Shown one piece after another: positions 1-64,000 of a stretch of DNA of 64,000 nucleotides. The translations under genes were made by a program, and so were the position numbers. Below the pieces are notes generated by a model. The model did not search any database. It was given only the letters and a program-made list of their open reading frames with translations, and was not told where the DNA came from. Source of the stretch: Sporosarcina pasteurii. Its GTDB lineage: Bacteria > Bacillota > Bacilli > Bacillales_A > Planococcaceae. The stretch covers positions 1,364,001 to 1,428,000 of the forward strand of contig NZ_CP160452.1 in NCBI RefSeq assembly GCF_041295575.1, given 5' to 3'. Within the stretch, counting starts at the first letter, position 1. Every line of letters starts with the position of its first letter.

Positions 1-1
1 C

Positions 2-1003
2 GGAATTTCGAAGAAGCGAATCCATCCTGCATACGAGGAAGTAGATACACTTGATTTAACTACTAAGTTTGACCGATTTGATTTCGTAGAGAGTCGAAAG
101 AGGTTTTTTGCGTTATCAGCCATTTTGCTGATTTCGGGTGCTATCGTGTTAGGGATATTCAAATTGAATTTAGGCATTGATTTTTCGAGTGGTACACGAG
201 TAGAAGTGCTTTCCGACCAGGCTTTATCAGCGGATAAAATAGAAGAGTATGTAGACTCAATCGGTTACCCAACTTCTGATATCGTCATTTCAGGAGAGGA
301 TAAAAATATTGGTGTCATTCGTTACGCAGATGAATTTTCGCAAGATGAAATCAATACATTAAAGTCAAATCTTGCTGAACATTACGGTGCTGAACCGAAT
401 GTTAGTACTGTATCACCAACTGTAGGGAAAGAACTTGTGAAAAATGCCATTTATGCACTTGCTTTTGCAGCGATTGGCATTATCATATACGTTGCGTTTC
501 GTTTTGAATGGCGAATGGGACTTGCTTCGATCATTGGCTTACTGCATGATGCCTTTTTCATGGTGGCAGTTTTTAGTATTTTACGACTTGAAGTAGATAT
601 TACATTTGTAGCGGCGGTATTAACGATTATCGGTTACTCCATCAACGATACGATTGTTACATTTGACCGAATTCGTGAAAATATGAATCGCCGTAAAGAA
701 ATCAAAGATGCGAAAGAATTGGCAGACATTGTGAATAAATCACTTAGACAAACGTTAACACGTTCCGTAAACACTGTTTTAACAGTTATCTTTGTCGTCG
801 TTGCACTCATGTTATTAGGGGCAGAGTCGATTCAAAACTTCTCGATTGCCTTGTTAATTGGTTTAATTGCCGGAACTTATTCATCTATTTTCATTTCTGC
901 GCAAATTTGGTACAACTTGAAGAAGCGTGAGATGCAAGAAAAAGGTTCAATTAAAATTGATAAAGAGAAAAAACAATGGGGCTCTGATGAACCGGTTGTT
1001 TAA
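2..1003 (+). CDS. secDF: SecDF protein-export membrane protein, SecF half (5' end outside window)
   Basis: Proton-driven membrane component of the Sec machinery that helps pull proteins across the cytoplasmic membrane. The frame is open from the first bases of the window. The first methionine-type codon, TTG at 125, lies inside the first membrane helix, so the gene starts upstream. The visible part has a membrane helix, the SecF periplasmic motif LGIDFSSGTRVEV, and then five helices including the family signature GYSINDTIVTFDRIREN near the centre. The linker before the first helix (EEVDTLDLTTKFDRFDF) resembles the SecD-SecF junction of fused Bacillus proteins, so a fused SecDF is more likely than a free SecF. 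It ends with a charged cytoplasmic tail and is followed by a hairpin terminator. The family call is secure; the fusion is inferred because SecD is not visible. Confidence 0.93.
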   Translation, partial: GISKKRIHPAYEEVDTLDLTTKFDRFDFVESRKRFFALSAILLISGAIVLGIFKLNLGIDFSSGTRVEVLSDQALSADKIEEYVDSIGYPTSDIVISGEDKNIGVIRYADEFSQDEINTLKSNLAEHYGAEPNVSTVSPTVGKELVKNAIYALAFAAIGIIIYVAFRFEWRMGLASIIGLLHDAFFMVAVFSILRLEVDITFVAAVLTIIGYSINDTIVTFDRIRENMNRRKEIKDAKELADIVNKSLRQTLTRSVNTVLTVIFVVVALMLLGAESIQNFSIALLIGLIAGTYSSIFISAQIWYNLKKREMQEKGSIKIDKEKKQWGSDEPVV

Positions 1004-1040
1004 TGGATTAACAATTTTAAAATACGTTTCACTACATGGA

Positions 1041-1076
1041 AACACAGGGTATACAACTTGTATATCTTGTGTTTTT
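1041..1076 (+). terminator. Intrinsic terminator after secDF
   Basis: Nearly perfect inverted repeat (arms 1041-1056 and 1058-1073, with a few G-U pairs) followed by a run of T. It separates secDF from the LapA-domain gene. Confidence 0.8.
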
Positions 1077-1094
1077 TAAGGGAGGAAAAGAGAA

Positions 1095-1427
1095 ATGAAA
1101 TTTCAATGGACTTGGATAGTTGGCCTTTTATTTGCTGTTATAATTGCAGTATTTTCCGTGATCAATGTTGAGGCTGTTCCTGTGAATTATGTATTTGGAA
1201 CTGCAGAATGGCCGCTTGTTCTCGTTATTTTAGGTTCTGCATTACTTGGGGCGGCAGTCAGTGGCATAGTCGCCTTATTTCGTTCAGTTGCGGGTAAGCA
1301 TCAAGTTAAAGAGTTATTAAAAGATGTGAATGCAAAAGAGTTATTAATTGCAGCTCAGCAAAATGAAATCGCTGAGTTACAAAAACAAATCCCTCGGAAA
1401 AAAGAACGAGTAAAAGAACAGCTTTAA
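1095..1427 (+). CDS. LapA-domain (DUF1049) small membrane protein, YrvD-like
   Basis: Small inner-membrane protein of 110 residues. Two hydrophobic helices (about residues 7-27 and 40-62) are followed by a basic, coiled-coil-like cytoplasmic tail rich in K, E and Q. This is the layout of LapA/DUF1049 proteins, and B. subtilis yrvD sits at the same place between secDF and recJ. In Gram-negatives LapA is linked to envelope assembly; its role in Gram-positives is not known. The start ATG has GGGAGG about nine bases upstream. A terminator on each side suggests a single-gene transcript. Family assignment rests on layout and synteny. Confidence 0.75.
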   Translation: MKFQWTWIVGLLFAVIIAVFSVINVEAVPVNYVFGTAEWPLVLVILGSALLGAAVSGIVALFRSVAGKHQVKELLKDVNAKELLIAAQQNEIAELQKQIPRKKERVKEQL

Positions 1428-1437
1428 ATTGCTGTAC

Positions 1438-1479
1438 AAAAAAGCATTGCTTTTCATTTATCTAAAGCAATGCTTTTTT
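1438..1479 (+). terminator. Intrinsic terminator after the LapA-domain gene
   Basis: Perfect 16-bp inverted repeat (1438-1453 with 1464-1479). One arm starts with six A and the other ends with six T, so it can work on both strands. Confidence 0.88.
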
Positions 1480-1590
1480 GTTTGGAATAGGACGTCTCGA
1501 TACTCTTTTACTTTTCGTTTAGAAAATGTTTCTCGTTTTCTTTAAGATAACGCAAGCATCCGTTACAATAGAAAGGAGGATGTGAACAGC

Positions 1591-3930
1591 TTGATAGAAT
1601 CAATGAAGAAATGGTTGATTGAGAGACCTGATGAAAAATTAGTAGATCATTTTACAGAAGAACTAAATATTTCTACTGTCCATGCTAAAATATTAATTTC
1701 AAGAGGAATCACGAATATAAATGAGGCAAAAGACTTTTTAAACACGGATGAAACTGCTTTACATGACCCTTTTTTATTCCATCAAATGGACCATGCAGTG
1801 AATCTGATTAAAAATGCGATACACCAGAATAAAAAAATTGCTATTTATGGCGACTATGATTGTGATGGTGTCACTAGTATTACCGTTTTAATGACCGCTT
1901 TAGAGCGTCTTGGTGCCGATGTCTTTTTCGTCATTCCGAATCGATTTGAACACGGATATGGTCCACATAAAGATTTATTTCAAGAAATTTATGAAGCAGG
2001 CGCATCGATGATTATTACGGTAGATAACGGTGTGTCCGGAATTGATGAAATTGCTTTTGCGAAGACACTTGGAATGGAAGTTATTATAACGGACCATCAT
2101 GAAGCTGGAAAAGTTTGGCCAGCAGCGGACGCGACCCTTCATCCACGACATCCTGAAGGGCAATATCCTATCCCGGATTTGGCAGGGGTAGGGGTGGCAT
2201 TTAAACTAGCTTGCGCATTGTTAGGAGAGGTGCCAAAAGATTTATTGGAAATCGTTGCAATTGGAACAGTTGCTGATTTAGTATCTCTGCGCGGAGAAAA
2301 TCGTTATTTCGTTAAAAAAGGAATTGAATTGATGCGAAAATCACGGCGACCTGGCATACAAGCATTGGCCAAAGTTGCAGGAACCGCACAAGACCAATTA
2401 ACAGAAGAATCTATAGGGTTTATGATAGGACCGCGTTTGAACGCACCAGGACGACTCGGAGACGCTGCATCTGCAGTGGAATTATTGAAAACAGAAGATG
2501 GCTTTATCGCAACAGGTCTTGCAGAAGAACTTGATGATTATAACAAAGAACGTCAAGGGATTGTTTCTACGATTACTAAAGAAGCGGAAGCAATGGTTCA
2601 AAAAATGTATGGCAACGAAATTCCAGCTGTATTTGTTCTTGCAAAAGAAGGATGGAATCCAGGTGTTGTAGGGATAGTTGCTTCTAGACTGACGGATAAA
2701 TATTATCGTCCTGCTATTGTTCTTTCATTAGATGATAATACTGGCATGGCAAAAGGCTCTGCTAGAAGTATTGAAGGATTTAATATGTATGAGGAACTTT
2801 CGAAAAATGCTGATCTATTAACGCATTTTGGTGGACATCCAGTAGCAGCAGGTTTGTCGCTGGAAATGGATCATGTCGCTCTATTACGCGAACGTTTAAT
2901 TGAACAAGCTGAAGCTACTATGACGCAAGAACAGTTCATCCCAAAATTGGCGATCGATTTGCCACTCTCATTAGATGAAATCGATGTCAATACTTTACAA
3001 TCACTTGATTTACTACGACCATTCGGGATGGATTTTGAAAAGCCGACTTATTTAATTGAAAACATCTCTGCTGCTTCGATACGAAAAATTGGCGCTGCAC
3101 GCAATCACTTAAAGGTAGAGTTGACGGATGGTACAGAAAAACTTGATGCAATTGGTTTTGGGTTAGGGGAGCTTGCGGATCATATAAGTCCAGGCATTCA
3201 ATTTTCAATCGTTGGGGATCTTCAAATAAATGAATGGAATGGCAATAAAAAGCCACAATTATTAGTAGAGGACATTCATTCAAATGAGTGGCAGTTATTT
3301 GATTTGCGCGGGATTCGAGAAGTCTCTCGTTGGATACATACTGTGCCTACAACGAAATCAACATTTTTTGCATTCCAAGAAAGAACGATAAAACAATTAC
3401 GCTCTGCAATGAATGGACATACAATTCAATTATACGGCGAACATCATCTACCAACAAAAGAGTCGCTTATCTTACTTGATTTGCCGAATGATTCAACACA
3501 ATTAAAAGAAGTAGTGAAAGAAAGTGAGCCTAGCCGAATTTACGCTCATTTCTACGTACCTGAATCGACTTATTTTGACGCAATTCCTGGACGTGAACAG
3601 TTTGGTTGGTACTATAGCTTCCTTAAAAGTCGAGGCAGTTTCGATTTGAAAACAAACGGTGAAAAGCTAGCACAACATAAAGGTTGGAAAAATGATATCG
3701 TTTTTTTCATGTCAGAGGTGTTTTCTGATTTAGGATTTGTTAAGATTGAAGATGGTGTCATTACGATGATGGAAACGAATGAAAAAAGAGATTTAACTGA
3801 AGCGCCTACGTACAAAGCACGTAAGCGTAAAATGGAACTAGAGAAGAAATTACTGTATGCACCATATAATGAATTGAAGCGATGGTTTGACGACATACGT
3901 TGTGGAACGATCGATAGGGAGGAACAATAA
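1591..3930 (+). CDS. recJ: Single-stranded-DNA-specific exonuclease RecJ
   Basis: 5'-3' exonuclease acting on single-stranded DNA in recombination and repair. The protein has about 779 residues, and the DHH-family motifs are visible: [11 protein letters not shown] near residue 90, TDHHEAG near 170, and the DHHA1 region [14 protein letters not shown] and [12 protein letters not shown] long C-terminal extension is typical of Bacillus RecJ. The open frame reaches back to GTG 1582, but the strong site AAAGGAGG at 1572-1579 is then only two bases away. TTG 1591 gives normal spacing and an N-terminus (IESMKKW then RPD) that resembles Bacillus RecJ, so it is preferred. The stop codon overlaps the apt start by one base, so recJ and apt are translationally coupled. 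Synteny with B. subtilis supports the call. Confidence 0.95.
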
Positions 3931-4442
3931 TGAATTTAAAAGACTATGTAACGGTTGTGCCGGATTATCCAAAGGAAGGCATTACCTTTAAAGATATTAC
4001 AACGATTATGGATAATGGAAAAGCCTATAAACATGCAACGGATGAAATTGTAAAGTACGCGAAAGAATTAGATACCGATATTATTGTTGGACCTGAAGCG
4101 AGAGGTTTTATTATCGGATGTCCAGTAGCATATGCGTTAGAGATTGGGTTTGCACCTGTCCGTAAACCGGGAAAACTCCCACGTGAAACGGTTAGTGTTG
4201 ATTACGACCTAGAATATGGTCAAGATACGCTGACGATTCATAAAGATGCGATTAAGCCAGGTCAAAGGGTTCTAATCGTAGATGATTTATTGGCGACAGG
4301 CGGTACGATTGGTGCTACTATCGCGCTCGTTGAAAAACTTGGCGGTATTGTTGTTGGTTGTGCATTTATCATCGAGCTATCTTATTTAAATGGACGAGAC
4401 AAGCTAAAAGGCTACGATATGCGCGCGCTCATTACGTACTAA
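3930..4442 (+). CDS. apt: Adenine phosphoribosyltransferase
   Basis: Purine salvage enzyme converting adenine and PRPP to AMP and pyrophosphate in the cytoplasm. It has 170 residues, the usual length. The PRPP-binding motif [13 protein letters not shown] lies near residue 118, and the N-terminal [20 protein letters not shown] is characteristic of Apt. The ATG overlaps the recJ stop (TAATG) and a GGGAGGAAC site lies inside the recJ end. It is followed by a terminator that closes the recJ-apt unit. Confidence 0.97.
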
Positions 4443-4469
4443 TTTGAATAAAAAAACTTGAAAGAAACT

Positions 4470-4523
4470 GACCATGCATTCCCCTCCTAAAGCTTTATTT
4501 TGGGAGGGAAAGCGGTCTTTTTT
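4470..4523 (+). terminator. Intrinsic terminator after apt
   Basis: Long hairpin with outer pairing GACC (4470-4473) to GGTC (4514-4517) and an inner arm TTCCCCTCC pairing with GGAGGGAA, followed by six T. Confidence 0.8.
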
Positions 4524-4866
4524 GTTTTATTATTTTGTCCATGTGGTCTGATGAAGAATAAAGTAGTGGAAATAGGACTGCCAGGCAAAAAGAAACATAA
4601 CATATCTTGTCTTTTCAAAACCTTGGTTTTTGCATCTTCTTCTTGAAAAGCTTATGATAGAGAGAAGGGGCATTTTTCAAAATATTAATTTGTTTTGTGA
4701 AGATGTCTTTGTTAAGATTAAAAACAGCACAGTTATCGATCGTACTTTATCATAGAATAAACTTATAATGGCAATGGGATTTTTGTTTACTTAGGAAATA
4801 CTTTTCTTTTAAGTGAGTCTTATTTACTAAAGACACTAAAGTCCCGATTTGAAAGGAGCTTTACAT
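4524..4866 (+). other. apt-relA intergenic region, probable relA promoter
   Basis: No gene is seen here. A TATAAT hexamer at 4764-4769 is a plausible -10 for relA, about 100 bases before its start, but no good -35 stands at the right distance. The relA ribosome site AAAGGAGC is at 4852-4859. Confidence 0.35.
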
Positions 4867-7065
4867 ATGGCGAAGGATAAGGATATGACTGCTGAAGATA
4901 TTTTCACACTCGTCTCTTCGTATATGAATGATGAACATGTAGATTTCGTAAAAAAAGCATATGAAGCAGCGAAATCTGCGCACGAGGGACAATATAGAAG
5001 CTCAGGCGAAGCATATATCCTTCACCCGGTTCAAGTTGCAGGCATTCTTGCGGAGTTACAAATGGATCCAGCTACGGTTGCAGCAGGATTTCTTCATGAT
5101 GTGGTAGAAGATACTGAAGTTGGTAGGGACGATATTATTGAAGAATTCGGCGAAGAGGTTGCGATGCTTGTCGATGGCGTGACAAAGTTAGAAAGACTTA
5201 AATATAGGTCGAAAGAAGAAAAACAAGCTGAAAACCACCGGAAGATGTTCGTGGCGATGGCTCAAGATATTCGAGTTATTTTAATCAAGCTTGCTGACCG
5301 TTTACATAATATGCGAACGTTAAGACATGTTTCAGTTGAAAAACAACGCCGTGTTTCAGCGGAAACGTTAGAAATATTTGCTCCTCTAGCGCACCGACTA
5401 GGAATTTCAACAATAAAGTGGGAATTAGAAGATATCGCGCTACGCTATTTAAAACCACAGCAATATTACCGTATCGTCAACATGATGAAACAAAAAAGAG
5501 TAGAGCGGGAAGATTACTTAGAAGATTTAATGGACCAAATGAAAACGGAAATTAATAAAATGAATATCGAGGCAGATTTATCGGGCCGTCCAAAGCATTT
5601 ATATTCTATCTATCGAAAAATGGTTTTACAAGAAAAGGAATTTGAAGAAATCTATGATTTATTAGCGGTTCGAATCATTGTGAAAAGTATTAAAGATTGT
5701 TATGCCGTTCTGGGAATTATTCATACGTTATGGAAACCGATGCCTGGCAGATTTAAAGATTATATCGCAATGGCGAAACAAAATTTATACCAATCACTCC
5801 ATACGACCGTTGTAGGTCCTGGTGGAGACCCTTTAGAAGTGCAAATCCGTACTGAAGAAATGCATAAAATCGCCGAATACGGGGTTGCGGCACATTGGGC
5901 TTATAAAGAAGGGAAAAGTGCGAGTAATAATCCAAAAGATATTGATTCAAAACTGACGTGGTTTAGAGAAATTTTAGAGTTCCAAAATGAATCATCCGAT
6001 GCCGAAGAATTCATGGAATCATTGAAGTTCGATTTATTCTCAGATATGATTTACGTCTTTACGCCACAAAGTGATGTTATCGAGTTACCGGCTGGATCAG
6101 TACCAATTGACTTTGCTTATCGCGTACATTCTGAAGTAGGTAACCGAACGATTGGTGCAAAAGTGAATGGGAAAATGGTACCGCTGGATACTGAATTACA
6201 TACCGGTGATATTATTGAAATATTAACATCCAATAACTCTTTTGGTCCAAGCAGAGATTGGCTGAAAATTGCTCATTCCTCTCAAGCGAAAAATAAAATT
6301 CGACAATTTTTCAAAAAACAATTGCGCCAGGAGAATATTGAAAAAGGTCGCGAAATGATTGAGAAAGAAATCCGTGACCAAGATTTTGCGGTCAAAGATA
6401 TATACACGACGAGTAACATTTCCAGAGTCTGTGACAAGTTTAATTTCGCATCAGAGGAAGATATGTGTGCAGCCGTTGGGTTTAATGGAATTACGGCAGA
6501 GCAAGTTGTGAATCGTCTAGCTGAAAAACTCAAAAGAGAACGTGTAGAACAAGACAAAATTAATAAAATCGTAACAGATATGCAAACGAATCAGCCTACT
6601 CGGGTAACGGAGTCTGGCGTTATTGTAAAAGATATCGATAATTTATTAATCCGATTGTCTAAATGCTGCAACCCAGTTCCTGGAGATGATATCGTTGGTT
6701 TTATTACGAAAGGACGAGGCGTTTCCGTCCACCGTGCTGATTGTCCAAACGTCCAACATACGAGAGAAGAGGATAATCGACTCATTGATGTCGAATGGGC
6801 AGTGGGACGAACGGATGACCGTAAAGAGTTTCAAGTGGATATAGAAATTTCTGCTTTTGATCGTCATGGTTTATTAAATGAAGTCATGATGGTTGTTGCG
6901 GAAACGAAAACAACGATGGTCGCGGTAAGTGGCAAAGCGGATAAGGAAAATATCGCAAAAATTAATATGTCAATAAAAATTAAAAACATCGCTCATTTGC
7001 ATAGAATTGTGGATCGCATTAAACAAGTGCGCGATATTTATTCTGTAGAGCGCGTAATTAATTAA
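4867..7065 (+). CDS. relA: Bifunctional (p)ppGpp synthetase/hydrolase RelA/SpoT
   Basis: Makes and degrades the stringent-response alarmone (p)ppGpp and interacts with the ribosome. It has 732 residues. Domains in order: HD hydrolase with HDVVEDT at about residues 77-83, synthetase domain (YSIYRKM, DLLAVRIIV, YQSLHTTV) at about 240-350, TGS (YVFTPQSDVIELPAGS) at about 395-455, a zinc-finger-like segment with SKCCNPVPGDDI near 600, and a C-terminal ACT/RRM domain. Both catalytic halves look intact, so a bifunctional Rel is expected. The frame opens at TTG 4849, but AAAGGAGC at 4852-4859 fits ATG 4867. It is followed 17 bases later by dtd, probably on the same transcript, as in B. subtilis. Confidence 0.97.
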   Translation: MAKDKDMTAEDIFTLVSSYMNDEHVDFVKKAYEAAKSAHEGQYRSSGEAYILHPVQVAGILAELQMDPATVAAGFLHDVVEDTEVGRDDIIEEFGEEVAMLVDGVTKLERLKYRSKEEKQAENHRKMFVAMAQDIRVILIKLADRLHNMRTLRHVSVEKQRRVSAETLEIFAPLAHRLGISTIKWELEDIALRYLKPQQYYRIVNMMKQKRVEREDYLEDLMDQMKTEINKMNIEADLSGRPKHLYSIYRKMVLQEKEFEEIYDLLAVRIIVKSIKDCYAVLGIIHTLWKPMPGRFKDYIAMAKQNLYQSLHTTVVGPGGDPLEVQIRTEEMHKIAEYGVAAHWAYKEGKSASNNPKDIDSKLTWFREILEFQNESSDAEEFMESLKFDLFSDMIYVFTPQSDVIELPAGSVPIDFAYRVHSEVGNRTIGAKVNGKMVPLDTELHTGDIIEILTSNNSFGPSRDWLKIAHSSQAKNKIRQFFKKQLRQENIEKGREMIEKEIRDQDFAVKDIYTTSNISRVCDKFNFASEEDMCAAVGFNGITAEQVVNRLAEKLKRERVEQDKINKIVTDMQTNQPTRVTESGVIVKDIDNLLIRLSKCCNPVPGDDIVGFITKGRGVSVHRADCPNVQHTREEDNRLIDVEWAVGRTDDRKEFQVDIEISAFDRHGLLNEVMMVVAETKTTMVAVSGKADKENIAKINMSIKIKNIAHLHRIVDRIKQVRDIYSVERVIN

Positions 7066-7082
7066 AGAAGGATGAAGGATAA

Positions 7083-7523
7083 ATGAGAGTCGTATTACAA
7101 CGAACAGGTCCTGCCAATGTCAAAGTTGACGGGGAAGTGACTGGAGCGATTGACAAAGGGTATGTATTACTCGTAGGGATTACACATTCCGATAGCGAAG
7201 AAGATGTGTCTTATGTTGCCAAGAAAATTTCCAACCTTCGATTATGGGAAGATGAAGAAGGAAAAATGAATAATTCTATCTTAGAAGTTGGTGGGGACAT
7301 TCTATCCGTGTCACAATTTACTTTGTATGGGGATACTGCAAAAGGGCGACGTCCAAGCTTTATCGACGCAGCCCGTCCTGAACAAGCTGAACCTTTATGG
7401 ATCCTATTTAATGAAAAGTTAAAAGAACAAGGACTGAATGTTGAAACAGGTGTATTCGGAGCAATGATGGATGTTGAACTCGTGAATGATGGACCTGTGA
7501 CAATTATTGTTGAGTCAAAATAA
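7083..7523 (+). CDS. dtd: D-aminoacyl-tRNA deacylase
   Basis: Removes D-amino acids mistakenly loaded on tRNA. It has 146 residues, the usual length. The two active-site signatures are present: [10 protein letters not shown] near residue 78 and [12 protein letters not shown] at the C-terminus (the GP motif). It lies 17 bases after relA and ends at a strong terminator shared with the convergent amidase gene. Confidence 0.96.
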
Positions 7524-7529
7524 TAAATT

Positions 7530-7568
7530 AAAAATCCTTAAGCGGCCAAATATCGCTTAAGGATTTTT
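7530..7568. terminator. Bidirectional terminator between dtd and the amidase gene
   Basis: Perfect 15-bp inverted repeat (7530-7544 with 7554-7568) with A-run and T-run ends. It serves the two convergent genes. Confidence 0.9.
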
Positions 7569-7604
7569 AAATACATTATTGTTTCTTCATAAAGGATACG
7601 CACT

Positions 7605-9146
7605 TCATCGACCGTTCATATCGAAATAATTCAAAATCCCTTTATATATTCCGTATGTTGCTTGGTCGCGATAGCGGTTGCTGTCTATTGTTCGCTCTTC
7701 TGATGGATTTGATAAAAAACCAAGTTCAACGAGCACAGCGTTTTGTTTGTTCTCGCGCAGTACATAATAATTTCCCGGTTGAGCACCACGGTTTCTAAGT
7801 GCAATGCTAGATTGAAGACCGTTACTAATGGATTTTGCTAGCGCCGCTTGGTTACGATATTGATAATACGTTGTAAAACCTGAAATAGATGTGTCAGGGT
7901 TTGCGTCATAATGGATGCTAATAAAAGCATCTGCATTATTCTGTTGACTAATCATAACTCTCTTTTGCAACGACACGTAATGATCGGAATTTCTTGTTAG
8001 ATGGACAGTGGCTCCGGCCGCTTGAAGTTTGGCAACGAGCATTTCAGCCGTCTTCAGCGTAAGTGTCTTTTCTAATGTACCTCTAGCGCCGGTTGTACCT
8101 CTATCATTTCCGCCATGTCCTGGATCTACTATAATCGTCAGCCCTGTAAGTGTACCAGGCTCTCGTTTAGGTTTATTGATTGTAGATGTAGGTGTTAGTT
8201 TATCTTCCTCAATGGAGACGACCCATTTCGCGATGAACGCAGATTGTCCATTCGGCAAAGTAACTTCATACCAATCTCCATGTTCTTCTTTAATGGAAAA
8301 CTGTTCACCAGCATTTGCTCGGCTGACAATGGATGAAGAGGTTGTTGCAGATTCCCTAATATTTGTTCCGTTTGTAAGAACAGTCACTTTTCGGTTTTTT
8401 TCATAGGACTTTGATTGTGAAGCTTTTTTGTGTGTAAGTTCTCCGTGAAAAGAATAAACCCATCCAACTTTTTTGTCATCAATTTTTAATTGTACCCAAT
8501 TCCCTTCGATCTGTTGAACAGGATACGTTTCACCTTTATGTATTGTACTAATTTTCTTGGACGACAAGCCTGCTTTCTTTCTAACGTTTAACGCATCAAC
8601 TAAAACAGTAAACGACTCAAAGTTATCATAGGTTTGCGGTTGCTCTACTGACTTTTCCTGTTTGACTGTTACTTCAGAAATAAACTGTTGATGTACCCAA
8701 CCTTTCGTACCGTGAAATTGTGCATACACCCATTCGCCTTCACGGCTGATTAGTGTTGCTTTATCTCCCGCGTTCATTCGTGTTAAAATAGGTGCATTCA
8801 CAGATGGACTTGCTCGAAAGTTTAATGCGTCTGTTTGAGAGACAATTTCTGTTAGTTCATTAGGACGCTGATTGTTTGTAGTGGTTAGCCAGGAAGCAAT
8901 CCAGCCCGTTCGTCCTTTATAGTTTACTTTCAGCCAATCATCTGAAGTTGAGATGATTTCAACTTGTTCGCCGCGTTTTAAGGAATCGATTACATCGTAG
9001 GAAAGACCAGGGCCTGTGCGTACATTGAGCGAGTTCACTGCCACGGCTGTTCCATTTGGCTGTGCGTTCGTCTTCATTTCACTTGTAATAAAAGTAAGGG
9101 TAAAAATAAATGCAAGGGCCAATAGCGCGATTCTTTTTATTTTCAT
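7605..9146 (-). CDS. N-acetylmuramoyl-L-alanine amidase with four SH3b domains (YrvJ-like)
   Basis: Secreted cell-wall hydrolase cleaving the amide bond between MurNAc and L-alanine. Its 513 residues begin with a signal peptide (MKIKRIALLALAFIFTLTF). Four bacterial SH3 wall-binding repeats follow, starting near residues 34, 100, 178 and 252, each with a L/TN-x-R motif early and a GW or similar pair late. The C-terminal Amidase_3 domain (about 335-510) shows the zinc ligands in VDPGHGGND, an E in TLEKTLTL, SIHYDAN, and the catalytic glutamate in VLVELGFLSN. B. subtilis yrvJ occupies the same locus with the same architecture. AAGGAG lies just before the ATG. It is convergent with dtd and divergent from hisS. 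Confidence 0.93.
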   Translation of the reverse strand: MKIKRIALLALAFIFTLTFITSEMKTNAQPNGTAVAVNSLNVRTGPGLSYDVIDSLKRGEQVEIISTSDDWLKVNYKGRTGWIASWLTTTNNQRPNELTEIVSQTDALNFRASPSVNAPILTRMNAGDKATLISREGEWVYAQFHGTKGWVHQQFISEVTVKQEKSVEQPQTYDNFESFTVLVDALNVRKKAGLSSKKISTIHKGETYPVQQIEGNWVQLKIDDKKVGWVYSFHGELTHKKASQSKSYEKNRKVTVLTNGTNIRESATTSSSIVSRANAGEQFSIKEEHGDWYEVTLPNGQSAFIAKWVVSIEEDKLTPTSTINKPKREPGTLTGLTIIVDPGHGGNDRGTTGARGTLEKTLTLKTAEMLVAKLQAAGATVHLTRNSDHYVSLQKRVMISQQNNADAFISIHYDANPDTSISGFTTYYQYRNQAALAKSISNGLQSSIALRNRGAQPGNYYVLRENKQNAVLVELGFLSNPSEERTIDSNRYRDQATYGIYKGILNYFDMNGR

Positions 9147-9214
9147 TTAATCAACTCCTTTAAAATTCATTATAAGACAATCCAAACCATAAAACTACAT
9201 TATTTGCGAAAAGG

Positions 9215-9243
9215 TTGACATGACACAATATAATTATTAAGAT
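9215..9243 (+). promoter_or_regulatory. Sigma-A promoter of the hisS-aspS T-box transcript
   Basis: TTGACA at 9215-9220 and TAAGAT at 9238-9243 with a 17-base spacer, directly upstream of the T-box leader. Confidence 0.6.
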
Positions 9244-9249
9244 GAAGTG

Positions 9250-9522
9250 TAACTAACTATAAAATTTGCTGAAGACGTGGAGAGTAATGATAAATCTGTT
9301 TGTTCAGAGAGGGATGGACGTGGCTGAAATCCAACCTACAAACAATTATGATGAACAACACCACCGAGGCTCTTTATCGAAAGCATGAAATGATGAGTAG
9401 GTAAAGACGGAATCGGCCGTTATCCGAATACGAGTGGGCGTATAATACGCCAATTAGGGTGGAACCGCGGAAGCTATTAGGCTCTCGTCCCTTGCAATAT
9501 GCAAGGGGTGGGAGTCTTTTTT
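9250..9522 (+). promoter_or_regulatory. T-box riboswitch controlling hisS-aspS (histidine type)
   Basis: Leader RNA that senses uncharged tRNA and switches between terminator and antiterminator. The T-box core AGGGTGGAACCGCGG is at 9456-9470. A stable terminator follows (arms at about 9481-9495 and 9501-9516, then six T to 9522). Stem I carries the AGTA internal-loop motif at 9283-9286 and GAAC at 9353-9356 on the opposite strand. The tandem CAC triplets at 9359-9364 are plausible histidine specifiers, which fits the downstream hisS. The variable base of TGGN is A, which would pair best with a U discriminator rather than the C usual in tRNA-His; a mismatch there is tolerated in many T-boxes. 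The exact 5' edge is estimated. Confidence 0.9.
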
Positions 9523-9585
9523 GTGCTTAATAATATGTAAGCAAATCCACCTACTATGATGGTTTTTAATGAGAGGAGAATATTG

Positions 9586-10863
9586 ATGAATTTTAAAGTC
9601 CCTAGAGGTACACAAGACATTTTGCCAGCTGAAACATGGAAGTGGCAACAAGTAGAACAAATCATACGTGAAGTATGTGATGTTTATCGGTATAAAGAAA
9701 TTCGAACGCCAATCTTTGAACAAACAGAGTTGTTTCAAAGAACAGTTGGGGACACAACTGACATCGTTCAAAAAGAAATGTATACATTTACAGACCGTGG
9801 CGATCGTTCGCTCACGCTACGACCTGAAGGCACTGCTTCAGTAGTACGATCGTTTATTGAAAATAAAATGTTTGGTTATCCTGACCAACCAGTGAAGTTG
9901 TACTATTCGGGGCCAATGTTCCGTTACGAGCGTCAACAAGCTGGACGATACCGTCAATTTGTTCAATTTGGTGTCGAAGCAATTGGCAGTAACGACCCCG
10001 CAATTGATGCAGAAGTAATTGGATTAGCAATGGATGTGTATAAACGTGCTGGTCTTTCAAAATTAAAGTTGGTCATTAACTCATTAGGAGATACAGCTTG
10101 CCGAAGTGCTCATAAGACGGCTTTAATTGAACACTTCACACCGCATATTGATGAGTTCTGTTCAGATTGTAAAACGAGATTAGATAAGAATCCACTTCGA
10201 ATATTAGATTGTAAAGTAGATAGTAACAATCCACTCATTGCTTCGGCACCTTCTCTTTCAAATTATTTAAATGAAGAATCGGTTGCTTATTTTGAAGCGG
10301 TGAAAGGTTATTTAGAAGATGCAGGTATTGAGTTTGAAGTAGATGCAAATCTTGTTCGCGGCTTGGATTATTACAACCATACTGCATTCGAAATTATGAG
10401 TACTTCAGAAGGATTTGGAGCGATTACAACACTTTGTGGTGGCGGTAGATACAATGGTTTAGTTGAAGAAATTGGTGGACCTACTGCACCAGGTATTGGT
10501 TTTGCAATGAGTATCGAACGTCTTCTTCTCGCGATGGAAGCAGAAGGTGTTTCATTTGAAGTAGCGCCTACACTGGATGTGTATGTGGTGACATTGGGAG
10601 AGCGTGCAAAACGTGCTGGCGCGAAGGTGTTAAGTGCACTGCGGACAAATGGATTACGTGCCGACATGGATTACACGGATCGTAGAATGAAAGCGCAAAT
10701 GAAGTCAGCTGACCGTCTAGAAGCGAATCATGTCATCGTAATTGGTGATGAGGAAGTAGACGAAGATGTTGTGATGTTAAGGAATATGGCAACGAGACAG
10801 CAGGAAAAAATTTCTACGGCTGAAGTCGTACAAAAAATATTACAAGCGGATAAGGAAGGCTGA
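9586..10863 (+). CDS. hisS: Histidyl-tRNA synthetase
   Basis: Class II synthetase charging tRNA-His. It has 425 residues from ATG 9586, chosen because GAGAGGAG at 9571-9578 is well placed; the open frame extends back to 9556. Visible motifs: VPRGTQDI at the N-terminus, [11 protein letters not shown] (motif 2 region), the histidine signatures RGLDYYNHT and GGGRYNGL, motif 3 [12 protein letters not shown], and a C-terminal anticodon-binding domain. It follows the T-box leader and precedes aspS by seven bases. Confidence 0.97.
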
Positions 10864-10870
10864 TGAAAAC

Positions 10871-12637
10871 ATGCAACGTACACATTATTGCGGAGAAGTG
10901 ACAGAAAGAGATATCGGTTCAAAAGTAACCTTAAAAGGTTGGGTGCAAATTAGAAGAGACCTGGGCGGTTTAATTTTTATTGACCTTCGGGACCGTACAG
11001 GACTCGTTCAGACAGTTTTTAATCCCGACCTTTCTAAAGAAGCATTGGCAACTGCCGAAAAAATTCGTAACGAGTTCGTCTTAAGTGTTACTGGAAAAGT
11101 TATTGCTCGCGAAGAAAATCAAAAGAACCCAAATATGAAAACAGGTTCAATTGAAGTGCAAGTAGAAGAAGTAACAATCATTAATAAAGCAAAAACACCG
11201 ACATTTACGATTGAAGATGAAACAGACGTTAGTGAAGAAATTCGTTTGAAATACCGTTATTTAGATTTAAGAAGACCAAAACTGGCGCGCACGTTCAAAA
11301 TGCGCTCGGATATTATGCGTACAGTGCGCAACTTCTTAGATGATGAAGGCTTTTTAGAAGTGGAAACACCTATTTTAACGAAATCAACACCAGAAGGCGC
11401 ACGCGACTATCTCGTCCCGAGCCGTGTTCATGCAGGCGAATTTTATGCGCTACCGCAATCACCACAATTATTTAAACAAATGCTAATGGTTTCTGGTTTT
11501 GACCGTTACTATCAAATCGCGCGTTGTTTCCGCGATGAGGATTTACGTGCGGATCGACAACCAGAATTTACGCAAATCGATATGGAAATGAGTTTTATGT
11601 CTATCGATGAAATTATCGAGCTAAATGAGCGTCTTATGCAAAAAGTGATGAAAGATGTTAAAGGTATTGATATTGAGATTCCATTTAGAAGAATGCCATA
11701 CGACGAAGCGATGGCCCGTTTCGGTTCAGATAAACCGGATACACGTTTTGCAATGGAATTAACGGACGTTTCAGAGGTCGTTAAAGACGCACCATTTAAA
11801 GTATTTAGTGGCGCTGTTGCATCTGGGGGACAAGTAAAGTTAATCAATGTGAAAAATGGTGCGGCTGATTATTCTCGTAAAGACATTGATGCATTAGGAG
11901 AATATGCAGGGCTCTACGGTGCTAAAGGACTTGCTTGGTTAAAAGTAACAGAAGAAGGACTTACTGGACCTATTGCAAAGTTCTTTGAAGGCGATATGGA
12001 AAAAGCATTAACGGAAGTTGCTGAAGCGGAAGCGGGTGACCTGTTACTCTTTGTTGCGGATAAAAAGAAAGTTGTTGCGGACGCTTTAGGTGCGCTACGA
12101 GTAAAACTCGGAAAAGAACGCAATCTAATTGATGAGTCGAAATTTGATTTCCTATGGGTGACGGAATGGCCGTTATTTGAGTACGATGAAGAAGATGGGC
12201 GATATTATGCCGCTCACCATCCATTTACAATGCCTGCCAATGTAGAGCAATTAGAATCGAACCGTGATGAAGTAAAAGCGCAAGCCTATGACCTCGTTTT
12301 AAATGGTTATGAACTTGGTGGAGGTTCACTTCGTATTTATCAACGTGAAGTTCAAGAGAAAATGTTTGAAGCACTTGGATTCACAGAAGAATCTGCACGA
12401 GAGCAATTTGGATTTTTACTTGATGCATTTGAATACGGAACACCGCCTCACGGAGGCATTGCATTCGGACTAGACCGTATTGTGATGATTCTTGCGGGGG
12501 CAACCAATTTACGAGATACAATTGCATTCCCTAAAACAGCAAGCGCAAGTGATTTGCTAACAAATGCGCCTGATGAAGTGGACAATGCTCAATTGGCTGA
12601 ACTTGGCATTAAAACAGCAAAATCTAGTAAAGAATAA
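10871..12637 (+). CDS. aspS: Aspartyl-tRNA synthetase
   Basis: Class II synthetase charging tRNA-Asp. Its 588 residues begin with an OB-fold anticodon-binding domain ([20 protein letters not shown]). The catalytic core shows YRYLDLRRP, the motif 2 region [18 protein letters not shown] and motif 3 [11 protein letters not shown]. The bacterial GAD insertion spans about 285-420. It is cotranscribed with hisS under the T-box. No terminator is visible before the 6S RNA promoter. The sequence does not show whether the enzyme also charges tRNA-Asn. Confidence 0.97.
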
Positions 12638-12668
12638 ATGGAATTGTGAGTTAATTTAAAGAAAACGT

Positions 12669-12697
12669 TTGAACTTCATTTTGAAGTATGGTAATCT
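12669..12697 (+). promoter_or_regulatory. Promoter of 6S RNA
   Basis: TTGAAC at 12669-12674, a 17-base spacer, and TAATCT at 12692-12697. The predicted start is near 12704, matching the 5' end of the folded 6S region. Confidence 0.65.
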
Positions 12698-12703
12698 ATA
12701 TGT

Positions 12704-12897
12704 AATACGAATCCTGAAGTGTTCGTTATTTGAAAGTCTGTTTTGACCCAACACTTCTATCGTAGGGAGTTTGTATTTTAGGATGTATGACATGCCTTTT
12801 TTAAAAAAAGGACGTCAGAAATTCTAAAGAGAACACCCACCTGCCGAACGCAGGTTCAAAACGATATTACAAAGACGGCACATTTGGGATTCGTGCT
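12704..12897 (+). ncRNA. ssrS: 6S RNA (BsrA/SsrS type)
   Basis: Regulatory RNA that mimics an open promoter and sequesters the housekeeping RNA polymerase. The region lies between aspS and the tcdA/yrvM homologue, where B. subtilis carries 6S-1 RNA, and is about 190 bases long. Its ends pair (GAATCC near 12709 with GGATTC at 12887-12892, extended by GAAGTG/CACATTT). The 5' side contains GTGTTCGTTATTTGA, which I recall as conserved in Firmicute 6S RNAs. A large internal region and a terminal hairpin (CACCTGC/GCAGGT) fit the 6S shape. A promoter upstream and a terminator downstream frame it. Confidence 0.82.
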
Positions 12898-12913
12898 TAT
12901 GATGAAACTTAAT

Positions 12914-12946
12914 CCTCTCTGTGTAATATATACGGAGAGGTTTTTT
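12914..12946 (+). terminator. Intrinsic terminator after 6S RNA
   Basis: CCTCTC (12914-12919) pairs with GAGAGG (12935-12940), followed by six T. Confidence 0.8.
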
Positions 12947-13013
12947 AGTGGAGAAAATATTTCACTTTGGTTATGAAACGGATCATTGTTCTAATGGAAA
13001 GGCGGAATTACTT

Positions 13014-13781
13014 TTGTTGCATCAATTTTCAAGAAATGAACTCGCCATCGGTACAGAAGGCGTAGCAAGAATGCGCGATAAAACAGTCGCTATTTTAGGT
13101 GTGGGAGGCGTTGGTTCTTTCGCAGCAGAAGCATGTGCAAGAAGCGGGATTGGGCGTATTATTCTTGTAGACAAAGATGATGTCGATATTACTAATATTA
13201 ATCGACAGCTCGTTGCTTATTTATCAACGGTAGGTCGTTCTAAAGCCGAAGTAATGAAAGAACGTATCGCGGATATTAATAAAGATTGCGAAGTTATTGC
13301 GCTTCATATGTGGTATACAGAGGAAACAGCCGATGAATTTTTTGCTTATCAACCTGACTATGTCATCGATGCTTCAGATACGATTAGTTATAAAATTCAT
13401 CTAGCGAAAGAATGCATTGCCCGAGACGTAAAGATAATTTCTTGCATGGGGGCAGCCAATAAGATGGACCCGACTCGGTTACAAATTGCAGACATTTCAA
13501 AAACACATACAGATCCTTTAGCGAAAGTGATTCGCTTACGACTACGTAAAGAAGGAATTAAAAAAGGACTGCCTGTCGTGTTTACTGATGAAAGTCCTGT
13601 CGTCATTCGAGAAGAGATTGCTGATACAGTCGGTAATCCTGATGCGCCGATTCGTAAAGCAGAAATGCCTCCCGCGTCAAATGCATTCGTACCATCCGTT
13701 GCTGGGCTAATTTGTGCGAGTTGGGTAATCAATGATATTGTGGCGGACATACCCATTCAGCGTGTTAAAGATAAAAACTAA
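13014..13781 (+). CDS. tcdA: tRNA threonylcarbamoyladenosine dehydratase (TcdA/YrvM, ThiF fold)
   Basis: ATP-dependent enzyme converting t6A at tRNA position 37 to its cyclic form. It is an E1/ThiF-type protein with the nucleotide-binding motif ILGVGGVGSFAAEACARSG and the downstream NRQLVAY and DKDDVDITNIN segments. The frame is open from GTG 12948, but that codon touches the 6S terminator and has no ribosome site. TTG 13014, with AAGGCGG just upstream, gives a start of M-LHQFSRNEL as in B. subtilis YrvM and a normal length of 255 residues. Locus order also matches. Family call strong; the precise activity is inferred from the family. Confidence 0.9.
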   Translation: MLHQFSRNELAIGTEGVARMRDKTVAILGVGGVGSFAAEACARSGIGRIILVDKDDVDITNINRQLVAYLSTVGRSKAEVMKERIADINKDCEVIALHMWYTEETADEFFAYQPDYVIDASDTISYKIHLAKECIARDVKIISCMGAANKMDPTRLQIADISKTHTDPLAKVIRLRLRKEGIKKGLPVVFTDESPVVIREEIADTVGNPDAPIRKAEMPPASNAFVPSVAGLICASWVINDIVADIPIQRVKDKN

Positions 13782-13787
13782 AAAAAT

Positions 13788-13832
13788 GAACCCTTTTTCT
13801 CAATTTTATTGATGATAAGGGGTTTTATTTTT
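13788..13832 (+). terminator. Probable terminator after tcdA
   Basis: AACCC near 13790 pairs with GGGTT near 13822, with partial pairing inside (CTCAAT with ATTGATG) and a T-rich tail. Confidence 0.6.
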
Positions 13833-13996
13833 TATGGAAAATATAAAATAATGTTTTCATTCATCGAATTAGAGGGCAGTGTCTCTAAAGAATGAGAAAA
13901 CGCTACATTTGGTGTGGAAAGGCTCAAAAGTGCATTACTAAAGATTCCTTGGTGGGTTCTATTCAGTAGAAGGATGAAGAATTAGAAGTTATAAAG

Positions 13997-14030
13997 GAGT
14001 TCAACAAGTCGCAAACCGTTGAACTCTTTT
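13997..14030. terminator. Hairpin between tcdA and the acyl-CoA synthetase gene
   Basis: GAGTTCAAC (13997-14005) pairs perfectly with GTTGAACTC (14018-14026), followed on the plus strand by TTTT. It can serve either strand and lies just beyond the stop of the minus-strand synthetase. Nothing else convincing is seen between 13833 and 14065. Confidence 0.55.
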
Positions 14031-14065
14031 AGTTTTCAGTGAAATTAATTGCATATCTGCGTATA

Positions 14066-15667
14066 TTAGTTCACGAATCGCCCAGTTGTTGTTGGATTGG
14101 CTTCCCAATACTCATTTCTTAGTTGAACTTTTTGTATTTTACCAGAAGCTGTTTTTGGCAATTCATCAATAAAAGTGATGCTAGTGACTGCTTTAAAATG
14201 GGCAAGTTTAGAACGTGAAAAAGTAATGACTTCTTCCTCAGTTAAAGTATGTCCGTCTCTTAGAACAATATAGGCATGAGGCGTTTCTCCCCATTTTTCG
14301 TGAGGGACTGCAATAACAGCGGCCTCTAGAATAGAAGGATGTTCGTAAAGAACGCCTTCAACTTCAATGGAGGATATATTTTCTCCACCTGAAATAATAA
14401 TATCTTTTTTGCGGTCCGTAATGTCAATGTGACCAAATTCATCTATGGTACCCATATCCCCAGTATGTAGCCAACCATTTTGAATGGCTTCTTCAGTCTC
14501 TTCCTTGTTTTTCCAATAACCTTTCATAACACCATGACCATAGACAACAATTTCACCAAGTGAATGACCATCATGTGGAACCTCATTGCCGCTTTCATCA
14601 ACGACACGGACATCGCTTCCAATCATTGGATAACCGGCTTTTGCTTTTAATCGAACTTTTTTCTCTTCTGTTAAATGTTCTTCCGTTGAACGTGAAGCTG
14701 AAGTTAATGTTAGTGGTGATGTTTCTGTCATCCCGTATACTTGGATAAACGTCCAACCAAGTTCATCTTCAACACGTCGGATAAACGCTGGAGGTGGTGC
14801 AGAGCCAGCAATTACAACTCGAACATTTTCACCAGTCTCCGGTTTCTTTTCATCATGAAGCTGTAGAAGTGAGTTTAAAACAGTGGGCGCCATATGGACG
14901 GCTGTCGCCTTGTGCTTATAAATCGCATCGAAAATTTTAGCTGGAGTTGCTCTGCGTAAACAAATATGTGTCGCACCATTTGCAGTGTAATAAAAAGGTG
15001 ATCCCCAACCATTTACGTGAAACATCGGTAATACATGTAAATAAATATCGTCATCATGCACGCGAAGGTGATGCATCGCTGATAAAGCGTGTAAGTAATT
15101 GCTACGATGAGTCAACATAACTCCTTTTGGATTACCTGTTGTACCGCTCGTATACAATAAGCTACAAACATCGAATTCATCAATAGGGGCACGTTCAAAC
15201 TGATTTTCAGGAAACGAATTAAGCCATTTATCATAACTAATTTCGTTAGAAGTGTCGTCACCATAATGAACGATAATTGTTTCTACGGTTTCTAATTGAT
15301 GTTTAATAGGTTCGATTAAAGTTAGCATATCTTGATCAACAAAAAGTACTTTTGATTCGCTGTGATTTAAAATAAATACATAGTCTTCTGGTTTCAATCG
15401 AATATTTAGTGGAACCATCGTCGCACCGAGTTGAAAGATTCCATAAAAACCCTCTAACATTTCAACGGTATTTGGCGCGAGATAGGCCACTTTATCTCCT
15501 TTTTGAACGCCAAGAGAACGAAGGCCATGAGAAAGTTGATTCACCCGTGTTGCTAGTTCTTTGTACGTAAAAGTTCGACCTTCTTCATAATCAATGACTG
15601 CACATTTCTCCCCATAGACTGTCACTGCACGATCTAAAAAATGTAATAGATTCATTGGAACATACAT
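14066..15667 (-). CDS. AMP-forming fatty-acyl-CoA synthetase
   Basis: Activates a carboxylic acid, probably medium or long chain, to its CoA thioester via an acyl-AMP. It has 533 residues. ANL-superfamily motifs are clear: LLYTSGTTGNPKGVMLTHRS (phosphate loop) near residue 170, YGMTETSPLT near 315, GWLHTGDMG near 405, DRKKDIIISGGENIS near 425, and the catalytic lysine region PKTASGKIQK near the end. Chain length cannot be read from the sequence. The start ATG has GGGGTGAT a few bases upstream. Its place beside malic enzyme and the glyoxylate genes suggests fatty-acid or acetate-type carbon use. Confidence 0.9.
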   Translation of the reverse strand: MYVPMNLLHFLDRAVTVYGEKCAVIDYEEGRTFTYKELATRVNQLSHGLRSLGVQKGDKVAYLAPNTVEMLEGFYGIFQLGATMVPLNIRLKPEDYVFILNHSESKVLFVDQDMLTLIEPIKHQLETVETIIVHYGDDTSNEISYDKWLNSFPENQFERAPIDEFDVCSLLYTSGTTGNPKGVMLTHRSNYLHALSAMHHLRVHDDDIYLHVLPMFHVNGWGSPFYYTANGATHICLRRATPAKIFDAIYKHKATAVHMAPTVLNSLLQLHDEKKPETGENVRVVIAGSAPPPAFIRRVEDELGWTFIQVYGMTETSPLTLTSASRSTEEHLTEEKKVRLKAKAGYPMIGSDVRVVDESGNEVPHDGHSLGEIVVYGHGVMKGYWKNKEETEEAIQNGWLHTGDMGTIDEFGHIDITDRKKDIIISGGENISSIEVEGVLYEHPSILEAAVIAVPHEKWGETPHAYIVLRDGHTLTEEEVITFSRSKLAHFKAVTSITFIDELPKTASGKIQKVQLRNEYWEANPTTTGRFVN

Positions 15668-15813
15668 CTACATCACCCCAAAGTTATAATATTCTTTCTA
15701 TTAGAACCGATTATATCATAGAACTTTGTAGAATTGTCAGACTTTCTATATAATCCCATAATTTAAATAAAATGTTAACTAGATGATACCAAGGCATAAT
15801 TGATTATGGAAAA

Positions 15814-15855
15814 ACGAGTGAATTTCGCAGTAAGTTGATGTCGAATTCACTCGTT
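15814..15855 (-). terminator. Terminator of the malic enzyme gene
   Basis: ACGAGTGAATTTCG (15814-15827) pairs with CGAATTCACTCGTT (15842-15855). On the minus strand a T run follows. Confidence 0.82.
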
Positions 15856-15866
15856 ATCGCGTTTAT

Positions 15867-17051
15867 TTATTTTTGCAAGGATATTTGAGCAACACCTGTT
15901 TGAATGGCTGCCTCGCTCACAGCTTTTGAAACAGCTTCTACAACTCTTGAATCAAAAGGATTAGGAATAACATAGTCTTCATGTAGCTCAGCAGGCTCTA
16001 TTAAAGCTGCAATCGCTTTCGTTGCGGCTAGTTTCATCTCGTCATTAATATCGGTTGCTCGCACATTTAATGCACCTCTAAAAATACCTGGGAAAGCTAA
16101 TACATTATTTACTTGGTTCGCAAAATCAGAACGTCCCGTTGCGATGACTCTAACGCCGAACTCTTTCGCAATGTCTGGAAGGATTTCAGGCATTGGATTA
16201 GCAAGTGCAAAAACAATCGGTTCATCATTCATCTGATCAATTAATTCTTTTGTTAAAACATTGGCAACAGAAACTCCGATGAACACATCTGCATCTTTTA
16301 AAGCATTTTTTAAATCGCCTGTTTCATTTGAGCGATTTGTAATTTCAGCAATAAATTCTTTTTGCTCATTCATACCATGTGGGCGTTCTTTATAAATAAT
16401 ACCTCTTGAATCGCACATAATGATATTCGTTACGCCAAGTGAAAGGAGCAATTTAGTAATTGCAATCCCAGCAGCTCCTGCTCCATTGACAACAACTTTG
16501 ATATTTTCAATTTCTTTATTGACCAACTTTAATGAGTTCATTAGTCCTGCCGAAACAACGATAGCCGTTCCGTGTTGATCATCATGAAACACTGGAATTG
16601 AACATTCTTCTCTTAAACGCTCTTCAATTTCGAAACAACGAGGTGCTGAAATATCTTCCAAATTAATACCGCCGAATGTAGGACTTAGAACTTTGACAGT
16701 ACGAATAATTTCTTCTGTATCGGTCGTATCTAAGCAAATTGGAAACGCATCAATATTTGCAAATTTTTTAAGGAGTAATGCTTTCCCCTCCATAACAGGT
16801 AAAGCAGCTTCGGGACCAATGTCACCGAGACCTAAGACAGCTGTCCCGTCCGTTACGATGCCAACAAGATTGCCTTTCATCGTATAGTCATACACATTTT
16901 TTGGTTCATTATGAATTTCGACACATGGATCAGCGACGCCAGGCGAATACGCTAAACTTAGATCGACTTGATTTTCAAGGGGTACTTTTGATTGAATCTC
17001 CATTTTCCCTTGATGCTTTCGATGTAATTCAAGAGCAGTGACATTTTCCAT
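15867..17051 (-). CDS. NAD(P)-dependent malic enzyme
   Basis: Oxidatively decarboxylates malate to pyruvate. At 394 residues it is the short bacterial form. Signatures: AYSPGVADPC near residue 33, GTAVLGLGDIGPEAALPVMEGKA near 70 with the catalytic lysine, FHDDQHGTAIV near 155, the nucleotide-binding VVNGAGAAGIAI near 185, and ALANPMPE near 280. AGAGGAC precedes the ATG. Two 9-bp direct repeats 21 bp apart lie 68-97 bases upstream and may be a LytTR operator. With isocitrate lyase and malate synthase next door, it would drain glyoxylate-derived malate to pyruvate. Confidence 0.94.
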   Translation of the reverse strand: MENVTALELHRKHQGKMEIQSKVPLENQVDLSLAYSPGVADPCVEIHNEPKNVYDYTMKGNLVGIVTDGTAVLGLGDIGPEAALPVMEGKALLLKKFANIDAFPICLDTTDTEEIIRTVKVLSPTFGGINLEDISAPRCFEIEERLREECSIPVFHDDQHGTAIVVSAGLMNSLKLVNKEIENIKVVVNGAGAAGIAITKLLLSLGVTNIIMCDSRGIIYKERPHGMNEQKEFIAEITNRSNETGDLKNALKDADVFIGVSVANVLTKELIDQMNDEPIVFALANPMPEILPDIAKEFGVRVIATGRSDFANQVNNVLAFPGIFRGALNVRATDINDEMKLAATKAIAALIEPAELHEDYVIPNPFDSRVVEAVSKAVSEAAIQTGVAQISLQK

Positions 17052-17112
17052 AATTAAGTCCTCTTTTCGATTGATTTTCTATATCCCAAATTGGAATTCA
17101 ACTCATTTTTTT

Positions 17113-17156
17113 ACTGTTGTAAATAGTGTAGGCGTTCCGGTAAATAGTTAAACAGA
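17113..17156 (-). promoter_or_regulatory. Candidate LytTR operator upstream of malic enzyme
   Basis: The 9-mer GTAAATAGT occurs at 17119-17127 and 17140-17148, exactly 21 bp apart in the same orientation. LytTR-family regulators typically bind two 9-bp direct repeats about 21 bp apart. It is flanked by ACTGTTGTA (17113-17121) and the reverse complement of TCTGTTTAA (17148-17156), which resemble TCTGTTNTA motifs upstream of isocitrate lyase. Direct observation; the regulator assignment is inference from the adjacent LytTR gene. Confidence 0.5.
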
Positions 17157-17332
17157 TGGTACGTTAAATGAGTGTTTAGATTTATAATTTTTAACACATT
17201 TGAAGAATAAAATCAACCCTAAGAGATTCCGAGTTTTTTAAATTAAAAGACAAACAGCTACTTAAAGATTACCTCTATAGAAGGAATAAAATAAGCCCAT
17301 TATTGGAGTAGTATTTATATTTATTAAAAAAA

Positions 17333-17983
17333 TTAAAATCCGAGCTTTTTGCGAATATGTGTTGAATAAGATTGACTGACAGGTAATACGGTACCGTTTT
17401 TTAGGGTAATCAACATGTTTGATGAAAAATCACGAGAAATTTCTAAAATATGTTGAATATTTACGATGTAAGAACGATGAATGCGTAGAAAGAAATCCGG
17501 CAATTTTTCAATTAAATCTTTTAATGTATACATAGATTGATAGGCTATGTCATTTTTATAAAACCAAGTTTTCTTTTGTAAACTTTCAATATGTGATATT
17601 TTGTCAACTGCAATTGGGTGCCAACAGTCTTCATTCCTGCCAGTTAAAAAAGTCATTGGTTCTTTATAAAGTGAATGATGATTAGGAGGGAAACTCACAA
17701 GGAGGACTCCTTCTATATCATCTACTATCACTGGATAACCAATCCCGTAATAGGAAGAGCTGTTTTCATCACCTTGCATGTACTTTTCAACTTTACTTTT
17801 CTTTTTTAATACATCATGCACAATGCTGTTAGCGTCAACTGATTGACCAACTACAGCTCGGATGTCATGCATACCAGGAACATAATACAAATAGCGTCCA
17901 TTGGCTATAACTGCAACCGAGGCTTCTCTTGGTAACCATTCTTTTAAAATACTTACATATTGTACAGCCGCATCAATTCCCAT
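17333..17983 (-). CDS. LytTR-family transcriptional regulator with N-terminal sensor domain
   Basis: Single-component DNA-binding protein of about 216 residues. The C-terminal half (about 125-216) is a LytTR domain, with FLRIHRSYIVNIQHI and a final PVSQSYSTHIRKKLGF. The N-terminal half has no receiver domain. It resembles the small-ligand sensor found in some chemotaxis proteins (YLYYVPG, then YGIGYPVIVDDIEGVLLVS). The frame opens at ATG 18019, but that codon lacks ribosome-site spacing; AAGGGGG nine bases before ATG 17983 makes the latter the better start. It is divergent from isocitrate lyase and upstream of malic enzyme on the same strand, so it probably controls these genes. Neither ligand nor target is proven. 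Confidence 0.82.
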   Translation of the reverse strand: MGIDAAVQYVSILKEWLPREASVAVIANGRYLYYVPGMHDIRAVVGQSVDANSIVHDVLKKKSKVEKYMQGDENSSSYYGIGYPVIVDDIEGVLLVSFPPNHHSLYKEPMTFLTGRNEDCWHPIAVDKISHIESLQKKTWFYKNDIAYQSMYTLKDLIEKLPDFFLRIHRSYIVNIQHILEISRDFSSNMLITLKNGTVLPVSQSYSTHIRKKLGF

Positions 17984-18029
17984 TCCACTTTTCCCCCTTA
18001 ATTGTTCAATCTTATTCATCCTACTATAA

Positions 18030-18134
18030 GCTGTTTTGTCGCGGAATAGTCTGTTCTATCTAAATAGTATGACAAAAAGAAGATTCTGTTATAGATTAGT
18101 ATACAAGAATTAAATCTGTTGTAAAACAGTTTAA
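18030..18134 (+). promoter_or_regulatory. Repeated TCTGTTNTA motifs between the LytTR gene and isocitrate lyase
   Basis: TCTGTTNTA occurs at 18050-18058, 18085-18093 and 18115-18123, with a weaker copy GCTGTTTTG at 18030-18038. ACAGTTTAA at 18126-18134 resembles known AgrA/ComE half-sites. CTAAATAGT (18060-18068) repeats eight of nine bases of the direct repeat found before malic enzyme. The density of these motifs in a 187-bp divergent promoter region suggests a multi-site operator. Confidence 0.45.
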
Positions 18135-18170
18135 TCAAAATATTTTTTGATTTTTGGGAGGATGAGTTGG

Positions 18171-19454
18171 ATGACAAAAAGGAAAGAGCAAGCAAAACAG
18201 TTAGAAGAAATGTGGGCGACTGACCCAAGATGGAAAGGAATCAAACGTAATTACAGCGGTGAGGATGTTGTAAAATTAAGAGGTTCTCTTCAGATTGAAT
18301 ATACGCTAGCGCAAAAAGGTGCAGCTCGTTTATTTAAATCAATTCATGAGGAAGACTTCGTCAATGCACTTGGTGCACTAACTGGAAACCAAGCTGTTCA
18401 ACAAGTAAAAGCAGGTTTACAAGCAATTTACTTAAGCGGTTGGCAAGTAGCAGCAGATGCGAACTTAGCTGGTCAAATGTACCCGGACCAAAGTTTATAT
18501 CCAGCAAACAGTGTTCCAAAAGTTGTAGAGCGAATCAACCAAGCACTTCAACGAGCAGACCAGATCGACCACGCAGAGGGCAGAGAAGATGGGTTTGATT
18601 GGTTTGCACCAATCGTCGCCGATATGGAAGCGGGCTTTGGTGGTCCTTTAAACGTTTTCGAATTAATGAAGGGCATGATTGAAGCGGGTGCGGCTGGTGT
18701 CCACTTGGAAGACCAACTGGCTTCAGAAAAGAAATGTGGTCACTTAGGGGGGAAAGTATTACTTCCAACACAAAACGCGATTCGTAATCTAACAGCCGCA
18801 CGCCTAGCAGCAGATGTTCTTGGTGTTCCAACTGTGATTATCGCACGTACGGATGCGGATGCTGCAGATATGGTTACGAGCGATATTGACCCAGTAGATC
18901 AGGAGTTTATTACAGGGGAGAGAACACCAGAAGGTTTCTTCCGCACGCGTGCAGGGATTGACCAAGCGATTTCAAGAGGACTCGCTTATGCACCTTATGC
19001 CGATTTAATTTGGTGTGAAACATCAACGCCGAATCTTGAAGAAGCAAAACAATTCGCGGACGCAATCCATGCTGAATATCCTGATAAATTGCTTGCTTAC
19101 AACTGTTCACCATCATTTAACTGGAAAGCCGCTTTGTCTGATGAAGAGATTGCAAATTATCAACGTGAACTTGGAAAACTTGGCTACAAGTTCCAGTTCG
19201 TAACATTAGCAGGCTTCCACTCATTAAACCACAGTATGTTTGAATTGGCACATGAGTATAAGGATAACGGCATGGCAGCTTACTCTAAGCTACAGCAAGC
19301 TGAATTTGCGAGCGAATCAAAAGGATATACAGCAACGAGACACCAACGTGAAGTTGGAACAGGTTATTTCGATGATGTAACACAAGTTATTTCAGGAGGA
19401 ACATCCTCAACAACTGCAATGACAGGATCAACTGAAGAAGCGCAATTTGTTTAA
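18171..19454 (+). CDS. aceA: Isocitrate lyase
   Basis: First enzyme of the glyoxylate bypass, splitting isocitrate into succinate and glyoxylate. It has 427 residues from ATG 18171, which stands nine bases after GGGAGG; the open frame reaches back to 18147. Signatures: [19 protein letters not shown] at the N-terminus and the catalytic motif [11 protein letters not shown] near residue 190, with the active-site cysteine. WLAG-type segments such as [12 protein letters not shown] and the C-terminal [10 protein letters not shown] are also seen. It is divergent from the LytTR regulator. Malate synthase G follows after a small gene. Confidence 0.97.
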
Positions 19455-19510
19455 GTTTCTTTGTAAAGGTGTAATCCTTTCTAAATTATGAGTATATAAC
19501 TTTGATCGTA

Positions 19511-19557
19511 GGCGCTTTACTAGAGGGAAGTCGGAGCGGAAGACTTCCCTACGCGCC
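19511..19557. repeat. Nested inverted repeat after aceA
   Basis: Outer arms GGCGC (19511-19515) and GCGCC (19553-19557) enclose GGGAAGTC (19525-19532) and GACTTCCC (19542-19549). No T run follows, so it looks more like an RNA-stabilising or repeat-type structure than a terminator. Confidence 0.55.
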
Positions 19558-19626
19558 AACTATTGATTGAAAAATAAAAAACTTATTCCCTTGTGTGGGG
19601 AAATAATAAAAACGGAGGAGATTAAT

Positions 19627-19755
19627 ATGAAAAAAACTGAGATGGTTAGAATGGCACAGGAAAAAGAATGTCCAGAATGCGGAGAAAGATATATTGAAAA
19701 AATTGAATCTGTTGTTTACGAATGCGAACGCTGTATCGGTAGACATGAAGAGTGA
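19627..19755 (+). CDS. 42-residue protein with two CxxC pairs (YhfH-like zinc-ribbon type)
   Basis: Starts at ATG 19627 behind a strong GGAGGAG site. It contains CPECGERYIEKIES and then CERC, a four-cysteine zinc-ribbon layout. Small YhfH-type proteins of Bacillales have a comparable size and cysteine pattern, but I cannot confirm homology by eye. It lies between isocitrate lyase and malate synthase on the same strand and is followed by a terminator, so it is probably expressed with aceA. Function unknown. Confidence 0.7.
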   Translation: MKKTEMVRMAQEKECPECGERYIEKIESVVYECERCIGRHEE

Positions 19756-19764
19756 AGAAAACAT

Positions 19765-19804
19765 ACGTCTCTATATCGAGCATAATGATATAGAGACGTT
19801 TTCA
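19765..19804 (+). terminator. Terminator between the CxxC gene and malate synthase
   Basis: Perfect 13-bp stem (19765-19777 with 19787-19799) followed by TTTT. It lies 26 bases before the malate synthase start, so it could attenuate read-through from aceA. Confidence 0.85.
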
Positions 19805-19829
19805 TACGAATAAAATGGGGGAGTATTCA

Positions 19830-22013
19830 ATGGAAAACTATGTGCAAGTAAATGACCTAAAAGTTTCAGAAATTCTTTATGATTTTATTAACAACGAGGC
19901 ATTACTAAATTCTGGTATTGAACAAGTGGATTTCTGGGGACGTTTTAGTGAGGTTATTCATGAATTAACGCCAGAAAATAAACAGCTATTGCTTGAGCGT
20001 GAAACATTCCAAAAGCAAATAAATGATTGGCATAAAAAAAATACAGGCACGATTGTGTTAAAACAGTATAAAAATTTTCTTGAAGAAATTGGTTATTTAG
20101 AGTCTAAAGTTGAAGATTTTAAAGTTTCAACTAGAAATGTTGATGATGAAATTGCCAATCAAGCAGGGCCACAACTTGTCGTACCGGTTAACAACGCTCG
20201 ATATGCCCTGAATGCTGCGAATGCAAGATGGGGGAGCTTATATGATGCGCTTTATGGCACGGATGTTATTCCAAGTGATAATGGGCAAGAAGTTGGAAAA
20301 CAATACAATCCGGTTCGTGGAAATGCAGTTATTTCTTATGCGAAGAATTTTTTAAATCACACAATTCCTTTTAAGGATACAGAACATCATCAAATCCAAA
20401 GCTATTTTATTGAACAAGGTGCTGTCTATGCGAAAACAGAAGACGGTCAAACAACTTCTTTAGAAAACCCGTCACAGTTTAAAGGGTTTCAAGGCCTTTC
20501 TACAAAACCAACTGCTCTTTTATTCGTCAATAACGGGCTTCATGTTGAAATTCAAATCGATCGCAATCACCCTATTGGAAAGACGGATCCAGCAGGTGTG
20601 AAAGACGTTTATTTAGAGGCCGCACTTTCAACAATTATGGACTGTGAAGATTCAGTCGCAGCTGTAGATGCGGAAGATAAAGTAGAGGTTTATCGAAATT
20701 TATTAGGTCTGATGAAAGGGAATTTAACTTCATCTTTTGAAAAAGACGGTCAAATGATGACAAGATCTTTAAACCCAGACCGTTTATATAAAACGCCATC
20801 AGAAGAAAAGTTGGAATTACGTGGCAGGTCCCTAATTTTCATCCGCAACGTCGGCCATCTAATGACTAATCCTGCTGTGTTAGATAAAAACAACGAAGAA
20901 GTTTATGAAGGCTTATTGGATGGTGTTATCACATCACTGTTAGCCCTCCATAATTTTGACGAGGACAATACATTTAAAAATTCCCTATATAATTCTATCT
21001 ATATTGTAAAACCAAAAATGCATGGCTCAAAAGAAGCCGCGTTCGCGAATAAACTATTTAACCGTATAGAAGATATGCTCGGTTTGGAACGATGCACGAT
21101 AAAAATTGGGCTCATGGACGAAGAACGCCGCACTTCTTTGAATTTAAAAGCTTGTATCCGTGAAGTGAAAGATAGAATTGCATTTATTAATACAGGCTTT
21201 CTAGATCGTACAGGTGATGAGATTCATACGTCTATGGAAGCAGGCGTTATGACTCGTAAAAATGACATGAAAAAGACAACTTGGTTAAAAGCTTATGAAC
21301 AGTCCAATGTAGGCGTTGGGATACAATGTGGTTTACATGGTCATGCGCAAATTGGAAAAGGCATGTGGGCAATGCCAGATAAAATGGCACAAATGCTAGA
21401 AGAGAAAATAAATCACCCACAAGCCGGAGCGAACACAGCTTGGGTTCCTTCCCCAACAGCAGCCACTTTACATGCCCTACATTACCATCAAGTGAATGTC
21501 CAAGAAATCCAGAAAAAAATTACGCATTCTGATGACATACAAGAAGCCATCTTAGAAGTTCCTTTAGAAAATAAACCAAATTGGCGCCCGAAAGAAATTC
21601 AAGAGGAACTCGATAATAACGCTCAAGGAATTTTAGGGTATGTTGTGCGTTGGATTGACCAAGGGGTCGGCTGCTCAAAAGTGCCAGATATTAATGATGT
21701 AGGCCTTATGGAAGACCGTGCAACATTACGAATTTCCAGTCAGCATATTGCGAATTGGTTGCATCACGGCATTTGTACAGAAGACCAAGTGCATGAAACG
21801 ATGAAGCGAATGGCGGTAGTAGTAGATGAACAAAATAAAGAGGATACCTCGTACCGCCCGATGGCCCCAAACTTTGGCGAATCAATCGCTTTCCAAGCAG
21901 CTTGCGAATTGGTGTTCGAAGGATTGAATCAGCCGAATGGCTATACAGAACCGATTTTACACAAGCGTCGACTTGAGGCGAAAGAGAGATTTCATTCAGT
22001 AGTAAATAAGTAA
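19830..22013 (+). CDS. glcB: Malate synthase G
   Basis: Second glyoxylate-bypass enzyme, condensing glyoxylate with acetyl-CoA to malate. It has about 727 residues, the length of the monomeric G isoform and not the shorter AceB (A isoform). Motifs: [17 protein letters not shown] near residue 270, [17 protein letters not shown] near 335, [15 protein letters not shown] near 390, and [20 protein letters not shown] near 475. ATG 19830 is chosen because GGGGGAG ends eight bases upstream; the in-frame ATG 19815 has no such site. It ends at a strong terminator. Confidence 0.96.
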
Positions 22014-22050
22014 CGATTCGAAAATTTACTATATCCGACCTTTATGTGCT

Positions 22051-22093
22051 AGGCTAGGCTAATCTTGAAAAAGATTCTAGACCTAGCCTTTTT
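22051..22093 (+). terminator. Terminator after malate synthase G
   Basis: AGGCTAGG (22051-22058) pairs with CCTAGCCT (22082-22089), extended by AATCTT/AAGATT, then five T. Confidence 0.88.
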
Positions 22094-22213
22094 CTATTGA
22101 TAAAGTATTAAGGTGGTCGTATTTAATTTTAGTATAACGAATGATGAAATGGACTTACATATCGCTTTAAATTGATAATCTATTGTTTCAACTGTGTGAA
22201 AGGGTGATTGTGA

Positions 22214-22609
22214 ATGAAAAAAATACTAGATATCCCGCTTAAAAAAATATTTCTTATCATTATCCAAATAGCGGGCTTATATCTATTAAGTGTATTAGGG
22301 GAGTTTATCTCTAATTTGTTAAGCTTATCGATACCTGGAAGTATTATTGGGCTATTACTATTATTGGTCGGATTACATTTACGTATCATTCCAGAATCGT
22401 TTATTCAGGAAGGTGCAGGGTTATTATTAATAATTTTACCACTTTTCTTCATTCCAGCGACCGTTGGGATCGTCCAACATCCAGAATTTCTTTCGGTAAA
22501 AGGGATTTTCCTAATACTAATCGTCATGATTAGTACCTTCTTAACGATGATTGTCGCGGGACGAATGAGTGAATGGTACGAAAAGAAGCAAGTAAAGGAG
22601 GAATCCTAA
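22214..22609 (+). CDS. LrgA/CidA-family membrane protein
   Basis: Small membrane protein of 131 residues with four hydrophobic helices and the family motif LSIPGSIIGLLLLLVGLHL near residue 38. LrgA/CidA proteins were first described as holin-like modulators of autolysis. A B. subtilis pair (PftA/PftB) instead acts as a pyruvate transporter. The neighbouring malic enzyme and glyoxylate genes make a transport role attractive here, but that is inference. It is paired with the LrgB-family gene one base downstream. Confidence 0.88.
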   Translation: MKKILDIPLKKIFLIIIQIAGLYLLSVLGEFISNLLSLSIPGSIIGLLLLLVGLHLRIIPESFIQEGAGLLLIILPLFFIPATVGIVQHPEFLSVKGIFLILIVMISTFLTMIVAGRMSEWYEKKQVKEES

Positions 22610-22610
22610 T

Positions 22611-23297
22611 ATGCAAAACTTATTAACGCCAATCATTGTGATTATTACGACGGTAGGTTTATTTTTGATGATGAGGCGTTTATACGGTCGTTATCCAAAT
22701 GCTGTTTTCCATCCAATGTTAACGACAACGACCTTGATTTGTATAGGACTATTACTATTTAATATTCCTTATGCGGATTATATGAAGGGCGGGAAGTGGA
22801 TTGAACAATTCTTAGGTCCATGTGTGGTCGCACTTGCCTATCCTTTATACAATCAAAGAAAGATTATGATGCAATATAAAAAAGTAATACTACTAGGCAT
22901 CTCATCGGGCTTAATTACCGCGATGGGGAGCATTATCTTTTTTGCAAAATTATTTAAAGTTGAAGAAGAAATTGTCTATACCATTATTCCTAAGTCAATC
23001 ACAACACCTGTTGCAATTCAGATAAGTGACACAATGGGAGGCATTCCATCTTTAACGGCTATTTTTGTCATGATTGCTGGATTTAGTGGAATTATTGTCG
23101 GCCCTTACGTGATGAAATACACAGGAATTGAAAGTCGATTAGGAAAGGGGCTTGCGTTGGGCAGTGCATCGCATGCCTTAGGCGTTGCGAAATCAACTGA
23201 ATACGGAGAACTGTCACTATCTATGGCATCAGTTGCGATGACGCTTAGTGCAATCATTGGCTCGTTGATTGGTCCGCTTCTCGTTTTGTTCGTGTAG
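22611..23297 (+). CDS. LrgB/CidB-family membrane protein
   Basis: Partner of the preceding LrgA-like protein. It has 228 residues and multiple membrane helices. The LrgB signature PKSITTPVAIQISDTMGGIP is near residue 127, and GSASHALGVAKSTEYGE is near 183. AAAGGAGGAAT lies in the end of the upstream gene and the two genes are one base apart, so they are translated together. The role could be cell-lysis control or small-acid (pyruvate) transport. Confidence 0.9.
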   Translation: MQNLLTPIIVIITTVGLFLMMRRLYGRYPNAVFHPMLTTTTLICIGLLLFNIPYADYMKGGKWIEQFLGPCVVALAYPLYNQRKIMMQYKKVILLGISSGLITAMGSIIFFAKLFKVEEEIVYTIIPKSITTPVAIQISDTMGGIPSLTAIFVMIAGFSGIIVGPYVMKYTGIESRLGKGLALGSASHALGVAKSTEYGELSLSMASVAMTLSAIIGSLIGPLLVLFV

Positions 23298-23405
23298 CGT
23301 GTAAGAAAATTGTCACATTTCTACTAGGCACCTTGACTCATTTGGAGTGTGTTGAAATAGATACATAGTTTATGGAACTTTTTTCACGTACGAGGAGGCA
23401 GGGGT

Positions 23406-25028
23406 TTGAAAAACACATTAACATTTCAGTTAGGCGCAATAATTGTTGGTATCATGATTGCGATGTTGGCGATTTCATCTTTCGCTACCTATAAAACAGC
23501 TTATGATAAATTATATGACGCGGCTGGGGTAGAAGCATATGGTTGTGCGAACATCACGACAGGATTAATTGAACCAGGTGATATTGTCAAAATTAAAAAT
23601 GGCGATACAAATACGATGGAAACAGTTGGAAAGCAATTAAACTGGACGACTGCACATAAAGATATCTTTGAAACGCAATACATCATTGACTTAGACGGTA
23701 ATCTGCTTGCTATGGATGATCATTTAGCGGCAAAAGGATTAAAAGTAGGAGATGCGATTCCAATAGATGATGAAGCGATTTCTACATTGTTAGAAACGAA
23801 GCATCCAACTTATTCGCAGCCTTATGAGTTTGCAGGTATTGAACGTTTATCAGGATATGCACCGATTTTTGAAAATCATGATTCATCTGGTGATGTGATT
23901 GCCATTAGTGTCATCGATTTTGATAATGCGATAGTTGCTGAAAGAACCTGGGACGTTGTTCGAAATGGCGTTTTAATCAGCTTAATTCCTATGGTGATTG
24001 CAGCAAGTATTACAATCTACTTAATTAGACGGAAAACAAGTCAAATTTCTTCGCTCATAAACCATGCAAGAGAAATTGCAGATGGGAATCTAGCAATTGA
24101 AGATACTGTTGTGAATAGTAGAGATGAAGTTGGCGATTTAGCGCGTACGTTAAATATGATGACGGCTAATTTGCGTAATATAATTGGAACGATGAAGACA
24201 ACCGCGGTTCAATTGACCAAAAACTCATCAGAAACGGCCATGTCATTAAATGAAATGCATGATGCGATTCAGCAAGTTGCTGCGAATATGAGCGACGTCA
24301 CGATTTCAATCTCAAATGGAACCGCAAATGCTGAGCATGCCTCATCCATTTTGGGAACATTGGCGGATAATATTCAAGCATCTAAAGTTACTGCGGATCG
24401 TTCTGTAGAAAACTCTAAAGCAACGATGCAAGTTGCAGAAAATGGCCAACAAAGAGCAAATGAAATTAACGAAGACATGGAGAAAATACGGACGGAATCA
24501 GTTGACTCTGGAAACACGATACAAAATCTCATAGAGTCCACAACAAAAATTCAAGATATTACAAGTACAATCGCGGGAATTGCCGCACAAACAAACTTGT
24601 TGGCATTGAATGCTTCCATTGAGGCAGCGCGTGCGGGAGAGCATGGCCAAGGGTTTGCTGTTGTTGCTGAAGAAGTTAGAAAGTTAGCGGAACAATCCAA
24701 TAGTGAAGTACTCGAAGTTGAGAAATTAGTTGCTGATATTACTGCCCATATACAGCAAGTTGTCTCTTCAACAGAAGAAAGTACAGCACTTATTGAATCT
24801 GGTACGAATACGGTTCGTTTAACTGCTGAATCGCTCAGTCAAGTCGCTCAAGCAGTTTCTAAAACCGTAGAGGAAATTAGTTCACTATCTGCATCAACAA
24901 CGATAGAAGCAGAAAGTTCGGAACAAGTTGTTCAGTTGATTAGCGAGTTGACACGTGAAATTCACACAATAGAAGATATGTCGATGAATATATCGGCTGC
25001 AACGGAAAGAAACGACAGCATCGATTGA
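23406..25028 (+). CDS. Methyl-accepting chemotaxis protein, C-terminus frameshifted
   Basis: Membrane chemoreceptor. An N-terminal helix (about residues 8-28) is followed by an extracellular Cache-like sensing domain to about 180 and a second helix near 188-207. A HAMP domain ([16 protein letters not shown]) and the cytoplasmic signalling domain follow, with the conserved hairpin [42 protein letters not shown] near residue 400. The start is TTG 23406 after GAGGAGG. As written it ends at 25028. One extra A in the run at 25010-25012 appears to shift the frame: the alternative frame continues from [14 protein letters not shown] and ends VVSRFKL at 25107, restoring a normal MCP tail. The signalling tip is intact. 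A sequencing error is possible. Confidence 0.9.
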
Positions 25029-25136
25029 TGAAGTGACAAATCGTTCTATGGATACAAATGATCTGGCATTACAATTAGAACAAGTTGTCAGTCGTTTTAA
25101 ACTATAAATACAAGAATCATCATAGAGAGAAAAATG

Positions 25137-25173
25137 AACATGCCTCCGTATTTTATAGGGGGCATGTTTTTTT
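25137..25173 (+). terminator. Terminator after the chemoreceptor gene
   Basis: AACATGCCTCC (25137-25147) pairs with GGGGGCATGTT (25158-25168), followed by a T run. Confidence 0.87.
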
Positions 25174-25233
25174 ATTAAGGAATTCTAGTGTGATAAGCGC
25201 GGGGGTTTGTGGGCGAATGAAAATCCATAACAT

Positions 25234-25360
25234 AATTAATCTCCGTTCCAATCGGACGCTTTCCGCGGGCACGGCTTCAATCTCCTCGTCGCTTCGCTCC
25301 TGCGGGGCTTTCAGCTCGCGCTGCTCCCGCAGGAGTCGCCGATTTCCACTCCGATTAATT
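25234..25360 (-). repeat. MITE-like repeat, copy A
   Basis: GC-rich 127-bp element ending in 8-bp inverted repeats AATTAATC (25234-25241) and GATTAATT (25353-25360). Its reverse complement aligns along its whole length with copy B at 26056-26190, sharing GGCGACTCC, CAGGAGCG, GCGACGAGGAG and GGAACGGA in the same order. Elements of this look are scattered in Bacillaceae genomes. The open frame across it (25085-25378) is not a gene. Confidence 0.75.
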
Positions 25361-25456
25361 GGTGTGCACATGGAATAAATTGAATTTTATGCATGAAAAA
25401 AGGCTCTCTTCTTGTATAGTGAAGTTTGCACACACACACTCCAGGATAGAACCCAC

Positions 25457-25905
25457 ATGATTAAAAATAACACGAAGTTACCCACACCAAGATCTTTTAA
25501 CAAAATCTTAGATCGCTTTCACGTCGCGAAAGATTTAAAATCTGTTTTTAAAGAACACCCTAGATGGCACTCCATTCGTATCAAGCTTGCCAAATACAAC
25601 ATAGAAGGTTTAATGACGGAGCTTAATAGTGCTGTTGGTAAATTGGAAGATGCTGATTTAATACGGCAATATCCCTAGTACCTAGAAGTACTTGGCGATT
25701 ACCGAAAATGGCTTATTGAACAAGTATAGATACAAGTGCCATGCGTCCAATGGTGGCATCAGAAGCAACTATGCGCGTGATTGCGAAAAGATTAAATAAT
25801 GGCAGAAGCTAGAATGAACAAGGCATCCAAGCATCTATTCAGCTTATGGTTGCCTTAAAAGATGGGTTAGATATAAAAACTTTACGTAGGAATGATGAAA
25901 AATAA
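25457..25905 (+). pseudogene. Remnant of an ISLre2-family transposase (C-terminal part)
   Basis: Translation gives transposase-like text: ILDRFHVAKDLKSVFKEHPRW in the first frame to a stop at 25676-25678, then YLEVLGDYRKWLIEQ after that stop. After a frameshift near 25730 it continues as DTSAMRPMVASEATMRVIAKRL and QGIQASIQLMVALKDGLDIKTLR. A TAG replaces a probable tryptophan codon in NNGRS-NEQG. This matches the C-terminal half of ISLre2 (UPF0236) transposases as I know them. There are at least two stops and one frameshift and the N-terminal half is missing, so it is dead. It sits between two inverted MITE-like repeats. Confidence 0.8.
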
Positions 25906-26055
25906 ACTTGAAACTTTCTTACTTGCAAAAAGCAACTAGAAAGCCTGTTTCTTGAGCTATAAAGGGATTACAGGGATTTTGAGATAACAAAGTTATTACT
26001 AAAGAAAGTTATGTAAGTTATTTATGTTTATAAAAACTTATGTATAAGGAATCTC

Positions 26056-26190
26056 TGTTGATTGTAGTGCAGAGCGGCGACTCCAGTGGGATTAGCGTGA
26101 CAGGTGAGACCCCACAGGAGCGCGGTTTTCGCGACGAGGAGGCTCACCGCACGCCCTACGGAACGCGTCCGCTCGGAACGGAAATCAACA
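26056..26190 (+). repeat. MITE-like repeat, copy B
   Basis: 135-bp element bounded by 8-bp inverted repeats TGTTGATT (26056-26063) and AATCAACA (26183-26190). It is related to copy A but in opposite orientation. The terminal sequences differ between the copies yet remain self-complementary, so the ends seem to be kept for pairing. Confidence 0.75.
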
Positions 26191-26320
26191 TGGTTTATTT
26201 GGCGTTTTTAAAATCGGAATACTTAACTATCCAAGAAGAGAAAACCTCTGATTTAAAATAGTACCCACAAAAACTTGACTCAATCTAAGCGCGTGGAATC
26301 TATCTGAATAGTTGATTTCG

Positions 26321-26329
26321 TGCTATACT
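26321..26329 (+). promoter_or_regulatory. Extended -10 promoter of the MBL-fold gene
   Basis: TGCTATACT is an extended -10 element about 45 bases before the gene start. No clear -35 is seen. Confidence 0.45.
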
Positions 26330-26371
26330 ATGAATGAATATTCAATCAACGGTGTTAAGGGGGCATGAAGA

Positions 26372-27301
26372 ATGGTTGAGCAGCAGCGAGTAGAACTAAT
26401 TGATGGTTTTGATTTAGGTATTGAACATCGAACGGGAATCTATGTGATTAATGAGCGTGATTTAACGATTGTTGAAACAGGTCCAAGTCCATCCGTTCAA
26501 CATATTCGTGTAGGATTAAAGCGGCTTGGGCATACTCTAGCAGATATTAAGTATATCATTGTGACCCATATCCATTTAGATCATGCAGGCGGTGCAGGGT
26601 TATTGTTGGAGGAAAGCCCAAATGCAACTGTTGTTGTACATTCGAGAGGGGCACGCCATCTTGCGCAGCCAGAAAGACTGATTGCAGGCGCAAAAGCAGT
26701 ATATGGAGATAAATTTGACGAACTATTTGATCCGATTTTGCCAATCCCTGAAGAACGTCTACTCATAAAAGGGGAAGGGGATACATTAACGATTGGCGAG
26801 GCATGTACATTACAATTTTGGGATACGCCGGGACACTCCAATCACCATCTTGCCATTTATGATCCAGTCAGTAATGGCATGTTTACAGGAGACACCGTCG
26901 GTATCCGCTATGAACAACTTATAGACGATGGCGTTCAACTTTTCCTTCCATCTACATCACCGAACCAATTTAACGCACATGCAATGCAACACGCAATTGA
27001 CCGAATGCGAGTGATGAATCTGGATTACTTATATTTTGGACATTATGGATATACGAAAGACGTTGAGGAAGCATTAAACCAAGTGGAAGCATGGTTACCT
27101 ATCTTTGTGAAAGAAGCGGGTGCTGTTTATTCGGAAGGAAAAGATTACCACGCACTAAGTGCTCGTTTATTTGCGAAAGTGCAAAATCATTTGCGACATC
27201 AAAATATTTCAGATACCCATGATGTATATGGCATTATTAAGCTCGATATGGATGTTAGCTCAATGGGATTAATGGAATACGTAGCAAAACAACCTAGGTG
27301 A
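26372..27301 (+). CDS. MBL-fold metallo-hydrolase
   Basis: 309-residue protein of the metallo-beta-lactamase fold. The metal-binding motif THIHLDHAGG is near residue 65, and the further ligands are DTPGHSNHH near 155 and FTGDTVG near 175, then GHYGYT near 228. These give a full two-metal site. Substrate cannot be told from the sequence; thioesterase- and glyoxalase-II-like members share this layout. GGGGGCATGAAG precedes the ATG. It stands alone, with its own promoter and a very strong terminator. Confidence 0.88.
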   Translation: MVEQQRVELIDGFDLGIEHRTGIYVINERDLTIVETGPSPSVQHIRVGLKRLGHTLADIKYIIVTHIHLDHAGGAGLLLEESPNATVVVHSRGARHLAQPERLIAGAKAVYGDKFDELFDPILPIPEERLLIKGEGDTLTIGEACTLQFWDTPGHSNHHLAIYDPVSNGMFTGDTVGIRYEQLIDDGVQLFLPSTSPNQFNAHAMQHAIDRMRVMNLDYLYFGHYGYTKDVEEALNQVEAWLPIFVKEAGAVYSEGKDYHALSARLFAKVQNHLRHQNISDTHDVYGIIKLDMDVSSMGLMEYVAKQPR

Positions 27302-27349
27302 ATTTGCGGGCGTCATTTAGGTGAATAGTGATGAAGGAAGCGTTTAGGA

Positions 27350-27390
27350 CAACCGTTTATCCAAATGTATTTTGGATAAACGGTTGTTTT
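27350..27390 (+). terminator. Terminator after the MBL-fold gene
   Basis: Perfect stem CAACCGTTTATCCAAA (27350-27365) with its complement at 27371-27386, then TTTT. Confidence 0.92.
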
Positions 27391-27564
27391 ATTAATTTGT
27401 GAAATATTTATTAGCGCAAACCTAAACAATTAGTGTTATAAAATCGCCTCAAAAGGAAAATTAGCGTTGAAGTGCTGTAAATTTTGTTATTCCAGTTAAA
27501 AGTTCTATTTTACTACGTCTTCACTTATATTAGACCAATGGTAGATGAAAGGAAGAGAACTTTC

Positions 27565-28443
27565 ATGTTAATCGACGGCGTATTTTCCGGTGGAGGGTTA
27601 AAAGGATTTGCATTAGTTGGCGCATACAGCGTTCTGGAAGAGAAAGGCTATCGTTTTAAACGAGTTGCAGGAACAAGTGCCGGTGCTATTCTGGCAAGTT
27701 TTATTGCTGCAGGATATACAGCAAAAGAAATTGAAAAATTATTAGATGAACTCGATCCAATAACCTTACTCGATCCACGGAATACAATACTTCCTATACC
27801 TTTTATGAAATGGATACGGCTTTATTGGCGACTTGGACTCTATCAAGGAAAGGCGTTAGAAAAATGGTTCTTTGAAAAACTGGCCAACAAAGGTATCTAT
27901 TCATTTGCAGATTTACCTGCCGGGACATTAAGGCTTATCGCATCCGACTTAACAAATGGTAAAATGTTGGTGCTTCCGGATGATTTAGAAAGTTATGGTG
28001 TAAAACCAGAAAGTTTTCCAGTTGCACGTGCTTTGCGAATGAGTTGTGGCATTCCTTTTTTCTTTGAACCGGTAAAGATGAAAGTAGCTACAGATGACAC
28101 GATTATTGTTGATGGAGGCGTGCTGAGTAATTTTCCAATGTGGCTATTTGATGGCGATGCTGGAAAAAGAGAGCGTCCTGTTATTGGACTAAAATTAAGT
28201 AGGAGTAAAGAAGAAGTGGGCGGACATGAAATATCGAATGCATTACATTTATTTGAAGCATTGTTTTCTACGATGAAGAATGCCCATGATGAACGGTATA
28301 TTTCCCGAGAACATGAAAAAGATGTCGTTTTCATACCCGTTGAAGGTTTTAGTGCAACCCAATTTAATTTAGAAGATGAAACGAAAGCAGAACTAATGAA
28401 AATAGGAAGAGAACGAACGTTAAAGTTTTTAGAATTTTGGTAA
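27565..28443 (+). CDS. Patatin-like phospholipase
   Basis: Predicted lipid acyl hydrolase with a Ser-Asp dyad. From ATG 27565 (292 residues) the oxyanion-hole motif GGGLKG is at residues 9-14, the nucleophile elbow GTSAG has its serine at 38, and the catalytic aspartate is in VDGGVLSNFP near 181. This is the complete bacterial patatin set. The frame is open from TTG 27484, but AAAGGAAG at 27547-27554 and the normal patatin N-terminus support 27565. Substrate unknown. It is a single gene. Confidence 0.9.
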   Translation: MLIDGVFSGGGLKGFALVGAYSVLEEKGYRFKRVAGTSAGAILASFIAAGYTAKEIEKLLDELDPITLLDPRNTILPIPFMKWIRLYWRLGLYQGKALEKWFFEKLANKGIYSFADLPAGTLRLIASDLTNGKMLVLPDDLESYGVKPESFPVARALRMSCGIPFFFEPVKMKVATDDTIIVDGGVLSNFPMWLFDGDAGKRERPVIGLKLSRSKEEVGGHEISNALHLFEALFSTMKNAHDERYISREHEKDVVFIPVEGFSATQFNLEDETKAELMKIGRERTLKFLEFW

Positions 28444-28544
28444 CTATGCAACGTGAGCATAATCTTGATTCAATGCAAGATCATGCTTTGCTCTCTCTCT
28501 ATTCGGTCATGCTGTAGTCTAATTTAAATTGAAAGGATGAGAAT

Positions 28545-28631
28545 TTGAGGCGTGTACTATGCATTTACGGGGCTACAATTTTTATTGGTGTCCTTCTTGG
28601 TATGTTGGTCACGTATTTAATGATAAACTAA
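28545..28631 (+). CDS. 28-residue predicted membrane peptide
   Basis: TTG 28545 follows AAAGGA with a seven-base gap. The product MRRVLCIYGATIFIGVLLG plus a further nine residues is one hydrophobic helix with a basic N-terminus. It resembles no protein I recognise. The good ribosome site and helix design support it; the short length means it could still be chance. Confidence 0.45.
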   Translation: MRRVLCIYGATIFIGVLLGMLVTYLMIN

Positions 28632-28829
28632 AGGTTTTCGATTGGAAAGGTGTTGACGAGGAGATGAATGGCTCATTCACTCCTCTATTTTAATTTGTAA
28701 TAAGAAATTTACATGGGATAAGCTAACTTTAATGGTGGTACTCCAATATTCCGTTGTTTTTTTCGTTGAATAATCGTGGTAGAATGGGGACAGAAATTGA
28801 AATTTAGGTCTCGTTAAGGGTGAAGCAGG

Positions 28830-29132
28830 ATGATATATACAACTGGATTTGTCACAATGCTTACAAACGCAAAGTCTAAGCGGTTGGACAATTTTAAAAG
28901 CGATACGCTCACACTCGAATTTATGGAAGATGTGATTGACGACGCTTCATTAAAAATAAGATATCGTTACACAGCATTTTTACCAAGAAGTTATGAATGT
29001 CAGACATTAGAAGATTATACGGGGAAAATTAAGCCATTCATTCAAAAACAAGTCCCAAGTATGATTGTCAGTTTACAGGTTACACATTTGAATTATGTAA
29101 GCGAACGCGCAAAGCGAAAATTTGGGAGATAG
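28830..29132 (+). CDS. Uncharacterised 100-residue protein
   Basis: Not recognised. A soluble, mixed alpha/beta-looking protein with a basic C-terminus (SERAKRKFGR) and no cysteines or metal motif apart from a single C in the centre. AAGGGTGA precedes the ATG with good spacing, and TAGAAT at 28780-28785 is a possible -10. It lies upstream of the helicase operon but is separated from it by a promoter and an attenuator, so there is no evidence that they work together. Confidence 0.65.
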   Translation: MIYTTGFVTMLTNAKSKRLDNFKSDTLTLEFMEDVIDDASLKIRYRYTAFLPRSYECQTLEDYTGKIKPFIQKQVPSMIVSLQVTHLNYVSERAKRKFGR

Positions 29133-29227
29133 GATAGTGTTAATCTATCGTAATTGGAAAAGTTATGAACTGTGTTAATGGGTTTCGAGTAATACACCTT
29201 CCGCATGTTCCCACAAATCTTTAGGTA

Positions 29228-29288
29228 TGGTATACTGTGTAAGTCTAAAAAAATATGAGCTTAAGGGCAGCAATCTGCTGCTCTTTTT
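29228..29288 (+). promoter_or_regulatory. Extended -10 promoter followed by a short-leader terminator (attenuator)
   Basis: TGGTATACT at 29228-29236 is an extended -10, with a weak -35 TTCCCA at 29208-29213. The predicted start is near 29243. Only about 20 bases later a hairpin GGGCAGCA (29265-29272) / TGCTGCTC (29276-29283) with five T forms a terminator. The helicase ATG is 43 bases beyond it. A leader this short with a terminator implies regulated read-through. Confidence 0.5.
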
Positions 29289-29331
29289 ACTATTTATATA
29301 AGCAATTAAAGCGAATGAAAGGAAGGCATAT

Positions 29332-32300
29332 ATGCAAGTAAAAACGAATACGAATATCCGTGATACGATGCAATGTGCCCTCGATATTACGGCGAATGCG
29401 CGTAATGGAATGTTGAAATGGTTTAATAGTGAACAAGATTTATTTGCATCACAACAAAGTTTTCATGTATTTATCGAAAAGAGACCGGAAAATCGTCAGG
29501 GGAATATATCCTTTTCTATTTTCTTTGATCCAAATCAAAATGAAAATATAGCGAATCATTTAAACAATCGAGTTGCGGTGATGGATTGCGTCATTAAAAA
29601 TGAAGGCTTTTTAGCGACGGGTTTCCATGTTCGTGGTAAAAGGGAGCCTGTTGCAACTAATAGACGATTCAAAGCAAATTTAAAGTTTGTTTTGAATCGT
29701 CGAATGGCTGCTCAAATCCCCATAGAACTTTATACGGCACTGCGCGAATTGCCGATAGCAGATGAACGTTCGGAGTATGTGAAGAAAAGAATCGCGAGTT
29801 GGGAAGGGTATTTACGAATTCAAGAGTTGAATGCGGACGTAGAAGATGTAAATACGACATTTACTGCCCCGCGATTTAGTGAAGATTTTAGCAAAATACA
29901 AATTACTTGCCCTGGACTTCAAGGAAAAGCTTTGCGGGCGTTGAATGGATTTAGTGCGAATATAACTGGGCTTTCCGGAGATGTTGGCAATGTTATACAA
30001 GTGAAGCCTTCGAAAAAAATGGTTGAGATTGAATTAACGCCTACCTATAAAAATAGGGCAAGGCGACAGGATTTGAATATTCATTCATTTCGAGAAGTCA
30101 AATTCAGTAATTTTGCCGAATTAAGTCAAGTGCGCCGTCTCCGAAAAGGATTTAAAGATTTACAAGACGGATTAGCTGCGAATGCCAATTTAGAAAAAGT
30201 TCTTTTTGAAGAACGACCTGTTGTTAGGATTTCAAAAGAAAAGAAAGATCTAGTGTTTCATAATCGACTAAATAAGTTTCAGCGTGAAGCTGTGACGGGT
30301 GCGATGACAGCAAATGATTTATATGTCATCCAAGGCCCACCTGGAACGGGGAAAACGACAGTTATTTCCGAAATTTGTTACCAAAATGCGAAAGCAGGAC
30401 TGCGGACACTCGTTGCTTCACAGGCAAATTTAGCTGTAGATAATGCGCTTGGAAGACTGTTAGATGACCAAGATATTCGAATTTTACGTTACGGCCGTAC
30501 GGAAAGCATTGAAGAAGAAGGCAAGAAGTTTATTGAGGAAAACGTTGCACTGCATTGGAAAGAACAAACGATGCAAGCATTAAAACGAGAATTGCAGCAG
30601 CACAAAGAGAAATCGGAACAACTGAAACAGGATTGTTTAAATTATGAACAACAGTTGGCGACCTACAAAGACGCGAATAAATTTATTGAAGCGAAAATTA
30701 TCGAAAAAGAACAAGTGCAAGTTGAACATGAAGCGCTCTTATCAACGTTGGAACAATTAAACAAAGTAGAAATTAGTTTGAACGAAGAACTAGAAAAGTT
30801 GGTGGAAGAACAGCAACATCTAGAAAAAAATCGCCAGCAGTTACAAGAAAAGGTTGAACGACTAGAAGAACAAATTCAGTTGCATGAAATGCATGCAGAA
30901 GAAAAAGCGATAATGGAAATTGTTGAAAATGAAATCATTGAAGTTCAACAAAAAATTGACTATAGGACAATGCATGAGCAACAATTTCAGCTAGAGCAAG
31001 AATTGGTTTTATTACAAGAAGAGAAATCTTCAAATGATGAACGGTTACAGCAATTTGAACAATTTCTAGAAGAGTCAATGTTTATCTTAAAATTGGATGA
31101 CTTTCAAAAATGCTTGTTAAAGTTTCGAATCGATGTGCCATCTGTGACGCATACAAAAATAACAGAATTACAGCATCTGATTTTGAAAATAAAAGAAAGT
31201 TTATCAAGAAATACATATGATGTCTGGAATTCACTTGAACAACGTTTGGATAAAGCCATTCCTATGCTAGAAAATATCTTGCGGGAACAAGGCTTTTTAA
31301 CGCAAGCCGGTCAAAGAACATTTCAAGGACAAAATCGTTCACCAGAAGAAGTTCATGCATTTTTAGATCGAATGGGACGTTTCTTAGTTGCACCGCAAAT
31401 GAAACAGCTTCTAGTAACGAGAAACTACTCCGCTGAAAAATATGATGCTTTAGAGAAATTAGCTTCTGCCTATACATTTTTAAAACAACAAAAACAACAC
31501 GCTCGCATGCAGTATGCGTATATTGAACAACAAAAAACAATGATTGAACAATCGAAACAACTTTTTAAAATGATAAAAAAAGAAACAATCGAAGCGGTTA
31601 ATCGTTCAACGAATGAAGTAATGAAACGTTTGGAAATGATTGCTGAAAAATCAACTGAATTGCTAGCGAAGCAAGCTGAGTTAAAAGAACAGTATGAAGC
31701 TTTACCAAAACAAAATTTGATCACGAAGCATTCTATTGCAGAATTAATTGAGTCACTCGAACAGCTAAAAGAGCGCTCATCGGCATACAAACAAAAGCGA
31801 CAAGCCTATCATGCGTATCAATCAGAATTTGAAAACAACCAAAAGACGGTTATTGAACTGACCGAAGCTATTGTTAAAAATACGGATATGCAAGAGGAAA
31901 AGCAACAAGGAATCGAGCAAATCAAGGAAAAGTTGATTCAAAATGAGAGCAGTCGAACTGCACTACAAGATGTTTTGCAATCCGAGCCAGAAAAAGAACA
32001 AGAATTGATTTTGAAAAATCTGGAAGACTGTAAAGAGAAAATCGAAGCAATAAAAGTCGAACAAGAACAGCTGCCCATGAAAGAAGCTTTGCAACAACAA
32101 TGGCTTTCGATGTTAGAAAATGCAACGGACTATGACTTAGACGAAATTAAAAAACTTTATATTCAACATGCGAACGTCATTGGAACAACTTGTGTTGCCT
32201 CGGCAAGACGAGATTTTATGGAAGATTATCCAACTTTTGACGTAGTCATTATTGACGAAGTGTCGAAAGCTACACCTCCTGAATTACTATTACCGATGCT

Positions 32301-33189
32301 GAAAGGGAAGAAAATTATTTTAGTAGGCGACCATCACCAATTACCGCCACTAATGGGGCAAGAAACGCTTGAAGAATTTCTTGAGGAAAGTACGGATGCT
32401 AAGGAAAAGAAAGAGCTTGAACAATTATTAAAAGAATCATTATTTGAGCGGTTGTTTAGAACATTGCCAAAGCAAAATAAAACGATGCTTGGCATTCAAT
32501 ATCGAATGCACGAAAAAATAATGGACACAATCACGCCATTTTACAAAGAAGGCGACTATGCCTTACAATGCGGCCTAGAAAACTCAGATGTGGATAGGGA
32601 TCATTTACTAGAATCGCGTCATTATAATCGTAACAAACATCTCTTATGGTTTGATGTTCCGAATGAAAAACCGTTTTTTGAAGACCGTGTAAAAGGTGGG
32701 ACAAGTCGCTTTAATGAAGCGGAACTATCCATGATTCGTACGTTATTAACCGATTTAAATGAAGCAACTAATGAAGCAATTCAAGCGGGTAGAATAAAAT
32801 CGGGTGCGAAGAAAAATGTCGGTGTAATTAGTTTTTATGGTGAACAAGTGAAAAGAATTGATCTTTTAATTCATCATGAATTAAATTTACCTCATCTACA
32901 TTGCAGAACCGGTTCCGTTGACAAATTTCAAGGGATGGAAATGGATGTCATTATTTTAAGTTTCGTTCGAAATCATGATCATCCAGGTGGAGATATCGGT
33001 TTCGCGAAAGATTACCGACGCTTAAATGTTGCCTTATCACGTGCCAGGGAATTACTGATGATTGTCGGAAGTGCAGATATGTTTACAAAACGTCCGAAGA
33101 ATTTGCATACGCGAAAGATGTTTGAGCGGTTACTCAATCATGTACAGGAACAAGAAGGGTATAAGCAATTACAGACAGAGGTGAACTGA
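29332..33189 (+). CDS. Large superfamily 1 (Dna2/Nam7/UPF1-like) helicase with long coiled-coil insertion
   Basis: 1285 residues. The N-terminal 320 residues are a region I do not recognise. Walker A VIQGPPGTGKTT lies near residue 333. A very long K/E/Q-rich coiled coil (about 410-930) splits the helicase core. Walker B VVIIDEVSKATPPELLLP is near 970, GDHHQLPP near 1003, QYRMHE near 1058, the motif V region SVDKFQGMEMDVIILSF near 1195, and motif VI RRLNVALSRARELLMIVG near 1228. All SF1B motifs look intact. The coiled-coil insertion recalls nucleases and SMC-type spacers, but no nuclease domain is seen. Four bases later comes a winged-helix protein, likely a functional partner. Possible roles are nucleic-acid repair, RNA processing or defence; none is shown. 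Confidence 0.85.
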   Translation: MQVKTNTNIRDTMQCALDITANARNGMLKWFNSEQDLFASQQSFHVFIEKRPENRQGNISFSIFFDPNQNENIANHLNNRVAVMDCVIKNEGFLATGFHVRGKREPVATNRRFKANLKFVLNRRMAAQIPIELYTALRELPIADERSEYVKKRIASWEGYLRIQELNADVEDVNTTFTAPRFSEDFSKIQITCPGLQGKALRALNGFSANITGLSGDVGNVIQVKPSKKMVEIELTPTYKNRARRQDLNIHSFREVKFSNFAELSQVRRLRKGFKDLQDGLAANANLEKVLFEERPVVRISKEKKDLVFHNRLNKFQREAVTGAMTANDLYVIQGPPGTGKTTVISEICYQNAKAGLRTLVASQANLAVDNALGRLLDDQDIRILRYGRTESIEEEGKKFIEENVALHWKEQTMQALKRELQQHKEKSEQLKQDCLNYEQQLATYKDANKFIEAKIIEKEQVQVEHEALLSTLEQLNKVEISLNEELEKLVEEQQHLEKNRQQLQEKVERLEEQIQLHEMHAEEKAIMEIVENEIIEVQQKIDYRTMHEQQFQLEQELVLLQEEKSSNDERLQQFEQFLEESMFILKLDDFQKCLLKFRIDVPSVTHTKITELQHLILKIKESLSRNTYDVWNSLEQRLDKAIPMLENILREQGFLTQAGQRTFQGQNRSPEEVHAFLDRMGRFLVAPQMKQLLVTRNYSAEKYDALEKLASAYTFLKQQKQHARMQYAYIEQQKTMIEQSKQLFKMIKKETIEAVNRSTNEVMKRLEMIAEKSTELLAKQAELKEQYEALPKQNLITKHSIAELIESLEQLKERSSAYKQKRQAYHAYQSEFENNQKTVIELTEAIVKNTDMQEEKQQGIEQIKEKLIQNESSRTALQDVLQSEPEKEQELILKNLEDCKEKIEAIKVEQEQLPMKEALQQQWLSMLENATDYDLDEIKKLYIQHANVIGTTCVASARRDFMEDYPTFDVVIIDEVSKATPPELLLPMLKGKKIILVGDHHQLPPLMGQETLEEFLEESTDAKEKKELEQLLKESLFERLFRTLPKQNKTMLGIQYRMHEKIMDTITPFYKEGDYALQCGLENSDVDRDHLLESRHYNRNKHLLWFDVPNEKPFFEDRVKGGTSRFNEAELSMIRTLLTDLNEATNEAIQAGRIKSGAKKNVGVISFYGEQVKRIDLLIHHELNLPHLHCRTGSVDKFQGMEMDVIILSFVRNHDHPGGDIGFAKDYRRLNVALSRARELLMIVGSADMFTKRPKNLHTRKMFERLLNHVQEQEGYKQLQTEVN

Positions 33190-33193
33190 TTAG

Positions 33194-33955
33194 ATGAACG
33201 AATTGAAAAATCGCTTAACGAGAGAGCTCCAGCAAGACCTTCAAGTGAAAATTCTACATTCTCAATACTGGAATTTGCCGATTCACCCATTGAAAGTTGA
33301 TTTTGAGACAGTGCGCCAGACGAAAATGGATGTTTTAATGAAAATGTTGCTGATCGCTTTTCGGGAGTCTGATTTTAAAGATATCAATCAGTTAAGTGAT
33401 GTTCTTTTAGTAGAGCCGCTTTTCATTCAAAACATCGTAAATAAAATGCTACGGGCGGGTCTGATTGAAAAGCGTGAACAAATTTTTACGTTGACAAATA
33501 AAGGAGTTGAACAGTTAAAAACAGAGACCTTCGTCGAGCAACCGGAAAATTGTACAGAAAAACTTTTATATAGTCCGTGTCATGGAATGGTTTTGCAGGG
33601 GGAGCTTGAAGATCCTAATCATGAACAATTCGATGAGTATCGTTTATATGATCATTATTCGGATTGGGATGTTGATATTCTTGAAATAAGTATCATTCAT
33701 AAGTCACTACAAGGATTTCTTCCTGTAGAAGAAACGCCACATGTCCAAACAGTGATTGCTGAAATTAATTCGGTTGCACCGCTCGCGATTGATTTTTTAC
33801 CTTGTCTAGAATTTCAACTTTACAATCAGGAGAAAGACATTTTTTACGCACGTATCTGGAATACATTATTGGCCGAGTGGGATGAAACACTCGAAGGGCA
33901 AATTAATGCACACGACCGACAAGAATGGCGTGAAAAATATAAAGGGAAGATTTGA
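33194..33955 (+). CDS. Winged-helix-like partner of the helicase, function unknown
   Basis: 253 residues, starting four bases after the helicase stop, so surely cotranscribed. Residues about 40-110 look like a winged helix: two helices, a recognition-type segment FIQNIVNKMLRAGLIEK and a beta wing REQIFTLTNKGVEQLK. The C-terminal half is acidic and unrecognised (SPCHGMVLQGELED, then DWDVDILEIS). It may recruit the helicase to DNA or act as its regulator. A terminator follows, making a two-gene unit. Confidence 0.72.
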   Translation: MNELKNRLTRELQQDLQVKILHSQYWNLPIHPLKVDFETVRQTKMDVLMKMLLIAFRESDFKDINQLSDVLLVEPLFIQNIVNKMLRAGLIEKREQIFTLTNKGVEQLKTETFVEQPENCTEKLLYSPCHGMVLQGELEDPNHEQFDEYRLYDHYSDWDVDILEISIIHKSLQGFLPVEETPHVQTVIAEINSVAPLAIDFLPCLEFQLYNQEKDIFYARIWNTLLAEWDETLEGQINAHDRQEWREKYKGKI

Positions 33956-34020
33956 TCAGACATCCGAAATCATTTTCTAGCAACCTGTAAATCATCTATT
34001 GGGATAATATATTTAATGAA

Positions 34021-34056
34021 AAAATCGCTATTCGCAAAAGAATGGCGATTTTTTAT
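34021..34056 (+). terminator. Terminator of the helicase operon
   Basis: AAAATCGCTATTC (34021-34033) pairs with GAATGGCGATTTT (34040-34052), then a T run. Confidence 0.85.
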
Positions 34057-34201
34057 TCGTTACCAAGTTGATCTATCATACTACTTTCATTCGATTAGCA
34101 ATAGGCACTATAAATTAAAAAAAGTTCATCATATTGTTTTAGATACCAATCACCGATTACCACTTCTCGCAATATAATAAAAAAATAAGAGGTGTTATGC
34201 T

Positions 34202-34837
34202 GTGGTGATTTGGATAGCGATTTTAGCTTTTGCAATTTCGTCTAGTATTGATAATTTAGGTGTCGGTATGTCATATGGGATTCAGAAAGTACAAATTAGT
34301 GCAAAACAAAATCTGTTAATTGCTACAATTTGTTTTTTGTTTAGCATGGGGGGCATTTACCTTGGCATTTGGATTTTCACAATTATCCCAGGTATGCTAC
34401 CAGTCATTTTGGGTGCTGTTTTGTTATTTATCATTGGGATTCGTATCATTCTTTTAGCGAAGCCTAAGCATCATGAACAGCCCGAAGTGAATGAACAAGA
34501 AACAGGGCTTAAAGGGATTTTAAAAAACCCTGAAGTTGTTGGGGATAGTGGGGGCAAAAGTATTGGCTGGATAGAATCGATTGTTCTTGGGGTTGCGTTA
34601 TCTGCCAACGCATTGACGAATGGGATTGGTGCAGGGCTTATCGGGTTGTCTCCTTTAGCCATATCGATCACAGCTGCTATCGGAAGTTTTTTTAGTGTTT
34701 GGATTGGTGTGAAAATAGGTAGCAAAGTAGCTGACATACGTATTGGTGCATTTACGCTTGGACAATTCGGTACGTTATTAAGTGGTGTTATTTTGTTGGT
34801 TATTGCAGTTGTTGCTTTTTCAAATATTTACAATTAA
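34202..34837 (+). CDS. ytaF: Sporulation membrane protein YtaF (MntP-like family)
   Basis: 211 residues in six hydrophobic helices arranged as two similar halves: FAISSSIDNLGVGMSYGI at the start and VLGVALSANALTNGIGAG in the second half. This is the duplicated DUF204/MntP-like layout with acidic or polar residues in helix 1. The central loop ILKNPEVVGDSGG is typical of YtaF. It is known from spore-forming Bacillales; transport of a cation is inferred from the MntP relation. GTG 34202 is preceded by AAGAGGTG. The gene stands alone between two terminators. Confidence 0.85.
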   Translation: MVIWIAILAFAISSSIDNLGVGMSYGIQKVQISAKQNLLIATICFLFSMGGIYLGIWIFTIIPGMLPVILGAVLLFIIGIRIILLAKPKHHEQPEVNEQETGLKGILKNPEVVGDSGGKSIGWIESIVLGVALSANALTNGIGAGLIGLSPLAISITAAIGSFFSVWIGVKIGSKVADIRIGAFTLGQFGTLLSGVILLVIAVVAFSNIYN

Positions 34838-34880
34838 ACAAGAGGATTCAACCAGGATAATAATAGAGGTAAAACAAAAC

Positions 34881-34926
34881 ATAAGCGAACCATTCCTTCA
34901 AATAAGAATGGTTCGCTTATTTATTT
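34881..34926. terminator. Terminator between ytaF and yunC
   Basis: Perfect 15-bp stem (34881-34895 with 34906-34920) followed by a T-rich run. It lies between convergent genes. Confidence 0.88.
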
Positions 34927-34969
34927 TTTCTGAACAAATGCTTATAGAGTAAATTGTAATACATTCTAC

Positions 34970-35272
34970 TTAAATCATAGCAAGCAATGCATCCCGACCA
35001 ATGGTTCCTTTTGTAATGCCAAGGTTCTCGGCTTCATACGTGACAGATTCTAGTGGTGCTTCTAGCAACTCTTCAATCGTTTTCACACCGACAGCCCGAC
35101 CAGCAATTACTTTCCGATCTTTTAATTTTTCATTTAATAAAGCGACGTCAAGTGCGCCACACATAATATAGCCGATTTCATTCGTAATCATAAGCAGGTT
35201 CGTTTTTGGTAATTCCACAGAGATGCTTAGAAATGTGTGGTCTGCAATCGTAATAGGTTGTAAACTAATCAT
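34970..35272 (-). CDS. yunC: YunC/DUF1805-family protein
   Basis: 100-residue cytoplasmic protein. The family pattern is visible: LPKTNLLMITNEIGYIMCGALDVALLNEKL and then GRAVGVKTIEELLEAPLESVT, ending GITKGTIGRDALLAMI. DUF1805 proteins form a small alpha/beta fold of unknown role. AGGAGTGATAAA precedes the ATG. It is divergent from the phosphatase gene. Confidence 0.87.
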   Translation of the reverse strand: MISLQPITIADHTFLSISVELPKTNLLMITNEIGYIMCGALDVALLNEKLKDRKVIAGRAVGVKTIEELLEAPLESVTYEAENLGITKGTIGRDALLAMI

Positions 35273-35409
35273 TTTATCACTCCTCTTATCTTCTACTTAC
35301 ACATTATGTAGAAAGAAGCGAAAGCGTGTCATTTGCTGCCAGAGGTTGGAGAGATAGCTTAATATGATACACTAACTATACACTTCAATAAAAGAAAGGG
35401 AGATAGTTC

Positions 35410-35877
35410 ATGATTCAAGTTTTATTTGTCTGTCTTGGAAATATTTGTCGTTCACCCATGGCAGAAGCGGTTTTTCGACAGCAAATTAAAGAAGAAAACT
35501 TAGAAGATAAAATCACCGTAGATTCTGCTGGCACAAGTAATTGGCATATTGGGAAACGTCCCCATGAAGGGACATTAGCGAAACTTGAAGAATTAAATAT
35601 TCCTGCAGAAGGAATGGTAGGGCGTCAACTTGCTGTAGAGGACTTAGAGAAATTCGATTATATTGTGGGAATGGATGAGAGTAATATTAGAAATATCCGG
35701 TCGATGTTGGATGAGCCAGAGCATCCCAAAATCTTCCGCTTCCTCGATTTAACAGACCATCATAAAGATGTGCCTGATCCATATTACACAGGAGATTTTG
35801 ATGAAACTTACGAGCTAGTGAAAGAAGGTTGTCAAGCTTTATTGGAAAAGATAAAAGAAGAGCATCAACTGGCCTGA
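35410..35877 (+). CDS. Low-molecular-weight protein-tyrosine phosphatase
   Basis: 155 residues. The phosphate-binding loop CLGNICRS (Cys8, Arg14) is at the N-terminus and the general-acid motif VPDPYY is near residue 120, so the site is complete. The family removes phosphate from tyrosine or arginine residues in Gram-positives; which one is not decided here. AAGGGAGA precedes the ATG. Confidence 0.93.
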   Translation: MIQVLFVCLGNICRSPMAEAVFRQQIKEENLEDKITVDSAGTSNWHIGKRPHEGTLAKLEELNIPAEGMVGRQLAVEDLEKFDYIVGMDESNIRNIRSMLDEPEHPKIFRFLDLTDHHKDVPDPYYTGDFDETYELVKEGCQALLEKIKEEHQLA

Positions 35878-35931
35878 GGTTGGATTCAGTAACCGAAATA
35901 AATGACAATAGTCAAGGACGGCGTTTAGCGG

Positions 35932-36129
35932 ATGAAGAAAGCAGTTATGATTCTTTTATTGATGATATTAATGGGGTGTCAGTCACAATCGGAATTTATT
36001 TATTGGACAGATGTAACGGAAAATCAAATTCAACGTTTAAATGATGCAAAATTAAAGTATGAAGTACGGGACGGACAGGTTTGGATTAAGGAGTCCGACA
36101 TGTTTAAGGTAGTTACCTGTTGTTCTTAA
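35932..36129 (+). CDS. Small putative lipoprotein
   Basis: 65 residues. The N-terminal hydrophobic segment ends in a lipobox-like LMGC (Cys15), followed by a short domain YWTDVTENQIQRLNDAKLKYE that recalls the small alpha/beta modules of YscJ/FliF proteins. The ribosome site AAGGACGG is about ten bases upstream and only moderate. It starts 55 bases after the phosphatase stop and may share its transcript. It also carries a C-terminal Cys pair (TCCS). Confidence 0.6.
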   Translation: MKKAVMILLLMILMGCQSQSEFIYWTDVTENQIQRLNDAKLKYEVRDGQVWIKESDMFKVVTCCS

Positions 36130-36139
36130 GCTGTAATAA

Positions 36140-36176
36140 ATAAAGGAGCTAAAACCAATATGGTTATAGCTCCTTT
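36140..36176. terminator. Terminator between the lipoprotein gene and metQ
   Basis: AAAGGAGCTA near 36140 pairs with TAGCTCCTTT near 36165-36174, with a second inner pairing ACC/GGT. T runs on both strands suit the convergent genes. Confidence 0.8.
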
Positions 36177-36181
36177 TATCA

Positions 36182-37006
36182 TCATTCAGATGCAGTCATA
36201 TAAGTGTCTGAAAAGTTTTCCTCGATAAATTTAGCAATTTCAGGTCCTGCCATATGTTTCGCAAGTTTTTGGATTGCTTCGTCATTCGCATTGTCTTCAC
36301 GTGCGACGACTACGATTGGGAAGTCTGATTCACCTTCATCAATTAATGAATCATTTTTAGGTGTTAATCCAAGTGGCTCTGCGTAAGCAGGAAGCATAGT
36401 GACTAAGTCAACATCGTCAATTGTACGGGCAAGCATAAGTAGGTCAACTTCTGTAATTTTAAGGTTTTTTGGATTATCTACAATGTCTTTTTGCGTTGCT
36501 GTTAATCCAACATCCTCTTTTAGCGTGATAAGACCGCCTTTTTCAAGCAATAATAAAGCACGCGCCAAGTTAGAAGAATCGTTTGGCACTGCAACTTCGG
36601 CGCCTTCAGGTAATTCATCAACATGATTGTATTTATTCGAATAAGCGCCTAGCATGGCATGATAAACAGGTTGTACAACGACAAGGTTTGCATTATGGGC
36701 TTCATTAAACTGCTCCATATATGGTGGATGCTGGAAAAAGTTTGCATCGACTTCTTTATCTTTTAGTGCTTGGTTTGGCTGTACGTTATCTCCTAAAATC
36801 ACAATTTCCATATCGACACCGTCTTCTTTTAGTGCAGGTTTAACCGCTTCTAACATATCCGTCATTGGCGGAATCAGGGAAGCAACTTTAATCTTGACAA
36901 CGTCATCTGATGCAGCCCCGTCCGTAGTTTCGTTTGTCTCTTTTGCTGAGTTACATGCTGCAAGAAACAACATTGTGGCAAATAATATTGTGAGTAATCT
37001 TTTCAT
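36182..37006 (-). CDS. metQ: Methionine ABC transporter substrate-binding lipoprotein
   Basis: NlpA/MetQ-family lipoprotein of 274 residues. Signal peptide with lipobox LAAC (Cys18), then KIKVASLIPPMTDMLEAVKP. Typical MetQ text follows: KDKEVDANFFQHPPYMEQFN near residue 83 and VPNDSSNLARALLLLEKGGLI near 140. It captures methionine (or another substrate of the family) outside the membrane for MetNI. It is the third gene of metN-metI-metQ. Confidence 0.92.
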   Translation of the reverse strand: MKRLLTILFATMLFLAACNSAKETNETTDGAASDDVVKIKVASLIPPMTDMLEAVKPALKEDGVDMEIVILGDNVQPNQALKDKEVDANFFQHPPYMEQFNEAHNANLVVVQPVYHAMLGAYSNKYNHVDELPEGAEVAVPNDSSNLARALLLLEKGGLITLKEDVGLTATQKDIVDNPKNLKITEVDLLMLARTIDDVDLVTMLPAYAEPLGLTPKNDSLIDEGESDFPIVVVAREDNANDEAIQKLAKHMAGPEIAKFIEENFSDTYMTASE

Positions 37007-37021
37007 TTTAATAGCTCCTTT

Positions 37022-37684
37022 TTAAGAACGTTTATCTAGTTTTTTAGAGACTGTCGTGCCTGTAACTTGAATGATTTGAACAAGAATAACCATCATGATA
37101 ATGGTAAAAGTCATTAATTCCGTCTCAAATCGTTGGTAACCGTATCGAATGGCGAAATCTCCAACGCCTCCTCCACCTACTATCCCCATTACTGTAGAAT
37201 AAGAGACAAAACTTATTGTAGCAGTCGTTAGACCGAAAATGAGGCCTGAACGTGCTTCTCGGTATAGAAATTTGAAGATAATTTGCGTTTTCGTAGCACC
37301 CATTGAAATTGCGGCTTCGATGATCCCTTTAGGTACGTCTAGTAGAGATTGTTCAACCAGTCTTGCATAATAAGCAATAGCAATAATGGACAGTGGAACC
37401 GTCGCAGCAGTCGTACCAATTGCTGTTCCAACAACTAATCGTGTAAAAGGGATTAAAAAGACGACAAGCAGTAAAAATGGAAATGAACGTACAATATTGA
37501 CAAAGGTATCTAAAATTGAAAATAGCAATTTATTCTCATATAAATTTCCTTTCCTACTTAAATACAAGTACGTTCCGAGCGGCAAACCGATGAGTATGGC
37601 GGCAAGAATTGAAATGCCGACCATAATAAACGTTTGCCAAATCGCAAGCCAAATTTCTGGTTGGTAAGCGATGATTTTCTCCAT
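37022..37684 (-). CDS. metI: Methionine ABC transporter permease
   Basis: 220-residue membrane protein with five or six helices and the coupling loop EAAISMGATKTQIIFKFLYREAR characteristic of MetI. Its ATG overlaps the metN stop by one base, and metQ follows 15 bases after its stop. Confidence 0.94.
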   Translation of the reverse strand: MEKIIAYQPEIWLAIWQTFIMVGISILAAILIGLPLGTYLYLSRKGNLYENKLLFSILDTFVNIVRSFPFLLLVVFLIPFTRLVVGTAIGTTAATVPLSIIAIAYYARLVEQSLLDVPKGIIEAAISMGATKTQIIFKFLYREARSGLIFGLTTATISFVSYSTVMGIVGGGGVGDFAIRYGYQRFETELMTFTIIMMVILVQIIQVTGTTVSKKLDKRS

Positions 37685-38421
37685 TATTTCTTCACCACCG
37701 CTAATTTTCTTAAATCTTCTATGTATTGGTCCTCTTTTTGTATAATGCCTTCGGGTTGAATCGCAAAACTGTCAATGAGTTGTCCATTTTTCATAATGGA
37801 GACTCGTTCACAAATGCTTTTTATGACATCCATTCCATGCGTAACGATAACAATCGTGACACCTAATGTTTGATTAATATGGTGTAGTACTTGAAGTACT
37901 TCTAGCGTCGTTTCCGGATCGAGTGATGAAGTTGGTTCGTCACATAAGAGAACAGCAGGGTGATTCGCTAATGCACGCGCAATGGCAACTCTTTGTTTTT
38001 GACCTCCGCTTAATTCAGCGGGATAAGCATCGTGTTTATCAGCAATGCCTACAAATTGCAGACATTCCTTTACGCGTTTCTTTCTTTCGGTTTTTTTGAC
38101 GCCAACTAGTTCAAGTGGCATTTCTACATTTTCAGCAACAGTACGATTGAGGACTAATTGAAATTGTTGGAAAATCATCCCGATACGCTGTCTCGCTTTA
38201 CGTAATTCATGAACCGTGAGTGAAGTTAAGTTTTGGTCACCTACACGTACTGTCCCTTTATCGGGTCTCTCTAAAAGATTCATCATTCGAATTAATGTAG
38301 ATTTCCCAGCACCACTTGTTCCAACAATGCCATGAATTTCTCCTTTAAGAATTGTTAACGATAAAGGACGGACAGCTTTAATGTCCCCGAATGATTTCTC
38401 AACATCTATAAGCTCAATCAT
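37684..38421 (-). CDS. metN: Methionine ABC transporter ATP-binding protein, short form
   Basis: ATPase of 245 residues with Walker A GTSGAGKST near residue 36, Q-loop MIFQQFQL, signature LSGGQKQRVAIARAL near 140, and Walker B VLLCDEPTSSLDP near 160. Most MetN proteins have about 340 residues and end in a methionine-sensing NIL/ACT-like domain. This one stops after the nucleotide-binding domain, so substrate feedback through that domain is absent. ATG 38421 is chosen because AAAGGAG lies nine bases upstream; the frame is open from 38448. No SAM riboswitch or T-box is visible upstream. Confidence 0.9.
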   Translation of the reverse strand: MIELIDVEKSFGDIKAVRPLSLTILKGEIHGIVGTSGAGKSTLIRMMNLLERPDKGTVRVGDQNLTSLTVHELRKARQRIGMIFQQFQLVLNRTVAENVEMPLELVGVKKTERKKRVKECLQFVGIADKHDAYPAELSGGQKQRVAIARALANHPAVLLCDEPTSSLDPETTLEVLQVLHHINQTLGVTIVIVTHGMDVIKSICERVSIMKNGQLIDSFAIQPEGIIQKEDQYIEDLRKLAVVKK

Positions 38422-38445
38422 CTTTAAAATCTCCTTTCTACCACC

Positions 38446-38470
38446 CAATACTATACCACGAAAAGTATTG
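38446..38470 (-). promoter_or_regulatory. metNIQ promoter with overlapping inverted repeat
   Basis: On the minus strand an extended -10 TGGTATAGT (38450-38458) stands close to the gene. It is embedded in a perfect inverted repeat CAATACT (38446-38452) / AGTATTG (38464-38470) with an 11-base spacer. The arrangement looks like a repressor operator. The leader would be about 22 bases, too short for a riboswitch. Confidence 0.5.
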
Positions 38471-38871
38471 AGGGAAAACAGTCATGCTTAAATAATGGAA
38501 AAGTAATGAAAATTTCTTTGTGAAAGAAGATTGAATTATAAGCCTTAGTAATGAATTATCCCTTACATTTTAATAAAAGAGCTTGACGAATTATAGGGGG
38601 TAATATAATCTTAATATTATTTATATTTCAATAGTGGTGAAATAGTATGTTAGGAAATCCCGTTACTTACCCCATGTTACCGCGGGTAATGTGATCGCGA
38701 GTAAACTAATTGCTTGTAAAAAGTTCCGACTCTAAATAGCCCAATGTCCAATGTAGCGTTTCTCTTTAGCAACTGTCGATTAGGTCCTTAGCAAGTGATA
38801 TCTTTGGTAAGAAATTTATTTGAGATTACCTACTAAAATCTCACGATAATATCACGTAATTTCGGATAAAT
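38471..38871. other. Gap between metN and opuA promoters
   Basis: About 400 bases with no gene seen. It contains a possible plus-strand promoter with a short spacer, TTGACG (38583-38588) and TATAAT (38604-38609), 15 bases apart. A self-complementary stretch lies around 38671-38693, where TTACCCC pairs with GGGTAA. The following 15-codon reading frame is not convincing. Confidence 0.35.
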
Positions 38872-38900
38872 TTGATAACAAAGTGATTACAAGGTATAAT
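38872..38900 (+). promoter_or_regulatory. Strong sigma-A promoter upstream of opuA
   Basis: TTGATA (38872-38877), 17-base spacer, TATAAT (38895-38900). It would give a leader of about 155 bases before opuAA. Confidence 0.65.
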
Positions 38901-39008
38901 AGATTAGTCCTTTCTTAATTTATGGGGATTGTAATCGATTGCAAACGGAGAAGGGTTACTCTTAAGCTGTCTGTCACGAAGTAAAATCTATATATCGATT
39001 AAAATAAA

Positions 39009-39032
39009 TTGTGTATATAATGTCCTACACAA
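39009..39032 (+). promoter_or_regulatory. Inverted repeat around a second opuA -10 box
   Basis: TTGTGTA (39009-39015) and TACACAA (39026-39032) form a perfect 7-bp inverted repeat whose 10-base centre begins with TATAAT (39016-39021). A repressor bound here would cover the -10. OpuA-type operons in Bacillus are osmotically regulated, and MarR/GbsR-type repressors act on related loci, so an operator is plausible. Confidence 0.5.
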
Positions 39033-39064
39033 TTTTTTGATATTATTTGAAAAGGAGAAGATTT

Positions 39065-40273
39065 ATGGAAAAGATTGAAATTAAAAACTTGACAAAAATA
39101 TTTGGTGCTCAACCTGAAAAAGCGTTAACGTTGCTGAATAATGGCGACTCTAAAGATGATATTTTAGAGAAGACAGGGATGACAGTAGGCGTTAACAAAG
39201 CTTCCTTTACAGTGAAATCCGGCGAAGTTTTCGTGATTATGGGACTATCCGGAAGTGGAAAATCAACATTAATTCGACTTGTGAATCGTTTAATTGAACC
39301 GACAAGTGGTGAAGTCATTATTGATGGCGAAAACTTAACGAATATGGATGAAAAATCACTTATTGAAACGAGAAGAACAAAACTTGGAATGGTGTTTCAA
39401 AACTTTGGCTTGTTGCCACATCGTTCTGTCTTAAGCAACGTAGCATATGGATTGGAAATTCAAAATGTTGATAAAGCTGAACGAGAAGCTAGAGCGCTGA
39501 AAGTAATCGAAGATGTCGGTTTGAAAGGCTATGAAAATAGTTTTCCGAGAGAGTTAAGCGGTGGAATGCAACAAAGAGTTGGCATTGCGAGAGCGCTTAC
39601 GAATGATCCAGATATATTGTTAATGGACGAAGCGTTCAGTGCACTTGACCCAATTATTCGTAAGGAAATGCAAGACGAATTAATTAATCTCCAAAGTAGA
39701 CTAGGAAAAACGATTCTTTTTATTACACATGATTTAGATGAGGCATTAAGGCTTGGTGACCGAATTGCGATTATGAAAGAGGGAGAAATCGTTCAAATTG
39801 GAACATCAGAAGAGATTTTAGAAAATCCAGCAGATGAATATGTTTCCAAGTTCGTACAAGATGTAGACCGCTCCAAAGTTTTGAAAGCATCCCACATCAT
39901 GGAATTCCCTCATAAAATTGCAAATCCGAATGACAATATAGAGACAGTTTTACATAAGATGGAGAAATTAGGCAGAGCAAGCATTTTTGTTGCTGATGAT
40001 GAGCGTAATTATCAAGGTTTAATTACAATTGATACTGCTTTAAAAGCAAGTAAAGAGGACATGCCCATTGATCATTTAATTGTTAAAGACTCGGTACGTA
40101 TTGTCCCTTCAAATACTCCATTGAGTGAACTGATTGACGTTGCAGTCGAAACTAAATATCCGATAGCGGTCGTTGAAAGCGGAAAGCTGTTAGGGAGTAT
40201 CTCTCGTACAGCGATACTTTCAGGACTCGTCCTTGGAAAAGAGAAAAATGAGGATGAGGTGACAGTAGAATGA
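39065..40273 (+). CDS. opuAA: Glycine betaine ABC transporter ATP-binding protein
   Basis: 402 residues from ATG 39065 (AAAAGGAG at 39050-39057; the frame is open from TTG 39047). Nucleotide-binding domain with Walker A GLSGSGKST, FQNFGLLPHR, signature LSGGMQQRVGIARAL and Walker B ILLMDEAFSALDP. Two C-terminal CBS domains follow (about 280-395), which in this family sense ionic strength or nucleotides. First gene of opuAA-AB-AC for osmoprotectant import. It overlaps opuAB by four bases. Confidence 0.95.
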   Translation: MEKIEIKNLTKIFGAQPEKALTLLNNGDSKDDILEKTGMTVGVNKASFTVKSGEVFVIMGLSGSGKSTLIRLVNRLIEPTSGEVIIDGENLTNMDEKSLIETRRTKLGMVFQNFGLLPHRSVLSNVAYGLEIQNVDKAEREARALKVIEDVGLKGYENSFPRELSGGMQQRVGIARALTNDPDILLMDEAFSALDPIIRKEMQDELINLQSRLGKTILFITHDLDEALRLGDRIAIMKEGEIVQIGTSEEILENPADEYVSKFVQDVDRSKVLKASHIMEFPHKIANPNDNIETVLHKMEKLGRASIFVADDERNYQGLITIDTALKASKEDMPIDHLIVKDSVRIVPSNTPLSELIDVAVETKYPIAVVESGKLLGSISRTAILSGLVLGKEKNEDEVTVE

Positions 40274-41097
40274 ATTATTTTCACTTTCCGTTAGAAGAAT
40301 GGACAAACCGCTTTGTTAATGATTGGCTCCTGCCAAACATGAGTGGCTTTTTTGATAAAATCAGCTCGCTACTGAGTGCGCTTGTTGACGGTGTCACGTA
40401 TTTATTAACAGTGGTTCCGGCAGAAATTATCGTATTAATCCTGCTGTTTTTATCTTGGAAATTTGCAGGTAAGGGAATGGCTTTATTTACATTAATTGGT
40501 ACGATATTCATAGGATCAGTCGATCTTTGGGTTGAAGCAATGCAAACATTTTCAATCGTTATTGTATCAACATTCATTTCGATAATTATAGGGGTTCCAG
40601 TCGGGATTCTTACTGCATTAAATCGAACGATGGACAGTATCGTTCGTCCAATTTTAGATTTCATGCAAACATTACCTAGTTTTGTTTACTTAATTCCTGC
40701 GATTTTACTATTCGGATTAGGAAATGTACCCGCAGTAATTGCGACATTTATTTTCGCAGCACCTCCTGCAGTTCGTATGACAGCATTAGGGATTAGACAA
40801 GTTCCGAATGATGTCATTGAAGCTTCGAAAGCTTTCGGGACGACTTCAAAACAGTTATTGTTTAAAGTTCAAGTTCCATTAGCGATGCCAACAATCATGG
40901 CAGGTGTTAACCAATCGATTATGCTAGCGTTATCGATGGCGGTTGTTGCTTCTATGATTGGTGCGCCAGGACTTGGAACGACAGTCCTAACAGGGATTTC
41001 AACGGTCAACGTTGGCCTAGGATTGACAGGTGGATTAGCAATTGTTGTCCTCGCTATTTTACTAGATAGAATAACCCAGAAATTGGGTCAAAAATAA
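40270..41097 (+). CDS. opuAB: Glycine betaine ABC transporter permease
   Basis: 275-residue permease with about six helices. The N-terminal FHFPLEEWTNRFVNDWLLP is the typical soluble lead, and the coupling loop NDVIEASKAFGTTSKQLLFKVQVPLA matches the OpuAB/ProW family. ATGA overlap with opuAA. Confidence 0.95.
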   Translation: MNYFHFPLEEWTNRFVNDWLLPNMSGFFDKISSLLSALVDGVTYLLTVVPAEIIVLILLFLSWKFAGKGMALFTLIGTIFIGSVDLWVEAMQTFSIVIVSTFISIIIGVPVGILTALNRTMDSIVRPILDFMQTLPSFVYLIPAILLFGLGNVPAVIATFIFAAPPAVRMTALGIRQVPNDVIEASKAFGTTSKQLLFKVQVPLAMPTIMAGVNQSIMLALSMAVVASMIGAPGLGTTVLTGISTVNVGLGLTGGLAIVVLAILLDRITQKLGQK

Positions 41098-41118
41098 AAT
41101 ATTATAGGAGAGATGACT

Positions 41119-41997
41119 GTGAAAAGATTTTTAATGGGAATGATGGCTGTACTTGTTTTGGTAGTACTGGCTGCTTGTTCAGGCGATACAATAGATGAAG
41201 GAAATGAAGGTGCATCAACTGACAAGAAAGATCAAACAATTAAGTTTGGTGTAACTCCATGGACGAGCACAGTTCCACCTACAAAAATTGCTAAGTTAGT
41301 TTTAGAAGATATGGGCTACAAAGTTGAGGAAACGAATGCTGATGTAAGTAGTATTTATATTGGCTTATCACGTGGAGACTTAAACGTTTATATGGATTCA
41401 TGGTTCCCAACGCACCAGATCCATTTGGATAAGTATGAAGGAAAAGTTGAAGATACAGCGATTAGTTATTCTGACGCTCGTTCGGGATTAATTGTCCCAA
41501 CATATATGGAAGACATTAATAAGATTGAGGATTTAGTCGGTAAAGAGGATTTATTTGAAAATAAGATTTTTGGTGTTGAGCCAGGTGGTAATGCCGCAAA
41601 AATCATTGATGAGCTAATTGAAGGATATGGCTTAGATATGGAACAAGTAAATTCATCTGAAGGTGGTATGCTTGCACAAGCAATTCGTTTAATTGAACAG
41701 GAAAAACCTGTTGTGTTTTACGGCTGGCGTCCACATACAATGTTCAACAAACTTGATATTAAAGTAATCGATGATTCAAAAGGCTACTTCAGTAACCCTG
41801 AAATCCATGTTATGACGAACGCTGGATTGAAAGAGGAGGCACCGGAAGCCTATGAATTCTTGAGCAACTGGAGTATTTCTATTGATGATGTGGAAGAAAT
41901 GATTGTTGCAATAGAAGATGGCGGAGATCCAGAAGAAGTTGCACGTGAGTGGATTGATAATAACCAAGATAAAGTAAATGAAATGATTGGAAAATAA
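41119..41997 (+). CDS. opuAC: Glycine betaine-binding lipoprotein
   Basis: Extracellular lipid-anchored receptor of about 292 residues with lipobox LAAC. Three tryptophans sit in loops typical of the betaine aromatic cage: TPWTSTVPP, MDSWFPTHQ and YGWRPHTMF. GTG 41119 is preferred over ATG 41113 because AGGAGAG (41105-41111) is then seven bases away rather than one. It ends the operon at a strong terminator. Confidence 0.93.
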   Translation: MKRFLMGMMAVLVLVVLAACSGDTIDEGNEGASTDKKDQTIKFGVTPWTSTVPPTKIAKLVLEDMGYKVEETNADVSSIYIGLSRGDLNVYMDSWFPTHQIHLDKYEGKVEDTAISYSDARSGLIVPTYMEDINKIEDLVGKEDLFENKIFGVEPGGNAAKIIDELIEGYGLDMEQVNSSEGGMLAQAIRLIEQEKPVVFYGWRPHTMFNKLDIKVIDDSKGYFSNPEIHVMTNAGLKEEAPEAYEFLSNWSISIDDVEEMIVAIEDGGDPEEVAREWIDNNQDKVNEMIGK

Positions 41998-42004
41998 AAA
42001 GATT

Positions 42005-42034
42005 AAAACTCGGCATCCATCGCCGAGTTTTTTC
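42005..42034 (+). terminator. Terminator of the opuA operon
   Basis: AAAACTCGGC (42005-42014) pairs with GCCGAGTTTT (42022-42031), followed by further T. Confidence 0.92.
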
Positions 42035-42289
42035 TTGCGTATAAATAAGGGAGTTATGTTTCTAAACAATGGATTATCTTTTGCCGGATCACTTTCAAAC
42101 CTATTGCATATGCATCGCGTATGTAATGGAGGAGAAGACGATTATAATAGACGAATGCGAGAAAGACTGTGGAGCAAAATTCCGCAGTTTTTTATTATGT
42201 TAAAAGATAGAATGTCGAAAATTTTTATCAATAAACGCTTGAAAAGAGAACGTACATTCCTTATAATGAAAATATAGGAGGGAACGAGT

Positions 42290-42511
42290 GTGCGGTTTAA
42301 ATTGGTACAGTCAATGCAAAATGCGTCAATAATCGAAATGATTTATCAGGCAAGAGATGGTGTCGTTAGTAAAAGGAAGGTTCAGGTTCTTCATGTAAAC
42401 AAAGATACTTTTCAAGCGTATTGTCATTTACGAAAATGCAGACGAACTTTTAAAATTGATAATGTGCTGGCACTTGCTCCAATTTTCCGCTACGAAAGCC
42501 TGGTGATTTAG
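42290..42511 (+). CDS. Short WYL-like protein
   Basis: 73 residues, no HTH. The fold pattern IIEMIYQARDGVVSKRKVQVLHVNKDTFQAYCHLRKCRRTFKI resembles the ligand-binding WYL domain (beta strands, then RKCRRTFKI instead of the usual RxFRxxRI). GTG start with AGGAGGG upstream. It overlaps the YolD-like gene by one base (TAGTG), so the two are coupled. Role unknown; WYL domains bind ligands or single-stranded DNA in DNA-damage and defence regulators. Confidence 0.72.
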   Translation: MRFKLVQSMQNASIIEMIYQARDGVVSKRKVQVLHVNKDTFQAYCHLRKCRRTFKIDNVLALAPIFRYESLVI

Positions 42512-42846
42512 TGGATAAGATTCGTGATCGTGGTACAAAAAAGTGGACGGCGATGATGTTGCCTGAGCATGTTGAATTGTTAAGAGGTTGGTTAGCCGAA
42601 GATCATTACGTTGAAAGACCAGCGTATGAAGAGTGGGAACTTGAATTGCTCCAAGACGAAATTCAACTGGCGGAAGCATCCAAAAGTATTGTACACATTC
42701 AAACTTGGAAGGAAGGCGTTGTCACTTCTTATCAAGGGAAAATTATTGAACTTAATATTGAATCAAGGCAAATTATTTTGCAAGATCCATTTAGTATCGA
42801 ACGATTAAAAGTAGATGACATTATCAAAGTCCAATCCATTACCTAG
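42511..42846 (+). CDS. YolD-like protein
   Basis: 111 residues. The N-terminal DRGTKKWTAMMLPEHVELLRGW is the YolD signature, followed by a small beta-rich domain. In Bacillus, YolD-type proteins often accompany Y-family DNA polymerases (UvrX/YqjW) in SOS operons. No polymerase gene is present here, and the partner is the short WYL-like protein. GTG start overlapping the upstream stop. Confidence 0.85.
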   Translation: MDKIRDRGTKKWTAMMLPEHVELLRGWLAEDHYVERPAYEEWELELLQDEIQLAEASKSIVHIQTWKEGVVTSYQGKIIELNIESRQIILQDPFSIERLKVDDIIKVQSIT

Positions 42847-43093
42847 CAGATGACCTATAGTTGCAATCTATATCTGAAAATAATGCATACGTTAAACAGT
42901 CACGATTTCAATAAAATCTCTTGAAAATGTCAACAAAATTCGACTGTTTTCTTCCAATAAAACAGTCGAATTGTTACGTCTTTATGTTATTTGTCGCATT
43001 TCTTTGTCTTACTCGTAAAGAACTAGTAAAATAAAGTTAAGTATGCCATAATAGTTTATTGAAAGAGTAGGCATTTTTTGAGGAGAATGATAT

Positions 43094-44035
43094 ATGACTA
43101 AAAATGCGATAGTTTCTCAAGAGAAAGTTGAACATACTTCTTTTTCTAGTGAGAGGAATCTATCTAGCCTATTTATGGACTTGAAATCATTATTAAAAGG
43201 GATTGTATTAATCGCAAATGTACTGCCTGTTATTACAGGGTTTTGGCTAGCCATTTATTTTACAAACTCATCTTTTTCAGACCAAAGGAGTTTGTTTTTA
43301 TTAACAATGATAGGAAGTACGTTTGTAATGGCGGGTGCGCTAGTTTTAAACAACTGGTATGAAGTAGACTTGGATCGTGAAATGGAACGGACAAAAAAAC
43401 GACCAACTGTCACCGGCAACTTTTCATTGAAAACAGTATTAACAATGGGCATCGTGTTTTCAATTATTGGGTTCGTTGTATTATATTTTACTACAATGGA
43501 AGCGGTTATTTATGCGTTTATTGGTTGGTTTACATATGTCGTCATGTATACGATGTGGATGAAAAGGAAGTATACGTTAAATACAGTGATGGGTAGTATT
43601 TCTGGAGCCGTCACGCCGCTTATTGGGTGGGCTGCGTTAGCACCGAGTTATCATTATGTACCTATCGTTCTAGCTTTACTTTTATTTATTTGGCAAATGC
43701 CGCATACATTCGCAATTGCCATGAGAAGGCATGATGAATATAAAGCAGCTGGTGTTGCGATGCTACCGGTAGTACGCGGTTTTGATTTTACGAAGCGCCA
43801 AATTATTATTTACGTAACTTGTTTATTACCATTGCCATTCTTTTTAACCTCTCTTGGGACTATTTTTGTAGTGATTGCGACGATTTTAAATGTCGTTTGG
43901 ATTTTACTAAGCATCGGTGGATTTTTTACAAATAGTGATACAAAGTGGGCGAGAGCATTATTTCTCTATTCAGTGAACTACTTGGCGATTTTATTTATTT
44001 TAATGATCATTGTGACATTACCTATTTTTGCATAA
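43094..44035 (+). CDS. ctaB: Protoheme IX farnesyltransferase (heme O synthase)
   Basis: UbiA-family membrane prenyltransferase that attaches a farnesyl group to heme B for cytochrome oxidases. It has 313 residues and about nine helices. The first Asp-rich motif NNWYEVDLDREMERTKKRP is near residue 95, and the second conserved loop MRRHDEYKAAGVAMLPVV is near 210. GAGGAGAATG precedes the ATG. It is not next to oxidase genes here. Confidence 0.93.
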   Translation: MTKNAIVSQEKVEHTSFSSERNLSSLFMDLKSLLKGIVLIANVLPVITGFWLAIYFTNSSFSDQRSLFLLTMIGSTFVMAGALVLNNWYEVDLDREMERTKKRPTVTGNFSLKTVLTMGIVFSIIGFVVLYFTTMEAVIYAFIGWFTYVVMYTMWMKRKYTLNTVMGSISGAVTPLIGWAALAPSYHYVPIVLALLLFIWQMPHTFAIAMRRHDEYKAAGVAMLPVVRGFDFTKRQIIIYVTCLLPLPFFLTSLGTIFVVIATILNVVWILLSIGGFFTNSDTKWARALFLYSVNYLAILFILMIIVTLPIFA

Positions 44036-44043
44036 ATTACTAG

Positions 44044-44080
44044 GAAACGTTTCTTTCAATTGGAAGAGACGTTTTTTTAA
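44044..44080 (+). terminator. Terminator after ctaB
   Basis: AAACGT and ACGTTT outer arms with TCTTTC/GAAGAG inner pairing, ending in seven T. Confidence 0.78.
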
Positions 44081-44122
44081 TTGAATCAAAGAGAAGGGGA
44101 ATAATAGATAAGAAAAAAGGGG

Positions 44123-44154
44123 AACAAAAAGCAGCTGAAATGCTGCTTTTTGTT
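44123..44154. terminator. Terminator of the catalase gene
   Basis: Perfect 13-bp stem AACAAAAAGCAGC (44123-44135) / GCTGCTTTTTGTT (44142-44154), usable on both strands between convergent genes. Confidence 0.88.
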
Positions 44155-44158
44155 TGAA

Positions 44159-45643
44159 TTATTCTAATCCACCTGCTGCTTCTACTTCGCTCCAAGGAAT
44201 TTGGAGGGCTTCTGCAACGCCTTGACCGTATGCAGGGTCTGCTTTATAGCAGTGGGCAATATGACGAAGTTTAATATGTTTATCAGCAGGTGCTATATCA
44301 GCTGCAGTATTTAAGAATAATGCTTCTTTTTGTTCGTCATTCATTAAATTGAACAATTTACCTGGTTGTTCAAAATAGTTGTCATCATCTTCGGCAAAGT
44401 CCCAACGATCAGCCGCACCGTAAATATCTAGTGGGGGTTCTTTGTAGTCAGGCTGTGCATCCCACTCACCATAAGTGTTTGGCTCGTAATGAAGTGTGCT
44501 TCCTAAGTTTCCATCAACTCTCATTGCACCGTCACGGTGGAAACTATGAACAGGGCAACGTGGTTGGTTAACTGGAATCTGATGGTGGTTTACACCTAAA
44601 CGGTAACGTTGTGCATCTCCATATGAAAATAGACGGCCTTGTAGCATTCTATCTGGAGAGAAGCTAATACCAGGAACAACGTTTGCAGGTGTGAATGCTG
44701 CTTGTTCAACTTCTGCAAAGTAGTTATCAGGATTTCTGTTCAGTTCGAATTCACCAACTTCAATGAGTGGGAAATCTTTTTTATACCAAACTTTTGTTAA
44801 GTCAAATGGGTTATAAGGCATTTTTAAAGCTTCTTCCTCTGTCATCACTTGAATATATAATTTCCATTTCGGGAAATTACCTTCTTCAATCGATTCATAA
44901 AGGTCGCGCTGATGGCTCTCGCGGTCTACACCTACTATTTCAGCAGCTTCTTTATTTGTTAAATTTTCAATTCCTTGTTGAGTACGGAAGTGGAATTTCA
45001 CCCAAACGCGCTCATTGTCTGCATTAATCATGCTGAATGTATGACTTCCAAAACCGTGCATTGTTCTATAGGATTTTGGAATCCCACGTTCGCTCATGAC
45101 GATTGTTATTTGATGAAGTGCTTCAGGAAGTGAAGTCCAGAAATCCCAGTTATTGTTTGCGCTTCGCATATTCGTACGCGGGCATCGTTTTACTGCGTGA
45201 TTTAAGTCAGGGAAGTGAAGTGGATCTCTGAAGAAGAATACCGGTGTATTATTTCCAACAACGTCCCAGTTACCTTCCTCTGTATAAAATCTTAATGCAA
45301 AGCCACGAATATCTCTCTCTGCATCTGCTGCTCCACGTTCACCAGCAACTGTTGAAAAGCGAGCAAACATCTCAGTTTTCTTCCCAACTTCCGAGAAGAT
45401 TTTCGCGCGTGTATATTGAGTAATGTCATTTGTGACTGTAAATGTTCCGTAAGCACCTGACCCTTTTGCGTGCATACGACGCTCTGGAATGACTTCACGG
45501 TCAAAGTGAGCCATTTTTTCTAAGAACCATACATCTTGGAGAAGCATCGGCCCTCTTGGACCAGCGGTCATTGAATTGTGGTTGTCGACAACAGGTGCGC
45601 CTGCCGCTGTAGTAAATCTTCTTTTGTTGTTTTTGTTCGTCAT
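44159..45643 (-). CDS. katA: Heme catalase
   Basis: Monofunctional catalase of 494 residues that decomposes hydrogen peroxide. The N-terminal [22 protein letters not shown] is typical. The active-site histidine (residue 58) lies in [14 protein letters not shown], the distal Asn in [16 protein letters not shown], and the proximal Tyr motif [14 protein letters not shown] near 335. AGGAGTGAT precedes the ATG. The AT-rich promoter region holds weak PerR-box-like sequences (for example 45661-45675). Other peroxide-defence genes (ahpC, ahpF, bacilliredoxin) occur later in the window. Confidence 0.96.
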
Positions 45644-46525
45644 TAATAATCACTCCTAAATAATAATGTTAATTACATGATAATAATAACAAATAATGGG
45701 GGTACGATTCTAGTGAAATGCTTTACTACAAAAATAAATTGTTAATTAAAATGAATAAAAAGTTATGAAACTAGCAAGTACAAAATTCTACTAAGTGTAA
45801 TACTAAAAGAAAATAATATAACTAGAATCCGCATTATGAAAGTACATGTTGTGCAGCTGTGTAAAATATAGAATTTATTGAATTGAATTAATTATTGCAT
45901 GCAATTGTGAAGAATCAATGATGTGAGGGGATTCGATAAAATAGTTAGTCATAAACACTATCAGAGGTCGGAAAGTAATTGAAAATATGAATACTATAAT
46001 TGAGAAAACAAACATTTAATGATGGTAGATATAATGTAGGAATATTCTGATCAATATAATTGTAAAGGATAAGGTTCATTTAGTCGAGTGACGGTTGAAT
46101 TTGAAATACAAAGTTGGGAACGCCTGTACATGAAAAGTCCTTTTCTTTCCATGAAACAATCTCATCATGCTTGGTAACAATTAATACGGTTGAACATTTC
46201 GTACCACCAATTCTAATTTAATCTCCCTTACATTTCTAAATCTGGTCAGGCTAATAATCGATAGATAACCTCCCTAAAAGTGAGCCGTTGCAGTAGGGTG
46301 TGCATAAAAATCATCACGATTCGTTTGCGACAATCAATTCGGGTGTTTATGATTATGACTATTATTTAAACAGAACTTTTATGCCTCCTTACTGCGACAG
46401 CGGGATTAAGATTAGATGTTGGGGGGGCTATTCGGATACCAAATCATTTTCATGGAGTTGAGAGCATTAAATTTGAATGGGAAGCACTCAAACTTTTTCA
46501 GCCTATGAGCGTGTCCTATCATAAA
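45644..46525. other. 880-bp region with decayed coding sequence only
   Basis: No intact gene is visible. The first part is AT-rich and holds the catalase promoter. Coherent short peptides appear without starts. On the plus strand, 46383-46537 reads GLRLDVGGAIRIPNHFHGVE and then SIKFEWEALKLFQPMSVSY to a TGA; an overlapping frame at 46296-46463 reads NSGVYDYDYYLNRTFMPPYC. On the minus strand, about 46080-46215 reads TVLIVTKHDEIVSWKEKDFS and on to PSLD. These may be remnants of one or more lost genes or chance; I cannot name a family. Confidence 0.4.
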
Positions 46526-46551
46526 AAGACCGAGTGAATGTACTCGGTCTT
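46526..46551 (-). terminator. Terminator of the PlsY-family gene
   Basis: AAGACCGAGT (46526-46535) pairs with ACTCGGTCTT (46542-46551). On the minus strand TTTTTAT follows. The stem includes the stop codon of the gene. Confidence 0.82.
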
Positions 46552-47179
46552 ATTTGGATTTACGAAAAACAGCAGAAACTCGTTTTTCTTCACCAACTTT
46601 CATTCGCTTGAAATTTTCCATATGTTTGTATAACGCAATGATAAGTAGAATGACAGAAATAAGCACCGTCCATAAGCTTGAAAACTTCCAAATTGCAATT
46701 ACAATGAGCGAAAGGTAGAGGGTGAAGACGCCGAAAACAATAAAGTCAGTCACCAGCGTAGCGATAATAAATATGGCGAGTGCAATCAAGCCTAGCCCCC
46801 AATGAAGTGCGAGCAGTACACCAATAATGGTAGCAGTCCCTTTGCCTCCATTGAATTTCATGTAGAATGGAAATACATGCCCTAAAATAACCGCTGCTCC
46901 TGCACTAAATATAAAAGTGACGAGAATCTCTGGAGAAATTGTGTTCCAGTTTAATGTGTAACGCAGCAAGATAATCGTTAATGCACCTTTTCCGATATCA
47001 ATGGCCGCGACGAGTGCCCCGTATTTTTTTCCTAAGACAATCGTGGCATTCGAAGCACCTGCATTTTTTACACCTGTATCCTTTAAATTTACACCAGAAA
47101 GCTTCTGGGCAACGATAGAGCCGTGCAAACAACCGATTAAATAACTTAATATAAGAATTACAAAAAGCAAAAGAAACAT
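46550..47179 (-). CDS. PlsY-family glycerol-3-phosphate acyltransferase paralogue
   Basis: 209-residue membrane protein with about six helices, of the family that uses acyl-phosphate to acylate glycerol-3-phosphate, the first step in phospholipid synthesis. Family landmarks: GCLHGSIVAQKLSG, the loop GVKNAGASNATIVLGKKYG, and FYMKFNGGKGTATIIG. The first loop departs from the usual G-S-G-N-x-G-A-T-N form, so this may be a divergent paralogue rather than the essential PlsY. The start is taken at 47179, where GAGGAA is suitably placed; the frame is open to TTG 47197. Confidence 0.8.
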   Translation of the reverse strand: MFLLLFVILILSYLIGCLHGSIVAQKLSGVNLKDTGVKNAGASNATIVLGKKYGALVAAIDIGKGALTIILLRYTLNWNTISPEILVTFIFSAGAAVILGHVFPFYMKFNGGKGTATIIGVLLALHWGLGLIALAIFIIATLVTDFIVFGVFTLYLSLIVIAIWKFSSLWTVLISVILLIIALYKHMENFKRMKVGEEKRVSAVFRKSK

Positions 47180-47401
47180 GAATTTTCCTCGTTTCAACTG
47201 TAATTCAAGCTTATTGTTATTTTAGCAGAAAATTGTAGCCGAAAGATAAAATTTTTAGGGCTATTTAATACTTACTGAAAGTTTATGTGATATGTTTTAT
47301 AATGGTGAGTCGCCAAAAGACAAAAATACATAATTTGTAATGGAAATGTTTATTAAAGTTTAAGAATGTGGTATATGATAGAGAGGAGGAGGGATGATTA
47401 A

Positions 47402-47842
47402 ATGCCGTTTATTTCAATTGCGACGTTTATCGTGACAATCGGTTTTGCACTTGTTTGTATTTATATTGCCAGATTACTTCTTCGTGTTGCAGGTCTTATA
47501 AAGTCAATTGGACAAACAATCGATGAAGTGGAACGCCAATTAGATCATACAGTTTTGGAAGCCGAACAACTTATTTTAGGCATTGAACGAACAGCTACTG
47601 ACGTGGGAGAAAAGTTACAAGCTACAACAGGCATTTTCACTTCAGTACAAGAGGTGGGCAAAGCTACTTCACTCATGAGTGAAGAGTTTAAAAACAGAAC
47701 AAAAAGTTATGGACAAGACAGAGAACTGCTCGGAACGAAACCTTTTATACGATCCATCCAATGGGGAGAATACGCATCCGTATTATTTAAAGCTTGGCAT
47801 CGTGGAAAAAAGGTTGGGCTTCAGACAAAGCAACAGAAATGA
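47402..47842 (+). CDS. DUF948-type membrane-anchored protein, copy 1
   Basis: 146 residues: one N-terminal membrane helix (about 5-27) and then a heptad-rich cytoplasmic region (QTIDEVERQLDHTVLEAEQL, VGEKLQATTGIFTSVQEVG). This is the layout of DUF948 / YtxG general-stress proteins. GAGGAGGAGGG precedes the ATG by a few bases. It is 13 bases ahead of copy 2 on the same strand. Function of the family is unknown. Confidence 0.75.
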   Translation: MPFISIATFIVTIGFALVCIYIARLLLRVAGLIKSIGQTIDEVERQLDHTVLEAEQLILGIERTATDVGEKLQATTGIFTSVQEVGKATSLMSEEFKNRTKSYGQDRELLGTKPFIRSIQWGEYASVLFKAWHRGKKVGLQTKQQK

Positions 47843-47855
47843 AAAGAGGGATACT

Positions 47856-48308
47856 ATGGACTTAACAGGGATTGGTGTATTGTTAATCGGAATTGCTATT
47901 TTAATACTAGCCATTTTCTTCGCGCGAATTTTAAATAATATCGCTTCTATTTTAGGCGGTGTAGATAAGACCGTTGAACAACTCCCGAAACAATTAGACA
48001 ATATGTTTGATGAAACAGGGAAATTATTAAGCAATAGTAATAATACATTATCAGATGTCAATGAAAAGTTAGGTACATTAACGCCGCTTTTTCATGTCGT
48101 TGGAGATGTAGGAGAGTCGACACGTCGTTTATCTTCCAAGTTGGTTGATGTATCGAAATCAACAAAAAGTAAATTAGACACGGCTGATCCAACCGAACAA
48201 AAGACAAAACTCGGTGGCCTTTACGGTTCTACAGCACTTGGCTTCTATTTATTCCGTAAGCGTAAAGAATCGAAGCAAAATGATGGTTGGAAAAAGTACC
48301 AGTCATAA
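47856..48308 (+). CDS. DUF948-type membrane-anchored protein, copy 2
   Basis: 150 residues with N-terminal helix LTGIGVLLIGIAILILAIFF and the DUF948 core NNIASILGGVDKTVEQLPKQL, then NTLSDVNEKLGTLTPLFHVVGD. ATG 47856 follows AAAGAGGG; the frame is open upstream inside copy 1, but that part has no ribosome site. The C-terminal segment GGLYGSTALGFYLFRKRK has a counterpart in copy 3 (EGLYGVLSFVFYLSQK), showing these are close paralogues. Confidence 0.8.
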   Translation: MDLTGIGVLLIGIAILILAIFFARILNNIASILGGVDKTVEQLPKQLDNMFDETGKLLSNSNNTLSDVNEKLGTLTPLFHVVGDVGESTRRLSSKLVDVSKSTKSKLDTADPTEQKTKLGGLYGSTALGFYLFRKRKESKQNDGWKKYQS

Positions 48309-48373
48309 AAGAATCGCTCATACGACGGTTGAAAAGATAGAAAGAGAAGATGAAAACAGTCTACAATAAAACA

Positions 48374-48417
48374 AAAAAAGAAGGGGGGAGTTTATAAAAA
48401 CTCTCTCCTTCTTTTTT
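48374..48417. terminator. Bidirectional terminator between convergent DUF948 genes
   Basis: Long hairpin with arms of about 20 bases (AAAAAAGAAGG then GAGTTT, against AAACTC then CCTTCTTTTTT) and A/T runs on both sides. Confidence 0.85.
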
Positions 48418-48439
48418 GTATAAATAATGGTTCGAAGCT

Positions 48440-48886
48440 TCAATGTTTTAATTGTTTGCTAAAGTTTTTTAGGGCATCACTTTTTTGTGAGAGATAGAAA
48501 ACAAAAGAGAGGACACCGTAAAGTCCTTCATATTTTTTTCGACTTGAAACGGATTGTTCTTCCGTCGTATTTTCTTTTAATGCGGCAGTTTTATTCAACC
48601 ATTGTAAGGAGACCTGTCTAGCAGCTTCACTGGCATCTCCAATGACTTGAAAAAATGGATGCATCGTATTCATTTGTTGATTCACATTTTCTAACGTTGT
48701 ATTTACTTGTTTGAATGTATCATGTGCTTGAGTGGCTCCGTCGTCTAACATTTTAGGAAGACGGTCTGTCGTTTGTCGTGCGCTTTCTAAAACTGTCGCT
48801 AATTTCATAAGAGGTTTAATGAGTATAAGTACAAGTATAAGCAGTGCAATACCTATAATAAGAACACCAATTCCGAGCCAATCCAT
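48440..48886 (-). CDS. DUF948-type membrane-anchored protein, copy 3
   Basis: 148 residues. Starts MDWLGIGVLIIGIALLILVL, close to copy 2, followed by ARQTTDRLPKMLDDGATQAH and TLENVNQQMNTMHPFFQVIGD. The same order of elements as copy 2 indicates recent duplication, now in opposite orientation. AGGTGTAC lies upstream of the ATG. Confidence 0.78.
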   Translation of the reverse strand: MDWLGIGVLIIGIALLILVLILIKPLMKLATVLESARQTTDRLPKMLDDGATQAHDTFKQVNTTLENVNQQMNTMHPFFQVIGDASEAARQVSLQWLNKTAALKENTTEEQSVSSRKKYEGLYGVLSFVFYLSQKSDALKNFSKQLKH

Positions 48887-48926
48887 ATGTACACCTCCAA
48901 TAATTTACTTGATTAATTATCAGTAT

Positions 48927-49421
48927 CTATTCGTGATACTCTAATTTCTTTTGCGGTTCGGGTAATTTTTTGTGATTATTGTCTGACTTTCCATTTGATG
49001 ATTGTCTCTTTGTATTTTCTTTTTTAAATCCGTAATAGATACGAGCAATGGTCTCGGTCACAACACTTGCTTGTTCCATAATTTTTCGCTCTTTTTCAGG
49101 AGGATTTGCAACTTTTTGTGCAATGTCCTGGAAAGACGCATCTAAGTGACGAGTCGTCTGTTCTAAATCTTTAGCACTTTTGGAAAGTTGTTCGAATGCT
49201 TGTAGTTTTTGCTCAGCATCTTCAGCAATATGATTCGTTTTTTCGAGTAATCCGTTTGCTTTTTCAGTAACATAGGTTACTTTAGTTTCCACTCTACTTA
49301 CTGTTTGTTTGACATCATCCATTGTTTTTTTAGCGCTTTTATAAGTAATGATGACAAAGATTGCAATAATGACTAACGCTAGCGCAGCAATTGCAGCACT
49401 TGCATAGAGTAAAAAGTTCAT
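48927..49421 (-). CDS. DUF948-type membrane-anchored coiled-coil protein, copy 4
   Basis: 164 residues: an N-terminal helix (ASAAIAALALVIIAIFVIIT), a heptad-repeat region (DDVKQTVSRVETKVTYVTEK, then LLEKTNHIAEDAEQKLQAF) and a charged, Lys/Asn-rich tail. It is more distant from the other three copies. It lies upstream of copy 3 on the minus strand with a 40-base gap, so they may be cotranscribed. Confidence 0.72.
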   Translation of the reverse strand: MNFLLYASAAIAALALVIIAIFVIITYKSAKKTMDDVKQTVSRVETKVTYVTEKANGLLEKTNHIAEDAEQKLQAFEQLSKSAKDLEQTTRHLDASFQDIAQKVANPPEKERKIMEQASVVTETIARIYYGFKKENTKRQSSNGKSDNNHKKLPEPQKKLEYHE

Positions 49422-49465
49422 CTAGCGCTCACCTCCATTTTACTTCTCTTTATTTTGTACCACAT

Positions 49466-50218
49466 TTACACTTTTTTCAAACTAAGTGAAAAAATGTTTT
49501 TTAATGTAAATTCTTTTTCTTCGGGAGAAAGCTCCGTCTTCTCTGTTACACCATTTACGACTTTGGTCAAAGTGTGATCTTGAAGGGTAATTCGGCCTGT
49601 CTCAGTAGCTATTGCAACAATGTCAGTGTGGGTAAATGTTGAGTCTTTTGAAACTTGGTTAAATACGCAGCCTTCATGAAAATCAACCAACTCTTTTTTT
49701 ACGTTGCTAAATCGATACAATGTTCGGTTAACACCGTCAGCTTCACGAATTAAATCAAACGTAGTTTCAGTCTGTTGCACGATCTTGTAAGTTTCTCCAA
49801 CATCCGTTTTCGTCATACCGTGTAATGGAATGGGTCTTCGAGGTGTTGTAGCACCGAATCCGACATCGACTAGATAAGGCTTATCTAAATAGACTAGGAT
49901 TGCAGCATGGGTGTCTGCTTTTGCCCATTCACCATTTGGTCTTAATACTGTCGCGCTAATTAAATGAGCTGTATACCCAAGATCTGTTAATAAAGAATGA
50001 AAGAGACCATTTAATTCATAGCAATAACCACCGCGATTCTCTTCAACAATTTTCTTATAAATTGTTTCGAAGTTTAAGTAGATGGGCACGTTTCGGATGA
50101 CATCTAAATTTTCGAACGGTACGTTCTGCAAATGCAGTTTTTGTAGAGTAGCCAAACTGTTAAAAGACGGTTTTTCAAGAAGTGCGTTAATCCTTTTTAA
50201 ATATTGCCCCGTATTCAT
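49466..50218 (-). CDS. Arylamine N-acetyltransferase
   Basis: Transfers acetyl from acetyl-CoA to aromatic amines or hydrazines. 250 residues, with the catalytic triad in place: Cys66 in NRGGYCYELNGLF, His104 in ADTHAAILV and Asp118 in PYLVDVGFG. The N-terminal VPFENLDVI is also conserved. GAGGGGGTG precedes the ATG. Substrate is not predictable; NATs can act on xenobiotics or on secondary-metabolite precursors. Confidence 0.93.
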   Translation of the reverse strand: MNTGQYLKRINALLEKPSFNSLATLQKLHLQNVPFENLDVIRNVPIYLNFETIYKKIVEENRGGYCYELNGLFHSLLTDLGYTAHLISATVLRPNGEWAKADTHAAILVYLDKPYLVDVGFGATTPRRPIPLHGMTKTDVGETYKIVQQTETTFDLIREADGVNRTLYRFSNVKKELVDFHEGCVFNQVSKDSTFTHTDIVAIATETGRITLQDHTLTKVVNGVTEKTELSPEEKEFTLKNIFSLSLKKV

Positions 50219-50272
50219 TTTTACACCCCCTCATAATCATACCTTAATTAATCGGAAGATGAAATGAACAAC

Positions 50273-50692
50273 TTATGATATCCCTAAATCACGCGTCTTT
50301 TGAAAAAGAATAAAAGCAATGACTAATTCGATAATTGCCAGGATGAGAAAGAAAATTCCCATACTAAGTATTGTAGGGATGACTAAAAATAAAAGCAATG
50401 AAGCTGCGAGAAGCTGGCCAGGTATAATTCTTTTGAATACCGAATAAATCTCGAGTAGTATGCTGAGTATGAATAGCATCCATATTAAAAAGGGGGCATG
50501 TAAGAGTATTGGGGTAGGGTTGAAAAATAGATCAATCGTTAATCCTACCATCATGATAAGAAGAACGAATCCAATTGTTGTGAAAAAGAAGGATTGTTTA
50601 CTACGACTTTTCTTCATTACATTAAAAGATAAATAGGTAGCAATCATATTTAACAACAAGGCTGTAAAAATAAAATTTTTTACCATGGGCAT
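50273..50692 (-). CDS. Four-helix membrane protein of unknown function
   Basis: 139 residues with four predicted membrane helices (about 4-22, 34-54, 64-84 and 93-130) and basic loops (KKSRSKQS). No family recognised. It lies 54 bases upstream of the acetyltransferase on the same strand and may share its transcript. AGGTGAAT is close to the ATG. Confidence 0.65.
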   Translation of the reverse strand: MPMVKNFIFTALLLNMIATYLSFNVMKKSRSKQSFFFTTIGFVLLIMMVGLTIDLFFNPTPILLHAPFLIWMLFILSILLEIYSVFKRIIPGQLLAASLLLFLVIPTILSMGIFFLILAIIELVIAFILFQKTRDLGIS

Positions 50693-50782
50693 TCACCTTT
50701 CTTTTATGAATACTGTTATAAGTAGTACCCTAATTTTATGGAATTGAACGTTCTTTTTATACAATATCTTTGATAAATGATA

Positions 50783-50834
50783 AAAGAGTACATATTTGCT
50801 TACGTATTTTTGGGTAAGCAATATGTACTCTTTG
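50783..50834 (-). terminator. Terminator of dtpT
   Basis: AAAGAGTACATATTTGCTTA (50783-50802) pairs with TAAGCAATATGTACTCTTT (50815-50833) with one bulged base; T-rich on the minus strand. Confidence 0.83.
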
Positions 50835-50843
50835 AAATATAAA

Positions 50844-52337
50844 TTAATGAACGCCTTTCATAAAACGTGAAATAATGGGTGATACGGCGAACAATATAAG
50901 GCTTAATCCTATCGCAGCCCCACCAATAATTCCAAAATAAAGCATTTCTGTCTCAGCAGAATACAATTTAACAATTTGTGCGTTCAATGCTTGGGCAGCA
51001 GCGTTTGATAAAAACCATAAACTCATCGTTTGCGCCGAAAATGCTGCCGGTGCAAGTTTTGTTGTTGCAGATAAGCCAACAGGTGACAGACATAATTCAC
51101 CTAGTACTAAGATGAAGATACTTAGCACTAGCCATAATGGACTTACTAGTGCATCTGTACCGCTGAAATAACCAGGTACTAAAATGACAATAAATGATAA
51201 ACCTGCAAACAATAAGCCGAGCGAGAATTTACGCGGAATCGATGGTTGACGGTTTCCAAGTTTCACCCAAAGCCATGCAAAGATAGGCGCTAACAAGATA
51301 ATAAATAATGGGTTAAAAGATTGGAAAAAAGCAGGGGAGATTTGTATTCCTAAAAAGTTAAGATTCGTTCTTGTATCTGCGTAAAGTGCTAAAATTGTTG
51401 AACCTTGTTCTGCAATCGCCCAAAACATAACAGACGCTAAAAATAGCGGTATGTAAGCAATAATTCGTGAACGTTCTTCGTCATTCGTTTTAGAACTTTT
51501 ATACATAACAATAAAATAAGACGTTGGAATTAGGAATCCTAGAATTCCTACTATTAAAATAAACGATTCAAAAGTTAACCATCCAAGTGGAATTAACACA
51601 CTCATTAAAACGATAACAACGAATGCTCCAATTCCAAGGCGAGTGTAAACTTTTTTCTTTTCTTCTGGATTCAAAGGATTTGCAGGTTGTAGCCCTGCTA
51701 AACCAAGATTCTTTTTCTTTGTAAGGTTAAATAAGACTAGCCCTAAAAACATACCTACTGCGGCGATTCCGAATCCTAGATGGAAATTATACTTCATGCC
51801 AACTTCTCCAACGATAAGTGGTGCTAAGAAACCGCCCATGTTAATTCCCATGTAAAAGATGCTGAATCCTGAATCACGACGGTTATCTTTTTTAGCATAA
51901 ATATCGCCGACTAAGCTGGAAACGTTAGGTTTTAATAAACCAGTACCAAGAACGATTAACACCATCGAAACGAAGAATAGCGTTAAACTGCCAGGAATTG
52001 CAAGGGCGATATGTCCCAGCATAATCAGTATGCCGCCATAGAATACAGCTTTAGAAGTACCGAAAATTCGGTCTGCTAACCAGCCACCTATGATACCAGA
52101 CATATAAACGAGTGATCCATAAATCGACATAATAGAAAGCGCTAATGGTTGACTAAGACCGAGTCCGCCTTTTGTAACTTCGTAGTACATATAAAAGACA
52201 AGAATTGCACGCATCCCGTAATAGGAAAAACGTTCCCAGAATTCCGTAAAGAATAATGTGAACAATCCTTTAGGATGTCCGAAGAAACCTTTTTGCGGAA
52301 CACTGTCCACGATTTCTTGCTTTGTTAATTTTGACAC
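50844..52337 (-). CDS. dtpT: POT-family di/tripeptide:proton symporter
   Basis: Membrane transporter importing di- and tripeptides with protons. 497 residues and about 14 helices. The family signature is FFTEFWERFSYYGMRAILVFYM in helix 1 (the ExxER motif), with GGWLADRIFG and FSIFYMGINMGGFLAPLIVG further on. GTG 52337 is chosen since AAGGAGGG is correctly placed and a TTGACA/TATTAT promoter at 52365-52394 lies inside the longer open frame that reaches 52409. Confidence 0.93.
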   Translation of the reverse strand: MSKLTKQEIVDSVPQKGFFGHPKGLFTLFFTEFWERFSYYGMRAILVFYMYYEVTKGGLGLSQPLALSIMSIYGSLVYMSGIIGGWLADRIFGTSKAVFYGGILIMLGHIALAIPGSLTLFFVSMVLIVLGTGLLKPNVSSLVGDIYAKKDNRRDSGFSIFYMGINMGGFLAPLIVGEVGMKYNFHLGFGIAAVGMFLGLVLFNLTKKKNLGLAGLQPANPLNPEEKKKVYTRLGIGAFVVIVLMSVLIPLGWLTFESFILIVGILGFLIPTSYFIVMYKSSKTNDEERSRIIAYIPLFLASVMFWAIAEQGSTILALYADTRTNLNFLGIQISPAFFQSFNPLFIILLAPIFAWLWVKLGNRQPSIPRKFSLGLLFAGLSFIVILVPGYFSGTDALVSPLWLVLSIFILVLGELCLSPVGLSATTKLAPAAFSAQTMSLWFLSNAAAQALNAQIVKLYSAETEMLYFGIIGGAAIGLSLILFAVSPIISRFMKGVH

Positions 52338-52364
52338 TTTTAATACCCTCCTTATGATTGTTTT

Positions 52365-52394
52365 ATAATACAACCAAACCTTTTCAATTGTCAA
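52365..52394 (-). promoter_or_regulatory. Promoter of dtpT
   Basis: On the minus strand TTGACA (52394-52389), 18-base spacer, TATTAT (52370-52365). It decides the dtpT start. Beyond it, 52395-52681 holds nothing recognisable. Confidence 0.65.
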
Positions 52395-52681
52395 AAATAA
52401 CTTCAGCATATTAAAGATGTTGTACTATAAGGATTCTTGTTCCTATTTAGTTAGTAATAACTTTTGTAATATATTAATAAAGACATATCGTTGTACGATT
52501 GGTCAGAAGAAATAGATTAAATCATAGGGCAATCATTAACATGGTAGTTGAGAAAAAAGAGGTTAGTTGAGAAAGGGGAGTTGACTAGAAGTACTAGAAA
52601 GCGTAAGCAGATTTTAGTGCTCTTTTACAGAAAGAAAAGGGAGCTTGTCTTTCGATTTTGCTGGCATATGTTTTTGCTGGT

Positions 52682-52725
52682 AAAAAATGTCAGCCCTCTT
52701 ACCTAAAAAGGATAAGAAAGCTGAC
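52682..52725 (-). terminator. Terminator of the PepSY gene
   Basis: GTCAGCCCTCTTACC (52689-52703) pairs with GGATAAGAAAGCTGAC (52710-52725) with small mismatches; a T run follows on the minus strand. Confidence 0.78.
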
Positions 52726-52729
52726 TCCC

Positions 52730-52993
52730 TTAATCTTGATGCATTTTTATAATTCTTCCAGTTTCCGCATCGATTTCAAATTCATATTTAATGCCTTGTC
52801 TACTGATGATATCAACCTCATAGACAAACGCTCCATTATCTGTATCCAATTCCACTTTTACAACTTCACCAGGAATTTGTTCAAGTGCTATGGCCATTGC
52901 ATCGTCAATTGAAATGCGGCTATAACGACTATACTGATTTGGTTGCCTTTGTGCTTGCCAATGAGGATTATAACCATACCAATGATTTGTCAA
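52730..52993 (-). CDS. PepSY-domain protein
   Basis: 87 residues. A Tyr/Gln-rich lead (NHWYGYNPHWQAQRQPNQ) and then one PepSY domain: ISIDDAMAIALEQIPGEVVKVELD and VYEVDIISRQGIKYEFEIDAETGRII. PepSY modules are thought to bind peptides or inhibit peptidases. TTG 52993 has AAAGGAG nine bases upstream, whereas the ATG further up lacks a site. No signal peptide is seen, which is unusual for this mostly extracytoplasmic domain. Confidence 0.82.
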   Translation of the reverse strand: MTNHWYGYNPHWQAQRQPNQYSRYSRISIDDAMAIALEQIPGEVVKVELDTDNGAFVYEVDIISRQGIKYEFEIDAETGRIIKMHQD

Positions 52994-53277
52994 AATGATC
53001 TTCTCCTTTGTCATGATGCGTACCATTCATATCTTATTCAACAGCTAAAGGATTGTGCATATTTGATAAATCCTCCTATTAATAAGGAAGCGAAACTAAA
53101 ATGACTAGAAGATGGCTGATAGATGTTCATTATTCGATTGGGAATAGTGCATGTTAATTGAGAATACAAATTCTATCCATTACAATAGAATATAACGTAT
53201 TGCTTACTTAACTAGTATTAAGAATGAGCTATCAAATCGAAATTTGTAAGCGAGAATAAAATACATAAGTGTTATTG

Positions 53278-53306
53278 TTGACAAACAGCGAATTGTATAT
53301 GATAAT
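53278..53306 (+). promoter_or_regulatory. Sigma-A promoter of ahpC
   Basis: TTGACA (53278-53283), 17-base spacer, GATAAT (53301-53306). The leader to the ahpC ATG is about 120 bases. The rest of 53027-53277 holds no feature I can support. Confidence 0.7.
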
Positions 53307-53316
53307 GAATTTGTAA

Positions 53317-53365
53317 TTAGAATTATTATAGTTAAGCAATAGTGATTACATAAGAATTATTATTG
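53317..53365 (+). promoter_or_regulatory. PerR-box-like sites upstream of ahpC
   Basis: TTAGAATTATTATAG at 53317-53331 matches 12 of the 14 defined bases of the Bacillus PerR box (TTATAATNATTATAA) and covers the predicted transcript start. A second, weaker copy TAAGAATTATTATTG lies at 53351-53365 (10 of 14). This suggests peroxide-responsive repression of ahpC. Confidence 0.65.
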
Positions 53366-53431
53366 TCTGTTTAGGCGTTTATCCTTTTGCCTAAACTAAC
53401 TATAGTAAAAATCATTTAGGAGGAATTGTTT

Positions 53432-54001
53432 ATGTCACAAATTGGTAAAACAGTAGAAGAATTTAAAGCTTCAGCTTATAACGCAGGTAACGGAGAGTTT
53501 ATCGATGTTTCGGAAGAAAACTTCAAAGGAAAGTGGAGCGTTGTTTGTTTCTACCCAGCAGACTTCACGTTTGTGTGCCCGACTGAACTTGAAGATCTTC
53601 AAAATCAATATGCAACTTTAAAAGAGCTTGATGTAGAAGTATACTCTGTTTCAACAGATACTCACTTTACACATAAAGCATGGCATGATCATTCAGACGC
53701 AATTAGCAAAATCGAATACATCATGATTGGCGACCCATCACAAAAAATCTCACGTAGCTTCGACGTACTAGACGAAGAGACAGGCCTTGCACAACGTGGT
53801 ACATTCATTATTGACCCAGATGGCGTTGTACAAGCTGCAGAAATTAACGCTGATGGAATCGGCCGTGACGCAAGCACACTTGTAGGTAAAATCAAAGCTG
53901 CACAATACGTGCGTAATAATCCAGGTGAAGTTTGCCCAGCTAAATGGGAAGAAGGCGCAGAAACACTTAAGCCTAGCCTAGACCTAGTAGGAAAAATCTA
54001 A
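53432..54001 (+). CDS. ahpC: Alkyl hydroperoxide reductase subunit C (2-Cys peroxiredoxin)
   Basis: Reduces hydrogen peroxide and organic peroxides. 189 residues from ATG 53432, well spaced from AGGAGG (53419-53424). The peroxidatic cysteine (Cys49) is in [13 protein letters not shown] and the resolving cysteine in [14 protein letters not shown] near residue 168. It is recycled by AhpF, encoded next. A terminator stands between the two genes, so AhpC is probably made in excess. Confidence 0.97.
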
Positions 54002-54005
54002 ATTG

Positions 54006-54033
54006 AAAAGTGGGGGATACCCCCACTTTTTTT
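54006..54033 (+). terminator. Terminator between ahpC and ahpF
   Basis: AAAAGTGGGGG (54006-54016) pairs with CCCCCACTTTT (54020-54030), loop of three bases, further T to 54033. Read-through likely supplies ahpF. Confidence 0.9.
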
Positions 54034-54208
54034 ATAGCTTTCGATGAATGTCCCAAATTTTGAAAGGGTAAGATAGCGACGATTGTGGGATTTAATGAGT
54101 CTTAAATTCAATTCAAAATTTGGTGCATTGTTAATTTGCGACGTAAGCAAAATGATGGTTCGCAAACAATCGAATTTATGTTTAATGAAGATTATGTTAA
54201 GGAGTTTG

Positions 54209-55744
54209 ATGAACTTGTTAGATAAAGATATTAAAGCGCAATTGGCCCAGTATCTTGAAATGATGGAAGGCGACGTACTCTTAAAGATTAGCGCTGGTAC
54301 AGATAAGGTTTCAAATGAAATGATCGCATTAGTAGAAGAATTAGCTTCTATGTCATCTCATATTAAAGTAGAGAAAGCAGAATTAGAAAGAACGCCAAGC
54401 TTTAGCGTTAACCGTGTAGGTGAAGAAACTGGTGTTACATTTGCCGGTATTCCACTTGGCCATGAATTTACATCATTAGTTCTAGCTTTATTACAAGTAA
54501 GTGGTCGTGCACCAAGAGTCGATGAAAAAGTCATTGAACAAGTGAAAAATCTTGAAGGTGAATATCATTTTGAATCATACATTAGCTTAAGCTGTCAAAA
54601 CTGTCCGGAAGTTGTCCAAGCGTTAAACGTAATGAGCGTGTTAAACCCGAACATAACACATACGATGATTGACGGTGCAGTGTTTAAAGAAGAAGTAGAA
54701 AGCAAAAATGTGATGGCCGTTCCAACAGTATTCTTAAATGGTGAGTCATTCTCAAGCGGACGCCAGTCAATCGAAGAAATTCTCGCCAAATTGGGCAGTG
54801 GACCCGACGCGTCCGAGTTTGAAAATAAAGAACCATTCGACGTTCTCGTTGTTGGGGGCGGTCCTGCAGGTGCAAGTGCCGCAATCTATGCAGCGCGTAA
54901 AGGCGTTCGGACAGGCATTGTAGCAGATCGTTTTGGTGGCCAAATTTTAGATACTGCAACGATTGAGAACTTTATTAGTGTAAATCGTACGGAAGGTCCA
55001 AAGCTTGCAGCAAGCCTTGAAGAACACGTTAAAGATTATGAGATTGAAGTAATGAATTTACAAACAGCTACCGGATTAGAGAAGAAAGATTTGTTCGAAA
55101 TTGAGCTCGAAAATGGTGCAGTACTCAAGAGTAAGTCTGTGATTCTTTCAACAGGCGCTAGCTGGCGTAACGTAGGCGTCCCAGGAGAAGCAGAATTTAG
55201 AAATAAAGGTGTTGCCTACTGTCCACACTGTGACGGACCGCTTTTTGAAGGAAAAGATATTGCTGTCATTGGCGGCGGAAACTCAGGTATCGAGGCGGCT
55301 ATTGACCTTGCAGGAATTGTCAACCATGTAACGGTACTTGAGTTTGCTTCGGAGCTAAAAGCCGATTCAGTTTTACAAGATCGACTTTATAAACTTCCAA
55401 ACGTTACTGTTGTAAAAAATGCACAAACGAAAGAAATTACTGGGACGGATAGCGTAAACGGCATTACATACATTGACCGCGATACAAATGAAGAACACCA
55501 TATCGAATTAGCAGGTGTCTTCGTTCAAATCGGTCTTGTGCCAAACACAAATTGGTTGGGCAATGCAGTCGAGCGTAATAACTTTGGTGAAATTATCGTC
55601 GACAAACGCGGTGCAACAAACGTACCAGGCGTATTTGGGGCTGGAGACTGTACGGATAGCGCCTATAAACAAATTATCATTTCAATGGGATCAGGTGCAA
55701 CTGCAGCTTTAAGTGCGTACGATTATCTCGGTAAAACTGAATAA
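54209..55744 (+). CDS. ahpF: Alkyl hydroperoxide reductase subunit F
   Basis: FAD-dependent NAD(P)H:AhpC reductase of about 511 residues. The N-terminal thioredoxin-like domain carries the CxxC motif SCQNCPEV near residue 131. The FAD domain begins VLVVGGGPAGASAAIYAARKG near 214, the redox CxxC is CPHCDGPLFEGKDI near 340, followed by the NADH-binding AVIGGGNSGIEAAIDLAG and the C-terminal GVFGAGDCTDSAYKQII. The frame is open from 54083, but AAGGAG (54199-54204) and homology to Bacillus AhpF place the start at ATG 54209 or TTG 54215. Confidence 0.95.
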   Translation: MNLLDKDIKAQLAQYLEMMEGDVLLKISAGTDKVSNEMIALVEELASMSSHIKVEKAELERTPSFSVNRVGEETGVTFAGIPLGHEFTSLVLALLQVSGRAPRVDEKVIEQVKNLEGEYHFESYISLSCQNCPEVVQALNVMSVLNPNITHTMIDGAVFKEEVESKNVMAVPTVFLNGESFSSGRQSIEEILAKLGSGPDASEFENKEPFDVLVVGGGPAGASAAIYAARKGVRTGIVADRFGGQILDTATIENFISVNRTEGPKLAASLEEHVKDYEIEVMNLQTATGLEKKDLFEIELENGAVLKSKSVILSTGASWRNVGVPGEAEFRNKGVAYCPHCDGPLFEGKDIAVIGGGNSGIEAAIDLAGIVNHVTVLEFASELKADSVLQDRLYKLPNVTVVKNAQTKEITGTDSVNGITYIDRDTNEEHHIELAGVFVQIGLVPNTNWLGNAVERNNFGEIIVDKRGATNVPGVFGAGDCTDSAYKQIIISMGSGATAALSAYDYLGKTE

Positions 55745-55749
55745 TGAAC

Positions 55750-55789
55750 AAAAGTGTAGTCTAGTCACAATGCTAGGCTACACTTTTTT
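55750..55789. terminator. Bidirectional terminator between ahpF and the ABC exporter
   Basis: AAAAGTGTAG with TCTAG pairs with CTAGG and CTACACTTTT (about 55773-55787), with A/T runs on both sides. The stem contains the permease stop codon. Confidence 0.83.
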
Positions 55790-56635
55790 GCGCATGAGGA
55801 TTAATGAAAGACAAGAAAACAAAATTGTCGTGCCAATTAAGTAATACACGCTCCATAGGCTTTGGATTAGTACACCGTCCACTCGATAATGAACACCCAT
55901 ACCCAATTGGAAAGATTCTTTCATGTCACTGGGGGCTTGTGCAAAAGCATCAAGCATTGGAGACTCCATCAAAATTTGGCGGAAAAGGGATGCTGAATGT
56001 GATACAGGAAATAATTTTACTATCGTTTGTAAATAATCTGGCAATGTACCTATCGGAATATAAATTCCCGCTAAAAAGCCGAGAAGTGTCCCAAGCACTG
56101 TACTGGCCGCTGCAAAAGCATTTGAAGTTTTAAAAAAAGAGACAACAAAAAGCACCATGGCACTACTTGAAAGAACAGATAATACAATCACGCCAGTCAA
56201 TAAAAGCATATCTGACAATGTGGTCTGTGATTCTCCAATAGAAATAAAGAATAAATTTGCTGCAAGCAATGTCAATAAACACATGACGAAACCAATGAAT
56301 AAAGCGCTAATAATGTATCCGCCTACTAGCTTAGCTCTTGAAATCGGTGAAGCATAAAAATCCATATATCGTTTATTTGCTCGATCTTCAACTAAAATAC
56401 CGAATGCGCCTAATGTCGTGGTCATCGATGTAATCGCCAATACACCTGCGAGAAACCATGAATGCAATAATGATTTCTTTGAAGGAAAATCAGGGAGCCC
56501 CTTCGATGTCACATCACCTAAAAAGAAGACGTATAAGCCAATAAGAATGATAACGGCAAGCATCGAAAAGAAAACAGACGTCTTATCCCTGAAGTATAAT
56601 AAAATATTACGCTTTGTAAACGCCATTATCATCAT
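55778..56635 (-). CDS. ABC-2 type transporter permease
   Basis: 285-residue membrane protein with six helices: the first near residues 20-40, and a conserved ABC-2 centre MTTTLGAFGILVEDRANKRYMDFYASPISRAKLVGG near 75. The helices then run to LIGTTILFSCLSLILMRKK. The family exports drugs, lipids or peptides; substrate unknown. Its start overlaps the upstream ATPase gene by four bases, showing they were one operon. Since the ATPase is broken, the exporter may be off in this strain. Confidence 0.88.
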   Translation of the reverse strand: MMIMAFTKRNILLYFRDKTSVFFSMLAVIILIGLYVFFLGDVTSKGLPDFPSKKSLLHSWFLAGVLAITSMTTTLGAFGILVEDRANKRYMDFYASPISRAKLVGGYIISALFIGFVMCLLTLLAANLFFISIGESQTTLSDMLLLTGVIVLSVLSSSAMVLFVVSFFKTSNAFAAASTVLGTLLGFLAGIYIPIGTLPDYLQTIVKLFPVSHSASLFRQILMESPMLDAFAQAPSDMKESFQLGMGVHYRVDGVLIQSLWSVYYLIGTTILFSCLSLILMRKKV

Positions 56636-57565
56636 TCACCTTTTTCCTTTGTAATCTCTAGAAAGACATCGTCTAAGCTAGACTTTTTCACTTCAAATGA
56701 AGCAATGTATTCTTTATATTTTATTAATAAAGGAATTGCACACAATGTATCATTTAATGGAATGATAAAAAGAGTCTTATCTTCTATGAATTGAATACTA
56801 GTTTGTTTAAGAATTTCTTTAAAGTTTACTGGATCAATCGGTGTAATAAAAAGTGAATCTGTTGAGTAGTCATTTTTTAATTGTTCGGGTGTGCCCTTTA
56901 CAATAATTTTTCCTTTATCCATCACAACAACATAATCAGAGTTGGCTGCTTCCTCAATATAATGTGTCGTTAGAAAAACAGTCATTTTTGTTTCTCTTTG
57001 AAGTTGTAAAACAGTATTCCATAAACTTTTTCGGCTTTCTGCATCTAACCCTGTCGTTGGTTCATCCAAAATTAAAATAGAAGGCGTGTGGAGAAGGGCC
57101 CGTGCAATATCAGTACGTCGTCGTTCACCCCCAGATAATTTACCATATGGTCTGTCGAGAAATGATTGTAGACGAGTTAAAGTGGCTACTCTTTGAATCG
57201 CTTCTTCCAATTCCTTTTTGGACATGCCATATAAGGCACCGCGAGCCTTCAAGTTTTCATTGACGGTTAACAATGGATCCAGTAAGCTATCTTGAAAGAC
57301 AACCCCAATTTCTCGGCGTATCCGTTCATCCTCTTTGCCGACCGTAAATCCTTTCACCTTTACCTCGCCTTTACCTCGCCTTTACCTCGCCTTTATCATG
57401 TTTTAACAAGGTTAATAAAATAGAAATTGTTGTTGATTTTCCAGCTCCATTCGTTCCTAAAAACGAAAAAAGCGTACCTTCTTCAACGTGAAAGCTAATG
57501 TTTTTAACAGCTTGCACGTTCCCAAAGAATTTTGTTAAGCCATTTACTTCAATAATTTTTGTCAT
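56632..57565 (-). pseudogene. ABC exporter ATP-binding protein split by an 11-bp tandem repeat
   Basis: Two adjacent frames together make one ABC ATPase of DrrA type. The upstream part (57565-57371, 64 residues) has the N-terminus and Walker A FLGTNGAGKSTTIS. The downstream part (57357-56632, 241 residues) has the Q-loop VVFQDSLLDP, signature KLSGGERRRTDIARAL, Walker B SILILDEPTTGLD and the His-switch LTTHYIEEA. At the junction the 11-bp unit AAAGGCGAGGT occurs three times. With one unit the text would read through in frame (DKGEVKVKGFTVG); each extra unit puts a TAA at the junction. The GAGGT of the last unit could act as a ribosome site for GTG 57357, so a separate C-terminal fragment may be made. 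Phase variation, fixed mutation or assembly error are all possible. Confidence 0.85.
57362..57394 (-). repeat. Three perfect copies of an 11-bp tandem repeat inside the ABC ATPase gene
   Basis: Plus-strand unit ACCTCGCCTTT at 57362-57372, 57373-57383 and 57384-57394, preceded by a partial copy ACCTTT (57356-57361). Because 11 is not a multiple of three, copy number sets the reading frame. Confidence 0.95.
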
Positions 57566-57782
57566 CCATGCACCTCATTTTATGATGAAGGGTTGATTTA
57601 ATATGTTCTATAATATCAATCACCTTCATCACTTTTGTATGATAGATTTAGTTAAATTGTACCATTCACATACATTTACGCAATAACTACTGGATTAATT
57701 TAACATCTATATTTGTTGTTAAGTAGAGAGAGATTGAATTAGGAGTATAATAACTGTCATCTGCATGAAATGAGCGAAGTCG

Positions 57783-57811
57783 TTCAAATACGCTCTTATT
57801 TCAGTTATAAT
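57783..57811 (+). promoter_or_regulatory. Promoter of the ABC-F gene
   Basis: TTCAAA (57783-57788), 17-base spacer, TATAAT (57806-57811), 36 bases before the ATG. Confidence 0.5.
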
Positions 57812-57846
57812 AGAAATATGTATGTTTTAGAAATGGAAGTGAATCA

Positions 57847-59733
57847 ATGAGTCAATTGATCGTTGAAAATTTGTCCCATACGATTGGGGCGAAAACTTTA
57901 TTTAAAGAAATTGCTTTTACGATTACAAGCGGAGAGAAAGTAGGGCTAATTGGTATCAATGGCACAGGTAAATCTACCTTACTGTCGATACTAGCTGGAC
58001 TGGATGATGCCGATTCAATCACAATGGAACATCCCAATGATTACCGCATTGTTTATTTACCGCAAGAGCCTGAAGTTGACCCTGAACTAACTGTGTTAGA
58101 AACGGTGTTTAAAAGTGATGCACCTTTAATTCAGATGAACTTAGCTTATGAATATGCGGTACAAGCACTTACGGAAGACCCCGCTAACGAAGAAAACCAA
58201 AAGCAATTTGAAATCGTTCAAAATAAAATGGACACAAACGGAGGATGGGACTTAAACTCACAAGCGAGAACCATTTTAACACGTCTGGGGATTACGACAT
58301 TCGATAAAAAAATGGGTGAGTTATCAGGCGGGCAACAAAAAAGGGTTGCACTCGCAAAAGTACTGATTGAACCATCTGATTTATTATTATTAGATGAACC
58401 GACAAACCATTTAGACGTTGAATCTATCACTTGGCTCCAAGATTACTTAATGAACGAACAAGCAGCGGTCATTTTCGTCACGCATGACCGGTATTTTTTA
58501 GATGCTGTTTCAACACATATTTATGAATTGGCTGATCAACAACTTTATGCACATGCCGGTAATTACGGCGATTTTATTGAAGCCAAGGCATTGCGTGAAG
58601 AAATGCAAGCGGCGACAGAGAGTAAATTACAAAATCGTTTCCGTGCCGAATTAAAATGGATAAAGCGTGGGGCTCGGGCAAGATCGACAAAACAAAAAGC
58701 GAGAATTGGACGCTTTGAAGAACTGAAAGAACAAGTGAAAAAAGACAATGTCAATGATGAAATGGATGCGAACTTGAAGACCACACGACTTGGTAGAAAA
58801 GTGATTGAAGCAACAAATCTCTCTAAGTCATTTGGCGATAAAAAAATCATTGATAACTTTTCCTGTTTACTCCAATCTGGAGACCGTATAGCTATCGTAG
58901 GTCCTAACGGAGTGGGAAAAACAACATTACTCAATTTGTTTTCCGGTGAAATTACTTCAGATACTGGAGAGTTGGAAATAGGTTCTACAGTAAAAATTGC
59001 TCATTTCCATCAGCATATTCCCAAAATGGATGACCACAAAAGAATGATAGAATATATTCGTGAAACATCAAATGATATTGAAGATGCGAATGGCCAACGC
59101 ATTTCGGCTTCTCAAATGCTTGAGAGATTTTTATTCCCGTCGCGTGTTCACGGCACACTCATTGAAAAGTTATCCGGTGGTGAAAGAAAACGACTGTATT
59201 TATTAAAGTTGTTAATGGAACAACCGAATGTTCTTTTATTAGATGAGCCAACGAATGACCTAGACATAGAAACATTATCTATTTTGGAAGATTTTATTGA
59301 AACATTTCCAGGTGTCGTGTTAACTATTTCTCATGACCGATTCTTTTTAGACCGAACTTCATCTAAACTTTGGATTCTAGATGGTACAGGTAAAGTTATT
59401 ATACAAGACGGAATTTATACAGATTATTTAGAAACGCTAAATCAACCTGAAGAAATACCAGAGAAAGCACAAGAAGTAGCCCCTGAGAGAGTTAAGAAAA
59501 CAGTCCCAAAGAAAAGAATGTCATATATGGAAAAGAAAGAATGGGACACAATTGAACTAGAAATTGAGACAGTTGAAACGAAAATCGAAGAGATTGAAGC
59601 AGAAATGGAGTCAGCAGGCGCTGATTACGATAAACTAAGAGAACTGACCATTCAATTAGAAGAGAAGACAGCAGAGTATGAAAGATTATTTGAACGTTGG
59701 TCATATTTACAAGAATTACAGGAAAATATGTAG
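57847..59733 (+). CDS. ABC-F family ATPase (Uup/YfmR-like)
   Basis: 628-residue soluble protein with two ABC ATPase domains and no membrane part. First Walker A GINGTGKST near residue 38, signature LSGGQQKRVALAKVL near 160, Walker B LLLLDEPTNHLD near 180. The interdomain linker of ABC-F proteins follows (ARARSTKQKARIGRFEEL near 280). Second Walker A GPNGVGKTT near 352, signature LSGGERKRLYLLKLL near 443, Walker B LLLDEPTNDLD near 465. A C-terminal coiled coil (about 555-625) matches the Uup/YfmR branch, which acts on the ribosome to relieve stalled translation. The YfmR assignment is by resemblance only. Confidence 0.9.
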   Translation: MSQLIVENLSHTIGAKTLFKEIAFTITSGEKVGLIGINGTGKSTLLSILAGLDDADSITMEHPNDYRIVYLPQEPEVDPELTVLETVFKSDAPLIQMNLAYEYAVQALTEDPANEENQKQFEIVQNKMDTNGGWDLNSQARTILTRLGITTFDKKMGELSGGQQKRVALAKVLIEPSDLLLLDEPTNHLDVESITWLQDYLMNEQAAVIFVTHDRYFLDAVSTHIYELADQQLYAHAGNYGDFIEAKALREEMQAATESKLQNRFRAELKWIKRGARARSTKQKARIGRFEELKEQVKKDNVNDEMDANLKTTRLGRKVIEATNLSKSFGDKKIIDNFSCLLQSGDRIAIVGPNGVGKTTLLNLFSGEITSDTGELEIGSTVKIAHFHQHIPKMDDHKRMIEYIRETSNDIEDANGQRISASQMLERFLFPSRVHGTLIEKLSGGERKRLYLLKLLMEQPNVLLLDEPTNDLDIETLSILEDFIETFPGVVLTISHDRFFLDRTSSKLWILDGTGKVIIQDGIYTDYLETLNQPEEIPEKAQEVAPERVKKTVPKKRMSYMEKKEWDTIELEIETVETKIEEIEAEMESAGADYDKLRELTIQLEEKTAEYERLFERWSYLQELQENM

Positions 59734-59746
59734 GAGGAATTTTTAC

Positions 59747-60004
59747 ATGAAAATTACATCAATTGAAAGAACACCAAATCCAAACTCCATGAGGATTGTT
59801 TTTGATACTGAACTACCGGCAGGGACAAGTTACAATTATAAAAAAAGTGATGCAGACAATGCGATAGAACCAGCTGCATCTATGTTAAAAGTTAACGGTG
59901 TTGAAGGTATTTATCACGTAATGAACTTTATGGCCGTAGAAAGAAACGGAGACGTTGACTGGGATGTCATCATTCCAGAAATAGAAAAAGCCATCGACAA
60001 ATAA
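59747..60004 (+). CDS. Stand-alone Nfu N-terminal domain protein
   Basis: 85 residues. Family pattern ERTPNPNSMRIVFDTELPAG and VEGIYHVMNFMAVERNGDVDW. The domain is found at the N-terminus of Nfu Fe-S scaffold proteins, but the cysteine-bearing NifU part is missing here. It is strikingly similar to the first 85 residues of the next gene. ATG 59747 follows AGGAGG (the frame is open from 59678 inside the ABC-F gene). The gene starts 14 bases after the ABC-F stop. Confidence 0.85.
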   Translation: MKITSIERTPNPNSMRIVFDTELPAGTSYNYKKSDADNAIEPAASMLKVNGVEGIYHVMNFMAVERNGDVDWDVIIPEIEKAIDK

Positions 60005-60023
60005 TCATGAGGAGGACTTTCAA

Positions 60024-61157
60024 TTGAAAATCATTACGATTGAACCAACGCCGAGTCCAAACTCGATGAAAATTGTTTTGAATACAGAATTACCAGCTGG
60101 TACAAGTTACAATTATAAAAAAAGTGATGCGGAAACTGCACCGCATCCGATGTCTGACTTGCTCCAAGTAAATGGAGTGCGCGGCATTTATCATGTCATG
60201 AACTTTATGGCGGTAGAACGCGCAGGAAATGTTCCATGGGAAGCCATTTTAGCCGATATCCAAAAAATTATTAATGACGATGAAAAAGTAGAACATGCAA
60301 CGACAGAAGAACCTGTAGATGACAAATACGGGGAAGTTTACGTCCATGTACAAACGTATAAAGACATACCGTTGCAAGTAAAAGTGTTTGATAGTGCATC
60401 AGAAGCACGTTTTGGATTAAGTGATCGTTTTGTAAAGGCAATGGAAGTTGTCCATAGTTCCGAAGTAGAAAACTACATTTTACTTCGAAAGTGGGCAGAT
60501 TACGGGATTCGCTACGGCGAGAAAGAAGAGATTGGAGAAATTGTAGTCCAAGAAATTGAAGCTGCTTATCCAGAGGTACGATTGCAAGAAATTATTGAGC
60601 AATCGAAAGAAGGAATAGATGAACAGATTGAGCGCGGCCGAAAAGTATCTCTAGACGAATTCCAAGTAGATGAATGGGAGAAGCGTTTCCAATTGCTTGA
60701 TCAAATGCCAGACCCTGACATGTCAGATGCTCCGCTCTTAGATGTGGCGCTCGATGATGAAAAAATGTCTATCCGTAGACTAGCAACTGTCTATCTTGGT
60801 ATGATTGAAGATAAAGCAGTTGTTCCGTATATTGAAAAGGCACTAAAAGATAAAAGCTGGGCAGTAAGACGAACAGCAGGGGATTGCATGAGTGACCTTG
60901 GTTTTGAAGAGTTTGAGGATGCAGCAATTGAGCTACTCCAAGACCGTAACAAACTTGTACGTTGGCGTGCAGCGATGTTTTTATTTGAAACAGGTACTGA
61001 AAAGGCATTGCCTGCTTTAAGAGAAGCGGAAAATGATACAGAATTCGAAGTGAAACTTCAGGTTCGCATGGCGATTGCAAGAATTGCTGAAGGAGAAGAA
61101 GCACAAGGGTCGATCTGGAGACAGATGACTGAACTGCGTACGGGTGCAAAAGAATAA
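60024..61157 (+). CDS. Nfu N-terminal domain fused to HEAT-like repeats (CvfC/YpgR family)
   Basis: 377 residues. An Nfu N-terminal domain (1-87, IEPTPSPNSMKIVLNTELPAG) is followed by a middle region (about 100-215) and C-terminal HEAT-like repeats: MSIRRLATVYLGMIEDKAVV, KSWAVRRTAGDCMSDLGFEE, KLVRWRAAMFLFETGTEKAL and EVKLQVRMAIARIAEG. Same length and layout as S. aureus CvfC (conserved virulence factor C) and B. subtilis YpgR. TTG 60024 has GAGGAGG eight bases upstream. Molecular role unknown; Fe-S related or protein-binding. Confidence 0.88.
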   Translation: MKIITIEPTPSPNSMKIVLNTELPAGTSYNYKKSDAETAPHPMSDLLQVNGVRGIYHVMNFMAVERAGNVPWEAILADIQKIINDDEKVEHATTEEPVDDKYGEVYVHVQTYKDIPLQVKVFDSASEARFGLSDRFVKAMEVVHSSEVENYILLRKWADYGIRYGEKEEIGEIVVQEIEAAYPEVRLQEIIEQSKEGIDEQIERGRKVSLDEFQVDEWEKRFQLLDQMPDPDMSDAPLLDVALDDEKMSIRRLATVYLGMIEDKAVVPYIEKALKDKSWAVRRTAGDCMSDLGFEEFEDAAIELLQDRNKLVRWRAAMFLFETGTEKALPALREAENDTEFEVKLQVRMAIARIAEGEEAQGSIWRQMTELRTGAKE

Positions 61158-61177
61158 TTTTAGCGCTTTATGAGATG

Positions 61178-61224
61178 AAACTGCGATTCGCTTACAAATG
61201 TGAGTGAATCGCAGTTTGTTTTTA
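61178..61224 (+). terminator. Terminator after the CvfC/YpgR gene
   Basis: AAACTGCGATTC (61178-61189) pairs with GAATCGCAGTTT (61206-61217) with further inner pairing, then a T-rich run. Confidence 0.88.
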
Positions 61225-61372
61225 TGAGATTCAATATACAAGTCAACTTCTAGATTTTAAAATAGTTTACATAATAATGTTATGGATAGCTACGCGAAAC
61301 TAAAACATCTTTAAAACGTCTGTATAAAACATAGGATGATTTATTATCTATTTTGAAAGGAAGTTACACAAT

Positions 61373-61798
61373 TTGAGGTTTATTAAATTTTTATTTAAAA
61401 CGGTCATCATTATGGCTGTGTTGGGCGTAGGAGTTTACTTTATTGGTAAGCATTTTTTATCTGCGAAAGTTGCGGATGTCGTTACAGAGGAACTTGAAAA
61501 TAGCGGCCAATTAGACGAGGCGAGACGATTCGTTGATCAAACACCTGAATTAAAGCAAATGCTTGAAAGTAGTGCGAATGTTGACGCAAATACATTACCT
61601 TTTACTACAAAAGAAGAAGCTGTTCAAACAGTTGTTAAAAAAGTGGGCATTCGCGAATTGCAATCTATCCAAAGTCGATATGAAAATGGGATGTCACCAG
61701 CAGAGCAAGTTCAACTGATACGTGAGCTTGAAGGGAAATTAACGGCTGATGAAGCAACTGCTTTAAAATATATTATATATAACGAATTGTATAAGTAA
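61373..61798 (+). CDS. Membrane-anchored protein of unknown function
   Basis: 141 residues: an N-terminal membrane helix (about 5-24, TVIIMAVLGVGVYFIG) and then an external or cytoplasmic helical domain rich in E, Q and A (TTKEEAVQTVVKKVGIRELQ, SRYENGMSPAEQVQLIRELE). No family recognised. TTG start about 11 bases after AAAGGA. Confidence 0.7.
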   Translation: MRFIKFLFKTVIIMAVLGVGVYFIGKHFLSAKVADVVTEELENSGQLDEARRFVDQTPELKQMLESSANVDANTLPFTTKEEAVQTVVKKVGIRELQSIQSRYENGMSPAEQVQLIRELEGKLTADEATALKYIIYNELYK

Positions 61799-61940
61799 AT
61801 AAGAAGCCCACAACGGAACTGCTCGTTTATTCATAGAATCTGGAATCAGATATCGATTTTTAAGATAGTTCACTTTAAATTCAAATTGAAACATGTATGA
61901 TATTAGTAAAGCATTGCTGATTTTGAAAGGAGAATTATTT

Positions 61941-62378
61941 ATGAACGCATATGAAGAATTTATGCAAGGTGTTTACAAACCGATGCGAGAACATTTAGTT
62001 TCTGCCGGTTTTACAGAATTAACGACAGCGGAAGACGTACAAGGAAAGATGGACTCCATAGAAGGTTCAGCCTTAATCGTCATTAACTCAGTTTGTGGAT
62101 GTGCTGCGGGGCAAGCGCGTCCGGCTGTAATTGAAGCATTACAGGAGATAGAACATCAACCCACACATCTATTTACTGTATTTGCGGGTCAAGATAAAGA
62201 AGCAACGGAAAAGATGCGTGAATATTTCCCTGAAGTACCGCCAAGTTCACCATCAATTGCACTTTGGAAAGACGGTGCCTTAGCGTATTTTATCCCAAGA
62301 GAAGAAATTGAAATTAATCAGATGGAAACGATTAAAGAGCATCTAGTAGGAGTGTTGAAACAATTCATAACGGCGTAA
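61941..62378 (+). CDS. Bacilliredoxin (BrxA/BrxB, YphP/YqiW family)
   Basis: 145 residues. Thiol-disulfide protein that removes bacillithiol from mixed disulfides on proteins after oxidative stress. The CGC active site lies in VINSVCGCAAGQARPA (Cys52, Cys54), with FAGQDKEATEKMREYF further on. ATG 61941 follows GAAAGGAG; the frame is open from 61893. B. subtilis yphP has the same neighbours (ypgR, ypiP, ypjP), which favours the BrxA name. Confidence 0.93.
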   Translation: MNAYEEFMQGVYKPMREHLVSAGFTELTTAEDVQGKMDSIEGSALIVINSVCGCAAGQARPAVIEALQEIEHQPTHLFTVFAGQDKEATEKMREYFPEVPPSSPSIALWKDGALAYFIPREEIEINQMETIKEHLVGVLKQFITA

Positions 62379-62431
62379 ATACAATTATTACGACAGGCGG
62401 GCGACCAGATGATGTATCCCGTAAATTAGCG

Positions 62432-63157
62432 TTGGATGCTTCGACGAAATTGCACTATAAGTTTGTAGAACGAAATAAGCGCTCGATTGTACGAATGCAA
62501 AAAGACTATAATAGTGCAGTTTTAGTAGCGGGACATAATCGATTTGAATTGTATCGACAAGAGATGAAGAAGCCTTTTTTCTTTCATCCCAACTCAGCTG
62601 CATACCGCATGAAAAGATTATTAAAAGGCGGTACTGACCCGCTGATTGATGTTTCGGAATTGAAGGAAGGAGACTCGTTCCTCGATTGTACGCTCGGACT
62701 TGCTTCGGATAGCATTATTGCTAGTTTTGCAGTAGGAGAAAACGGTCGAGTTTTAGGGCTAGAAGGAGACAAGGACATTGCGTTTATCGTGGAAAAAGGG
62801 CTACAAACATTTCCTACTTCATTAGAAGAAATGCACGATGCAATGCGGAGAGTCGTAGTGAAACAAATAAATGCTATCTCATTTTTAGAAAATGAACAGG
62901 ATTGTAGCTGGGATGTCGTGTATATCGACCCAATGTTTAGCGCGCCGATAGATGAATCTTCTAATTTCACGCCATTACGACAAGTAGGCTTATTAGCTCA
63001 ACTAAGTGAAAAGTGGATTGAAGAAGCTTACCGTGTTTGCAAACGACGTGTCATTGTAAAAGAACATTTTAATTCTCCGGTTTTTGAACAGTTTAAATTT
63101 CAACAGATTGTGAGACCAAACACAAAGTTTCATTTTGGTTATCTGTCGAAGGTATGA
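62432..63157 (+). CDS. Class I SAM-dependent methyltransferase, YpiP-like
   Basis: Rossmann-type methyltransferase. The SAM-binding motif is FLDCTLGLASDSIIASFAVG, the acidic motif after strand 2 is LGLEGDKDI, and the post-motif is WDVVYIDPMFSAP, resembling nucleic-acid methyltransferases. FFFHPNSAAYRMKRL precedes the domain. TTG 62432 is the first normal start codon but has no ribosome site. The frame stays open upstream, and the text IITTGGRPDDVSRKLAL there looks like real coding sequence. An ATT at 62363, ten bases after AGGAG and overlapping the bacilliredoxin end, is a possible non-canonical start. Same locus as B. subtilis ypiP; substrate unknown. Confidence 0.85.
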   Translation: MDASTKLHYKFVERNKRSIVRMQKDYNSAVLVAGHNRFELYRQEMKKPFFFHPNSAAYRMKRLLKGGTDPLIDVSELKEGDSFLDCTLGLASDSIIASFAVGENGRVLGLEGDKDIAFIVEKGLQTFPTSLEEMHDAMRRVVVKQINAISFLENEQDCSWDVVYIDPMFSAPIDESSNFTPLRQVGLLAQLSEKWIEEAYRVCKRRVIVKEHFNSPVFEQFKFQQIVRPNTKFHFGYLSKV

Positions 63158-63159
63158 AG

Positions 63160-63202
63160 AAAGGCTATCTTACTTTGATAAACAAAGCGAGATAGCCTTT
63201 TT
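63160..63202 (+). terminator. Terminator after the methyltransferase gene
   Basis: AAAGGCTATCT (63160-63170) pairs with AGATAGCCTTT (63190-63200) plus an inner CTTTG/CAAAG stem, then T. Confidence 0.88.
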
Positions 63203-63320
63203 GTATTGCTTTAGGCGCTAAGTATTGGGGTATAAGCGGGGTACATTCTGCGGCGAAGATCGCCACGCTATCTACCAGTCTTATCCCAGTCGCATAAATC
63301 GCCTTCAGCTCTTCTTAAAT

Positions 63321-63398
63321 TAATGCGTGAAGCTTAGTGAGCATAGGTAAGCTAGTAGACCAAGTAAACCAATACCCATTAGTAGTGAAACATCCATC
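63321..63398 (-). CDS. 25-residue predicted membrane peptide
   Basis: On the minus strand AAGGAGG stands eight bases before an ATG. The product starts MDVSLLMGIGLLGLLAYLC and ends SLSFTH: one hydrophobic helix with a short tail, loosely like KdpF-type single-helix subunits, but no kdp genes are nearby. The ribosome site is among the best in the window. It lies in the gap between the methyltransferase and ypjP; the remainder of that gap shows only a small GGCGA/TCGCC hairpin near 63253-63265. Confidence 0.6.
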
Positions 63399-63547
63399 TG
63401 TAAAACCTCCTTCAAAAAAGGCAATACATCTTTATAGTTTTATTGTACAATGAATAATAGAAAGAAGAAACCTTTTTGAAGAAGTTTCGTTACTATATAT
63501 GACAAAGTTTGCTAGAATTTACATAATTAAAGGTGGGGGGTGCTTGA

Positions 63548-64000
63548 ATGAGGTGGCTTCAAAAGTTATTAATTGTAACAGTAGCATTTCTAACGTTAGG
63601 CATTATTACGCCGACCCACGACATTTGGAATGGCCTTCAAGATAAAGGAAATACAAGGCAAGTTGGTCCATCTGTACAGTCGGACGAAGAATACTTTGAG
63701 TTTACCGAACCGACGAGAGAAGAAGAGACACCTTCTATAGAAGATGTGTTTATTGTAAAAGCTCATGAGTTGTCATATGAAAAATTCGGCTCAAAAATTG
63801 GTCCAGTTATTGGTGAAGAGTTTGATAAAGTGATTTTTCCAAAAATTGACGAAGTCATTCGCATGACGTTAAATGATTCTATCGAAACACAGATAGAACA
63901 ACTAGCGATTAGCGAAAAGCCTGCAGGTAATTATTCAGAAAAGATTTTTAATGTGTACGACAAGGACGAAGGGAAAAATTTGATTCTCTTTCATGTTAGA
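63548..64000 (+). CDS. ypjP: YpjP-like protein (3' end outside window)
   Basis: 151 codons are visible and the frame is open at the right edge. The N-terminal MRWLQKLLIVTVAFLTLGII is a signal or anchor helix, followed by an acidic segment and YEKFGSKIGPVIGEEFDKVI. The hydrophobic lead, this helical motif and its place after yphP-ypiP fit B. subtilis YpjP, a protein of unknown function. GGTGGGGGG lies upstream of the ATG. Confidence 0.75.
   Translation, partial: MRWLQKLLIVTVAFLTLGIITPTHDIWNGLQDKGNTRQVGPSVQSDEEYFEFTEPTREEETPSIEDVFIVKAHELSYEKFGSKIGPVIGEEFDKVIFPKIDEVIRMTLNDSIETQIEQLAISEKPAGNYSEKIFNVYDKDEGKNLILFHVR

Follow-up and report, generated by a model that had tools for sequence, protein, structure and literature searches.

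A one-component LytTR regulator and a triple-repeat array at the isocitrate lyase promoter: a very probable switch for two-carbon metabolism in Sporosarcina pasteurii and its relatives

The window analysed here is a 64,000-nucleotide stretch of the Sporosarcina pasteurii genome. It encodes a receiver-less LytTR protein between malic enzyme and isocitrate lyase (aceA), an arrangement proposed in the initial annotation and borne out by Pfam matches and gene coordinates (Table 1). Malic enzyme is encoded on the same strand 3′ of the regulator. The aceA gene is divergent and is followed by malate synthase G. The whole genome encodes three LytTR proteins. The listed start of the regulator ORF, 18019, falls within half-site 1 of the array described below. 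A start at 17983 sits behind AAGGGGG and is likely better suited to the homologues, which align from approximately residue 8 of the resulting protein.

Table 1. Genes and predicted promoter elements at the regulator-aceA locus (positions in the window).
Feature	Coordinates	Strand	Remarks
Malic enzyme, unsupported as target	15867..17051	-	Pfam malic domains; array score of leader -14
GTAAATAGT pair	17119..17148	.	Spacing 21 bp; considered a local, unconserved repeat
One-component LytTR regulator	17333..17983	-	216 aa from likely start; ORF extends to 18019
LytTR half-site 1 (predicted), TTCATC	18015..18020	+	Matrix score 10.3
LytTR half-site 2 (predicted), TTTGTC	18035..18040	+	Matrix score 10.4; 20 bp from site 1
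LytTR half-site 3 (predicted), TCTATC	18055..18060	+	Matrix score 6.5; 20 bp from site 2
Probable weak -35 of aceA, ATGACA	18069..18074	+	Position conserved; 17 bp to -10
Extended -10 of aceA, TGTTATAGATT	18087..18097	+	Conserved family-wide
Palindrome CTGTTGTAAAACAG, aceA leader	18116..18129	+	Such a palindrome in 83/97 promoters
aceA, isocitrate lyase, inferred target	18171..19454	+	NCBIfam NF011645, E 1e-240
Malate synthase G	19815..22013	+	Pfam malate synthase domains

In one chain, the regulator combines a sensor-like N-terminal domain (about 115 aa) with a C-terminal LytTR domain. The LytTR domain spans ORF residues 133–226 (Pfam E 5e-24; 84.8 bits against a cut-off of 22.6) and matches the LytTR structure PDB 3d6w (E 1e-18; TM 0.91 by target). 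No receiver domain was matched over the N-terminus in Pfam or NCBIfam, and no membrane segment was predicted by inspection. The N-terminal domain is kept across the family, except in four genomes described below (group g4). It matched no named Pfam family (best hit HisK_sensor, E 0.1), and no PAS family was matched in Pfam at E 1. An AlphaFold model built with six sequences has a mean pLDDT of 81 and shows a mixed helix/strand N-terminal domain. Its only matches to folds beyond LytTR are weak ones of Cache/PAS/GAF type, among them KinD with pyruvate and DctB with succinate. The modeled fold would suit a small-carboxylate sensor and is no demonstration of one. Naming of the sensor domain was dropped because the HisK_sensor hit stood alone in Pfam and the fold matches were weak.

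Alignment of 108 aceA promoters from the family revealed three direct repeats with the consensus TTYRTC, spaced 20–21 bp apart (almost always 20/20, 20/21, or 21/21). The array stops 8 bp 5′ of a weak -35 and is followed by the extended -10 and, usually, the palindrome CTGTTN4AACAG. The -35 is degenerate in many genera. A weight matrix was built from 82 aceA promoters and applied to all 108 with a cut of 15; most scored aceA promoters thus overlap the training set, while the g4 promoters and the acetyl-CoA hydrolase promoters described below lie outside it. The maximum score in 540 shuffled sequences was 14.4. The 20/20 array at aceA is the top-scoring tile of the 64-kb window (27.3; runner-up 15.4), and only one extra triple-site match was found in this genome, within a gene. 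The third half-site lies 36 or 37 bp 5′ of the -10 element in 96/97 promoters. Within the window, matrix scans detected no separate array for malate synthase G, and this gene is possibly transcribed by read-through from aceA. An LrgA/LrgB-like gene pair lies downstream of malate synthase G (22214–23297); no TTYRTC array was found 5′ of it in the window by matrix scan. Elsewhere, LrgA/LrgB pairs are under LytTR control and are linked to pyruvate transport.

Regulator homologues (E ≤ 1e-33) were found in 220 of the 261 family genomes, and aceA in 234/261. Widening the homologue search to the order gave the same set as the family. The four g4 genomes additionally carry a sensor-less regulator adjoining aceA. 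With g4 counted as regulator-bearing, 223 genomes have both genes, 11 have aceA only, one (G125) has the regulator only, and 26 have neither; 12 genomes are discordant (Fisher p 5e-26), where a few genomes were assigned by elimination and the counts are not independent because the genomes are related. Divergence of the regulator from aceA is the rule among the loci inspected. Arrays scoring >15 are present at aceA in 88/88 promoters with the regulator adjacent, in 5/5 with the regulator elsewhere, and in 4/4 with the sensor-less regulator, the last outside the training set. In total, the array is found in 97/97 promoters from genomes with the regulator, drawn from 16 genera, versus 0/11 from genomes without it, where the best score is -6.8. 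The array tracks the regulator in every sampled genome, and the regulator is therefore very probably a dedicated switch for two-carbon metabolism.

Natural variants of the locus separate its components. Five g13 genomes carry the regulator away from aceA, whose promoter still has the array. There the regulator is divergent to a malate synthase-like gene, identified by reading its sequence rather than by family search. The promoter of this gene has an array too, along with the same -10 and palindrome, and a gene resembling glycolate oxidase also adjoins the regulator. Eight g12 genomes encode aceA behind malate synthase G, and neither regulator nor array was found in them. The same holds for three genomes of a single genus (G171, G215, G224), in which aceA lies behind a leuD-like gene. 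In these three genomes (L101/L093, L102/L092, L107), the segment bounded by the aceA -10 and the palindrome is present but inverted. In g4 (L103–L106), the aceA-linked regulator retains only its LytTR domain (about 113 aa) and the array is kept. What the sequence shows directly is which domains make up the regulator, that the array exists at a fixed position, that it is lost together with the regulator, and that it persists at unlinked aceA genes.

The array could instead serve only to autoregulate the regulator gene, or could be bound by another protein, with aceA as a bystander. The two genes are divergent and share the intergenic region, and half-site 1 lies within the regulator leader, as autoregulation would allow. 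However, the five genomes with the regulator elsewhere keep the array at aceA, the array never varies in its orientation or its distance from the aceA -10, and it is missing at 11/11 aceA genes examined in genomes without the regulator. We consider a bystander role for aceA very unlikely.

The initial annotation had proposed a one-component LytTR regulon controlling both malic enzyme, through a repeat of GTAAATAGT, and aceA, through TCTGTTNTA. The motifs are present where it placed them. GTAAATAGT occurs at 17119 and 17140, TCTGTTNTA occurs at 18050, 18085, and 18115, and the reported 8/9 match to the 9-mer upstream of aceA is CTAAATAGT. Their reading as operators did not hold. The GTAAATAGT pair was found only here and in the near-identical genome G232, and it is missing in three relatives that keep the gene order (L006, L008, L009), an outcome that the initial annotation had itself named as refuting its proposal. 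Shuffled versions of the malic enzyme leader contain an exact 9-mer repeat at 20–22 bp in 1% of cases and, at any spacing of 10–60 bp, in 16%; the whole window has 14 exact 9-mer repeats at 20–22 bp. Malic enzyme was rejected as a target, since the pair is absent in relatives and the leader scores far below the cut for an array. The gene was observed beside the regulator in none but the closest relatives. The TCTGTTNTA trio is not a LytTR array because its copies are 35 and 30 bp apart. They belong to three distinct elements, namely the third half-site (CTGTTCTATC), the extended -10, and the left arm of the palindrome. Half-sites 1 and 2 (TTCATC at 18015 and TTTGTC at 18035) had been overlooked. 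The operator first proposed is thus, by alignment, mostly predicted core promoter plus an unrelated palindrome. Control of both genes through these motifs is extremely improbable, and the malic enzyme half of the regulon is refuted as far as sequence allows; the glyoxylate bypass half is strongly supported by synteny across the family, co-occurrence, and the complete association of the array with the regulator.

The palindrome in the aceA leader was considered as a piece of the LytTR operator and rejected, as its symmetry differs from that of the direct repeats. CTGTTN4AACAG occurs at six sites genome-wide versus four for a reversed control, most of them intragenic. It suggests a site for a second aceA regulator. 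The g13 genomes have the variant CTGTATTAATACAG. An identical 14-mer also lies 5′ of an oxalate/formate-antiporter-like gene (L174).

Tandem arrays of TTTATC or TTCGTCA with a period of 20–21 bp were also observed (L161–L164, L168–L170), intergenic where inspected. They number dozens to hundreds in G051, G050, G044, G027, G016, and the g2 genomes. Their core and period equal those of the aceA operator; because the search used this pattern, part of the resemblance reflects selection. G051 has 577 matches versus 4 for the reversed pattern. Such arrays are also present in G068 and G073, where the aceA-type regulator was not found.

Full-length homologues elsewhere in the class Bacilli show roughly 33–44% identity. 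In 23/25 loci, family-internal paralogues included, homologues adjoin an acetyl-CoA hydrolase/transferase gene (PF02550/PF13336). The aceA-trained matrix detected triples above the shuffled maximum 5′ of 13/22 acetyl-CoA hydrolase genes, mostly with 20/20 spacing. The best arrays score 31.7 (L136), 28.3 (L157), and 26.8 (L143). No array was found by matrix scan at the family's own acetyl-CoA hydrolase-linked paralogues (L153, L154, L158). Sequences resembling CcpA cre sites (e.g., GAAACCGCTTTC) lie near acetyl-CoA hydrolase starts in L136, L139, L141, L149, and L157, downstream of the array. They suggest catabolite repression superimposed on the LytTR switch at these genes.

In a midpoint-rooted tree, the aceA/malate-synthase type forms one clade (98/93) amid acetyl-CoA-hydrolase types. 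One rewiring is therefore the simplest history, and the tree suggests a single rewiring within C2 metabolism. On balance, we favor a hitherto undescribed LytTR one-component family that spans several Bacilli families, has a sensor domain without a Pfam match, and is dedicated to two-carbon metabolism. Its ancestral partner would be an acetyl-CoA hydrolase/CoA-transferase, it would have been rewired once in Caryophanaceae to the glyoxylate bypass with the triple-repeat operator kept, and its ligand would be a C2 metabolite.

LytTR DNA-binding domains have been described chiefly in virulence, competence, and CO sensing. In two-component regulators such as AgrA, LytR, BtsR, and YpdB, the LytTR domain is shared with the present protein, but a phosphorylated receiver is found only in theirs; AgrA structures are among the top fold matches. 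The regulator and array fit one-component LytTR regulators of the RcoM/CoxC kind, with a single chain and three predicted repeats. RcoM of Paraburkholderia xenovorans is a PAS-heme LytTR one-component CO sensor that activates transcription (PMC11347149). Like the present regulator, it is a one-component protein with a C-terminal LytTR domain, dedicated to one carbon pathway (PMC11347149). Its array resembles that at aceA, with three direct repeats of 8 bp separated by spacers of 12–13 bp (period 20–21 bp) 5′ of the -35 (PMC11347149). The half-site differs (TTCNNGCA in RcoM, TTYRTC here), and the RcoM sensor is a heme-binding PAS domain serving CO metabolism, whereas the N-terminal domain here has no significant PAS-family sequence match. 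The LRS regulators HdrR and BrsR are likewise receiver-less and use direct repeats with a 20–21 bp period about 8–10 bp 5′ of the -35 (PMC6193735). They have two repeats and a membrane inhibitor gene (PMC6193735), in contrast to the three repeats here. No membrane inhibitor gene was found near the regulator, whose neighbors are aceA and malic enzyme, or elsewhere malate synthase or acetyl-CoA hydrolase.

Activation of aceA is favored because RcoM and LRS, with repeats of the same period just 5′ of the -35, activate. The main rival keeps the same regulator and operator but has the regulator repress aceA and release it on ligand binding. CoxC of Afipia carboxidovorans, which also has a C-terminal LytTR domain and three direct repeats (TTNNNGCN), is a repressor, and the sensor-less g4 proteins would on this account repress constantly or be vestigial. 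CoxC differs in its MHYT membrane sensor and in its operator, which lies over the -35 and mediates CO-responsive repression; the aceA array lies 5′ of the -35, not over it. The -35 is also degenerate in many genera, as expected of an activated promoter. Repression is accordingly judged unlikely, and activation remains the preferred reading.

From these comparisons, we infer that the regulator probably senses a C2 metabolite, binds the triple array, and most likely activates aceA, and with it malate synthase. It would be a one-component transcription factor acting in the cytoplasm, and a small molecule from two-carbon metabolism would bind to its N-terminal domain; the candidates are acetate, acetyl-CoA, acetyl phosphate, and glyoxylate. 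This ligand class is proposed because isocitrate lyase, malate synthase, glycolate oxidase, and acetyl-CoA hydrolase converge on acetate, acetyl-CoA, and glyoxylate. The LytTR domain would bind the three TTYRTC repeats on one helix face, ending 8 bp 5′ of the aceA -35, and the bound regulator would most likely recruit RNA polymerase to the aceA promoter. Isocitrate lyase would then be made during growth on acetate or similar substrates, and malate synthase through read-through or a second array. Counting against this mechanism, the sensor-less g4 regulators keep the array and malate synthase G in the window lacks one.

In the literature searched, nothing on topic paired LytTR with isocitrate lyase, malic enzyme, acetyl-CoA hydrolase, or acetate metabolism, which is no proof of novelty as most subscription papers lay outside the search. 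No description of isocitrate lyase control in this bacterial family was found in the same literature. If the proposal is true, a central pathway would have a LytTR protein as its dedicated switch, and the protein would contain a new candidate sensor for a C2 metabolite. Hundreds of genomes, among them cases of regulator loss, unlinking, and sensor loss, would provide a clean case for regulator-operator co-evolution, and the same case would show a regulator and its operator shifting between pathway genes.

Follow-up and report, generated by a model that had tools for sequence, protein, structure and literature searches.

An 11-bp tandem array divides an exporter ATPase gene in Sporosarcina pasteurii: a probable recent, lineage-private loss of function

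In Sporosarcina pasteurii, a gene encoding the ATPase of a DrrA-type ABC-2 exporter is interrupted by three perfect tandem copies of an 11-bp unit, which form the boundary between its Walker A half and its signature/Walker B half. We think it likely, with a probability of about 0.78, that the interruption is a recent loss-of-function mutation private to this lineage. The best-supported cause, as judged from the alleles, is a short tandem duplication mediated by microhomology or slippage, which would have been followed by one more expansion. The first-pass annotation of this DNA had read the array as phase variation by slipped-strand mispairing or recombination. Much of that proposal survives, namely the frame break, an origin by slippage or recombination and a one-unit state in which the gene is open, but the idea of an evolved switch does not.

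The array and the gene it divides

The locus lies in a 64-kb window (the whole stretch of DNA analysed, 64,000 nucleotides) of a genome assembled as one closed 3.30-Mb contig that is 99.99% complete. Tandem Repeats Finder assigns the array a period of 11, 3.5 copies and 100% matches, and it is the sole strong array in the area. Its period-11 match run extends over 28 bases, compared with a maximum of 9-13 in 30 simulated windows matched in dinucleotide composition and scanned at all periods from 5 to 30, and the doubled 11-bp unit has a single occurrence in the whole genome. The three perfect copies splitting the ATPase had been correctly recognised at the outset; the coordinates given then were off by one and are corrected in Table 1.

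Table 1. Features of the divided ATPase gene and the adjoining permease gene, in window positions
Feature	Positions	Strand	Remarks
N-terminal ATPase piece	57371..57565	minus	64 aa; Walker A GTNGAGKST; ends at TAA 57371-57373 inside the array
11-bp tandem array	57357..57395	minus	TAAAGGCGAGG x3 + TAAAGG (3 full units + 6 bp); Tandem Repeats Finder
GAGG, possible ribosome-binding site	57363..57366	minus	five bases before GTG 57355-57357; sequence reading
C-terminal ATPase piece	56632..57357	minus	241 aa from a possible GTG restart; +1 frame; Q loop, LSGGE signature, Walker B ILILDEP, DrrA-type C-terminal domain
ABC-2 permease	55778..56635	minus	285 aa, intact; ABC2_membrane (PF01061); 4-bp overlap with the end of the ATPase frame

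Family profiles run across the break. Positions 1-43 of PF00005 are found in the N-terminal piece and positions 53-137 in the C-terminal piece, and the two pieces match successive parts of the NCBIfam drrA model (TIGR01188). A DrrA1-3_C domain (PF13732) is matched at the end of the ATPase with 28.3 bits, against a cut-off of 27.4. The locus therefore has the architecture of a DrrA-type ABC-2 exporter, that is, a single nucleotide-binding domain, a DrrA1-3 C-terminal domain and a separate ABC-2 permease. It resembles the DrrA/DrrB-type exporters (TIGR01188 subfamily, PF13732, PF01061) in the drrA matches of its ATPase and the ABC2_membrane match of its permease, and differs from them in that both ATPase pieces, scored singly (186 and 59 bits), fall below the drrA cut-off of 312.45. 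That the neighbouring permease is intact, as originally claimed, is borne out by its length and its domain match.

The consequence of the array for translation can be read directly from the frame. With at least two units, the N-terminal frame runs AAA GGC GAG GTA AAG GCG AGG TAA, whatever the total count. Since the TAA is in frame from the second unit on, only the one-unit allele is open, and alleles with two, three, four or more units are all closed. The earlier statement that one unit leaves the gene open and that two or three create a TAA is thus correct, and it extends to any count of two or more. A gene that carries a typical out-of-frame coding repeat is open at every third count. Such switches have a cyclic ON state, whereas here the gene is ON at n=1 only and added units never reopen it.

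The first-pass annotation had further suggested that the repeat carries a GAGG able to serve as a ribosome site for the C-terminal part. The motif is present, five bases before the GTG, but the intact one-unit gene of the sister species contains the same GAGG and GTG in identical bases. We have therefore dropped the repeat as the creator of an internal ribosome site.

Relatives, age and origin of the array

The closed genome of a sister species (G067), about 89% identical in DNA over the gene, carries a natural allele with exactly one unit, which encodes an uninterrupted ATPase of 303 aa. BLAST comparison of the two loci gave a single 22-bp gap, located exactly at the array, which is longer than the sister allele by that amount. 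With the intact sister protein as query (E <= 1e-60), an orthologue of the ATPase was found in 39 of 68 genus genomes, among which this species is represented by one. Among named relatives, the most similar proteins are those of Sporosarcina. An internal stop occurs in this genome alone, at the array TAA, and in none of the other 38 orthologues. The junction has one-unit length in all of the 31 other loci compared (some species being represented twice), the orthologue loci examined were free of exact tandem arrays of the type looked for, and no variation in unit number was seen among the sister and the other genus orthologues examined. The permease is intact in 41 of the 41 genus genomes with a match. 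The phase-variation proposal had itself named one unit in all related strains, together with one unit in the raw reads of this genome, as an outcome that would count against it, and as far as relatives are concerned this is the outcome, with 38 of 38 other orthologues intact and 31 junctions free of the repeat. On this sequence comparison, the array is private to this lineage and recent.

Rates of protein evolution are consistent with this age. Relative to the sister, dN/dS is 0.036 for the N-terminal part, 0.136 for the C-terminal part and 0.086 for the permease; seven neighbouring genes span 0.03-0.15, a range that covers all three. Amino-acid changes assigned to lineages with four outgroups number 9 in this lineage and 8 in that of the sister for the C-terminal part, and 5 and 8, respectively, for the permease. 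Because both halves of the gene evolve at normal rates and the changes are about even between the lineages, the break is recent. An old pseudogene under relaxed selection was considered and rejected, as neither dN/dS nor the lineage counts give any sign of relaxation.

How the array arose is suggested by a 17-bp stretch, TAAAGG-CGAGG-TAAAGG, that is common to the sister and this genome and that has grown here by exactly two 11-bp units. The ancestral one-unit allele thus contains a short direct repeat spaced by one unit, and a duplication between the two TAAAGG copies would give exactly the unit observed. Among the species examined, the TAAAGG pair at 11-bp spacing is confined to this genome and the sister. 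The 64-kb window holds 450 pairs of at least 6 bp at a spacing of 7-25 bp; such seeds are common, so that neither special design nor any particular explanation is needed for this one. We envisage that replication slippage or microhomology-mediated repair between the 6-bp TAAAGG copies duplicated one unit, and that the longer homology available after this first duplication then permitted the addition of the third. Read from the alleles, the third unit suggests array expansion of this kind. In cells that carry two or three units the exporter would be off. Loss of the extra units, to be expected of perfect copies lying side by side, would restore the frame at some low frequency, and the lesion can therefore probably revert.

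Alternatives to a recent loss of function

A more elaborate account of the same array would make it an evolved, phase-variable (contingency) locus, in which slipped-strand events frequently change the number of units, the gene is off with two or more and on with one, and the benefit of switching keeps the array in place. In its favour, the tandem copies are perfect and lie within coding sequence, the unit length is not a multiple of three, and the number of copies determines the frame; the permease is intact and protein evolution is slow, and the reversible short duplications in the reading frames of pneumococcal capsule genes (PMC4243769, PMC4022640) provide a precedent. In addition, an array of three units instead of two implies either more than one event or instability, as would suit a locus still undergoing change, and is a counterpoint to a simple break. 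On the other side, no relative has more than one unit, expansion can never restore a gene that is open only at n=1, and the exporter is patchily distributed in the genus (39 of 68 genomes), so that simple loss is possible. Genomes with contingency loci usually, though not obligatorily, contain further loci of like kind. In our sample of this genome, 464 kb made up of 20 stretches and the window (about 14% of the genome), there were ten exact arrays with a minimum of two units and 20 bp, and the one described here was alone among them in combining a non-triplet unit with the interruption of a recognised gene. Evolved phase variation is therefore unsupported, given the lack of unit-number variation in relatives, the non-cyclic ON state and the lack of a second array in 464 kb. 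We consider a contingency locus unlikely; that the array is kept or selected as a switch is not supported, there being no sign of it, and only the shape of the repeat points to phase variation. It is similarly doubtful that this species has a live reversible switch, with cultures in which cells with one, two and three units coexist and with some condition that favours those whose exporter is off.

If the array were an assembly or sequencing error, the organism would have one unit and an intact gene, as all its relatives do, and another suspicious frame change of 1 bp, in the gene at 23406-25028, could be taken to point the same way. However, at 39 bp the array is shorter than any common read, the excess, two perfect 11-bp units, is neither a homopolymer nor a 1-base indel and is untypical of sequencing error, and the contig is closed and nearly complete. 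Frame changes relative to the sister across the window amount to the array, the 1-bp insertion in the 23406-25028 gene and small differences near 47,700-47,850; with so few of them, the assembly is not generally frame-damaged, and we judge an error to be very improbable. Less probable again, to the point of being hard to credit, is a split gene that works, either by termination at the TAA and a restart 13 bases on at the GTG behind the GAGG, or by a +1 shift at AGG-TAA, which would yield a two-piece ATPase or a low level of the full-length one. A GAGG, five bases of spacing and a GTG do follow soon after the TAA, and the protein sequence of both pieces is conserved. Yet the motif and the start codon cannot be an adaptation when the intact sister gene has both, the split separates Walker A from the Q loop within a single nucleotide-binding domain, the split form is found in none of the 38 other orthologues, and a recent break accounts equally well for the conservation. 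We thus favor the recent, lineage-private loss of function.

Known systems and further observations in the genome

The closest known parallel to such a break is in pneumococcal capsule genes (serotypes 3, 8 and 37), in which reversible short duplications within reading frames lead to capsule loss and phase variation (Waite et al. 2001, 2003, as cited in PMC4243769, PMC4022640). There, as would apply here, a short tandem duplication inactivates a Gram-positive reading frame, which becomes functional again once the extra copy is precisely lost. By this analogy the break in the ATPase gene can probably revert; for insertions of up to 9 bp, reversion is expected at ~1e-5 at most (PMC4022640). The two cases differ in that, according to the citing articles, variants and revertants of the capsule genes were isolated and linked to phenotype, whereas ours is one genome with three units, not a simple duplication, in an exporter known from sequence alone.

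Microhomology-mediated tandem duplications (MTDs) offer a second parallel. In the fission yeast gene ssp1, a microhomology pair gives rise to a duplication and a premature stop, followed by reversion or expansion (Dan et al. 2021, via the review PMC13207564). As that review presents them, MTDs share with the present array the short direct repeats that flank the duplicated segment, the premature stop made by the copy and a two-copy state that can expand or revert; they are, however, subclonal variants in eukaryotic populations, whereas the array described here belongs to the consensus sequence of a bacterial genome, and its steps are reconstructed from alleles. In Mycobacterium tuberculosis Erdman, the copy number of promoter tandem repeats varies, recurs across lineages and is seen to vary within isogenic populations (PMC12817950). 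The feature shared with our case is a short tandem repeat that can differ in copy number within a population, with effects on expression; the differences are the promoter location, the recurrence and the isogenic-population variation, compared with a coding array in one genome (PMC12817950). A literature search for phase variation in Sporosarcina gave nothing relevant.

If the array is only a recent break, it illustrates neatly how a 6-bp direct repeat present by chance can give rise, within a single lineage, to a tandem array that disrupts a reading frame, and it cautions that an out-of-frame repeat need not be a switch. Should raw reads show mixed unit counts, the locus would become a simple system, in a soil bacterium that is harmless, for measuring reversible exporter inactivation, and a live switch, if true, would make this environmental member of the Bacillales an uncommon instance of phase variation by a coding repeat.

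Two arrays from the 464-kb sample were examined as possible second coding repeats and set aside. One, of 17 bp x2.1 (locus L093, 1182-1216), is at the end of an open frame without a family match. The other, ATACTGG x3 (L096, 18177-18197), is outside coding sequence and overlaps open frames without a Pfam match; its three perfect copies lie just upstream of an opposite-strand gene of 290 aa, as a promoter-region repeat whose copy number could vary. Elsewhere in the genome, a 30-bp in-frame unit is present in six exact copies inside a long open frame (L101, 15935-16113).

Several other features of the window deserve mention. The gene at 23406-25028, of methyl-accepting type as judged by eye, has its 1-bp insertion relative to the sister within a short stretch of A residues, about 25 bases ahead of the present stop, and its C-terminus is shortened and altered as a result, by a real mutation or by a sequencing error. 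At 47402-48308, two overlapping open frames with 1-bp indels relative to the sister around 47706 and 47852 probably correspond to the last part of a gene together with the spacer that separates it from the following one. Two adjacent genes at 59678-61157 encode proteins with nearly identical starts (MKITSIERTPNPNSM... and MKIITIEPTPSPNSM...); they are a tandem gene duplication, and the second of them has a long additional C-terminal region. Finally, a T-box leader (9263-9495) and a 6S RNA (12708-12894) both score well above their Rfam cut-offs.
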